A DNA stretch of 41,292 nucleotides, from contig JACTMU010000076.1 of the NCBI GenBank assembly GCA_014584465.1, positions 1 through 41,292 on the forward strand, read 5' to 3'. Below, piece by piece: positions 1-41,292 of this stretch. The DNA is from Pseudomonadota bacterium (GTDB lineage: Bacteria > Bdellovibrionota > Bdellovibrionia > Bdellovibrionales > JACTMU01). The stretch's first letter is position 1, and every line of letters starts with the position of its first letter. The notes beneath the pieces were generated by a model, which was not told the origin of the DNA, searched no databases, and saw only the letters and a list, made by a program, of their open reading frames with translations. A program made the translations under genes and the position numbers.

Positions 1-1026
1 ATCAATAAAAATAAAGCCTCACAAAGTTCAGCCAGACCTAAATTATACGATCGAGCCAACTCGGTGAAAAGTAAAAGTTATTTTGTGTAGACCCCTAACG
101 GCGTCTACAAATCAATAAATGGTGGATTGAATTTCACTCAGATAAAGGCATCTCCGGTAAGTAATGGAAAGACTGGGCAAGCGCAGCAAATTGCAATGAG
201 CCCAGTCAATCCTGAAAAGGTGATGGTGGGGTTTCTTTACTTGTGGCCAACCAAACAGCTATATTATACCCATGATGGTGGGGACACATGGAAACTGACG
301 GATACAATGGACGAAAAGAACACAATGGACGAAAAGAACGCTGATGGTTGGGTGGCAGGCTCTCTATTTTCTGGAGGATGGACGCAAGACAATTCTGGTT
401 CAGGAGAGTGGTCTGCTCCGATTGCCTTTCATCCAACAGCCGAAAATACGGCGATCATGGCCGGTCATGGAGATATTGTAAGAAAGACTACCGACGGCGG
501 TAAAACATGGAAATATGCAAATACCGGTTATACGGGTTCTGGAGGTCTCGCTACCAACCCGTCTCTTTTTGGATGGGATAGCTCCAATCCGAATATATCA
601 ATAACTATACATAGTGACTTCGGGCCGATGTTGTCAATAGACGGCGAAGATACCTTTAAGAGTATTGCAAACCTCAATCCTTCTAGTTCTGCTGGTGGGA
701 CAATAAGAGGTGATATTATTGTTGTTTCTCACGGAAGATGGTCAGGTACGACTGCGAAGCAATACAAGGTTTCTGTATCAAAAGATAGTGGCGTTTCTTT
801 TACCACTATATCCGGTACTGAAGGGGGAGAAGAGTGGACGAACAGTTTAGTGAGTTTTCATTCTCAAAACGATAACATTGTTTACGCAGGCAAATACAGG
901 TTTGATAACGTAGGAACTTCTGACGCCTTTACTGCGCTTTCAAAAACCGTCTATGGTATATGGCCTGGGAACGGCGACATTGTATATATAGATCTTAACG
1001 AAAAAATAATCACATTATTGATATAA
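1..1026 (+). pseudogene. 5' part of a decayed Asp-box (BNR) beta-propeller protein
   Basis: The reading frame is open from the window edge, interrupted by a TAG at 88-90, then continues through residues TPNGVYKSINGG into a long repeat protein. Asp-box motifs (S/T-x-D-x-G-x-x-W/F) are visible at YTHDGGDTWK, KTTDGGKTWK and VSKDSGVSF, as in sialidase, sortilin or xyloglucanase-type propellers that are usually secreted or surface-exposed. The upstream residues (about DRANSVKSKSYFV) look like the usual lead-in to such a blade, so the TAG is probably a nonsense mutation and not a true 5' boundary. A TTG at 127 gives the longest uninterrupted ORF but lies inside a blade and has no convincing ribosome site. 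The frame runs into hairpin element A and stops there at 1024-1026. The continuation is at 1095. The true start lies left of the window. Confidence 0.75.
304..339 (+). repeat. 18-bp exact tandem duplication inside the propeller gene
   Basis: The 18-mer acaatggacgaaaagaac occurs twice head to tail (304-321, 322-339) and encodes the repeated peptide TMDEKN. The frame is kept. It is one of several exact 12-18 bp tandem duplications in this window. Confidence 0.9.
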
Positions 1027-1101
1027 AAAAGCGATGCCGCAACGCCTTTTTTTATCAATAATGTGATTATTTTTTCGTTAAGATTTTCGTTAAGATCTAT
1101 A
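987..1101. mobile_element. Palindromic hairpin element, copy A, inserted in the propeller gene
   Basis: Two perfect 30-bp arms (994-1023 and 1053-1082, beginning CTTAACGAAAAAATAATC) enclose a 29-nt loop that contains a GC-rich core between A and T tracts. The palindrome extends outward to TATAGATC at 987-994 and GATCTATA at 1094-1101. The right side carries an additional 12-bp partial duplication (ATTTTCGTTAAG). Removing exactly 991-1097 rejoins the propeller in frame (GDIVYI then YTWGKDSTTG), which implies insertion without target duplication. That behaviour and the strong hairpin resemble IS200/IS605-type or REP-like non-autonomous elements. No transposase is present. The A-tract/GC stem/T-tract core could also terminate transcription. 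Confidence 0.8.
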
Positions 1102-1592
1102 CCTGGGGGAAAGACAGTACTACCGGTCATTGGTATATTCAAAAATCCACTGACAAAGGAAAAACGTGGTCAGCGACCAACCTGTACCCATCAATTCCTG
1201 TTAAAAATACGAATACAGCCGGTATTAAACAGATAGCTATAGACCCAACAAACCAAAATAGAATTTATGTCGCGGTAAGAAGTGAGGGGGTCTATATCAT
1301 TACAGACGGTACGGAAGATATCAATTCAGTCGCCGTAGACCCAAATAATCCAAATGTGGTGTATGCGGGCGCCACGGCTCATTGGTATGGCCATTCAAAC
1401 GGTGTTTTTCGTTCAACCGACTATGGGATGACTTGGACAAATATTAATGGAAATCTGGGTGCAGATATGAATATCAAGGGTATATCAGTCAATCCTCATA
1501 ATAGTTATGTCTATATTGCCTCTTACGCCGGCACGTGGAAATTGCCGCCACCGCCATCAACCTCTACCTCTACCTCTGAGAAGTTTCCTTAA
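1095..1592 (+). pseudogene. 3' part of the interrupted Asp-box beta-propeller protein
   Basis: After hairpin element A the propeller resumes in a different frame, open from 1095 to the stop at 1590-1592. It reads YTWGKDSTTGHWYIQ and onward, with two further Asp-boxes, KSTDKGKTW and RSTDYGMTW, and blade lead-ins such as DPNNPNVVYAG and NPHNSYVYIA. The C-terminus is a short proline/serine/threonine-rich tail with no anchor or sorting domain. Any ATG in this half is internal to the ancestral protein, so it is unlikely to make a separate functional product. Its identity as the other half of the same gene is supported by continuous blade spacing across the insertion and by exact in-frame rejoining. 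Confidence 0.75.
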
Positions 1593-1682
1593 AAATGTCT
1601 CTATTCGAAGCAGTGCTAAGTTCGTCACTTTTTTCAAAAATTCTACTCAACTTTCCAGGACTTTCGTCTGATGGAGGTCCAT

Positions 1683-1772
1683 ATGGCAGATTTGCGACAA
1701 ACCCTGCCCAAAGCCCAAGTCAAATCTCCAAAGCGGTTTCAAAGACTCACCAAAAGCTATAGTCCATACTGA
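1683..1772 (+). CDS. Possible 29-residue basic peptide
   Basis: An ATG with a good upstream GGAGG (about 5 nt away) opens a 29-codon frame beginning MADLRQTLPKAQVKSPKRF and ending TGA. The product would be basic and hydrophilic. I do not recognise it. It could equally be the 5' remnant of a longer decayed gene, since this part of the window holds broken sequence. The ribosome site is the only real support. Confidence 0.25.
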   Translation: MADLRQTLPKAQVKSPKRFQRLTKSYSPY

Positions 1773-1788
1773 AATATTTGCGAGATTC

Positions 1789-2322
1789 TTAATTCAGCTC
1801 GCCAAACACAAAGATGTAATTGCTGCCGTTGTTGTTATCCCACTTTCCCTGATCATCAACGAAAGCAAGTTCAACATGAAGAGCATTAAGAGTCATGGGA
1901 ACTCTCGACGCCCAGAAGAGAAGATCTTTCATTTCATCAGTCCCCTGGGTTTGACATCCGCCCATCATTCCAACAAGGCAACCATTGGTCACTCGTGTCG
2001 TCCACCCACCTTCGACAGGGGTCATCTCAAACAAGGCCTCACGAATTCCGTCGTGATAAATGATTTTGAGAACCACAGCCACAGACGAACTCTTGGACAA
2101 TTCTCCACGATATTCTACATTAAGAGCGATCGCCCCGGAATATTGCAGATCCCTTTGAATATGAGCGGGGCCATGACTTTGAAAATCAGATCGTTTTGGC
2201 AGATCCGCCGGGTAATTGCTGGAAAACCCGTCTATCTTAACAAAAAACGTGGATATCAACATTATTGCAATAAGCCAAAATGTTGACTTTTTGCAATAAA
2301 AGAAATTAGTCCTATTTTCCAT
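1789..2322 (-). CDS. Small secreted protein of unknown function
   Basis: A 177-residue protein. The ATG at 2322 is preferred over the one six codons upstream because GAAGGAG lies just before it. The N-terminus has a basic patch (KKSTF) and a hydrophobic stretch WLIAIMLISTFFVKIDG typical of a signal peptide. The mature part is a single mixed domain with two cysteines (NGCLVGMMGGCQTQG) that could form a disulfide, and ends in a beta-rich segment. I do not recognise the family. It shares its layout (minus strand, signal peptide, strong AGGAG-TTTTT-ATG start) with the next gene upstream at 2887, and the 5' sequences of the two are alike, so they may be one cassette or operon. The pair lies between the two inverted hairpin elements. 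Confidence 0.6.
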   Translation of the reverse strand: MENRTNFFYCKKSTFWLIAIMLISTFFVKIDGFSSNYPADLPKRSDFQSHGPAHIQRDLQYSGAIALNVEYRGELSKSSSVAVVLKIIYHDGIREALFEMTPVEGGWTTRVTNGCLVGMMGGCQTQGTDEMKDLLFWASRVPMTLNALHVELAFVDDQGKWDNNNGSNYIFVFGELN

Positions 2323-2425
2323 AAAAACTCCTTCTTTCATATTATGGCTCTGGACAGAAATCTTGCATCACAAAAACTGCTGCAAACAATTCGCTCAGAA
2401 TCATTCATGCCCTATTGACCACATT

Positions 2426-2887
2426 TCATGGGTAAACTTTCAGCTCTGAACAAATCACATCAATAATTTCCTTTAATTCAGATGCTTCTGGGGCACGATT
2501 GATGGTTTTGACCTGACTGTCGATGACTGAGCCAAGATCAACTGTCGTCAGGGTATCATTATCATTAGGCAGATAAGCATGATAAAGGCTTGTGCCAATG
2601 TCTGCAGGGGCAGGGAAAGATATAAGCAGGCCCTTGCTTGCGCCATCAATCAAAGCATTGATGTTATCTGGTAAGGTAACGGGTCGATGAACAGTCCGTG
2701 TTTCTTCTTGTGCATTGACTATGGTCGCTTTGACGTGATCGGAAAAAATTTCACAATTCATTGAGTAAGGCTCTTGCGACCCGAATCCCGAATGATAGCC
2801 GTGGTACAACAGAGGGGATCTGGCGTGCCCCGACTGTGATAGTCCAAGGGTGCCAAGAAGAACGATAGTGAACAGAATGTGGTTCAT
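2426..2887 (-). CDS. Small secreted protein of unknown function
   Basis: A 153-residue protein starting at the ATG at 2887, behind AGGAG and a TTTTT spacer. An in-frame ATG 17 codons upstream lacks this site and would spoil the signal peptide. The N-terminus MNHILFTIVLLGTLGLSQSGHA is a clear signal peptide with probable cleavage after HA. The mature protein has two cysteines (NCEIF near the start and DVICSEL near the end) that could pair. No family is recognised. It lies 103 bp upstream of the other small secreted gene and has the same start context. Hairpin copy B lies about 120 bp upstream of its start. Confidence 0.6.
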   Translation of the reverse strand: MNHILFTIVLLGTLGLSQSGHARSPLLYHGYHSGFGSQEPYSMNCEIFSDHVKATIVNAQEETRTVHRPVTLPDNINALIDGASKGLLISFPAPADIGTSLYHAYLPNDNDTLTTVDLGSVIDSQVKTINRAPEASELKEIIDVICSELKVYP

Positions 2888-3004
2888 AAAAACTCCTTTG
2901 AATGAAATAATTGAATCAACCGTTTCTAGACCAATCATCTAGCTATCCGCTTTCTACGAAGTTTTCTTTCATTCGTCAAGCGGATTGGACCAAGTTGTAA
3001 TAAT

Positions 3005-3100
3005 TATAGATCTTAACGAAAAAATAATCACATTATTGATAAAAAAAGGCGTTGCGGCATCGCTTTTTTATATCAATAATGTGATTATTTTTTCGTTAAG
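3005..3100. mobile_element. Palindromic hairpin element, copy B (inverted)
   Basis: The arms at 3012-3041 and 3071-3100 are identical to those of copy A, and the 29-nt loop (3042-3070) is the exact reverse complement of the loop of copy A. The two elements are therefore the same 89-bp sequence in opposite orientation about 2 kb apart. The left side keeps TATAGATC as in copy A. The right side ends at CGTTAAG. The copy sits 66 bp downstream of the pilin operon stop, where its GC stem and flanking A/T tracts could serve as a bidirectional terminator. Confidence 0.85.
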
Positions 3101-3165
3101 CAGGGCCTTCGTCTCAAAAAGATTTCATCAGGGTACAATGTTTCGTGCCACTTGTTAGATAGATC

Positions 3166-5757
3166 CTAATCATCGTGAGCGCCAGGAGATTTTTTTTCGG
3201 AGTGGGTCAACTTCTGAGAGTCATTGGTTATCAATTTGCGTATTAGCCTCTTAAGATACTTTTCGTGCTCTTCTGATTTTTCTTTTTTATTTACAAATCG
3301 AACATTTTCAAAATTACTTGAATCGCTACGTTTTCGTTCAATTCGCACTTTGACCTTATTATTCTTGGAAATATTCTTTCTGAATTGAAGCGTTGGTCCA
3401 TTGACAAAGACATCAGTTCCAATGGTCTGCTCTTCGCCATTAACCCACACTCCAATGATCTGCTCCATCGGGCTTAGCTGTGACAATGGATCTATCTTAT
3501 CTTCGATAATAGTCACACTGCGATTCAAAGTCGAAAATGAGAAGTCCGTCGCTCTTGTAAGAGAGTCGGCATAGTTGTCCGTGGCACAAATGGATTGATA
3601 AGACCCCAAACTTGATTTTGCAAGTTCGCGATAACGAATTCCCATGGGATCAAGAAAGAGATCTGTTCGAGCAGCAGGTTTAGGGCAACTTGCAGCGTAG
3701 GGCTGATCCAGAAGATTGTCATGAATGATGCTTGAAACGAAAAAGCCAACTCCCGGTGGTCCAAAAAGCTCTTCCGCTTTTTTTAAGAAAGAAGCAGAAA
3801 GTCTCAACCCTACAGGATCAAGAGACTGCGTTCCTCCACCGAAATACCCTTGTCTGGAGAGCAGTTCAGAGAGCTCATACGTCCCTGGTGGAGCAAAGCC
3901 CTCTGGTTGCTCAAGATGATAAGAGGACTTTTTGACATTGGCAAGATCAGCCATCGCACCCGCTCTAGCGGCAAAGCTATTGCACGTGATTTGATCGGAA
4001 GGCACAGGGCCAAATTTTTCTCCAATGCAATTCTTGTAAAGTCTTGTGGTGGAATTCGCCAACTTGCTGCAAAAATCTCCTTCCATGTCTTGTGTTTCTT
4101 TATAGTAGCAAGTATAGGGTGATTGTGCGCAGCTGCTTCTACAGGTTCCAGGGACATGAAAACCACTTTTTGATTTTTGCTTGCAAACAGTATCAGCGGT
4201 AGTCTTGTCAGTATTATTGCAAGCTATGGACCCACCCCAGTCACAACTCCCCCATGAATTATATTGGTAACTTGCAGAAACAAGATTCACATTATCATTT
4301 CCAAGAGAGCACTGGAAGTTCAGAAGCGGCGTGCGATTGGAAACCCCCGCAGCGTCAAGATCAGCTTCGCTGATCTTGACGGTGTATAGGACGTACTCGC
4401 AATTATCCTCTGTGTAGGGGTTGCAACCAACTACCTTTTTTGGGTCTGCAATGTAGGGCTCTAACTTGTATCCATGGCAATATTCCGTGTGACTAAAGTC
4501 ATTTTCATTGCTCATGACCAGAAAAATAGCTTTGTCGCCAGGATTAAAAATACGACTATCTCCTTTGTTGTACGTCACCTTGTTGAGCACACAAAGCCCA
4601 CCTTCTCGAGCGTTTCCAGATGTACCTATTTTGCTGACCAACGTTTGAACCTTTTTCTTGAAAATCTCAAATTTCCCATCCTCTGACCGATCCAAGGCAA
4701 TCGTGGGCGTGAGAATCAGTGGCTCAACAGGGGCAGAGCTGTTTGATATTGAAGGAATCGTGTCCCAATTGCTTATGGAAATAGGCCAATTCACATAATA
4801 ATTCTGAATCATATCAAAGGTGTGCGTAATGTTACTCGGTGAAGTTGTGGTGGTATGAAGATTCCCGCTACTATCCATGTAGTTGTACGAATAAGCCACT
4901 CCATCGACAGATAGATTTCTGGGGGCATCATAATCCCATATGGTCGTGGTGTAGATATCAAACTCAATCTCAGATTTAAGCTTAGTAACCATGTCGGCAA
5001 GCTCTTCAAGCATTTTGGAAAATCCATTGGCAAGCTTGGCCTGGGCAATGTTCATACTGGCAGAGTTGTCAATAACCATAACAAGTTTGAGCCGAGGGCG
5101 CCTGAGGTTAGCATCATTATCCCAGGAGTAAGTGACTTCACGACATCCAAATGTACATGGTGTGGGCTCTGTGTTTTTTATAAGAATGAAATTAAATTGA
5201 GAAAAATTTCCATCAATGTCAGAATATGGATTTTTAACAAATTTGACGGATAATTCAATTTGTGGAGAAAGGCAATCTGAAGAAATTGGATAGTCCGTGC
5301 TAGAGGATTTGTTACAGATAAACGTCGCAAGAATTGATGGCTTAACGGCACAAGCAGGGTCACTAAGGTTGCATCGCTCTCCTTTCAAAGTAAACCCATG
5401 GGAATTACTTTTAAAAAAGATGTCATTTGAAGCAAGCCGAATATATCTGACTTGTCGATCGCTTTTATCATTTTGACGGGAACAGGTTTTTTTTTCTCTA
5501 AGGCAATCGAGAATTTCGTTTTCCGACTCTAGAACTGTGTTTTTCCAGGCCTCAGGGTTTTCTAATACCATTCGTAAGCTATTTGATATGTAGATGGTCG
5601 ATTTGTTCTTCAGAACTTTCTCCTTCATGCTTGAGATGTTTTGGGAAAGTATAGCGGTTCCAGAAAAAACAATGGACAGCAGCGCAACTCCAACAAGACT
5701 CTCAGTCAGAGACATTCCATGACAATTCCATAGAGAGGTCCTTTTTCTTGTTTTCAT
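3166..5757 (-). CDS. Prepilin-like protein fused to a von Willebrand factor A domain (putative pilus tip adhesin)
   Basis: 863 residues. Residues 1-40 form a type IV prepilin leader: a basic stretch, then G14 before MSLTESLVGVALLS, with Glu at position +5 of the mature form, the signature for prepilin peptidase cleavage and pilus assembly. A von Willebrand A domain begins near residue 222 with the MIDAS motif DNSAS at 230-234 and extends to about 460. The region from 460 to 720 is rich in cysteine, consistent with disulfides outside the cell. The last 40 residues are highly charged. The gene has an AGGAG site. It lies 23 bp downstream of a PilX-like gene and is probably co-transcribed with it. 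Minor pilins and PilY1-type vWA adhesins usually come from separate genes. Here both parts are in one polypeptide. The adhesive role is inferred. Confidence 0.75.
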   Translation of the reverse strand: MKTRKRTSLWNCHGMSLTESLVGVALLSIVFSGTAILSQNISSMKEKVLKNKSTIYISNSLRMVLENPEAWKNTVLESENEILDCLREKKTCSRQNDKSDRQVRYIRLASNDIFFKSNSHGFTLKGERCNLSDPACAVKPSILATFICNKSSSTDYPISSDCLSPQIELSVKFVKNPYSDIDGNFSQFNFILIKNTEPTPCTFGCREVTYSWDNDANLRRPRLKLVMVIDNSASMNIAQAKLANGFSKMLEELADMVTKLKSEIEFDIYTTTIWDYDAPRNLSVDGVAYSYNYMDSSGNLHTTTTSPSNITHTFDMIQNYYVNWPISISNWDTIPSISNSSAPVEPLILTPTIALDRSEDGKFEIFKKKVQTLVSKIGTSGNAREGGLCVLNKVTYNKGDSRIFNPGDKAIFLVMSNENDFSHTEYCHGYKLEPYIADPKKVVGCNPYTEDNCEYVLYTVKISEADLDAAGVSNRTPLLNFQCSLGNDNVNLVSASYQYNSWGSCDWGGSIACNNTDKTTADTVCKQKSKSGFHVPGTCRSSCAQSPYTCYYKETQDMEGDFCSKLANSTTRLYKNCIGEKFGPVPSDQITCNSFAARAGAMADLANVKKSSYHLEQPEGFAPPGTYELSELLSRQGYFGGGTQSLDPVGLRLSASFLKKAEELFGPPGVGFFVSSIIHDNLLDQPYAASCPKPAARTDLFLDPMGIRYRELAKSSLGSYQSICATDNYADSLTRATDFSFSTLNRSVTIIEDKIDPLSQLSPMEQIIGVWVNGEEQTIGTDVFVNGPTLQFRKNISKNNKVKVRIERKRSDSSNFENVRFVNKKEKSEEHEKYLKRLIRKLITNDSQKLTHSEKKSPGAHDD

Positions 5758-5780
5758 AAATTTTTACTCCTATCTAACAA

Positions 5781-6407
5781 TTATAATTGCTTGTAAAATT
5801 TAAAACTATACTTTGTGGCGTTGACCAGACTCCGAAATCCCATTTGTGCTGGGCTGTACATGAAGCTTGCCTGAATCATAACCTCTGGAGACTCACAAGC
5901 AGCAATTTTTAGTGGAGGACAAAATGCCCTCCAATCAAGCTCAACGCGGAAAATGCATGTTAGATTCCCGCCAGAGCTAAATGAGAAGCAGGGCTCGCTA
6001 TTGGGTTCAAATCCAGAATTTGATAAAATAGATGAATAAAATTCGGTTCCATCAGCGCGAATGAGTCTGAGCTTACCTGAGTAGATTCTGCAATTTTCTA
6101 TATATCCCGCACACGGCTCACTGTTTTGAAAGAGTTCATTTTTAAGGCTCGTTTTGATTTCATATTCTAGATTAGACCACGTCTGTCCACCGATTATTTC
6201 CGACATGATGTTGGTTTGCAGAGTTGAGAGTGCATTGTGCACCTCTATGGCTTTGTTGATCCTGTGAAGATAGGAGAGTGAATATCCGGAAGCCATCAAA
6301 ATGATCGTTAAAAACGCAAGTGAAACGAGTGCCACCACAATGGCAGATCCTTTTTGCAAGTTTGCGTTGTAGCTGCAGCTGTTATAATGAGAAGAACGTC
6401 CTTCCAT
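5781..6407 (-). CDS. PilX/GspK-like minor pilin
   Basis: 208 residues. After a 20-residue leader ending in QKG comes SAIVVALVSLAFLTIILM, a hydrophobic helix placed directly after the glycine as in prepilins. Position +5 is Val, not Glu, as in the PilX/GspK type of minor (pseudo)pilin that sits at the pilus tip. A short helical segment follows, then a globular domain with several cysteines (EPCAGYIENC, EPCFSF, LTC, FCPP, ACES). It is the first gene of a two-gene minus-strand operon with the prepilin-vWA gene 23 bp downstream, so the two products probably form or prime the same pilus tip. No other pilus genes are in the window. Confidence 0.65.
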   Translation of the reverse strand: MEGRSSHYNSCSYNANLQKGSAIVVALVSLAFLTIILMASGYSLSYLHRINKAIEVHNALSTLQTNIMSEIIGGQTWSNLEYEIKTSLKNELFQNSEPCAGYIENCRIYSGKLRLIRADGTEFYSSILSNSGFEPNSEPCFSFSSGGNLTCIFRVELDWRAFCPPLKIAACESPEVMIQASFMYSPAQMGFRSLVNATKYSFKFYKQL

Positions 6408-6725
6408 TTTTTATTCCCCTGCTTTAAGCAATTCACGTTACAATTACAGCGTCGGAACAAGTAGCTCGCGAGAAGTAAGTATCTATATATTAAAACAAGT
6501 GTTGAGAGGTTCAAAAGTAAAAATGATGCATTGAATCATATTGGAGCGATGTATTTAATCCTTCACTTTCCTTGTGGCTCAAAAGGAGACGTTTCGCCCA
6601 GAAAGGCTTCGTAGACCTCTGTCCTCTGTCTGTGCAAATCACGTCGTACTTGATTCGTCATGATCTATATGCGCATGCCTGTACTGTACTGCGCGTGATT
6701 CTGTAATAATTACAAATTTCATTTT
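6408..6725. other. Non-coding spacer between divergent genes
   Basis: About 320 bp between the minus-strand pilin operon and the DUF1566 promoter region. It is A/T-rich with no ORF of coding character. It presumably holds the pilin operon promoter, but no convincing -35/-10 pair was picked out on that strand. Nothing else is seen. Confidence 0.4.
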
Positions 6726-6754
6726 TTGCATTCCCCTCTAGACAAAAATACTAT
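6726..6754 (+). promoter_or_regulatory. Candidate sigma70-type promoter upstream of the DUF1566 gene
   Basis: TTGCAT at 6726-6731 and TACTAT at 6749-6754 are separated by 17 bp, a good vegetative promoter spacing. The -10 overlaps the 7-bp target duplication of the adjacent MITE, so the element has inserted at the promoter's downstream edge. Confidence 0.4.
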
Positions 6755-6888
6755 ACTAGGGGCTGTCCGGTAATTCGCTTTTTGATCGATTTTGATAAGT
6801 TTTTCTTATACCGAGGCGGGCCGACGAAGGGCTAGCCAGAGGCGCTAACTCGAGGCAAAAATGGAATTACCGGACAGCCCCTATACTA
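6752..6888. mobile_element. 123-bp MITE-like element with 7-bp target duplication
   Basis: The element occupies 6759-6881. It has perfect 18-bp terminal inverted repeats (GGGGCTGTCCGGTAATTC at 6759-6776, reverse complement at 6864-6881) and is flanked by the direct repeat TATACTA at 6752-6758 and 6882-6888. The interior has no coding capacity. The GGGGCTGTCC-type ends and 7-bp duplication indicate mobilisation by a DDE transposase encoded elsewhere. The IS family cannot be assigned by eye. The internal segment 6795-6855 is 58/61 identical to 37046-37106 in another palindromic element. Confidence 0.85.
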
Positions 6889-6923
6889 GTATGGGTCGTG
6901 ATGAATCGAATGGCGACTAAACT

Positions 6924-6949
6924 ATAAGGAGTCACAATAAGGAGTCACA
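6924..6949 (+). repeat. Duplicated ribosome binding site
   Basis: The 13-mer ataaggagtcaca occurs twice in direct succession (6924-6936, 6937-6949) immediately before the ATG at 6950, giving two AAGGAG sites. The proximal one has correct spacing (about 6-7 nt). The distal one is 13 nt further away. Confidence 0.85.
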
Positions 6950-8164
6950 ATGATGAAACGAACTTCCTATTTTTTAACTATTTTTTTTCCCGTTCTATAT
7001 TGGCAAGGCATTGCTTTGGCCAATAACTCATGTGGTGAGAAAGGAACTCTTGAACAACGAATCATTTCCTGCAATCACAGGGTCACAACCTCGGTTGGTA
7101 CTGATTGGAGTCTCGTAACCAGAACTCATATTGGAATTCCCATTGTGGGCAGACCTACCGAAAAATCCATGGAAGTGTGGATTGATCATCAATCAAACCT
7201 GGTTTGGAGTGACGCCCTTCATTCAAATGATGGTTCTTGGTATCCCTACCTTAATGTCAGACAAACTATTGCGGAAAACCTATGTGGAGGATTACTACAG
7301 GAGTCTTATGATGCTGACGAACGGCGTCTTGCAGAACTTGCCAGTCTTTCCAAGGGGTTCCTCGGGGGAACTAATGCCTGGAGACTCCCTTCAAAAACCG
7401 ACTATGAGGTTGCTGAATCTCACGGATTATTGGAAATTCTTCCAAGCCTCTTCAATACAGGTGGCCTATGGACCACATCTGTATCCCTAAATCGCGCAGC
7501 CATTTATCTTCCGTATCTCAGTGGTGGAAAGTTTGCTTCCTACGATACAGACGACCACTTTGCTTTTCGCTGTGTTGGCATTCCTAATCGCATCAGAGAG
7601 GTTGAACCCACTCAACCTGCTCCCGTAAAAACGACGTGCGGACTTTCGGGCTCCATTGCAAAGAGAATCAAAGATTGCAATATCTCGATGAAACGTGCTG
7701 GCCGTGGAAGTCATGGAGACACTTACCTCTGGAAGCTTGTGACCCGTGCTCAAGCTATCTATTCCGCGCCTGGCGAGCAACCTCGAATTTACGCTCCTGA
7801 GGTCTGGCTTGATGTTGAAGGGAACACCCTGTGGAGTGCTCCTTTTGAAGGACTTATCTCGTTTTCATATAATTCAAATCATCTTCAAGAGCAATGCGAC
7901 ACTTTAAGAACACTTAATCTTCACAGCTACAATTTGCCAAATGTCCAATGGACGGTCCCAAGCAAAGCACAGCTCGAAAGCGTTCAACCTCGTGGTATGC
8001 AGTTCGTCCCAACCGATATGATTGATGAGTGGTTTTGGTCAAGCACCCTCTATGACGGTGATCATGGGTTTGCCTATGTACTTGGCCTTGGCGGCATCAG
8101 CTACAATTCCGTGATGAACTCTAACAAATTGCGATGCCAAGCTCAGCTTTCGGAAGAACCCTGA
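6950..8164 (+). CDS. Secreted protein with two DUF1566-like domains
   Basis: 404 residues with a signal peptide (MMKRTSYFLTIFFPVLYW, cleavage near ALA-NN at about 25). The mature protein is an internal duplication. Each half begins with C-G-x-x-G-x4-RI-x2-CN (C28-C41 and C230-C243), continues with VWxD-x5-LVWS/TLWS, and ends in a DUF1566 core: WRLPSKTD at 144-151 and WTVPSKAQL at 334-342, followed by LWTTS or FWSST and a closing Cys (FRCVG, LRCQA). DUF1566 is a small C-type-lectin-like module found in secreted bacterial proteins, of unknown ligand. Cysteine spacing suggests disulfides. The start is fixed by the duplicated AAGGAG. The gene is monocistronic and has a MITE in its leader. Confidence 0.7.
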   Translation: MMKRTSYFLTIFFPVLYWQGIALANNSCGEKGTLEQRIISCNHRVTTSVGTDWSLVTRTHIGIPIVGRPTEKSMEVWIDHQSNLVWSDALHSNDGSWYPYLNVRQTIAENLCGGLLQESYDADERRLAELASLSKGFLGGTNAWRLPSKTDYEVAESHGLLEILPSLFNTGGLWTTSVSLNRAAIYLPYLSGGKFASYDTDDHFAFRCVGIPNRIREVEPTQPAPVKTTCGLSGSIAKRIKDCNISMKRAGRGSHGDTYLWKLVTRAQAIYSAPGEQPRIYAPEVWLDVEGNTLWSAPFEGLISFSYNSNHLQEQCDTLRTLNLHSYNLPNVQWTVPSKAQLESVQPRGMQFVPTDMIDEWFWSSTLYDGDHGFAYVLGLGGISYNSVMNSNKLRCQAQLSEEP

Positions 8165-8172
8165 ATCGAGTG

Positions 8173-8192
8173 GAGGGGGTTCCCCCCCGTCC
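8173..8192 (+). terminator. Possible terminator after the DUF1566 gene
   Basis: GGGGG-TT-CCCCC (8175-8186) lies within a slightly longer G/C-rich inverted repeat 9 bp after the stop codon. There is no T-tract, so intrinsic termination is doubtful. Confidence 0.25.
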
Positions 8193-8344
8193 TCTCACAC
8201 CACTCTATGGCTCTCAGCAAAGTTGACCCACTTAGAACTTGTGATCACCATGAATTAAGAAGACCAGGTTGAGAATGGTGAAGGGTTCAGAATGAATCAA
8301 GATTGTGCCGAAATGTTCCATGAAAGAACCGTGATCTCCGGCCT

Positions 8345-10693
8345 TTACGCGCTTTTCTTTGCCGTCGTTTTCTCGTAAAGTTGCTGCGACAAATGTGTAT
8401 TGATCGTCTCGATCAACACCTTCTTTGCGACAGGCTTGGTTAAGTGAGCGGTAACTCCACACTTAAAACTTCGCTCAATATGACTCTTTACCGCATCAGC
8501 TGTGAGAGCTATGATGGCCGTTGGCGGTCGACCCTCCCTTTGTTCGTACTCCCGAATGGCCAAGGTCGCATCGTACCCATTCATAATCGGCATTTGCATG
8601 TCCATCAACACAACGTCAAAGTGGCTTTGTTTGAATCTTTCCAAGGCAGCCATTCCATCCTTAACAACTTCAAGATGAACCTGTTTTGACTTCAGATAGA
8701 CTTTGATCAGATCTATGTTGTCATCGGTATCTTCTACCAGAAGAATGTTGGGAACGACGGTCAAGACCGCTTCTTCCACATTGTAAGCTGGAACGCCATG
8801 TGAAATATGTTCGAACAGTTCAATGATCTTGATTCTCATCAGAGGAATCGCCATAAAGTGGTCGATCCCGATCCGACGAAGAGTCATGTAGTCATGTGAA
8901 TCGAGAGTGTCAAAGTGAACAAATGCAAATATTGAGGAATGCCCAGACTCTTTCATCTCTTGAATGAACGATTTCAGTGTATCCATATCGCAAAATGCAG
9001 TTGAAAAGAGATAAAGTCTCTCAGAAGAGCTCTCCGCCCCGGTTTGGTTGAGCTGACTGGGCTCGGACACCCAAGTAGGAACCAGGTTAAGCTGAGAAAA
9101 AGCCTCAAGAGTAATGCGAGCTTGGATTGGATCGCATTCACACACGAATATATCGGGAGTTCTACCCAAATCCAGTTTGAACTTACTGTTTCGGTCGACC
9201 GCTCTTGCCATCGGCACTACAACATCAAAGCACGTTCCATTGCCAACTCGCGTATGACATGAGATTTTACCTTTCATGATATCCAGAAATTGTTTGACCA
9301 GAAAGAGACCTATGCCAGCCCTTCCATAATAATTTGATTTATCACTAGTTTTGCCCTCTACAGAATCAAACAGAGTTTCAAGATTGGGGCTTGAAATACC
9401 CATGCCCGTGTCAATGACTTGAATCTTTAAGGTCGAACCTAGGTCCTTTGAATAAACCTCATCAACTTGAACTTCAATGAAACCCCTCTCGGTGTACTTG
9501 ATCGCATTTGAAATAAGGTTAAGTAGGATTTGCGAAAGACGTTCCCCATCACCAAGAAAGCGATCTGTGAGCGTTTTGATTCTGACGTAAAAATCAAGCC
9601 CCTTTCGAACAGTCAGAGGGGTGACGTAGTCACAAATCTTTTTTACTTCATATTGGAGGCTGAACTCTTTTACGGCAACATCGAGTTCATTCGCACCAAT
9701 TTTAGCAATATCCAGTAGACCGTTGAGCATGATTCCAAGATTGGTCCCTGATCGATAGATTGATTGGATCATACTTCTCTGTTCGCTTTGCAGCGAATGG
9801 TGTGAAAGAACGTCTGACAAACCCAGAATGACATTGAGAGGTGTTCGCAACTCATGGCTCATCTGGGTCAAGAACCGGCTTTTCATTTTGTTGATACTGT
9901 CTGCAAACTCCTTTGCCTTCAACAAATTACGTTCTGATTCGACTCTCTCAGAAATATCATGAATCTGCAGCAAAACGTGCGACTTCATGTCAAAAGTAAT
10001 TTCAGTGGCTGAGATTTCGGTCTCAAACATTGCCCCTGATTTGTGGCGAAAAGTAAGACCCTCTATTTTTGACCGTTCTGAAGGGACCACACGGTTAAGA
10101 AACAGTTCAAACCGTTCTCTTTCGTGTTGAAAGAATACATTGATGTGAGTTTGCAACAGCTCCTCAGGAGTGAAACCAGAGATTTCACTTGCTCTTGAGT
10201 TTGAATCGACGATCCTCCAATCTGGCGATGAGAGCACAATAATGCTGTCATCGGACATTTCAAAGATCTTTCGAAATTTTTCCTCAGAGTTCTTTTGTTT
10301 TGTGATGTCATGCCGAATGGAAATATAGCGAACGATCTTATTGTTTCTCTGAATCGGATAAATCGTCGTATCGACCCAATAGAAGGATCCGTCTTTAGCC
10401 CGATTCTTGATTTCACCTTTCCAGACCATAGAACTGGAGATCGTTTGCCAAAGGTTTTCCCAAAACCCTTTTGAGTGTTGCCCAGAATTGATCACAGCAT
10501 GAGTTTTGCCAAGAAGCTCTTGCTCTGTGTAACCTGATATTGCACAAAATCGGCTGTTGACCTCGATGATGCATCCCTTTGAATCAGTGATGCCCACAAT
10601 ATCTGAGGCATCGATTGCAGCCCTTAGATCCTGAACATGCGATTCGAGGCCCTCGAGTTGGATTTGAATGTCCTTTGGATCTCTCTCACTCAA
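8345..10693 (-). CDS. Hybrid sensor histidine kinase (PAS-PAS-HisKA-HATPase-pseudoREC-REC)
   Basis: 782 residues, soluble, with no membrane segment, so it probably senses a cytoplasmic or redox cue. An N-terminal coiled stretch precedes PAS1 (about 22-130, with PAC motif VRYISIRHDITKQK) and PAS2 (about 140-250, ending LLQIHDISERVE). The HisKA H-box FLTQMSHELRTPLN carries phospho-acceptor His280. HATPase_c has the N-box LLNLISNAIKY (near 396), DTGMGIS (428-434) and GRAGIGL. Residues 512-632 are receiver-like but lack the phosphorylatable Asp and the usual Lys, so they form a pseudo-receiver. The final REC (648-770) is complete, with Asp698 in VVLMDMQMP and Lys753. The start is TTG with GGGGAG 8 nt upstream. 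No partner regulator is adjacent. Output may pass through a phosphotransfer protein elsewhere. Confidence 0.88.
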   Translation of the reverse strand: MSERDPKDIQIQLEGLESHVQDLRAAIDASDIVGITDSKGCIIEVNSRFCAISGYTEQELLGKTHAVINSGQHSKGFWENLWQTISSSMVWKGEIKNRAKDGSFYWVDTTIYPIQRNNKIVRYISIRHDITKQKNSEEKFRKIFEMSDDSIIVLSSPDWRIVDSNSRASEISGFTPEELLQTHINVFFQHERERFELFLNRVVPSERSKIEGLTFRHKSGAMFETEISATEITFDMKSHVLLQIHDISERVESERNLLKAKEFADSINKMKSRFLTQMSHELRTPLNVILGLSDVLSHHSLQSEQRSMIQSIYRSGTNLGIMLNGLLDIAKIGANELDVAVKEFSLQYEVKKICDYVTPLTVRKGLDFYVRIKTLTDRFLGDGERLSQILLNLISNAIKYTERGFIEVQVDEVYSKDLGSTLKIQVIDTGMGISSPNLETLFDSVEGKTSDKSNYYGRAGIGLFLVKQFLDIMKGKISCHTRVGNGTCFDVVVPMARAVDRNSKFKLDLGRTPDIFVCECDPIQARITLEAFSQLNLVPTWVSEPSQLNQTGAESSSERLYLFSTAFCDMDTLKSFIQEMKESGHSSIFAFVHFDTLDSHDYMTLRRIGIDHFMAIPLMRIKIIELFEHISHGVPAYNVEEAVLTVVPNILLVEDTDDNIDLIKVYLKSKQVHLEVVKDGMAALERFKQSHFDVVLMDMQMPIMNGYDATLAIREYEQREGRPPTAIIALTADAVKSHIERSFKCGVTAHLTKPVAKKVLIETINTHLSQQLYEKTTAKKSA

Positions 10694-11060
10694 AATGATC
10701 GCTCCCCATGCATGTCAAATTGTCCAGCCTCCACAGCCAGAGTAGTGATCCCACCTCACAGAGTTGGGTGTGCAGACTCGAATGTCTTACTGGATCGGTA
10801 CCAAGGAGGTCTAACTTGATTGTTGTATGAAAATCTTTGAAATTGGGCTGGATCTCTGCGCCTTCAGGGACAAACCCAACCGGACCGATCAGGACTTAGG
10901 GCCGGGTCGTAGCCATAACGCTAATGGTCTGTCCTCATCCATGCAAGCAGAAAGCCCATAAAAAATTGGCTGAGGTGTCTCCCCAGTGATGCGGTGAGAT
11001 CTATTTTTGCGAGTACTTCGGATCTGGTGGCAGTTTTTTTCACTTCCGGGCTCAAAGCCC
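10694..11060. other. Non-coding spacer upstream of the histidine kinase
   Basis: 367 bp between the transglutaminase stop and the kinase start, both on the minus strand. It should contain the kinase promoter and the end of the selD operon transcript. A GGGCT-TTG-AGCCC inverted repeat lies near 11050 but has no T-tract in the transcribed direction. Short ORFs here lack ribosome sites. Nothing more can be supported. Confidence 0.4.
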
Positions 11061-12053
11061 TCACAGCGTAGTGTATGAGAACTTGGTGGTGAGCTCCTCA
11101 TAGGGGCGGGCATCGACTTCAGCGTAGGGGTAGATAAAGTAGTTTAGAGGAGCACCTGACTGCGGAGGCTCCAGAGTGAGATCTCTCCCCGTGGTGAAGT
11201 GAACACGATTGGGTGGAAGGGTCCCAAAGTACTTCCGTGGCTCACCCGATTTTTTGGACTCACTGGCATCGACAGGGATCCAACCACGCTCTTGATCAAA
11301 GATACGCGCCCAACAGTGATAGCCTGGGATCTCGCCGGACGACGCCTCGCCAATGAGAAGCCCAATTTCAAACCTTCCTGGAATCTTTTGACTCCTTACA
11401 AGTCCGATCAACAGTGAGTGAAAGTCGGTGCAGTTTCCACGCTTGTTTGTGCAGGCCCAAATGGCATCGCCTCGTCCCCATCCTGTCCCCGTTTTGTCAT
11501 ACCTCATCGTACGCACCACATAATCATAAAGTGCATCGATCTTAGCGCTTTCAGAAAGTCCTTTGCTCTCTTGATCTGAGATCTTGCGAATCAAACCATC
11601 AAGTGGCGTCTGAACTTCAGCTTTAAGATAGTTGATTGGGTTCCAAGAGAGCTCCTTTGAGCCAAAGCGTTGGGTCAAAGAAGTTGTTCGTTCGAGCTTG
11701 TAGGTCGCCCTGAGCACGATAGGAAAGGTCACAGACGCATCAAGTTCAAGAAAGATCATTCGGTTGGAGTAGCGAGGCTCCTGCGTCAGACGATAGGCGA
11801 CCGGAGAATCAATCTGGGTCCCTAGGAGCTTCTGATCCACCTCTTCATTTGGTCGAGGGATCCACACACGCACCTTCTCAAAAGCCTGTTTCGGCCTTTC
11901 CAATGTGACCGTATAGGTGAGGCTCACGGTCTTACGAAGATTCTCTGGGTGGGGCGCTGCCTTGAGCGTGAGGGAAGTTAAAAGAAAAATCAAAGTAACC
12001 ACACATTCGTACTTAATAAAATTGCGATCTTTCCACGAAACACCCGAACTCAT
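11061..12053 (-). CDS. Secreted transglutaminase-like protein
   Basis: 330 residues. The N-terminus carries a late signal peptide or anchor (ECVVTLIFLLTSLTLKA, about 16-32). A beta-rich domain (40-150) precedes a transglutaminase/protease-like core with the Cys-His-Asp triad at C208 (GNCTDFH), H246 (GYHCW) and D262 (VDASE). This fold is shared by bacterial transglutaminase-like cysteine peptidases acting in the periplasm. Substrate is unknown, with crosslinking, deamidation and proteolysis all possible. The ATG overlaps the selU stop by 4 bp (ATGA), with AAGGAGG just upstream inside selU, so translation is coupled to the selenium genes although no functional link is obvious. It is the last gene of the selD-selU unit. 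Confidence 0.8.
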   Translation of the reverse strand: MSSGVSWKDRNFIKYECVVTLIFLLTSLTLKAAPHPENLRKTVSLTYTVTLERPKQAFEKVRVWIPRPNEEVDQKLLGTQIDSPVAYRLTQEPRYSNRMIFLELDASVTFPIVLRATYKLERTTSLTQRFGSKELSWNPINYLKAEVQTPLDGLIRKISDQESKGLSESAKIDALYDYVVRTMRYDKTGTGWGRGDAIWACTNKRGNCTDFHSLLIGLVRSQKIPGRFEIGLLIGEASSGEIPGYHCWARIFDQERGWIPVDASESKKSGEPRKYFGTLPPNRVHFTTGRDLTLEPPQSGAPLNYFIYPYAEVDARPYEELTTKFSYTTL

Positions 12054-13204
12054 ACAACCTCCTTAGGTTTCCTTATTTCAGAAACAGGATCTGAATATTC
12101 TTCGCCGCTCACAAGAAACTCCAACACAGCCGAAGCATTCCCACGAAAAATGGTTCGAGCTTCATTGCGTTTCTGACTTCGATCATAGAGAGGATCGTAA
12201 TAGTGATGAAGAAGATAGGTGATCCACTCATCATGCCCGCTGAGGTCTTGATCCTCACGATGTTTTTGAAAAGCCAACCGCAAAAGCTCCGAGGCCTCCA
12301 GATACCGCTTACCACCGAGCCTCGGGGAAATTCGTTGGAGTGCGGATGCAAATTGAGCCTCAAGGTCTGTAAGACTCTGATTCCTACTCGAAAGTTGCTC
12401 GACAATGTACTCATCGCGGATCCACAAGACCCGTTCTTCGAGGGACGCCTCAAGGACCACCATGGGAGCGATCTTCATCTGATCAAAGAGAGGATCTGGA
12501 ACCTTAAGATTTCCAATCATTCGACTCTCATTTTCTAAAAGGACCCGTTCACCCTCATCACAAAAGAGAAGCTCCCGTGAAATTTCGTTTTCAAAGGAGA
12601 TCTGAGTGGGCTGCGTTCCACGGCCTCCAAAGGCTGATCCACGATGATTGGCCAATCCCTCGAGATCCAAACAGCTCCTCTTTTGATTTAAGCTTTGATT
12701 TAAGAGAAATCTCGTCTTTCCCACCCCGGTTCGACCCGATAGGATCAACCATTGAATGCTCTTGGATTTGTGCACGAGATGTTCCATCAGCCTGTTTCGT
12801 AATCCCTTGTACCCTCCTGGCAACGTCTCAACTGGATGACCTGCCTCTCTGATCCACTGTGCTGCAATTTGCGAACGAAGCCCTCCTCGAAAACAAAAGA
12901 GACGACTTTGCCGATGGAGTTTCAAATGGGCGATCCAGTTTGCAACCCTCTCCTCTTTGATTTCACCTTGAACAAGCTCAAATCCCAACGCGAGCGCGGC
13001 GTCGCGCCCCAACTCCTTGTAAGTTGTTCCAACTCGAGCTCGCTCTTCATCGTTGAGGATGGGCAGGTTCAATGATCCCGGTATACACCCCTTTTGAAAT
13101 TCACAAGGAGCGCGAACATCAATCATTGGAGTTGCCTCCGAAAAGAGACTTTTGAGATCCGAAAGATTGGAATCCTTGGAATCAGTCGATGACCAGGTCG
13201 ACAT
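12050..13204 (-). CDS. selU: tRNA 2-selenouridine synthase (SelU/MnmH)
   Basis: 384 residues from the ATG at 13204, chosen because AGGAGAG precedes it. An ATG eight codons upstream (13228) has no site. The enzyme replaces sulfur of 2-thiouridine at the wobble position of some tRNAs with selenium from selenophosphate, through a geranylated intermediate. The N-terminal rhodanese domain carries the catalytic Cys104 in CFRGGLRSQ. The C-terminal P-loop domain has GRTGVGKT at 157-164, followed by DLEGLANHRGSAFG, a motif typical of the family. Length is near the family norm (about 360-390). It overlaps selD by 23 bp and the transglutaminase gene by 4 bp. Pairing with selD, its substrate source, strongly supports the assignment. 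Confidence 0.93.
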   Translation of the reverse strand: MSTWSSTDSKDSNLSDLKSLFSEATPMIDVRAPCEFQKGCIPGSLNLPILNDEERARVGTTYKELGRDAALALGFELVQGEIKEERVANWIAHLKLHRQSRLFCFRGGLRSQIAAQWIREAGHPVETLPGGYKGLRNRLMEHLVHKSKSIQWLILSGRTGVGKTRFLLNQSLNQKRSCLDLEGLANHRGSAFGGRGTQPTQISFENEISRELLFCDEGERVLLENESRMIGNLKVPDPLFDQMKIAPMVVLEASLEERVLWIRDEYIVEQLSSRNQSLTDLEAQFASALQRISPRLGGKRYLEASELLRLAFQKHREDQDLSGHDEWITYLLHHYYDPLYDRSQKRNEARTIFRGNASAVLEFLVSGEEYSDPVSEIRKPKEVV

Positions 13205-14216
13205 GGGATCTCTCCTGAACTTCACCAATCATGGTGCTCTTTAAAAAACGTTTTCGTACAGAATCTAAAATGGACGACGCCCTTTGGGAATCGACACTGA
13301 GAAGAAGTCCACCACTGGTTTGTGGATCATGAAGAACCAACTCACGATCCCTACCATCACACTTCCACTCCATACTCCCTCGTGTGTAATCTTGGTTGCT
13401 TTTGTGAGCGCGCGTGAGGTTTCCTCTTTGCAAAGAATCCATCGTCCTTTCAAAGAGGGGCAGACTCTCCAAATGGAGGTTGAAAGTCTTTTCAGAGGCG
13501 TGGGCCATCTGCATCGAATGGCCTGAAAGCCCAAACCCTGTGATGTCCGTGGCGCTGTGAATGGCCTCAAGATCTTGATCTGAAAGATCTTCGATGATGT
13601 TGTTGAGTTGAGACATGGAATCTAAGGCCTCTTGGATGTCCGACTCACAATACTCGGAACGCTTTAGGCCCGCCGTAAGGGTGCCTGTTCCTAAAGCCTT
13701 CGTCAAAATCAGAACATCCCCCACTTGAGCTTTCGAATTGACCCACGCCCGCTTGGGATCTACAAACCCCGTCACTGAAAAACCAAATTTCAGAGTCTCG
13801 TCATCGATTGAATGGCCTCCCACGAGACTTGCGCGCGCCTCACGGATCACCTCCATTGCACCTTGAAAAAGTTCCGCCATGATGAGAGGATCAAGGTCTG
13901 TCGTGGGAAAGGCAAGAATGGCCATACAAGTTGCTGGCCTGCCTCCCATCGCATAGACATCGCTTAAGGAGTTTGCGGCTGCCACTTTACCGAAGGTCCT
14001 AGGATCATCTACGATGGGAGTAAAGAAATCGAGAGTTTGAACCATGGCGAGGTCTGACGATACACGATAAAGAGCCGCATCATCAAAGTCCTTTCCATCG
14101 ACCAAGACATTAGGGTCTTCTGATGAAAAGGAGACTTGCGACAATACCTCTTTCAGAAGCGCTGCTGGCACCTTTGCCGCACAGCCACCCTTTTTAACTG
14201 TTTGAGTCAACCTCAT
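13182..14216 (-). CDS. selD: Selenide, water dikinase (selenophosphate synthase)
   Basis: 344 residues, the usual length. It makes selenophosphate from selenide and ATP. The catalytic region near the N-terminus is KKGGCAAKVP, with Cys12 (codon TGT, so not selenocysteine) and Lys15. The metal/ATP-binding segments are visible: DGKDFDDAALY, QTLDFFTPIVDDPRTFG, AAANSLSDVYAMGGRP and VGGHSIDD. The AIRS C-terminal domain shows ATDITGFGLSGH and DPQTSGGLL. It is the first gene of the selD-selU-transglutaminase unit on the minus strand. With SelU present, at least one use of selenophosphate is tRNA modification. No selA, selB or selC is visible in the window, so selenocysteine use cannot be judged. Confidence 0.95.
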   Translation of the reverse strand: MRLTQTVKKGGCAAKVPAALLKEVLSQVSFSSEDPNVLVDGKDFDDAALYRVSSDLAMVQTLDFFTPIVDDPRTFGKVAAANSLSDVYAMGGRPATCMAILAFPTTDLDPLIMAELFQGAMEVIREARASLVGGHSIDDETLKFGFSVTGFVDPKRAWVNSKAQVGDVLILTKALGTGTLTAGLKRSEYCESDIQEALDSMSQLNNIIEDLSDQDLEAIHSATDITGFGLSGHSMQMAHASEKTFNLHLESLPLFERTMDSLQRGNLTRAHKSNQDYTRGSMEWKCDGRDRELVLHDPQTSGGLLLSVDSQRASSILDSVRKRFLKSTMIGEVQERSHVDLVID

Positions 14217-14478
14217 TGCCTCTCTCCCTTTTTCATTTGCCCCCTTGGTCGGCTCGTTTCATCAGGGTCTTCGCCACAAACCCCGATCTGTGAATAGAAA
14301 TGGGGGCTACAAATAGATCCGATCCTCTTGTCGTACCTCAGGAGATCTCTCGGTTGCAATGAGAATTGAGATGGGTTTTGAATTTCCATTGGCAACACCC
14401 ACAGCTTGAGTTAATTTAGGCCATCCGAAACGCACCACGGTTCATTCAAGAATCACCGTCCTATGAGGGGGTAAAAAT

Positions 14479-15207
14479 ATGAAACTTTCTAGATACACCT
14501 GGCCACAGATTGAGGAATACTTGAAGTCAAAACAGACCGTTCTTCTACCCATTGGTTCTGTGGAACAGCATGGCCCCACTGGACTTGTCGGCACCGATTT
14601 CTTAACCGCAACCACCATCGCGCAAAGGGTTGGGATCAAAGAGGAGATCATGGTGGCACCTCCGCTTTGCTACGGAATGTCGGCCCACCACATGGGGTTT
14701 TGTGGAACCATCACCCTTTCTCCTCAAACTTTGATCCATGTTGTGTGCGATGTGGTTCAAAGTCTCTCTCAGCATGGCTTTAAGGAGTTCTATTTCATCA
14801 ATGGACATGGAGGAAACATTGCGACGATTTCAGCGGCGTTTTGTGAGTTGAAACAAAAGGAGAATGATCTTAAACTCCATCTCATCAGCTGGTTCCTTTT
14901 GGATGAAGTCCTCAAATACCAAGATCTCCACTTTAAAGATGAAAATGGACACCATGCAACTCCGGGCGAAGTCTCTGTGACCATGCACACCTACCCCGAG
15001 GCCTTTGAAAGGCAAACTCTGCCTCGAGAGCTCCCTCTTGCCAAGAAAGAGAGAACCCACTGGCCCCTTTCACCTCAAGAGTTTCGAAAAACCTATCCTG
15101 ATGGACGAATGGGATCCAATCCACTTCTTGCAACGGCCGACCATGGGAGAGCCCTTATTGAAATTGCATCCGATGCGATCTCTGGGCAAATTCATGCCTC
15201 CAGGTAG
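14479..15207 (+). CDS. Creatininase-family metal-dependent amidohydrolase
   Basis: 242 residues. The family motif GSVEQHGPTGLVGTD (26-40) gives metal ligands E29, H31 and D40. INGHGGN (108-113) and HHATPGEVS (E164) supply the rest of the binuclear metal site. Length fits creatininase, MftE-like peptidase and riboflavin-biosynthesis ArfB-type members. Context does not say which reaction it performs, and true creatininase is unlikely without a creatine pathway nearby. The ATG has GAGGGGG 7 nt upstream. It is divergent from selD and converges on the membrane gene that follows, so it is probably transcribed alone. Confidence 0.85.
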   Translation: MKLSRYTWPQIEEYLKSKQTVLLPIGSVEQHGPTGLVGTDFLTATTIAQRVGIKEEIMVAPPLCYGMSAHHMGFCGTITLSPQTLIHVVCDVVQSLSQHGFKEFYFINGHGGNIATISAAFCELKQKENDLKLHLISWFLLDEVLKYQDLHFKDENGHHATPGEVSVTMHTYPEAFERQTLPRELPLAKKERTHWPLSPQEFRKTYPDGRMGSNPLLATADHGRALIEIASDAISGQIHASR

Positions 15208-15215
15208 GAATTGAC

Positions 15216-15953
15216 CTAGGCATTCTGAGTGGTCAGGCTTGCCCCAGCAGGAGTGTAGAGGGGTCGCTTTCGGATGTTGTAGTAGTAACCAACCCAAATG
15301 AGCGACAACCCTACCAGTTCCGCTGGGTAGAGGAGCTCCGTATGGTTGAATCGACTGGCAATGCCGCCAAGGCCCGGTAAAATGGCACCAACGGCAATAA
15401 AGAGATTGCCAACGAATCGATCTCGGGCCACCAAACTCTTGGCCTTACCAAATCGCCAAGCCGAAAGAAAGGCTCCGCCGATCAAAAAGATGACCGCATA
15501 GAGATTGATCACCGGGCTGAAAAGACGAACCCACTGCCAGGTGAGGACCTTCCCGCTGGGGAGGTGCGGATCGACGAGACTCAACTCGACTGGGCTCAAC
15601 GAAACACACACCGTGCCCAAAACAAAGCTTACGATAAAACCCCAGGTCAACCACTTGGCGGTCTTAGGCTTAAGGAGGAGCCACACCGTTCCTTGCGCCA
15701 GCGGAGCACCACCCAACAGTGCACCCACAATGTACCAAAACTTAAAGATCGTCTCATTCCATCCAAGAAGTGTGATCCAACTCTCAGCAAAGGTTCCTAA
15801 ACCAAAGCAAAAGATCCCAATACTCCACCACAGAAGATGGTACCCCTCTCCCTTTTGCCGAAACCTCTTTAGAACTGCTTGGAAAAAAAAAATGGAAATA
15901 ATTGTGGTAAGAATAGGCAGATAGTGTAAGTAGCTTCCGTTGATTCCTGTCAA
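15216..15953 (-). CDS. Seven-helix integral membrane protein of unknown function
   Basis: About 245 residues with seven hydrophobic segments, beginning YLPILTTIISIFFFQAVL and ending LVGLSLIWVGYYY. The preferred start is TTG at 15953, which has GGAGGG 6 nt upstream. An ATG at 16013 would add 20 polar residues without a better site. Aromatic and glycine-rich helices and few charges inside the membrane are seen, but no catalytic or transport motif. I do not recognise the family. It converges with the creatininase gene, with only 8 bp between the stops, and is divergent from the secreted protein gene at 16132. Confidence 0.65.
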   Translation of the reverse strand: MTGINGSYLHYLPILTTIISIFFFQAVLKRFRQKGEGYHLLWWSIGIFCFGLGTFAESWITLLGWNETIFKFWYIVGALLGGAPLAQGTVWLLLKPKTAKWLTWGFIVSFVLGTVCVSLSPVELSLVDPHLPSGKVLTWQWVRLFSPVINLYAVIFLIGGAFLSAWRFGKAKSLVARDRFVGNLFIAVGAILPGLGGIASRFNHTELLYPAELVGLSLIWVGYYYNIRKRPLYTPAGASLTTQNA

Positions 15954-16131
15954 ATCAAAACCCTCCTCTTTACGTTGATCCTGGCCTCCGTCAGGCCACC
16001 ATGGATCGCCCACGATGGCAATGAAAAGGCTTCGTAGGTCCCCGTGTTGAACTTTTAGCCGACTCTTGAAGAAATCACAATCCCCTGGAATTCCGTCGAT
16101 TCATCATGTCGCATTGTGTATATATGTCCCT

Positions 16132-17514
16132 ATGAAAAAAGTAGGTTTTACCCCAATGGGTCACAGTTCTAAATTGCTTTTGAATATCTTCATCCTCCTC
16201 CTCTCTCACTTGGTCTCTGCCGTAGAGTTCGAGGCACCTTCGTTGAGTTTGAATCCTGAGGAGGTTGAGATCTCCTTTTCTCACTTTGTCGAATTTACCT
16301 TCTACGGTTCGGGCAACCCCAACGATGATGAAGTTCAAACTGCCATCGATCAGCAGCTGATGTACCTCTTCGGGTCACTTGCGGGAAATAGACCCCACCC
16401 CTCTGTGCCACGTCACAAACAAACCGTGACCGTGAAGTCGGTCTCCATAAAATCCATTTCAAATTCCGTTTCAACCCAAGATGAGAGTTTTTCAATGGCA
16501 ACGGCCCACTATGACTACTCAGGGCTGATTCGAATGGTCCATAGTGCCTCTGAAATCGATGTCCATCTACCCACCTATCCGGAAGGAATCTACGATAAGA
16601 CCCTCACGGAACAGGGTTTTGATGAAAACTGTTTTTCAGAAAAGGAATATGTCTATTATGACCAATGGTTCTGGTACTTCTGGAATCCCCACAACTCCGC
16701 TTGCATCCTCAAAGAGGGGAGTGATTTTGAAAAGGTGACGGCGAAGGTCCGAAAGATTGCTCCTTCATCTATTGGTGTCGACCGTGCCAATCTCAATGGC
16801 CTCATTCGAAGGCAACCAGACCAGACCGAATCCGTGGAGATCTATGCCCTCTTTTCTCTCACAGACTCCGCCAAAGGCAGTGGCGAATTCTCCACTGATG
16901 ATAGCAATGAGAATTTTCGAAAACTCAACAACTATCTCTGGCTTCATCCCTCCAATCGATTTGAACTTGAAATGAGCGAGAGCGATCTCAACTATCAATA
17001 CAAGATCTTTAAAAAGAAGATTGAGTTTCGAGGCCGACCCCTTACGATTCGAATTCATAGCTTCTTTGGTTGGGGTTCTCCCTACGTGTTGGAAACTTCA
17101 ACAAAGTTCTATGGGCTTGTCCAAGAGGCATTATCAAAGGGCTCTCTTTTTATCTACTCAGGTCACTCTGAGTTTGGTAAGACTTTTGACAACGACATCT
17201 TGGCGAAAGCCTTTGGGCTCCCCTACATTGGTGACAACCTCTTCCACTCTGACCTCTATCAGATCTACTACCTTGTCTCATGCAACTCCTACACCCATTA
17301 CCTCAACCAGTTTGCGGACTCCAAAAAGAGAAATGTGGACATCATCACCACGGGCATTGAGTCTAAGGCCTCAACCTCTGGTTCCAACGTGCAGATCCTC
17401 ATCCAATCCCTGCTCTCCGGACTCACTTCAGGTGTTGATCCCTCTTGGCAGAATGTGATCAAAGAGATCAACACCAACTCCGACAGCATGACTGGAATCC
17501 ACACTCAAAGATAG
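16132..17514 (+). CDS. Secreted protein with a possible caspase-like (clan CD) His/Cys dyad
   Basis: About 460 residues from the ATG at 16132. The frame opens earlier at a TTG (16066), but MKKVGFTPMGHSSKLLLNIF starting at 16132 gives a normal signal peptide, with cleavage near VSA-VEF. No clear ribosome site separates the options. The central part is unremarkable and aromatic-rich (YYDQWFWYFWNPHN). The C-terminal third has alternating strands and helices with LFIYSGHSEFG (H345) and, about 40 residues later, IYYLVSCNSYTHYL (C384). A His-Gly/Ser turn after a hydrophobic strand and a Cys after another strand is the arrangement in clan CD peptidases (gingipain, caspase, clostripain types). The peptidase assignment is inference. 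The secreted location is well supported. Confidence 0.55.
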   Translation: MKKVGFTPMGHSSKLLLNIFILLLSHLVSAVEFEAPSLSLNPEEVEISFSHFVEFTFYGSGNPNDDEVQTAIDQQLMYLFGSLAGNRPHPSVPRHKQTVTVKSVSIKSISNSVSTQDESFSMATAHYDYSGLIRMVHSASEIDVHLPTYPEGIYDKTLTEQGFDENCFSEKEYVYYDQWFWYFWNPHNSACILKEGSDFEKVTAKVRKIAPSSIGVDRANLNGLIRRQPDQTESVEIYALFSLTDSAKGSGEFSTDDSNENFRKLNNYLWLHPSNRFELEMSESDLNYQYKIFKKKIEFRGRPLTIRIHSFFGWGSPYVLETSTKFYGLVQEALSKGSLFIYSGHSEFGKTFDNDILAKAFGLPYIGDNLFHSDLYQIYYLVSCNSYTHYLNQFADSKKRNVDIITTGIESKASTSGSNVQILIQSLLSGLTSGVDPSWQNVIKEINTNSDSMTGIHTQR

Positions 17515-17630
17515 TGTCTCTAAAGCTCTGAACCTCAGAACCTCAGATGATGATGCGTTATTCCAAATGAGTCCGGCACATGAGACGAGGCTTGCCCCTC
17601 TCCTCTGCGTAGCATAGAGTCCACCTCCAA

Positions 17631-18485
17631 ATGCAACAGTTCACTCCCTACATTGAAAGAATCGACTGCTTCATCGCAAACTACTTTGAGGATCTCAAAG
17701 GATGCGTTCATCAACCAGCTTTGCAGAAGCTCTTTGACTCTATGTTTTACACCACCTCCGCAGGAGGAAAGAGGTTTCGCCCACTTCTTTCGCTCCTTAC
17801 AGCTGAAGCTTTAGAAGTTGACATGGAACGAGTGCTCCCATTTGGAGCAGCGGTGGAATTTGTTCATAGCTATTCCCTCATTCATGACGATCTTCCTCTT
17901 ATGGACAACGATGACGTCCGCCGGGGCCAACCGACCAACCACAAAATTTTTGGCGAGCAGACGGCCCTCTTGGCCGGTGACGCTCTCTTGACGGAATCCT
18001 TTCTCGTTCTTGCCAAATACTTTGGAAATGAACCCTACCTTTTCAGTCAATTGGTGCGCACCTTGAGTCTTGCCAGTGGATGGATGGGCATGGTGGGTGG
18101 ACAGGCCCTTGATCTCTCTGCACAAAGTGCGGGACGAGTGACATTGGAGAATCTCTTTGAACTTCACCAGCTCAAAACGGGTGTGCTGATTGAATCAGCG
18201 GTCGTTGGGGCTGCTTGGATTGCCAACCAATCTCAATCTCAACGCCAACTCCTTAAAGAGTTTGGAGGTCATCTGGGACTTGCATTTCAAATTGCCGACG
18301 ACCTCCTTGATTTTGATCCTGTAGAACCGGAGAGTGCCAATTTTGCGACCCTTATGGGACCGGAGCGTGCGAAGGGTCTCCTGAATGAGATCTCAGCCCT
18401 GGCGAAATCCGCCCTCCACTTTTTGGGTGGCCGAGAAAAGCACCTTGTGAGCATTGTCGATTACAATCAGAAGAGAACTCTTTGA
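17631..18485 (+). CDS. ispA: Polyprenyl synthetase (farnesyl/geranylgeranyl diphosphate synthase type)
   Basis: 284 residues. It condenses isopentenyl diphosphate with allylic diphosphates to give C15/C20 precursors for quinones and undecaprenyl carriers. The substrate-binding GGKRFRP lies at 45-51. The first Asp-rich motif DDLPLMDND (86-94) has the two-residue insertion of bacterial short-chain enzymes. The second, DDLLDFD, lies at 223-229. The usual basic G-K-x-T-Y-P stretch after the second motif is replaced by SANFATLMG, a departure from canonical IspA. It is first in an operon with folB, folKP and folC: its stop overlaps the folB start by 4 bp. The combination with folate genes is uncommon. 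Confidence 0.9.
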   Translation: MQQFTPYIERIDCFIANYFEDLKGCVHQPALQKLFDSMFYTTSAGGKRFRPLLSLLTAEALEVDMERVLPFGAAVEFVHSYSLIHDDLPLMDNDDVRRGQPTNHKIFGEQTALLAGDALLTESFLVLAKYFGNEPYLFSQLVRTLSLASGWMGMVGGQALDLSAQSAGRVTLENLFELHQLKTGVLIESAVVGAAWIANQSQSQRQLLKEFGGHLGLAFQIADDLLDFDPVEPESANFATLMGPERAKGLLNEISALAKSALHFLGGREKHLVSIVDYNQKRTL

Positions 18486-18853
18486 AACATCCTAAAGCTC
18501 AACTTCAGCTTGGCTCTCTCAGTCTCGATCTTTTGGTCGGTTGCTGGGAACACGAACGAACGTCCACTCAAAAGGTGATCATTGACACATGGATTCTCTT
18601 TCATGAGCTGCCAGAGGGATGCCTCAGCGACCGGCTTTCCGACACGATCAACTACGATGGGATTCACCAAGCCCTCTGCGAAACGGCCCAAAAGAAGCAC
18701 TATCAACTCATCGAACATCTAGCCTATGAGCTCTATCGCAAAGCCAAAGAGTTGACCCAACAAGAAATCATCATTAGAGTCACCAAATTCCCTGGACTAA
18801 AGAGTTTGACGGGCGGAACTTCGTTTACAGTTGGCGATGGAAAGACGATCTAG
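18482..18853 (+). CDS. folB: Dihydroneopterin aldolase
   Basis: 123 residues, normal for FolB. It cleaves dihydroneopterin to 6-hydroxymethyldihydropterin and glycolaldehyde in folate synthesis. Family features: GCWEHERTSTQKVIID near the start (active-site Glu of the G-x-x-x-E-R type), then TINYDGIHQALCE and LIEHLAYEL, the conserved D-Y-x-x-I and EHLA motifs, and finally RVTKFPGL with the catalytic Lys. The start is TTG within the last codons of ispA (TTGA overlap), indicating translational coupling. The stop TAG is followed immediately by the folKP ATG. Its product is the direct substrate of the next enzyme. Confidence 0.9.
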   Translation: MKHPKAQLQLGSLSLDLLVGCWEHERTSTQKVIIDTWILFHELPEGCLSDRLSDTINYDGIHQALCETAQKKHYQLIEHLAYELYRKAKELTQQEIIIRVTKFPGLKSLTGGTSFTVGDGKTI

Positions 18854-20182
18854 ATGGTTATTGTTGGAGTTGGAACCAATTTAGGAAATCGAAACACCTT
18901 TCGAGAGGCTCTCCACCAAATCATGGGAGCAGGAGGAACTCGCCCGCTCCTGAACAAAGTGAAGATCTCCTTTGTTTATCAATCCGAAGCAATGCTTCCA
19001 CCAAGCGCACCAACTCAGTGGAACATGCCCTTTTTAAATATGGCCATTGGGGGCGAGACCGATTGGAACCCCCAAGATTTCATGGAAGAGCTGAAGGCTA
19101 TTGAAAAAAGATTGGGTCGTACTGATGGAGCAAAATGGTCTCCACGATTGATCGATCTGGACCTCCTCTGTTGGAATGATCTCGTTTTAGAGAGCCCTAA
19201 GGTCACCCTCCCCCACCCCGGTCTCTTAAGCCGCCCCTTTGCGCTGTGGCCACTAGCCGACCTTGATCCTGAGTGGCGCTACCCGGTCGAGGGGGACTCC
19301 TATGGAAAAAGTGCCTCACTCCTGGGTCGAAGATGGAATTTTCAACGCGCCCCCTATTCAACTCACAGAACCTCAGGTCTGACTGCGGAACTTATGGGGA
19401 TCATCAATGTCACTCCAGACTCCTTTTCAGATGGAGGCCACTACTTAGAGTGTGGCTCTGCCCTTGAACAGGCTCTCAAGATGGTGAACGAAGGTGTTGC
19501 CGTGATCGATGTGGGAGCTGAGTCCACACGCCCTGGGGCATCTCCGGTGGATCCCGCAGCCGAATGGACCCGCTTGGGTCCGGTGCTGAAATCTCTCAAA
19601 GAGGCCTTTGATGAGCTCCACTACCCACCGAAGCTGAGTGTGGACACCCGGCACGTTGAAGTCGCAGAGAAGGCTCTTCAGGTGGGAGTGGACTGGATCA
19701 ATGATGTCTCTGGTGTTGAAAACCCACAGATGGGAAAACTCATAGGAAATGATACAACCCAGATCGTGGTGATGCACAACTTAGGGATCCCACCTGTTCG
19801 AGAAAAGACTCTTCCTTATGGACATGATCCGGTCTCACTCATCTACAAGTGGGCCGAAAGACGGTTCCTACGCTTGCAAGAACTTGGAGTTGAAAAGAGT
19901 CAGATCATTTTTGATCCAGGTCTTGGTTTTGGCAAGGGGCCCTATCAATCGCTTCAGATCATCAAGGGGATTCACCGCTTTCGAGATCTTGGAGTGCCCC
20001 TGCTTTTAGGGCACTCTCGAAAATCGTTCTTCAGCCTTATCGCTCCCAATCCATTTTCCGAACGAGATTTGGAAACAGCTCTGGTCTCTGATTTTGTCAG
20101 CCATCGGGGGGTTGATTTCTTACGTGTTCACAATGTAGTCAGCAGTAAAAAGGCCCTCCTTTTAGGTCTCCTTTTGAAATGA
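18854..20182 (+). CDS. folKP: Bifunctional HPPK-DHPS (folK-folP fusion)
   Basis: 442 residues joining two consecutive folate enzymes. Residues 1-145 are hydroxymethyldihydropterin pyrophosphokinase: GTNLGNR near the start, RLGRTDGAKWSPRLIDLDLL (86-105) carrying the ATP/Mg residues, and LPHPGLLSRPFALWPLADL. A linker of about 30 residues follows. Residues 178-442 are dihydropteroate synthase: MGIINVTPDSFSDGG (181-195), DVGAESTRPGA, LSVDTRH, INDVSG, DPGLGFGK and LLGHSRKSF. Fusion of the two is known in plants, fungi and some bacteria such as Chlamydia, but most bacteria keep separate genes. The DHPS half is the sulfonamide target. It abuts folB and overlaps folC by 4 bp. Confidence 0.95.
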   Translation: MVIVGVGTNLGNRNTFREALHQIMGAGGTRPLLNKVKISFVYQSEAMLPPSAPTQWNMPFLNMAIGGETDWNPQDFMEELKAIEKRLGRTDGAKWSPRLIDLDLLCWNDLVLESPKVTLPHPGLLSRPFALWPLADLDPEWRYPVEGDSYGKSASLLGRRWNFQRAPYSTHRTSGLTAELMGIINVTPDSFSDGGHYLECGSALEQALKMVNEGVAVIDVGAESTRPGASPVDPAAEWTRLGPVLKSLKEAFDELHYPPKLSVDTRHVEVAEKALQVGVDWINDVSGVENPQMGKLIGNDTTQIVVMHNLGIPPVREKTLPYGHDPVSLIYKWAERRFLRLQELGVEKSQIIFDPGLGFGKGPYQSLQIIKGIHRFRDLGVPLLLGHSRKSFFSLIAPNPFSERDLETALVSDFVSHRGVDFLRVHNVVSSKKALLLGLLLK

Positions 20183-21549
20183 GGGTAGAAGTGAAGGGAA
20201 GGAGAGCACTCAGCTTTGAAGAGGTTGTCTGGGAGCTTGAGCATCGTGATGTTATGCCTAAAAAGATCCCGACACTTGAATGGATGGTGCAGGGGCTTGA
20301 GGCAGTTTCGCTAACCCATGAGGAGATCGCCTCTTGCGTGGGTCATGATCTTTCGCGAATCATCCTGGTGGCCGGAACCAACGGGAAGGGAAGTGTCGCA
20401 GCCACTCTGGCTCAATTGCTGCAATCGGCGGGACAAAGGGTAGGATTCTACTCGTCACCTCATCTTGAGTCCTATTGTGAACGCATTCGCATTCAAGGTG
20501 AAACGATCGATCCTGATCTTTTTGCGCACATCTACTCCACCATTGTGGAGCGCACTTCAGAACTTCCTCTCACTCACTTTGAAATCTTAACTCTTATGGC
20601 TGCCTGGTATTTTTTTCGCCAAGAACACGTTGACTATGCCGTATTTGAGGTGGGTATGGGTGGAACATGGGACGCAACCAACGCTTTACCTCATACAACC
20701 GCGATCATCACCTCCTTGGGGTTTGACCATGAAGCTTTTCTCGGATCAACCCTCGTGGAAATTGCAACAAACAAATTTGGAATCATTCCTCATCGCTCTG
20801 ACACCAACCGTGGAGGCGCCAAAGTGATCTCGGGAAAGCTTCCCGAAGAGCTTCTCTCTTTGCAACGCAACCTCATCGCTCAAAGAGAGTGCATGTGGGA
20901 AGAGATTCCTCCAGACTCCTTTTCCGTCGATCATGACTCGTCGGGAGAACCCATCTTTATCCTCCACTCCACCTATGGCACCGCTCCTCTTGCTCTTAAA
21001 GGTCCAAGAGCTGTGGAAAACACCTCGATTGCCCTTGGTGCCTTCAAGGCATTGGGATTTGATCCATCATCCCACCTTCATGCACTTTTTGATGTAAAGT
21101 GGCCCGGGCGAATGGAGCCGCTCTATTTGGGACAGAGAAAGATCTACCTGTCAGGTGACCATAACCCTTCTGGAGTCGAGAGCCTTTGCAAACTCCTTGA
21201 GTACTTTTCTTACCAAACCCTGCACCTCATTGTGGGAGTGGGAAAACGAAAGAACCTCAACGGAATTCTGGCCCCACTTTTTGCGCTTCCGGATGTCAAA
21301 ATCCATTTGACCGTATCACCCTTTGAGGGTCGCACTCTGGATGAGTATGGTGATTGGCGAGAACTTGCAGCTCACTGTGATCCCTCTCCTGAAAAACTAT
21401 TGGAGGATGTTGTGGATTTTTCAAATACCAAAGACCTTATCATCGTTACGGGTTCTCTCTATCTCGTGGGAGCCCTACGCCACTACCTGAAAAGCAGATC
21501 ATCTTCTCCTTCTGGATCCGCGAGCAAATGGTCGAACAGCCCTCCATGA
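20179..21549 (+). CDS. folC: Folylpolyglutamate synthase/dihydrofolate synthase
   Basis: 456 residues. It adds glutamate to dihydropteroate and extends folate polyglutamates. The P-loop GTNGKGS is at 66-72, followed by SSPHLESYCERIRIQGE (substrate loop), FEVGMGGTWDATNAL, the LGFDHEAFLG metal-binding segment, and in the C-terminal domain WPGRME and DHNPSG. All Mur-ligase fold landmarks are present. The start ATG overlaps the folKP stop (ATGA), so the operon is translationally coupled. The last 20 residues are a serine-rich tail (SRSSSPSGSASKW). Another frame open from 21491 overlaps the 3' end. Confidence 0.95.
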   Translation: MRVEVKGRRALSFEEVVWELEHRDVMPKKIPTLEWMVQGLEAVSLTHEEIASCVGHDLSRIILVAGTNGKGSVAATLAQLLQSAGQRVGFYSSPHLESYCERIRIQGETIDPDLFAHIYSTIVERTSELPLTHFEILTLMAAWYFFRQEHVDYAVFEVGMGGTWDATNALPHTTAIITSLGFDHEAFLGSTLVEIATNKFGIIPHRSDTNRGGAKVISGKLPEELLSLQRNLIAQRECMWEEIPPDSFSVDHDSSGEPIFILHSTYGTAPLALKGPRAVENTSIALGAFKALGFDPSSHLHALFDVKWPGRMEPLYLGQRKIYLSGDHNPSGVESLCKLLEYFSYQTLHLIVGVGKRKNLNGILAPLFALPDVKIHLTVSPFEGRTLDEYGDWRELAAHCDPSPEKLLEDVVDFSNTKDLIIVTGSLYLVGALRHYLKSRSSSPSGSASKWSNSPP

Positions 21550-21598
21550 TGATCAGCCATTTCGACCATTTTGCCACGTATCAGACGATTACAACCGA

Positions 21599-21796
21599 TT
21601 GGGTGTCATCAGACTCGGTGCTGAGAACTTGGATGTCGCTCTTTCAAAACTCACGGATGCTCAATTTGATGTTTCGAGAATCAACGACCATCAACTCTGT
21701 CTTCGAAAAGATGAGAACACCGGACTTGCCTTTCTCATTGAAAGAGGAGACGCTCAACCAACAAGTCTCTTGATCTTTCGATATTCTCAACCTTAA
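21599..21796 (+). CDS. Small protein, possibly ACT-domain-like, start uncertain
   Basis: The frame is open from 21491, overlapping the end of folC, and ends at 21796. The well-formed part reads LGVIRLGAENLDVALSKL and then TDAQFDVSRINDHQ, resembling one beta-alpha-beta unit of an ACT-type regulatory domain. The only start codons are TTG at 21599 (65 residues) and CTG at 21512. Neither has a good ribosome site. An overlapping frame starting at ATG 21528 has no such protein-like pattern. It may be a genuine short gene read by reinitiation after folC, or a decayed remnant with a frameshift. The ACT resemblance is by eye only. Confidence 0.35.
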   Translation: MGVIRLGAENLDVALSKLTDAQFDVSRINDHQLCLRKDENTGLAFLIERGDAQPTSLLIFRYSQP

Positions 21797-22073
21797 AAAT
21801 AGGGACTATTAGGCAAAGAGAAACTCATTCGACATAAAACAGAAAAATCGAAGAAATTTTGTTGCATAAGAACAATTGCATGAAAACGATTGCCGCAAAA
21901 CGTTAATTCTCTTGCATTTCGATTGCCGATTCGACAGTGACCAATCATGCAACACCCAGAACTGTGCAAACAACAATAAGTCTGGCACCAACTTTGCTTC
22001 TTATGAAGTTGTGCCGAGCTCGTTGTCTCAAAAAATCAACGAAAAGAATTCGGCCAAATCAGTGGGGGACTCT

Positions 22074-23180
22074 ATGAAGACGTTTAAATCATCGACACTT
22101 TATTTCCTTTTCATTTTCGCAATTACACTTCTTGTTTCAACTGTCTCTTGTTCTAAAAGAGAGTTTTCTGAATCTGGGCTCAACGCCACTGATTTTGGCG
22201 ATAATCCCAGTTTGGACGATGATGATGACCATGGTGGCGGCGGTGATGATGATGACAGTGATGATGATGATGATGACGATGTTGACAATCCAGATTCTGG
22301 CACCGGTACTCAATTTGAACTTCTCAATCTAGACCCTCTCTCCACAGACGTTGGAGCCACGGTGGCAGTCAAAATTGAAGGTACAGGCTTTGGCAATGAC
22401 CCCAACCGCATCAAGGTCTACTTCGGAGATCCTGCGGAAAAAGGCAGTCTCGCCAAGATCACCTCGGTCATCGATACTCTTATTGAATGTGAATCTCCCT
22501 TCAAAATTTTTCCAGGTGCCTATGTGGTCTCAGTTGCCATCGACGGGACTTTGGCGTCCGTGGAAACTCCGTTTTCCTATACAATTCCAAAGTTCATCAA
22601 AGTGGACAAAAAAGGGATCTCACCCAATGTCGGACTTGTCGATGGAGGAACTGAGGTGACGATCACTGGATCCAATTTCCCTATCACTGCACAAGTCGAT
22701 TTTGGAACTCAAACGGCAACGTGCACAGTTTCTTCAACCACTGAGATCAAATGTACGACCCCTTCAAACTCCAAAGGAACAGTAGATGTCAAAGTCTATG
22801 ACACTGCTTCGACTCAAAGCTACACAGTCGAATCGGGTTTCACCTATTATGAAGAACTTTCAATCACATCTGTTTCCAATAAGATGACCAATTCCAAGAA
22901 AAATCTCTACACTGTGAAAATCTTGGGTTCTAATTTCCAAATTAAAGGCTTTCAAACCCAGGTGCGAATCGATAAAGCCTCACCAAAGAACTGTACCGTC
23001 AAAGAAAGTAAGATTGTTTGCAAACGCGTTTCAGGAAATCCTGGTGAATCTTTTTCCGTTTCGGTAAAGATCGATGGCATTGGACGAGTGAAAGAGTCCT
23101 CGACGTGGGAGAGTGCACCTGATGACTCTTCCGGTGACGATCCCTCAGATGATCAGAACGGCGACCAGGATGAATTGTAA
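22074..23180 (+). CDS. TIG/IPT-domain lipoprotein with an Asp-rich linker
   Basis: 368 residues from the ATG at 22074, which has GGGGGA just upstream. The frame extends further up but without a signal peptide. The leader FLFIFAITLLVSTVSC ends in a plausible lipobox with lipidated Cys26. A strongly acidic linker (runs of Asp with some Gly and His, about 48-75) follows and could bind calcium or act as a spacer. Three immunoglobulin-like TIG/IPT domains come next: LDPLSTDVGATVAVKIEGTG, ISPNVGLVDGGTEVTITGSN and SVSNKMTNSKKNLYTVKIL mark their starts. The tail is again acidic (DDSSGDDPSDDQNGDQDEL). Probably an outer-membrane surface or periplasmic binding protein. Ligand unknown. It converges on the Lon-like gene. 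Confidence 0.75.
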   Translation: MKTFKSSTLYFLFIFAITLLVSTVSCSKREFSESGLNATDFGDNPSLDDDDDHGGGGDDDDSDDDDDDDVDNPDSGTGTQFELLNLDPLSTDVGATVAVKIEGTGFGNDPNRIKVYFGDPAEKGSLAKITSVIDTLIECESPFKIFPGAYVVSVAIDGTLASVETPFSYTIPKFIKVDKKGISPNVGLVDGGTEVTITGSNFPITAQVDFGTQTATCTVSSTTEIKCTTPSNSKGTVDVKVYDTASTQSYTVESGFTYYEELSITSVSNKMTNSKKNLYTVKILGSNFQIKGFQTQVRIDKASPKNCTVKESKIVCKRVSGNPGESFSVSVKIDGIGRVKESSTWESAPDDSSGDDPSDDQNGDQDEL

Positions 23181-23218
23181 CCGCGTTCTCTCAAAATGGG
23201 GAGTTCAATATCTCCACT

Positions 23219-25660
23219 TCAGGTCTGGGCCACTTCGTCGATCATTGTTCGCCGAAAGGTGATCTCACTTAAATCTATGATTCGCTGCTGAGCCTGATAG
23301 TAGATGGTCCCTTCGAGGTACTCTCCCCCGTAGAGGGGGGCACCCGCTGGGACTCCCGTCAATATTTCAAGAGCCTCGTCGATGGTCGAAACAGAGTAGA
23401 TCGAAAACTCACTGCGTTCAACCGCCTCAACCACCTCACGCTTAAGAACGAGATTCTTCACATTGCGTTCTGGAATGATCACGCCTTGAGTTCCTGTGAG
23501 GCCCTTTTGCATGCAGATGTCAAAAAAACCCTCGATCTTCTCGTTCACGCCACCAATGGGTTGAATCTCGCCCAACTGGTTCACCGATCCCGTGATTGCA
23601 ACATCTTGGCGAATCGGAGCATCGGCCAAACTCGAAAGAATGCAAACAAGCTCGGCCGCAGAGGCACTGTCACCCTCGACCTCCAAATAGACCTGTTCAA
23701 AGGTGAGCGTTGCACTGATCCCCACAGCAGTCATCTGACCAAACTTTCCCGATAAAAACCCACTGAGAATGAGAACCCCTTTGCTGTGGACCGATCCACT
23801 CAGGTTGGCCTCTCGCTGAATGTCAACCACTCCCTTCCCTCCCGAAAAGGTTCGCGCTGTCACTCGACAGGGTCGCCCAAAAGAAAAATCACCTACGTTG
23901 TGGACCGATAAGGCATTGATCTGCCCTACCACACTCCCCTTCAAATCCAATAAAAAAGTCCCCTCATGAAACTCTCTCAACCAACGCTCGTAGGTCAATC
24001 GCACACGCTCACGACGAACTTCGATCGCCCCTTCAATGTCGCTCTCTAAAATCTGTTGATGTCCCGCCTTTTTCGCCCAATAGTTGGACTCTCGAACGAG
24101 ATCATTTAGAAATTGCACCTGCAAACTGATGCGCGCACGATGGTCGGATTCACGAGCCGCATGAACAAGAAGAAGTCCGATGGATTTGGGTGTAACCGGA
24201 AGGAGCTTCTCATTTTTACAAAGACGTGCCACAAACTTTGCAAAAGTGGCCACCTCCTCAGCCCCTCGATTGACATCTTCTGCAAACTCACACTTCACCT
24301 TAAAGATTTTTGGAAAATCTTCCTCAAACTGGTGAAGCACGTAGTGATTCCTTGGCGAGCCGATCAAGATCACTTTGACATTGAGTGGAATGGGATTAGG
24401 TTTGATGGCCACTGTGGAAAAACCAAAATACTCCGACGCCTCTTCCAAAAGGAGAACACGCGATTTCAATGATCTCTTCAGAGCTTCCCACGCCAATGGA
24501 TAACGAAAGAGATCATTGACGTGCAGAATAAGATACCCACCATTGGCTTTGAGGAGCGAACCACATCGAATGTCATTAAAATCAGAGTAGGCCAAGCCCA
24601 ACTGAAAACGTCGCTCCACTCGACCCACAAGATTGGCATAAGTTGGAAAGGTCTCTTCAATTACAGGAGCCCCTTGCCCCTCCTCATTGTTGACCACCAC
24701 ATTGACTTGATATCGACGAAGCCCATTCATCGATGCCACCAGAGCCTGAAACTTCTTGGCCGCACGCTCTGACGGTAAAAAATCTCCAAAGTGAATCACA
24801 ATGTCTTTGGCAACTTCGTCAAGATAGGTTTGAACTCCACCATCACCCTCAAACGTTTCGCGAAGGCGAGCCAGCGAGACTTCCAAAAGCTGCTGGATAT
24901 TTTGTTCATCAAGCTCGCGAAACCTCTCATTGTATTTAAGATCAAGTTGATGAGAGCTGATATGAAACTCACGAATGGTCCTTTGAAAGTCCTTAAGCTT
25001 TTGAAAGATCTTCTCGCGATCTGTTTCAGGCAGAGCATCGATCTCCTCATCCGATAAGGGCGCCCCACCTCGCATCGGCGTCATCGAAATCCCCATCTGC
25101 CCTACACGAAGTTCAATCCCTCTCTCCTTGGCTTTGCCCCCAAGCTCGCCAAACATCTTGGACCGCAACTCCTCGCGCTCTTCGATGAGCTTCGATTTGG
25201 TCTCAATGTACTCAGAGCTCTCGAAAATACGAGGAATTGCAATCTTGAGGTCTTCCACCATTTTGGCCATCTGATCTCTCAACTCGATGGCAAGTCCCGG
25301 CCTCAGAAAGAGATAGTGTGGCTGACTTGGGTCTTTGAAGTTGTTTACAAAACAGAGATCTTGGGGAACAGCACGTACCTTAGCCTCATTTTGAACAATC
25401 TCCTTCACCCAGGTGGTACGACCAGTTCCGGGAGCTCCACTGACGAAGATGTTGAATCCCGAAGAGTCCATTTCAAGACCAAATTGAAGTGATCGAATGG
25501 CTCGCTCTTGACCGAGCGGAAGTGAAGCTACTGAAAGTTCCGAAGTATCTTTAAAGGTCAAGCCACGAAGATCAATCTCAGGAACCAAACTCCTTGCATT
25601 GAGCTTTCGACCACCGATTCGATCAAAAAGCGTTCCATCTTGGTTTCGGTCCTTTTTCAT
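23219..25660 (-). CDS. Lon-like ATP-dependent protease (COG1067/LonB type)
   Basis: 813 residues. It lacks the Lon N-terminal substrate domain. Residues 30-80 lead to a Walker A GAPGTGRT (75-82), followed by a long helical insertion (about 120-280) typical of this family. The C-terminal Lon protease domain has the Ser-Lys dyad at S665 (EGDSASAAEL) and K708 (GGVNEKIEGFF). The Walker B position is GGYLILHVNDLF, without the usual Asp-Glu pair. The family commonly departs from canonical AAA+ here, but ATP turnover is uncertain. It is the last gene of a minus-strand run after the universal stress protein gene (55 bp gap). GAGAGG precedes the ATG. A role in protein quality control is likely. Confidence 0.88.
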   Translation of the reverse strand: MKKDRNQDGTLFDRIGGRKLNARSLVPEIDLRGLTFKDTSELSVASLPLGQERAIRSLQFGLEMDSSGFNIFVSGAPGTGRTTWVKEIVQNEAKVRAVPQDLCFVNNFKDPSQPHYLFLRPGLAIELRDQMAKMVEDLKIAIPRIFESSEYIETKSKLIEEREELRSKMFGELGGKAKERGIELRVGQMGISMTPMRGGAPLSDEEIDALPETDREKIFQKLKDFQRTIREFHISSHQLDLKYNERFRELDEQNIQQLLEVSLARLRETFEGDGGVQTYLDEVAKDIVIHFGDFLPSERAAKKFQALVASMNGLRRYQVNVVVNNEEGQGAPVIEETFPTYANLVGRVERRFQLGLAYSDFNDIRCGSLLKANGGYLILHVNDLFRYPLAWEALKRSLKSRVLLLEEASEYFGFSTVAIKPNPIPLNVKVILIGSPRNHYVLHQFEEDFPKIFKVKCEFAEDVNRGAEEVATFAKFVARLCKNEKLLPVTPKSIGLLLVHAARESDHRARISLQVQFLNDLVRESNYWAKKAGHQQILESDIEGAIEVRRERVRLTYERWLREFHEGTFLLDLKGSVVGQINALSVHNVGDFSFGRPCRVTARTFSGGKGVVDIQREANLSGSVHSKGVLILSGFLSGKFGQMTAVGISATLTFEQVYLEVEGDSASAAELVCILSSLADAPIRQDVAITGSVNQLGEIQPIGGVNEKIEGFFDICMQKGLTGTQGVIIPERNVKNLVLKREVVEAVERSEFSIYSVSTIDEALEILTGVPAGAPLYGGEYLEGTIYYQAQQRIIDLSEITFRRTMIDEVAQT

Positions 25661-25715
25661 CGATTCCTCTCTTTGTCTGATGTTTCAAAAGGCAAACTGA
25701 TTGGTGGACCCTGTG

Positions 25716-26672
25716 CTACGAACTCTTTCCCAAATGTGGATGAAGAACCCAGATGGGAGCCTCCGAGGAGCGAATCACATGCCGTGTGGTGCTTCCAAGT
25801 AATACAGATGCAGAAGCTCCACTTCGTGAAGCCAGCGCCACAAGGTTCATCTTCTCTTTTTTTATGAAGTTGCAGATCAAATCAGCTGTTCGACCAAGTT
25901 TAGTTTCACCCACAACCTCCGTAGAAACGCCCTGACTGATCGCCCACTGAGCCCACTCGTTGAGTAAAGAAAGCTCTCTTTTTCTCCCCTCCTCCACAAA
26001 TTCCGGCGACATACTGATTCCTTCGGAAAGGGCCAGTGGCGGCATCGGTGGTGCAAAATGGTGAAAGAGAAAGAGTTTGCTCTTGAGAACTTTAAGTTGG
26101 GAGATCACAAGATGAAAGGCGTATCGAGATTCAGCGCTCAAATCTGTTGAAAAAAGAACACGCTTAAAATTCTTCATCGCAACGGTTTTGGGATTGGTGA
26201 TAAATAGAGGCGCTGGGGAGTGGAGCATGAGCGTTTCGGTAAAACTTCCCAAAAGAAAACGAGAGAGTCCCTTTCGAGCAGCCGTTGAAAGAGCCACAAC
26301 GTCAGGCGTTCGACTCTCAACATAGTCATTGACCGCTTCCACAACACTTCGGATTGAAGGCGGAACGTTGGGTTTGGTTTCCAAAATGGTCGGCGTGTCA
26401 CGAAGACCTGGTAATGAAAGCCCTTTAAGAAGTCGCTTGAATCTTTTACGAGAAACCTCATGATGATCGCCATAAACTTGTGGAGAAGAGTCCCACTGGG
26501 AGTTATCAACAACATAGACTGGTTCAATGTCGACTTCACAACCCAAGGTAAAGGCTTTGAGATGAGTCGCCATGGCTTTGATATGATCACGATCCTCTGT
26601 GTCTACATCCACACACCACAGAATCGTCGTAAGCCTTCTTAACCGATCATTGATTTTGATTGCCTCTTCCAT
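25716..26672 (-). CDS. Tandem universal stress protein (two Usp domains)
   Basis: 318 residues. Two Usp folds follow one another. The first (1-155) reads ILWCVDVDTEDR and VALSTAARKGLSRFLLGSFTE. The second (165-312) begins FKRVLFSTDLSAES and ends with LVALASRSGASASVLLGSTT then HVIRSSEAPIWVLHP. The second has a G-x2-S-x7-G-S-T nucleotide-binding pattern like MJ0577, so it may bind ATP. The first is more divergent. Universal stress proteins act in stress survival. The substrate is unknown. GAGGTG precedes the ATG at 26672. It lies 42 bp after pfkA and 55 bp before the Lon-like gene. Confidence 0.85.
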   Translation of the reverse strand: MEEAIKINDRLRRLTTILWCVDVDTEDRDHIKAMATHLKAFTLGCEVDIEPVYVVDNSQWDSSPQVYGDHHEVSRKRFKRLLKGLSLPGLRDTPTILETKPNVPPSIRSVVEAVNDYVESRTPDVVALSTAARKGLSRFLLGSFTETLMLHSPAPLFITNPKTVAMKNFKRVLFSTDLSAESRYAFHLVISQLKVLKSKLFLFHHFAPPMPPLALSEGISMSPEFVEEGRKRELSLLNEWAQWAISQGVSTEVVGETKLGRTADLICNFIKKEKMNLVALASRSGASASVLLGSTTRHVIRSSEAPIWVLHPHLGKSS

Positions 26673-26714
26673 CGTTTCACCTCGTTCGCTTAAGAGTTTG
26701 TTGATGGGGGCAGG

Positions 26715-27743
26715 TCACACAAAAATACCCAATGCTTGAGCCAATCTAATCCATCGATGATCAGTGTCAACCAGTCTTGGTGGACCCATGATCTCTTGAA
26801 GTGGAACCTGTTCCACTCTCCCACGACGATAGACAACTGCACTCCCCCAGGCCCCCTGCGCCACAATCTGCGCGATCATTGCTCCCATCGTCATCGTGAG
26901 AAACCGATCCGTCGTTGTGGGATTTCGACTCCTTTGCAGGTGCCCTAAAACCACGTGGCGTGCCTCCCAACCCGTTTCGATCTCAAGCCACCGGGCCAAA
27001 TGCTCTGAAATTCCTCCAAGTCGATCTCGCTCTGGGCTTCCAGCCACATGGAAGGCCACGGTGGGATCCTCGCCCTCGGCGTGAGCGCCCTCAGAGACTG
27101 CAAGCACCAGCCCTCTTTGCCCCTCGTCCTGCTTCTTTTTAAGAAAAGCTAACAATTGGTCCCGTCGAAATGGTCTCTCTGGAATCAAAATGGCGTCGGC
27201 ATAACCAGCAAGTCCTCCACCCAATGCCATCCAGCCCGCAGTTCTCCCCATCGTCTCAAGAACAATGATACGTCCATGGGCATTGGCTGTGGCTCGCAGA
27301 GAATCGATCGACTCACTGATGACCGAACATGCGGTGTCAAAACCAAAAGTAATTTCGGTACCTGATAGATCATTGTCAATGGTCTTGGGTGCTCCCACAA
27401 TTTTGATTCGATCCAGGCAGGGCCGAAGTCCTCGAAAGGTCCCATCTCCTCCAGCCGCGACAAGGCCATCGACCTTCAACTCCGCATACTTTTGACAGAA
27501 CTCCTCTTCTCTCCCTTCGGTTCCACATCGATTGGTCGTACCAAGAAGAGTTCCTGCCTCACCATGAATTCCATTCACATCAGACCATTTCAGACTTCGA
27601 AAACGTCCTTCAAAGACACCCAGAAAACCATCTTCGATCCCGATCACTTCATGCCCCCTGAACAGAAGCGCCTTGGTCACAGACTCAATGATCCCATTGA
27701 GCCCAGGAGCATCACCACCTCCTGTCAAAATACCTATTCTCAC
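26715..27743 (-). CDS. pfkA: 6-phosphofructokinase
   Basis: 342 residues. It phosphorylates fructose 6-phosphate in glycolysis. The start is GTG with AGGAGG 5 nt upstream. Motifs: TGGGDAPGLNG (7-17), the nucleotide-site GGDGT at 98-102, the catalytic loop PKTIDND at 119-125 (catalytic D123), and MGRTAGWMALGG. Gly in GGDG indicates an ATP-type phosphoryl donor, whereas the Lys in PKTIDND is the form usual in pyrophosphate-dependent enzymes. This mixture occurs in the group III PFK subfamily, so donor specificity is not certain. It lies 14 bp downstream of the RND pump stop and upstream of a universal stress gene, an unusual neighbourhood for a glycolytic gene. Confidence 0.93.
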   Translation of the reverse strand: MRIGILTGGGDAPGLNGIIESVTKALLFRGHEVIGIEDGFLGVFEGRFRSLKWSDVNGIHGEAGTLLGTTNRCGTEGREEEFCQKYAELKVDGLVAAGGDGTFRGLRPCLDRIKIVGAPKTIDNDLSGTEITFGFDTACSVISESIDSLRATANAHGRIIVLETMGRTAGWMALGGGLAGYADAILIPERPFRRDQLLAFLKKKQDEGQRGLVLAVSEGAHAEGEDPTVAFHVAGSPERDRLGGISEHLARWLEIETGWEARHVVLGHLQRSRNPTTTDRFLTMTMGAMIAQIVAQGAWGSAVVYRRGRVEQVPLQEIMGPPRLVDTDHRWIRLAQALGIFV

Positions 27744-27757
27744 GTGGCCTCCTTTTC

Positions 27758-30700
27758 TTAGGACTCTCCCCGTTGGGCATCACCCCGAGGACGACGAATC
27801 ACTCCTTTTGCCTTCGTAAAGATCCTCCCTAAATCGTCTGAAATGCCAAGAAGAGCTGGGAAGATAATTGTGGTCAAAATTGCGCCAAAAAAGACTCCCC
27901 ATCCAAGTGCAAGCGCAATGGGAACTACAAATGGATCCAGCCCGCCCCAACCGTAAGCGGTAGGAAGAATTCCAAAGGTGGTCGTCACCGACGTCAAGAA
28001 GATCGGTCTGAGTCGCACTCGACCCGCCTCCATGATGCTTCTCTTAAAATCGACACCTGATTTCCGTTGTGTGTTGACAAAGTCAATGAAGACAATGGCA
28101 TTGTTGACCACAACTCCAGCAAGCGCCACAGCGCCAATCATTCCCAGAAAGGTAAAGGGAAGGCCATGCAGATAGAAGGTCCATACGGTGGAGAGAAGCC
28201 CTAGTGGAATCGTCAAGAGAACAAGAACGGGTTGAAGAAGATTTCCAAAACTCAAAATCAAGATGAGAGCAATACCAAAATTGGCAAGCAAGAAAGCTCT
28301 CTTGAGCGAGGCCATCGACTCTTCGGTATCCTCATTTTCTCCAAGCAGATGGATCCCAAGTCCTGGAAATTTTTCCTTGAGATGCGGAATTAGACTCTTG
28401 ACCTTTCCTGCAACCAACGTGGCACTTGCAACCTTGGTGTCAACATCCCCTGTGATGCGAACCTGTCGCTGATATCCCTCATGCTCGTAAACTGCGATTC
28501 CCCGACTTCTCTCAAACTCTACGACTCGAGATAGAGGGATCAAAGCTCCTCTTGGATTGGGCACCTGTAGGTGATTGAGTTCATCCTCACTTCCACGCTC
28601 CTCCTTAGGAAGAGAGACCCGAACGTCCACCTCTTCATCGAGCTCCTTGATGGTGGTGGCCACAAGTCCTTCGTAGGCCGCACGCACAGTTGTACCAATG
28701 GATGCCACGCTCAAACCTGCGGCAGCAGCCTCATCGCCAATCACCTTGAGATGAATCTCCTCCTTACCCTCTGTGTAGTTGTTGCTAAGATCAGAAACCC
28801 CAGGAATCTTAGAGACAAACTTCTCAATCAATTCAACTCCCTTAAGCATCTCGACATAGTTCTTCGATCGCACTCCTATGTTGACCGGTTTTCCGGTGGG
28901 TGGTCCGCCACTGGGTCGAGCAAAATGGATCTGCTTGATCCCAGGAGGAGTCCCCACCTTCTCTCGAATCTCTTCGATGATCTGCTTAGCTGTGCGAGAA
29001 CGATTTTGCCCTGGAGTGAGATAAATGTCGATCTGAGCTATGTCGTTGCTCATTTTCGGTGCAGGATCATTGTGATCAGCTCTTTGAAATCCGATCTTGG
29101 CCACGTAGTCATTGAGCTCTTCTTTCGGTAGAGCTGCAATGGCCTCTTCAATTGGTCTAATCCGCTTTGAGGTCTCATCGAGAGAGGTCCCTATGGGCAT
29201 CTCCACATTGACTTGAAAAAACTCGATCAGATCATCAGGAAAGAGAACCATCTGCATCTTGTTCTTAACAACAAAGATCGTGGCCCCAATGACACCAAAG
29301 AGCATAACCAAAACACCATAACGAAATCGAATTACATACTCGAGCAAGAAGAGGTAAGACGGAACCGCCCATCTCTCCCAAATCACCTCAACCACATTCA
29401 AAATCTTGAAGATTCCGGATCGACGCGGGATTGGGTCTACGGGTCTCACCCATTTCCCAACATGATAGGGTAAGACAAAAAAACACTCATAAAGGCTGAT
29501 TAAAAGAGCCAAGATCACACCCATAGGAATGTACTTGATGAATTTTCCCATAATCCCCGACATGAACATGAGAGGCAAGAACGCCAGCATCGTTGTGGCA
29601 ACGGAAGCCACCACGGGCAACCAGACCTGTTGAGTGCCACGAATGGCCGCCTCTTGAGGATCGACTCCCTCTTGAATCAGACGAGTTGCATTCTCGGTCA
29701 CAACGATCGCATCATCGACCAACATTCCCACCACAATAATGAGACCCATCATGGAGATCAGACTCAAACTGATGTCCAGAGAGTTGAAGATGATGATTGC
29801 TCCCAAGAAAGAAAAAGGGATTCCAAATCCGGCGATCAAAGCGTTGCGCCACGGAAGGAGCACAGAGAGCAGGACCACAACCAAGATTAAGCCAATCACC
29901 AAATTGTTAGATAAGACATTGAGCCTTCGACGAACAAAATACGACATGTCATTGATGTAACTTGCCTTAAGACCCGCGTGAAGCGTTGGCAAAACCTGAT
30001 CGATCCTCTCTTTCAAACGATCCACCAGATGAATCAGGTCGGCCTTCTCTTTTTTAAGAACAATCAGGTTGATGGCACTCTTTCCATTGGCTCTCACGTA
30101 GTTCTTACGTTTTTCAAATCCACGTGTGACCTGTGCGACATCTTTCACTCGAATCGGCTCAGCCAACTCATTGGCTCGCACCACCGTCTCTTCTATGTCA
30201 GAGACACCCTTAAAATCTCCAACCGTTCGAATGATGAGCTCCTCACCACGAATGGAGGACCCCTCCATGGTACCTGCTGGAATGGAAACATTTTGAGTCT
30301 GAAGAGCCGTCACAAGTTCATTGAGCGAGACGTGATGGATGCGCAGTTTTTCAGGCTCAGCCTCGACCTTCATCTCAAAGTCTCGAAGACCAAAAAAATC
30401 GACTCGGGCCACCTCGGAGATTGCTTCAATCTCCTCTTCGAGGCGTTTTGCGCTTGTACGAAGCTCCTCCTCAGAGAGTTCTCCTGCAACGGACACTTCA
30501 ATGACCGGTTGCAACCCGCTCTCAAGAGCGGTCACCACGGGATCTTCAGCTCCTTCAGGAAGATCTTGAAATCGTTCCACCACATCTTGAATGTCCGACT
30601 TGGCATCATCAACGGTGGTCTGATCCATATCCAATTGAAGGAGTATGACACTTATACCTTCACTGGATGCCGACATCATCTTTTTGATCCCCTCGATCTC

Positions 30701-30919
30701 CTTGAGATCCTGCTCTAAGGGATTGGTGATCAACTTTTCTGTCTCTTCGGCCGAGGCCCCAGGGTAGATGGTCTCTATTTTAACGACGTCCCAACTGATG
30801 TTAGGAAAAGCTTCACGCCTCAAATGGACAAGCGACAAAATACCCACGACGACGATGGCCACTGTGGTCAAATCTGCGAAGAGTCCATATTTTCCAAAGT
30901 AGGCGATCAATCGATTCAT
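27758..30919 (-). CDS. RND-family efflux transporter (AcrB/HAE1 type)
   Basis: 1053 residues, the usual size. It is a proton-driven inner-membrane exporter that works in a tripartite complex with an adaptor and an outer-membrane channel. The N-terminal helix is followed by the periplasmic porter domain (FPNISWDVVKIETIYPGASAEETE). Helix 4 carries the proton-relay pair D402-D403 in VGMLVDDAIVVTEN. A second repeat begins near 540 (VIRFRYGVLVMLFGVIGATI) and has LGMIGAVALAGVVVNNAIVF in the equivalent place. The substrate cannot be told. The start overlaps the TolC-like stop by 4 bp (ATGA). No membrane-fusion adaptor is present in this cluster. Confidence 0.93.
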   Translation of the reverse strand: MNRLIAYFGKYGLFADLTTVAIVVVGILSLVHLRREAFPNISWDVVKIETIYPGASAEETEKLITNPLEQDLKEIEGIKKMMSASSEGISVILLQLDMDQTTVDDAKSDIQDVVERFQDLPEGAEDPVVTALESGLQPVIEVSVAGELSEEELRTSAKRLEEEIEAISEVARVDFFGLRDFEMKVEAEPEKLRIHHVSLNELVTALQTQNVSIPAGTMEGSSIRGEELIIRTVGDFKGVSDIEETVVRANELAEPIRVKDVAQVTRGFEKRKNYVRANGKSAINLIVLKKEKADLIHLVDRLKERIDQVLPTLHAGLKASYINDMSYFVRRRLNVLSNNLVIGLILVVVLLSVLLPWRNALIAGFGIPFSFLGAIIIFNSLDISLSLISMMGLIIVVGMLVDDAIVVTENATRLIQEGVDPQEAAIRGTQQVWLPVVASVATTMLAFLPLMFMSGIMGKFIKYIPMGVILALLISLYECFFVLPYHVGKWVRPVDPIPRRSGIFKILNVVEVIWERWAVPSYLFLLEYVIRFRYGVLVMLFGVIGATIFVVKNKMQMVLFPDDLIEFFQVNVEMPIGTSLDETSKRIRPIEEAIAALPKEELNDYVAKIGFQRADHNDPAPKMSNDIAQIDIYLTPGQNRSRTAKQIIEEIREKVGTPPGIKQIHFARPSGGPPTGKPVNIGVRSKNYVEMLKGVELIEKFVSKIPGVSDLSNNYTEGKEEIHLKVIGDEAAAAGLSVASIGTTVRAAYEGLVATTIKELDEEVDVRVSLPKEERGSEDELNHLQVPNPRGALIPLSRVVEFERSRGIAVYEHEGYQRQVRITGDVDTKVASATLVAGKVKSLIPHLKEKFPGLGIHLLGENEDTEESMASLKRAFLLANFGIALILILSFGNLLQPVLVLLTIPLGLLSTVWTFYLHGLPFTFLGMIGAVALAGVVVNNAIVFIDFVNTQRKSGVDFKRSIMEAGRVRLRPIFLTSVTTTFGILPTAYGWGGLDPFVVPIALALGWGVFFGAILTTIIFPALLGISDDLGRIFTKAKGVIRRPRGDAQRGES

Positions 30920-32511
30920 ATCGACTCAGCAGTTTTTAATTTGTAGGCATCCATGAGCTTCTCAAGATAGACATTGAGATCCCCAGAATAGCGTTTGACC
31001 TTCCAAGCAAGAAGACGACTCTCCATGAGAGAACCAAAAAGGTTGAGTTCCGCCACCGTCACCTCATCACCAGCCTGAATCACATTGAGAAGCGGAATCT
31101 GTCCGTTACGAAAACGGACCTCTTCAAGACGAAGACGCTGTCGCTGATTCTTGAGAGCCTCCTCCCACTTTGAAATCTTAGAGACCACTCGATGCAGATT
31201 GAGGCACGTGTTGATCCAGACCGTTTCCACTTGACTCCTTGCCTGTGTCAATTGGGCTTCGGCCTTCATGACCTCTCCCAATTGGTTGTGAACCTGAGCC
31301 CGTTCCGCATAAAAGCTGAGCGGCATCGAAAACTTAAGGCCGACGGAGTGGCTGGGATGCTCCGAAGAGCTCACCTCTCCCCAAGCGGTCCCATAATTTC
31401 CTTGGTCGATTCCGTTGAGTGAAGAGGCCAACTCCAAACTCAAACTTGGTCTCATGCTCCCTTGGGCCGCTTTCAAATCGCCCTTTCCCTTTTCAAGCAG
31501 GAGCTCTTTGGCGCGTATCATCGCCGTTTGAGGTGAAGAGGAGATCCTGTCTGGGGATCCGCAGGTCACCAATGCGCCTCGGATCGGTTCGTCAATTCCC
31601 ATTGGAACTTGAGTTGGATCGACCTTCATCCACTCTGAAGGAAGTTTCAAACCCAAAACGAGAGATCTCCAAAGATCTCCAATATTTTGAACTGAGTCAG
31701 ACCACTGCGCCTGCGTCTGAAGAAGAGCGCTCTGCACCTGAAGAAGATCGGGGCGTTCTGCTGTCCCTCTCTTAAGCTTGAGGGCCGTAATCTCAACCAG
31801 ACGCTCTCTGCGTTTCACATTGGAAAGAGCTGCACGACTGCTGGCCTGCGCGTACCATGCTTTGTAAAAGATCTCAATGAGCCCCAATCCCCACTCGGCG
31901 ACCGCGTGGTCAAAGCTCTCCTTTGCGGCACGGGTGGCGAGACTTCCCCCCTCTTTTTTCAAACGGGAGTCGCCCCCAAAGGCATCTCTCCATAGAGCCT
32001 GAGAGATCGCCACCGTCGTCTTTGCTTCGAAATTCGGGGTGGAACTCCAGGCTGTTTCTGACTCTTTAAACTCGACGGACAGAGCGGTTCCCGTTGAAAA
32101 GTAGGTGGCCACCCCCAAAGAGTAGGTCGTCGCACGGGCTTTCGGCATGAAGCTGTAGATCTGTTCGTTTTGGTTGTCACCGTAGCTTACTCCGACGGAC
32201 AATTGAAGATCGTAGGGTGCAAGTGCGCCCATTTGAGCCACCTCAATCTGGGGTTTCAATGCCAGTACTTGACGAAATTGATCATCCCCTTGAAGTGCAT
32301 ACCCAAGCACGACATCGAGTGTAACCTTTCGCTCTGGGAGTTGATCAAAAGCTTTATGAAGAGTCGAACCTTGCGCCGTAGAGGTCCAACAAACCCATGG
32401 GATCACTAAAATAAAACAGCACGCCCTCTTCACTGCAGCCCTCACGGCCGAGCTCACAACGACCTCACTGTGCACGAGCGTGCACCCAACAAAATGCCTC
32501 CGATGGTTCAT
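30916..32511 (-). CDS. TolC-like outer membrane efflux protein
   Basis: 531 residues. The N-terminus is long: a basic segment and a hydrophobic stretch CCFILVIPWVCWTSTAQGS form the signal peptide, with cleavage near residue 48. The body shows the duplicated alpha-helical barrel plan of outer membrane efflux proteins, with coiled-coil helices (LVEITALKLKRGTAERPDLL and LRLEEVRFRNGQIPLLNVI, the conserved R-x-G-x3-x-D/N-L/V motif in each half). It forms the exit duct for the RND pump encoded immediately downstream with a 4-bp overlap. GAGGT lies 7 nt before the ATG. It is the first gene of the run through pump, pfkA, usp and Lon-like protease. Confidence 0.88.
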   Translation of the reverse strand: MNHRRHFVGCTLVHSEVVVSSAVRAAVKRACCFILVIPWVCWTSTAQGSTLHKAFDQLPERKVTLDVVLGYALQGDDQFRQVLALKPQIEVAQMGALAPYDLQLSVGVSYGDNQNEQIYSFMPKARATTYSLGVATYFSTGTALSVEFKESETAWSSTPNFEAKTTVAISQALWRDAFGGDSRLKKEGGSLATRAAKESFDHAVAEWGLGLIEIFYKAWYAQASSRAALSNVKRRERLVEITALKLKRGTAERPDLLQVQSALLQTQAQWSDSVQNIGDLWRSLVLGLKLPSEWMKVDPTQVPMGIDEPIRGALVTCGSPDRISSSPQTAMIRAKELLLEKGKGDLKAAQGSMRPSLSLELASSLNGIDQGNYGTAWGEVSSSEHPSHSVGLKFSMPLSFYAERAQVHNQLGEVMKAEAQLTQARSQVETVWINTCLNLHRVVSKISKWEEALKNQRQRLRLEEVRFRNGQIPLLNVIQAGDEVTVAELNLFGSLMESRLLAWKVKRYSGDLNVYLEKLMDAYKLKTAESI

Positions 32512-32690
32512 AGATGCTACCTCAAAATCGGCACTTCCTGCATCCTCTCAAAACAGAAGACCCATCGCAAGGAAAAGAGCCAGAGGGATCAATTTATTGC
32601 CATACCGCATAAAAGTGTTCAATCGTATTGAAAACGGACCTCCAGTCGACTAAATTGACCCTCTCATTTCCCAATAACGAGGAGCTTGTT

Positions 32691-32873
32691 GTGGCAAAGA
32701 AGAAGGGTAAAATTCGAATCATCACGTTGGAATGTACGGAGGCTCGAAAAGAGGGGAAACCTCCTTCACGCTACACGACTTCAAAAAACAGTCAGACTCA
32801 TCCTGAACGCCTCGAAAAGAAGAAGTACAACCCTTTTCTGAAAAGACATACAGTCCACAAAGAACTCAAGTAG
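32691..32873 (+). CDS. rpmG: 50S ribosomal protein L33
   Basis: 60 residues starting at GTG 32691 with GAGGAG 7 nt upstream. A longer frame from 32628 has no ribosome site and adds non-homologous residues. The product begins [19 protein letters not shown] and ends in [16 protein letters not shown], matching L33 along its length, with the diagnostic SRYTTSKN and ERLEKKKY segments. The four zinc-binding cysteines of C+ L33 are absent (KYNPF instead of KYCP-x2-C), so it is a zinc-independent form. The LECTEAR-x-EGKPPSRY insertion near the N-terminus is a useful lineage marker. It is monocistronic, followed by a strong hairpin. Confidence 0.93.
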
Positions 32874-32899
32874 AGTAAGGGTGCCAAGTAAGGGTGCCA
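32874..32899 (+). repeat. 13-bp exact tandem duplication after rpmG
   Basis: The 13-mer agtaagggtgcca occurs twice in succession at 32874-32886 and 32887-32899. The second copy runs into the left arm of the adjacent hairpin. Confidence 0.85.
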
Positions 32900-32949
32900 G
32901 GCGTATTTTTCGGATGCACAGCATCCGAAAAATACGCCTGGCACCCTTT
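32890..32949. terminator. 28-bp perfect hairpin between convergent genes (REP-like, bidirectional terminator)
   Basis: Perfect 28-bp arms (32890-32917 and 32921-32948, left arm starting AAGGGTGCCAGGCGTATTTT) flank a 3-nt loop ACA. The palindrome lies between rpmG and the convergent beta-CASP gene and ends on that gene's TAA. It can terminate both transcripts. The GGGTGCCAGGC/GCCTGGCACCC ends resemble dispersed REP-type repeats mobilised by TnpA-REP (RAYT) transposases. That is inference, since only this copy is present here. Confidence 0.75.
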
Positions 32950-34354
32950 AGAGTTGATAGGCCTGCCCGAGATGGGGAATTTCGACATTCAGACCCAAAG
33001 TATCTTTGACCTTGAGCCGAAGAGCATCCAGAGCCGAGGCTTCTCCATGAACCAAGAAGATCTTTTGTGGTCGAAATGAATCGGTGCAACTTGAGCCCAA
33101 CCACCTCATGAGATCCTTCTGGTCTGCATGAGCCGAAAGCCCATCGATTTGGTAAACCTGCGCCATGATGGGAACGTACTCCCCGTGGATCTTGAGCTCA
33201 CGCGTCCCTGAGAACAATGTATGCCCACGAGTTCCTGCCGCTTGATAACCTACAAGGAGAATCACGGTTTTGGGGTCTCCCGCAAAAGCTCGGATGTGAT
33301 GAAGAATTCTTCCTCCTGTGAGCATTCCACTTGCTGATATAATGACCATAGGGCCACGCTTTCGATTGAGCTCAATGGACTCCTCGGGAGTTCTCACAAA
33401 CTTCGCGATCTTCTGAACCTCCGCAAACTCATCGGCCGTCAGCTTATGCTCATCGGAGTGATTGAGAAAAAGAGTGGTCACATCCGTTGCCATCGGGCTG
33501 TTTATGAAGAGAGGAACCCGAAGCGATGGATCACTCTGAAAGATACGATAAAGGAGATAGAGCAAGGTTTGAGCCCTACCTACCGCAAACGCCGGGATCA
33601 GAAGGACGGAACGATCTCTCTGAACTTGCTTGAGCAGCTTTTGAACAAAACCCGACAAATCCTGATCTTTATGACCGCGATCCCCGTAAGTGGACTCCAT
33701 CACCACATAATCACATTGGGCACAAGGCACAGGAGAGGTCATCAGCACATCATTGAACCTTCCAATGTCACCAGAAAAGATGATCCGCTTTCCGCTTGCT
33801 TTGACCACCACACTGGCAGCCCCCAAAATGTGCCCCGCTTCGCAATACTCAAACTCGATGTCCCCCACCCTCCACCTTTCAGAAAGAGCCTTCACCTTAA
33901 AAAAATGAAGTGAGGACTCAGCCTCCGCTTGTGTGTAGAGGGGTTTTGCTGGGTGATGTTTTGAAAAACCTTTACGATTGCTGTATCGGGCCTCTTCTTC
34001 TTGAATGTAGCCACTGTCAGACAGTAAGATTCCACTAAGATCCCGCGTTGGTTCTGTGGCAAAGATCTCGCCCTCAAAGCCCTGAGTGACAAGACGAGGA
34101 ATGTACCCACTGTGATCCAAATGGGCATGGGTCAAAACAATTGCATCAATGGTTCGAGGATCTACAGGAAATTTCTCCCAATTCTTTAAACGCAACTCCT
34201 TAAGCCCTTGAAACAGTCCACAATCAATGAGAACTCGAGTCCCTCCACTTTCAATGAGATACTTTGATCCGGTTACGGTCCCTGCTCCTCCGAGGAAGTG
34301 AAGGGTCACTTGGTTCTGTGTAGAGCCTGTGAAGTTGTTGGACACGATTGACAC
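32948..34354 (-). CDS. Metallo-beta-lactamase/beta-CASP RNA-processing nuclease
   Basis: 468 residues. Motif 2 THAHLDHSG (H76, H78, D80, H81) binds two zincs, with later ligands in EAGHILGAAS and FSGDIGR. The beta-CASP insertion contains ESTYGDRGH, IPAFAVGRAQTLLYLLYRI and SASGMLTGGR, and the C-terminal motif is DGLSAHAD. These define the archaeal CPSF/bacterial YsH1-like group of RNA exo/endonucleases (COG1236), distinct from RNase J. The start is GTG at 34354. GGAGG lies very close to it, and a second in-frame GTG three codons later (34345) has better spacing, so the protein may be 465 residues. It is monocistronic and divergent from the gene at 34440. Confidence 0.9.
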   Translation of the reverse strand: MSIVSNNFTGSTQNQVTLHFLGGAGTVTGSKYLIESGGTRVLIDCGLFQGLKELRLKNWEKFPVDPRTIDAIVLTHAHLDHSGYIPRLVTQGFEGEIFATEPTRDLSGILLSDSGYIQEEEARYSNRKGFSKHHPAKPLYTQAEAESSLHFFKVKALSERWRVGDIEFEYCEAGHILGAASVVVKASGKRIIFSGDIGRFNDVLMTSPVPCAQCDYVVMESTYGDRGHKDQDLSGFVQKLLKQVQRDRSVLLIPAFAVGRAQTLLYLLYRIFQSDPSLRVPLFINSPMATDVTTLFLNHSDEHKLTADEFAEVQKIAKFVRTPEESIELNRKRGPMVIISASGMLTGGRILHHIRAFAGDPKTVILLVGYQAAGTRGHTLFSGTRELKIHGEYVPIMAQVYQIDGLSAHADQKDLMRWLGSSCTDSFRPQKIFLVHGEASALDALRLKVKDTLGLNVEIPHLGQAYQL

Positions 34355-34439
34355 CCCTCCTCAATTTGACTTAAACCAACCACGCTGAAATAATGGCTGT
34401 GTTGTTTGCGAACTTTTTCCCTACCGGAAATATTGTGAA

Positions 34440-34961
34440 ATGTCCAATTTTGTAGCCTTTCGCCTTCTTCTTCTCAGTCTTCTGCTTCTGACTGTGGTCT
34501 ACGGTATGTATTACATGAGGACCAATGGACTTCGTCAACTTCAAGTTGTCTTTGACGAATCACATCAGCAGCAAGACACGGCAGAGAAAATCTTGCGCTC
34601 TCACTTGAACTGGTGTGACACGCGAGTCCAATCTCTTCAGTTTAAAGATGAACTTAAAATTGAGGAGGATCGCCTTGAGTGGTTTCGCACCCTCCCTGAC
34701 CGAAAGAAAATTGTCTCCTCAAAGGTTGAAGAGTGGTTTGGTCGCAACTGCACATTGAAGGTTACAATGAAGGAGTACCATACAGTTGAAGCCGAAGATC
34801 TCTCTCCGATCTTGCGGGTCACTTTCATCAATGGCACTTCGGGGACCTTTTTCGTAACCGATGACCAGACCTATGGCTGGCGCGGTGAACGCTTTGATTC
34901 TGAGCAATTGACTGCGGCACTTAAGGACCTGATCGCCATCATCCAAACCAAGTCCCCCTGA
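34440..34961 (+). CDS. Membrane-anchored protein of unknown function
   Basis: 173 residues. The hydrophobic N-terminus FRLLLLSLLLLTVVYGMYYM is an uncleaved anchor or signal peptide without a lipobox. The rest is a soluble domain of about 145 residues with two cysteines (NWCDTRV and RNCTLKV), likely a disulfide, and a beta-rich second half (LRVTFINGTSGTFFVTDDQTYGW). It probably faces the periplasm. The family is not recognised. The ATG lacks a strong ribosome site. It precedes a lipoprotein gene on the same strand by about 50 bp, so the two may be co-transcribed. Confidence 0.65.
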   Translation: MSNFVAFRLLLLSLLLLTVVYGMYYMRTNGLRQLQVVFDESHQQQDTAEKILRSHLNWCDTRVQSLQFKDELKIEEDRLEWFRTLPDRKKIVSSKVEEWFGRNCTLKVTMKEYHTVEAEDLSPILRVTFINGTSGTFFVTDDQTYGWRGERFDSEQLTAALKDLIAIIQTKSP

Positions 34962-35010
34962 CAAAGAAATCTTCATAGACTCCTCTCTCAAAGTATGTTT
35001 CGATGTTCGT

Positions 35011-35559
35011 ATGCATTTCTTAAAATCTCTTTCTCTTACAATTTTTTTGTTATCGCTTTCTCTCTTATCTTGTTCCTCACCTGAAAAAGCCTCGGAATCT
35101 ACGGAGGTCGAAGGCCTTATCTCAACATTTAAAGAGGCCATCACGATGAGTCTCAGATTTCAGCAAGAGTTTCCAGAGGCAGAAACCAAAGTTCAGGCTG
35201 ATCTCGAACGTGACTTTGTGGAGTTTGAAGGGAATCGACTCCTACCTGCCTTTGAACGATCTGTGGAGATTCTGACAAAGAAGGATTCCAAAACGGTCTA
35301 TTTCGATCTATTGGACCAGATGATTCAACTGATTTTGGAATACCAGGGGGGCGATAGTGGACCCTTTCGTCATGGGCTTGCTCGTGTCTATAGAAGAGTT
35401 CCTGATGCCGTTGAAAAGAGTTACGGCTCTCTTACACTTTCCCAAAAAGTTCGCCTCTATGAAACTTTGCATCGCGGATGGAAGGAGATGGTGCGAGATG
35501 AACTTCTCAACGAGTGGACCATTGAGCTGAGTCAAAGACTTGAAAAGCTAAGACCGTAA
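35011..35559 (+). CDS. Helical lipoprotein of unknown function
   Basis: 182 residues. The leader FLKSLSLTIFLLSLSLLSCSS ends in a good lipobox (S-L-L-S-C, Cys21). The mature protein is almost wholly alpha-helical with many Glu and Arg residues (FKEAITMSLRFQQEFPEAET, VRLYETLHRGWKEMVRDELL). No cysteine follows the lipid site. No family is recognised. The gene follows the membrane-anchored gene at 34440 and converges on the K+ channel gene. After its stop an 11-mer, ccctaagccaa, is repeated with a 3-bp gap. Confidence 0.65.
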   Translation: MHFLKSLSLTIFLLSLSLLSCSSPEKASESTEVEGLISTFKEAITMSLRFQQEFPEAETKVQADLERDFVEFEGNRLLPAFERSVEILTKKDSKTVYFDLLDQMIQLILEYQGGDSGPFRHGLARVYRRVPDAVEKSYGSLTLSQKVRLYETLHRGWKEMVRDELLNEWTIELSQRLEKLRP

Positions 35560-35602
35560 CCCTAAGCCAAGTTCCCTAAGCCAATTTAGTTCCACATGCT
35601 GA

Positions 35603-36085
35603 TTATGTCTTGGTGCTTTCAGCATGGGGCGCGTGGCTCGATTTCTCAAGACGTTCAATCTTATGAGAAAGCCTCTCAAGTTCATGGACGATCTTGCGAT
35701 ACTGAGCCAATGTCTCCTGCTCTGACTCAACGTACTCCTCTCGAGTGTAGGCAAAGAGGATTGAGACCACAAGACCAAAAAAACCAACGAAGAGCCCCAC
35801 TCCTGTAATGATCAACACCGTTGCAATGATTCGACCCTGAGGCGTAACGGGTACAACATCCCCATAACCTACTGTTGTCACCGAAACCAGACCCCACCAA
35901 AGCGCATCCCAAAAGGAGGTGACATTGGGATTCAGGCCACTTTCGAAATAGTAAAAGAGGCTCACCGCAACCAGCAACGTGGCATTTCCAATCAGGACAA
36001 TGTAGGTCAAAAGAGGTGTGTAAAGAACCTTGAGCAAAAGGCGTGTGTAATGGCCCAAATGGTGAATCGGAGAGAAGTGTTTCAC
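35603..36085 (-). CDS. Two-helix potassium channel protein
   Basis: About 160 residues from the GTG at 36085, which has AAGGGAG 8 nt upstream and lies 13 bp after the stop of the preceding gene. A longer frame to 36142 would overlap that gene. Two transmembrane helices (YIVLIGNATLLVAVSLFYY and IIATVLIITGVGLFVGFFGL) flank the pore helix and the selectivity filter TTVGYGD (70-76). The filter shows a K+-selective tetrameric Ion_trans_2 channel. The C-terminus is a charged coiled coil (RKIVHELERLSHKIERLEK) that probably assists tetramer assembly. No RCK/TrkA_N domain is attached, so gating is unknown. It is likely co-transcribed with the secreted protein gene upstream. Confidence 0.85.
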   Translation of the reverse strand: MKHFSPIHHLGHYTRLLLKVLYTPLLTYIVLIGNATLLVAVSLFYYFESGLNPNVTSFWDALWWGLVSVTTVGYGDVVPVTPQGRIIATVLIITGVGLFVGFFGLVVSILFAYTREEYVESEQETLAQYRKIVHELERLSHKIERLEKSSHAPHAESTKT

Positions 36086-36098
36086 ATTGCGCACTCCC

Positions 36099-36788
36099 TT
36101 ATTGGTAGACTGTAAAACAGTCGAGATCTTTCCAAGTGCCATTCACGTTCAGCTTTGGAGTTGTGCGACCCTGAATGGTCAACACCCGAGAGCCATCTTT
36201 GGCAATCCGAAAGTAGAGAGGGTCTACAATCTTAGAAATGATCCAACTGGAGGGCTTCATTCGTACCATAACAGCCGGATTCCCGTTCCAACTCTCTTCG
36301 TTTATCTTTGAAAATTCAAATCCCACGGTTTCGACTCGGTCAAACACCCCCCACCGCACTCGAATCGAATTTCCTTTCATCAGATCAGCCCAATTGCCTT
36401 GCAGCACAGGCATGATCGTCGGGCCCGCAGCAAAAATTCCCTCAGCGGCCTCATCATCCTTCTTGGTCTTTCCCTCTTTGGTGTAGGTAAAATAGATGCG
36501 CCCCTCTTTCACCACCATCGATCCACTTGAGCCTAACTGCTTGTTCTCCTCAGTAAACTCAAAGATTTGACTCCCCTTCAGAACCGCCCGTTGATCGACC
36601 ACAACCTGCCCTTGAGGATCCGTGTAACTCATAAGTGCCTCAATTCGACCATCCTCCAGAGACTTCTCAGTTCGTGAAAATCGAAAGAGCGGTGACTCTT
36701 GCTCCTTTTCCGATTTGTAAAGAGTTGCCGTCAACGTCCACCCCTTTTGAACACCTAAAATACAAAGTAACAAAACCAACAACTTCAT
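36099..36788 (-). CDS. Secreted protein of unknown function, possibly a lipoprotein-carrier-like fold
   Basis: 229 residues with a signal peptide MKLLVLLLCILGVQKGWTL. The mature part is beta-rich, with segments such as QGQVVVDQRAVLKGSQIFEF and VMVRMKPSSWIISKIVDPLY then IQGRTTPK. This half-barrel pattern recalls the LolA/outer-membrane lipoprotein-sorting superfamily, but no motif proves it. The only cysteine in the predicted mature part is near the C-terminus (DCFTVYQ). It is the first gene of a two-gene unit with the K+ channel, 13 bp upstream of the channel start. Upstream (36789-37208) lie two palindromic elements and no gene on this strand. Confidence 0.6.
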   Translation of the reverse strand: MKLLVLLLCILGVQKGWTLTATLYKSEKEQESPLFRFSRTEKSLEDGRIEALMSYTDPQGQVVVDQRAVLKGSQIFEFTEENKQLGSSGSMVVKEGRIYFTYTKEGKTKKDDEAAEGIFAAGPTIMPVLQGNWADLMKGNSIRVRWGVFDRVETVGFEFSKINEESWNGNPAVMVRMKPSSWIISKIVDPLYFRIAKDGSRVLTIQGRTTPKLNVNGTWKDLDCFTVYQ

Positions 36789-36844
36789 GGTCTACATCTC
36801 CAAAAAAGCCCCATCGGGAGCTGGTTTCAACCCGTTAAGGACCC

Positions 36845-36960
36845 TATAGCTCGTAACGAATCAAATACGACATATCTTATTTGTTCTTTTCGCTCAAATT
36901 CAATTTGAGCGAAAAATCCCTACGCAATAGATGTCGCATTTGATTCGTTACGGGGCTATA
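36845..36960. mobile_element. Nested palindromic element
   Basis: An outer imperfect inverted repeat (36845-36873 and 36931-36960, sharing CGTAACGAATCAAAT) encloses a second, perfect palindrome of 14-bp arms with a one-base centre (36887-36900 and 36902-36915, TTTTCGCTCAAATT). The ends read TATAGC and GCTATA. There is no coding capacity. It is a stem interrupted by unpaired bulges and a terminal hairpin when folded. It is most likely a small non-autonomous element. No target duplication can be defined with certainty. Confidence 0.65.
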
Positions 36961-37007
36961 TTTTGCTTGGCAGCCAAGCTCCTTGTCAATGAACCCGACG
37001 CAGTATA

Positions 37008-37174
37008 TAGTGCTTGGCGCGAAACCTGCTTTCGAGTGAATTTGCATAAGTTTTTCTCATACCGAGGCGAGCCGACGAAGGGCTGGCCAGAGGCGCTAAC
37101 TCGAGGAGGCTCAACAAAGGTATAAGGAAAACTTATGACAAATTCACCGGAATGAGGTTTCGCGCCAAGCACTA
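37008..37174. mobile_element. 167-bp palindromic element carrying the 61-bp shared core
   Basis: The termini TAGTGCTTGGCGCGAAACCT and its reverse complement are perfect over 20 bp, and the inverted repeat continues imperfectly to about 55 bp on each side (37008-37062 and 37119-37174). The ends fall on TA, as in elements that insert at TA dinucleotides. The interior (37046-37106) is 58/61 identical to 6795-6855 in the MITE at 6759, yet the termini of the two elements are unrelated. It lies 47 bp from the nested palindrome, with a small GCTTGG-CAG-CCAAGC hairpin between them. Confidence 0.7.
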
Positions 37175-37208
37175 GAATGACCATAGGAACCCTGATCTGA
37201 AACTAGAA

Positions 37209-37988
37209 ATGGAGACACAAAGGTACTTCCCAGGACAGATTTGGGCTGGAGAGGAAGAGGGAGTGAAGCGCATTTCAAAACATCTCGCAGAGGCCGGTTA
37301 CTGCTCACGCAGAGAGGCCGACGACTGGATCGAAAAGGGTTGGGTGTTCGTCAATGGGGTGAGAGCAATATTGGGGCAAAAGGTCTCAGAGGAGGACGAG
37401 GTGACCTTGGATCAGAAGGCGCAACGCGACCGCTCTTCCAAGAGGACGATTTTGCTCCACAAACCCGTGGGGTTTGTCTCATCGCAGCCGGAGAAGGATT
37501 ACCGCCCGGCCATCACATTGTTGACCTTTGAGAATCACTCCCGCATCGCTTCACAACCTCCTCCCAAATCATCCCGAGAGATTCAAAAGGACATGGCTGT
37601 GGCTGGGAGATTGGACATCGACTCTCGGGGTCTTCTCGTATTTACTCAAGATGGCCATCTTGCAAAGATGCTCATCGGACCCAACTCCACCATCGAAAAG
37701 GAGTACCATGTGAGGTTTGAGGGCCAGGTTGAGGAGAATCAACTCAAGCTTTTGCGCCACGGTCTTTCACTGGACGATCAGCCTCTCAAGCCGGCAAAGG
37801 TCACTCTTTTGGAACCTGGACTTCTGCGATTTGTCCTGATCGAAGGGAAAAAACGTCAAATTCGAAGAATGTGCGAGGCCGTCGGGCTCAGAGTGGTCGA
37901 TCTTAAACGTGTTCGAATCGGAAATGTGCTCTTGGGAAGCCTTGAAGAGGGGCGTTGGAGGTACCTTCAACCCTCGGAACACTTTTGA
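37209..37988 (+). CDS. RsuA/RluB/RluF-family pseudouridine synthase
   Basis: 259 residues. It isomerises a specific uridine in rRNA or tRNA. An S4 RNA-binding domain (KRISKHLAEAGYCSRREADD, 20-65) precedes the synthase domain. The catalytic Asp is D136 in AGRLDIDSRGLLVFTQDG. Other landmarks are LLHKPVGFVSSQ, TIEKEYHVRF and GKKRQIRRMCEAVG. The GRLD-x-DS-x-GL-x-VFT form is closest to RluF-type enzymes, but the target cannot be set. The ATG at 37209 has a weak site. A GTG at 37263 with GAGG 8 nt upstream gives the N-terminus usual in the family and may be the true start. Its upstream region is occupied by palindromic elements. Confidence 0.88.
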   Translation: METQRYFPGQIWAGEEEGVKRISKHLAEAGYCSRREADDWIEKGWVFVNGVRAILGQKVSEEDEVTLDQKAQRDRSSKRTILLHKPVGFVSSQPEKDYRPAITLLTFENHSRIASQPPPKSSREIQKDMAVAGRLDIDSRGLLVFTQDGHLAKMLIGPNSTIEKEYHVRFEGQVEENQLKLLRHGLSLDDQPLKPAKVTLLEPGLLRFVLIEGKKRQIRRMCEAVGLRVVDLKRVRIGNVLLGSLEEGRWRYLQPSEHF

Positions 37989-38046
37989 TTCCGTTGCTTT
38001 TAGCGTTTGTTGAGATTAACTTGAGGTATATCTGAAAGGAGTTCCT

Positions 38047-38454
38047 ATGCAAAAAAAATGGAAAAAAATCCCCGTTGAGGAGTTCACCAGTCCAAGCCCC
38101 CTCACCGTTTCAGAAAATGAAAATCTTGAAGGCATTCGAAAATTGATGCGCGACAATGGAATTCGCCATATTCCCGTGGTTCGAGGAAAAGAGCTCGTAG
38201 GTATCATCAGCGATCGAGATGTGAAACTTGCCACAACGTTCAATCAATCCACGACCCTTAAAGCATCAGACATCATGACTCCAGACCCCTACACGGTCTC
38301 ACCCGAAACCTCTTTGGATGAAGTTGCCTTTGAGATGTCTGCCCACAAGTATGGCTGTGCCATCGTTCAAGACGAGCAGGGTGAGGTTGTCGGCGTATTT
38401 ACCTCAACCGATGCACTCAATGCGATCATTGAAATTGTGCGTGGCGAGGTTTGA
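38047..38454 (+). CDS. CBS-domain pair protein
   Basis: 135 residues, essentially two CBS motifs (about 10-62 and 75-132): SPSPLTVSENENLEGI to HIPVVRGKELVGIISDRDV, and MTPDPYTVSPETSLDEVA to YGCAIVQDEQGEVVGVFTSTDAL. Stand-alone CBS pairs bind adenine nucleotides such as AMP or ATP and regulate partner proteins. The second motif has the V-G-V-F-T-S-T-D nucleotide-contact segment, in which the T/S-x-x-D is conserved. AAGGAG precedes the ATG. It lies 20 bp upstream of pdxH on the same strand and is likely co-transcribed with it. Confidence 0.85.
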   Translation: MQKKWKKIPVEEFTSPSPLTVSENENLEGIRKLMRDNGIRHIPVVRGKELVGIISDRDVKLATTFNQSTTLKASDIMTPDPYTVSPETSLDEVAFEMSAHKYGCAIVQDEQGEVVGVFTSTDALNAIIEIVRGEV

Positions 38455-38474
38455 TCCTCAAGGAGCTCTGAAGG

Positions 38475-39167
38475 ATGCTGGAACTTGTCGACCTCAAACC
38501 GGACCCGTTTCAACAATTTCAGCTCTGGTTCGATGAGGCCAGTGGCAAGAGACCTCAATATTATGGATTTGGCCACTTCTTGTGGTTGACACTCTGGAGA
38601 TGGGTCCGCCTTCTTGCCTCTTGTGCCTATCCCGAAGCTGTGATTGATCGCACTCGATCTATGACTCTCTCAACCTGCTCAATGGTCGGACAACCCTCAT
38701 CTCGAGTGGTCCTACTCAAACATCACGATCAAAATGGATTTGTCTTTTACACGAATTACAAGAGTCAAAAGTCGCTCGACCTCTGTTTAAACCCAAGGGC
38801 CGCTCTTCTCTTTCATTGGCCCCACCCCGAACGGCAAATTCGAATCGAAGGAGTTGTCGAGAGGGTTTCACCTCAGATGTCTCAAAATTATTGGAAGAGC
38901 CGAGACCGGGGAAGTCAACTGGGTGGGGTGGCCTCACCGCAGAGCTCGAAAATAGAAAGTCGACAGTGGCTCGAAGATGAAGTTGCCGAACTGCAAAAGA
39001 AATTCGCAAACAAGGAGATCCCATGTCCATCCCATTGGGGAGGGTATCGACTCATCCCCCATCGATTCGAATTCTGGGAGGCCCGCCCCAGTCGTCTGCA
39101 CGACCGCTTTGTTTACGAATCCAGTGAAGCGCTTCAAAAATGGAGCATCCATCGCTTGGCTCCCTAG
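38475..39167 (+). CDS. pdxH: Pyridoxamine 5'-phosphate oxidase with an internal insertion
   Basis: 230 residues. The FMN enzyme converts pyridoxine or pyridoxamine phosphate to pyridoxal phosphate. Conserved segments: DPFQQFQLWFDEA (10-22), MTLSTCSMVGQPSSRVVLL (63-81), FVFYTNYKSQKS, ERQIRIEGVVERVS, GSQLGGVASPQSS, WGGYRLIPHRFEFW and SRLHDRFVYE with the PLP-contacting RLHDR. Between DEA and the motif before MTL there is an insertion of about 30 residues (24-55), hydrophobic and Trp-rich (FLWLTLWRWVRLLASC), where canonical PdxH has a short link. It could be an amphipathic membrane-associating helix. The C-terminus ends in W-S-I-H-R-L-A-P, the usual form. AAGGAG precedes the ATG. Confidence 0.9.
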   Translation: MLELVDLKPDPFQQFQLWFDEASGKRPQYYGFGHFLWLTLWRWVRLLASCAYPEAVIDRTRSMTLSTCSMVGQPSSRVVLLKHHDQNGFVFYTNYKSQKSLDLCLNPRAALLFHWPHPERQIRIEGVVERVSPQMSQNYWKSRDRGSQLGGVASPQSSKIESRQWLEDEVAELQKKFANKEIPCPSHWGGYRLIPHRFEFWEARPSRLHDRFVYESSEALQKWSIHRLAP

Positions 39168-39192
39168 TGCAGAAAAACCTGATCCTTGGGCA

Positions 39193-39615
39193 CTAGGCTG
39201 TCTCAGATTCCGCTACGTCAGACGATTCATCACTTGTTTGAAGGTACTTTTCGATCCGAGAACGAAGATCATCAAACTTGAAGGGCTTTAGAAGGAAATC
39301 CGTGACGCCTCCCTGAACAGCCCTCTCAACTGTGGTTTTTTCCATGTGACCGGTGATCATGATAAAAGGGATTTGGCCTTGCCCAAGTTGCCTCACAAAG
39401 GAGAGGAGATCCAGTCCGTTCATGCCTGGCATCTTGTAGTCAGAGACAATCACATCGATTTTGGTTCCTGAACTTAACTTCATTTTGGCATGAAGCCCTG
39501 TGGAGGCCTGAAGAACATTGTACCCCTCTTTGGTCAACCGAATTTCCAGTTGGTGCCGAAGAAGGCTTTCATCATCGACCACAAGAATTGTTGGAAGTTT
39601 CTTTGCGACTCCCAT
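39193..39615 (-). CDS. Single-domain response regulator
   Basis: About 140 residues from the ATG at 39615 (GGGAG about 9 nt upstream). An earlier start at 39690 adds residues without homology to receivers. The receiver domain is complete: acidic pair D14-D15 (LVVDDESLL), phospho-acceptor D59 (IVSDYKMPGMNG), Thr in MITGH and K110 in LLKPF. There is no output domain, only a short acidic tail (TSDESSDVAESETA), so it may act by protein contact like CheY or as a phosphorelay intermediate. The hybrid kinase at 8345-10693 is a possible but unproven partner. It converges with pdxH. Confidence 0.9.
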   Translation of the reverse strand: MGVAKKLPTILVVDDESLLRHQLEIRLTKEGYNVLQASTGLHAKMKLSSGTKIDVIVSDYKMPGMNGLDLLSFVRQLGQGQIPFIMITGHMEKTTVERAVQGGVTDFLLKPFKFDDLRSRIEKYLQTSDESSDVAESETA

Positions 39616-39974
39616 ACAACTAGACTCCCTCTTGTACAAAGGATCGCAATGCACTCGCCGCAAAACTTTCGCTGACTCCCACGCAGTCAAACCTACAACC
39701 CATAAACGTTCCTCATCGCAAATTCTGATCGTTTTGTATCAGAATCGCTCATCAAAAGTTTTTCAAAATCCTAGACTTTAGGATAGCTGACAAAATTATG
39801 AAGATCAACTCACATTCCCAAAACGAAACATGGTCACAAAAAAAATCTTAGTCTTAAGTCGAGATATATCTTATCCCATGATGGACGAATACAAAAGACT
39901 AGCCTAGCGATCCTCTTTTTTGAATACTGGGGATGTCTTTATTATTGGATCATTCTTGAAAGGGGATTACCAGT
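39616..39974. other. Non-coding region between divergent response regulator and parA
   Basis: 359 bp, A/T-rich. It holds an 8-bp perfect inverted repeat (ATTCTGAT at 39722-39729 and ATCAGAAT at 39738-39745) that could be an operator or weak terminator. It should also contain both promoters. The parA ribosome site is GGGGA about 9 nt upstream of the ATG. No tRNA, parS-like 16-bp palindrome or small gene was found. Confidence 0.45.
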
Positions 39975-40721
39975 ATGGCTGTTGTATCGATCATAAACCA
40001 AAAGGGCGGGGTTGCAAAGACGACGACATCCGTAAACATCGCTGCTTCCTGGAGCAGCACAGGACGAAAGGTCCTCTTGATCGACCTTGATCCACAGGCT
40101 TCGGCCACAAGATCCATCTTTGGTGAAGAAGAGTTCGAGAAGACCATATTTGATGTCTTTATCAACCGACTCCCCCCCGAAGAAGCTGTTGTGCGTTCCA
40201 AAGTTTTTTCGATTGATGTCATCCCTTCAGAGATTCTCCTCAGTGGTGTCGACATTCAAATCGCAGCCCATTTCGGCCGAGAAAAGATCTTAAAAAACAA
40301 GATCGATGGCATTCGAAAGAAATATGATGCAGTCATCATTGATTGCGCTCCCTCGCTGGGACTCCTCACCATCAATGCCTTGATGGCTTCACGAGACATC
40401 ATCATACCGATCTGCCCTGAATATTTCTCTCTCAAAGGCATTGAACTCATTCTTGAAACCCTCAAGAATCTTCGTATCGGTCTAGGTCATAAAGTGCATG
40501 TTCGTGGCATTGTGATCTCACGATATCGAGACCGAAAGATTGCCAAATCCACAATTGATGAGATCCGCCAAGCTTACGGGCTAAAGATATTTGAAAGCTA
40601 CATCCCTGACAACATAGCCGTCGAAGAGGCCCATCACAAACACCTGCCTGTGATCGACCATGCTCCATTGAGCGGAGCTGCAAAGGCCTTTCATGCACTT
40701 GCTGAGGAGACTTGGGCATGA
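39975..40721 (+). CDS. ParA/Soj-family ATPase
   Basis: 248 residues. The deviant Walker A KGGVAKTT (10-17) with the signature Lys10, then LIDLDPQASAT, the Walker B segment AVIIDCAPSLGLLT, and YRDRKIAKSTIDEIR and DNIAVEEAHHKHLPV are all typical of chromosomal-type ParA without an N-terminal HTH. These ATPases bind DNA non-specifically as dimers and position cargo on the nucleoid. The gene is followed, with a 4-bp ATGA overlap, by a small gene that is not ParB. No parS site is visible. It may therefore position something other than chromosome origins, as MipZ, McdA or PpfA do. Confidence 0.9.
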   Translation: MAVVSIINQKGGVAKTTTSVNIAASWSSTGRKVLLIDLDPQASATRSIFGEEEFEKTIFDVFINRLPPEEAVVRSKVFSIDVIPSEILLSGVDIQIAAHFGREKILKNKIDGIRKKYDAVIIDCAPSLGLLTINALMASRDIIIPICPEYFSLKGIELILETLKNLRIGLGHKVHVRGIVISRYRDRKIAKSTIDEIRQAYGLKIFESYIPDNIAVEEAHHKHLPVIDHAPLSGAAKAFHALAEETWA

Positions 40722-41131
40722 AAAAGAACCCTCTTTTCATTGACTCAACCAAGTTTCAAGGTGATACAATTGTGACAGTTGTTGAGATCAGCAATGTCCC
40801 CATGCAATCGGGAGATAGCCTTTTTGTGAAAACCAAACAGGAAGGCGAAGAGGAACAGGTCACCCACCTTGTCCCTCATGATGATGGATATTGGAGAAGT
40901 CAGCTTCACCTTCTTCATCAACAACCTCTCCGATACCACTTCTTTTTGATACGCGACAATCGAATTGTTGAGACCACTGCGCAAAAGAGCTGCATGGCAA
41001 GCTATCTTCTGCAAGAACGCTGGCCCGATTCGGAGGATAACTTCAACACTTCTGTGCCTCAGCTCAAGAGTCTTTCACCCTTTGATGAGGCTCTTGCCCG
41101 ATTTCACGAACGCATTGGACGCTGTAGATAA
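40718..41131 (+). CDS. Unknown protein coupled to ParA
   Basis: 137 residues from the ATG inside the parA stop (ATGA). The frame extends two codons further but without a better start. There is no signal peptide or membrane segment. The N-terminal two-thirds are beta-rich (DTIVTVVEISNVPMQSGDSL, YWRSQLHLLHQQPLRYHFFL) in an order reminiscent of an immunoglobulin-like or CBM48/AMPK glycogen-binding module. The remainder is a helical tail (PFDEALARFHERIGRC). The resemblance is weak and is not proof of carbohydrate binding. Coupling to ParA suggests it is the ATPase's partner or cargo adaptor. Confidence 0.6.
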   Translation: MKKNPLFIDSTKFQGDTIVTVVEISNVPMQSGDSLFVKTKQEGEEEQVTHLVPHDDGYWRSQLHLLHQQPLRYHFFLIRDNRIVETTAQKSCMASYLLQERWPDSEDNFNTSVPQLKSLSPFDEALARFHERIGRCR

Positions 41132-41145
41132 GTTTTCGGATTTTC

Positions 41146-41292
41146 GGTGAGATAATTCCGACGACGGTTCGGACGCCAAACGCGAATGTTCTCACCTAAT
41201 TGGATCCCCCGGCAAAGCCGGGGGGTTTGAAAGACGTGAGCCGCTCAAAGCGGCTTAAATTGGGGCCGCTCCCAAGCGGCCATACCGCCTAA
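41146..41292. repeat. Hairpin array at the window edge
   Basis: GGTGAGA (41146-41152) pairs with TCTCACC (41190-41196) around an inner TCCGA/TCGGA stem (41157-41173). There follow three GC hairpins: CCCCCGGC-AAA-GCCGGGGG (41206-41224) with TTT after it, AGCCGCT-CAA-AGCGGCT (41239-41255) and GGCCGCT-CCCA-AGCGGCC (41264-41281). The first can terminate the parA operon. The last two share the CCGCT/AGCGG arms and look like repeats. The array may be the edge of a mobile or structured element continuing beyond the window. Confidence 0.6.
41206..41228 (+). terminator. Probable intrinsic terminator of the parA operon
   Basis: An 8-bp perfect GC stem with an AAA loop is followed by GTTTG, 75 bp after the last stop codon. 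The T-tract is short, but the stem is strong. Confidence 0.5.

Follow-up and report, generated by a model that had tools for sequence, protein, structure and literature searches.

The question raised by this locus is why one short sequence should occupy the middle of two mobile elements whose ends appear to differ. The window, a contig of 41,292 nucleotides (JACTMU010000076.1) from a Pseudomonadota bacterium placed in the Bdellovibrionales, contains the two copies at 6795-6855 and 37046-37106. They are identical at 58 of 61 positions and share the same orientation, as the original prediction stated. The frames it described were also recovered: the first copy lies inside a 123-bp element with terminal inverted repeats (TIRs; 6759-6881, plus strand), and the second inside a 167-bp palindrome (37008-37174, plus strand). 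In the sequence, the first element is bordered by a 7-bp target-site duplication, TATACTA, at 6752-6758 and 6882-6888; none was seen around the second. Other repeats in the window include two 90-nt hairpin elements of a separate family (992-1084 and 3010-3100), which are exact inverted copies 1.9 kb apart, and a perfect 28-bp hairpin with a loop of 3 bases (32890-32948). Immediately upstream of the second element lies another imperfect palindrome, the third, some 100 bp long (36852-36952).

The core is far more abundant in the window genome (3.75 Mb in 120 contigs, the window being contig 4) than chance would allow, with at least 87 copies detected by a 36-mer at up to three mismatches and none of the reversed pattern. 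The two window elements represent two types, with 151 type-1 and 81 type-2 end sites in this genome and none for the controls. When full-length, both are palindromes of 166-167 bp running from TAG to CTA, and the core takes the same offset in each, starting at base 39 and ending near base 130. The limit of 61 bp originally given to the core did not hold, because the two types, when full-length, have about 92 bp in common, as far as CTTAT. The termini are likewise not unrelated, as had been supposed: TANNTA targets are common to both, and GTGGCTGGCGCG, a type-2 variant, agrees with the type-1 terminus GGGGCTGTCCGG at 8 of 12 positions. Exact TANNTA duplications flank 17 of 23 type-1 and 7 of 17 type-2 end pairs in the window genome. 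Both types thus show the terminal inverted repeats and target-site duplications by which MITEs are defined.

Type-1 copies are nearly identical to one another and are therefore recent, whereas type-2 copies, at 90-96% identity, are older. One hybrid element (C97:27301) combines the left arm of type 2 with the right arm of type 1 within matching TAACTA duplications, which shows that arms are exchanged around the core. The autonomous partner was not found, since the six PF01609 (DDE_Tnp_1) matches in the window genome lack type-1 and type-2 TIRs. DDE_Tnp_1 was rejected as the partner transposase because of this mismatch, and no TANNTA-duplicating transposase was found among the same matches. The exact element patterns have no match in GTDB r220 contigs or IMG/VR. 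Palindromes of 15-17 bp, TAGTGCC(T/A)(G/A)GCACTA, with exact TANNTA duplications on their flanks, occur at two sites of the window genome (G000:C107:56323 and G000:C8:13375) and are perhaps leftovers of excised type-2 elements. Core-less type-2 derivatives of about 40 bp occur at C118:7541 and C52:31730. A further dispersed repeat of this genome, TGCGTCCAGCATTTGGAACCTGGCAC, is present in the downstream flanks of three loci (L021, L027 and L114).

The first window copy had been described as lacking a pairing arm that the second possesses. Intact type-1 copies carry this arm, and copy 1 instead breaks at base 6855, 99 bp from its TAG end, so that strand B and the 3' strand of the outer stem are lost at the junction 6855/6856. 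The apparent arm loss in type-1 elements is always on one side only, with the opposite side intact to about the centre. Where a copy has no private base, the break lies at 91-100 bp (51 ends; mode 95, with 24 ends), and several contigs terminate at 94-95 bp of the element. In 13 copies a private base (p) precedes the break by 60 bp or more; of these, the end falls at p+99 in eight, at p+100 in one and at p+101 in one, a tally that excludes ends crossing into the other type. The remaining private-base ends stop elsewhere, among them one at p+105 and four at shorter distances, the latter being crossings or copies with several changes. Such breakpoints are expected when repeats collapse with k=99 or 100-bp reads and poor gap closing. 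True one-sided deletions through hairpin cleavage or slippage were rejected as the origin of the short copies, because the break tracks the private base, which no biological process could know. By this breakpoint rule, the core's 3' edge at 6855 is very probably an assembly artefact, and so is the absence of an arm from copy 1.

The core is not confined to the window genome. The first relative, a weak one in another family of the order (L090), carries this core inside a palindrome whose termini are different. A covariance model built from this locus and the local copies detected the core in 32 of 141 genomes searched in the order, and a second model, applied to the phylum, recovered it from 55 of 182 genera (89 of 369 genomes). 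Across the phylum it is found by itself between genes, and it also forms the apex of many palindromes with TIRs. Forty further loci present it in many terminal frames, at least seven of them, counted by eye, within the single genome G090; automatic clustering of termini gave 46, which overstates the diversity because end registers differ, and the frame count therefore relies on the eye. Two adjacent core hairpins share a single TIR frame at L285 and L329, and tandem core triples with 80-115-bp spacing occur at L295, L372 and L367. Six loci (L310, L312, L318, L320, L325 and L344) show a further conserved internal loop closer to the base, with GC-GMAGNGG-ATTTT on the left and AAAA-GACCAA-GC on the right. 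This loop is common to many frames and absent from the two types in the window.

The conserved part folds as S1 (free) - GA-G-GC - S2 - GA-C-GAA - S3 hairpin - GA-G-GA - S2' - AA-C-GAA - S1'. Strands A and B carry the same motif, 5'-GAGGn-[stem]-RACGAA, and thus form a two-fold-symmetric domain with tandem G.A mismatches, around which both the outer stem and the inner hairpin are variable. On the plus strand of the window, the 5' strand of S1 in copy 1 is CTTATACC (6805-6812, placed by homology with the R2 structure). It is followed by strand A, GAGGCGGGCCGACGAA (6813-6828, from alignments A4 and A5), and by the inner hairpin S3, formed by GGGCUAGC and GCUAACUC around a loop (6829-6851). The complete plus-strand series in copy 2 consists of the 5' strand of S1 (37056-37063), strand A, GAGGCGAGCCGACGAA (37064-37079), S3 (37080-37102), strand B, GAGGAGGCTCAACAAA (37103-37118), and the 3' strand of S1 (37119-37126). 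The arm originally assigned to this copy runs on to 37137 and further.

Pairing is maintained while the sequence changes. In a set of 20 diverse sequences, standard pairs fill 84.5% of pair cells, against 60% after shuffling and 23-40% in slid controls, and 110 cells show two-sided changes against 35 shuffled. Over 95 hits, two-sided cells number 554 against 172±13 shuffled (3.2-fold), and an isolated pair is C-G in 54 and G-C in 34, being paired in 97.8%; alignment A5 was fitted to the model, so its counts lean that way, and A4 was made with MAFFT without structure. Columns that are mostly G.A or A.G become Watson-Crick pairs in some sequences, and across the phylum the internal-loop motifs are kept while stems are swapped by compensation. 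We conclude that selection of the core as a folded structure is supported. The covariance-model check proposed with the original prediction thus returned many copies, diverse flanks and compensatory changes. Its central idea, a core that is under selection and travels in different mobile frames, agrees with the copy number, the phylum-wide spread, the frames within one genome and the covariation. A coding reading, based on similar reverse-strand peptides of two genomes and an indel of 3 bases, was dropped, because pairing covariation accounts for the pattern.

The two strands are not equivalent. Stem wobbles are G.T in 51 cases and A.C in 18 after removal of near-duplicates (p=9e-5), and 22 and 5 at 70% clustering. 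This excess shows that folding is maintained in the GA-rich strand. The bias is absent from the type-2 arms of the window genome, with 21 events of each kind.

Our best reading, to which we give a probability of about 0.45, is that the core is a REP-like single-strand hairpin module, probably processed by enzymes of the HUH/RAYT type, which TIR elements have captured at their apex. Its anatomy is well established; how it works we infer. The hairpin would form in single-stranded DNA exposed at replication, where an HUH transposase (Y1/RAYT-like) or some comparable protein that binds hairpins would recognise it. TIR elements would have captured this module or come to depend on it. In the window genome it rides on young type-1 and older type-2 elements, both moving as double-stranded TIR elements with TANNTA duplications. 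Near-identical copies were very probably mis-joined in assembly, giving copy 1 its arm-less appearance.

REP elements are intergenic hairpins near gene 3' ends that occur in tandem or inverted groups, some beside Y1/HUH genes, and a GTAG/CGTC tag is defining (PMC3733652). The core resembles this REP/RAYT system in being dispersed and extragenic, in lying near gene 3' ends and in occurring in tandem and inverted groups, and possibly also in the placement of a few copies beside Y1/HUH transposase genes. It differs in being longer (about 70 nt) and two-fold-symmetric with conserved tandem G.A loops, in having a stem sequence that is free to change, in being carried within TIR elements too, and in its polarity with respect to the replichores. 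The tag was not seen at the hairpin foot when the folded loci were inspected by eye, and for this reason we do not claim REP membership.

Of 140 genomes of the order, 112 encode Y1_Tnp proteins, namely 56 of the 60 with the core and 56 of the 80 others (odds ratio 6, p=6e-4), with genome size and descent as confounders. Two genomes, G034 and G003, contain cores and no Y1_Tnp match. At 5 of the 30 RAYT loci taken from four genomes, a core-type hairpin lies 85-330 bp past the stop codon, always in the sense orientation, and reversed controls gave none. These RAYT-linked hairpins represent about three independent lineages, and five of six have weak model scores (E from 5e-4 to 0.07).

The folded strand could instead be RNA: transcription of the GA-rich strand would yield an antisense RNA, a small RNA or an element in the 3' part of an mRNA, whose symmetric G.A domain would bind a protein. 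The strong covariation and the G.U-type wobble on one strand would suit this explanation, and tandem G.A motifs are common in RNA. The location is also compatible with it, as 33 of 35 loci lie outside any called ORF (ORFs called by length alone), and of 14 genes found no more than 20 bp from the core's 3' side, 13 have their stop codon next to the core. However, relative to the gene it abuts, the core reads antisense in 13 of 14 cases, and the 3' end of an mRNA would hold the complementary strand. No recurring gene neighbour was found beyond orthologous sites. Rfam 15 contains no matching family at gathering cut-offs, and permissive scans returned only long-hairpin miRNA precursors.

The distribution along chromosomes is also unexpected for an RNA. 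Of the 46 copies listed for ten single-contig genomes, 44 follow one pattern, lying on the minus strand if in the first half and on the plus strand if in the second (p=3e-11, not all being independent because the genomes share descent). The GC skew of the loci, +0.042 and -0.052 in the two halves, confirms that the halves are replichores. An eleventh genome, G065, shows the exact reverse in all five copies. Its GC skew shows that this contig is oriented the opposite way round, so that these five count with the rest, giving 49 of 51. This near-complete polarity, together with the reading direction relative to genes, fits folded single-stranded DNA better than RNA, and we consider the RNA explanation unlikely. 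We think that the element works as a folded single strand, with DNA favored over RNA, and the core is probably handled as folded single-stranded DNA.

The same polarity would be expected of a chromosome-architecture element, either a Chi- or KOPS-like signal or a site for a nucleoid or segregation protein, that TIR elements captured by chance. Known polar signals are short and dense, however, whereas about 5-13 copies of the core are listed per genome. In addition, its sequence outside small motifs is free while pairing is kept, which points to a fold and not to a double-stranded word. Neighboring copies in the window genome are unpolarized as well, 19 being in the same and 21 in opposite orientation, as expected of double-stranded TIR transposition. 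This missing polarity, like the missing wobble bias in the type-2 arms, also counts against our preferred reading. We therefore regard a chromosome-architecture role as distinctly unlikely.

A further explanation is a single old MITE lineage whose termini have diverged, with the core being an ordinary palindrome middle that has no role. The equal arm lengths and core offset of the two types, their common TANNTA targets, the partial match of their termini and the existence of hybrids are all in its favor. Beyond the window genome this explanation becomes hard to hold: in single-chromosome relatives the fold stands alone without such TIRs, elsewhere it occurs in tandem triples or twice per frame, and its internal-loop motifs are kept phylum-wide while the stems compensate. 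We judge it very improbable. Equally improbable is a nested mobile element inserting into different MITEs, as originally suggested, for although paired hairpins within one frame (L285, L329) and tandem triples (L295, L367) would suit it, every one of the 87 cores of the window genome belongs to an arm of type 1 or type 2 or to what is left of one, no empty site that lacked the core but kept both arms intact was seen apart from short derivatives, and no duplication was noticed at the core borders.

Type 1 and type 2 resemble bacterial MITEs in being short, non-coding and of high copy number, with terminal inverted repeats and target duplications. They differ in that one folded core is common to many frames with differing termini, and in that the autonomous partner was not found. 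BOX-type repeats consist of modules joined in varying arrangements, much like the core and its arms, but here the folded apex is constant and the arms vary. The RAYT genes of single-chromosome relatives (L382-L411) are flanked by other inverted repeats, for example GGGGTATCGGTC and AGGTACGGACAC, in units that resemble TIRtrons and TIRYT repeats (PMC3733652); unlike in those systems, the core hairpin lies outside these inverted repeats in the observed cases. Among open papers, nothing relevant was found on hairpins in Bdellovibrio or on the sequence words of the element. We see an even chance that the core represents a previously undescribed class, a replication-polarized, single-strand-folding hairpin with a symmetric tandem G.A domain that is phylum-wide and serves as the interchangeable apex of many TIR families.

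For draft short-read assemblies, the window shows how recent palindromic copies turn into false deletions, which can mislead readings of MITE evolution. For the phylum, one conserved fold links TIR elements moved as double strands with REP-like hairpins handled as single strands, which are usually treated apart. Because of the replichore polarity and of the wobble bias on one strand, it can be tested directly which strand folds and what reads it.
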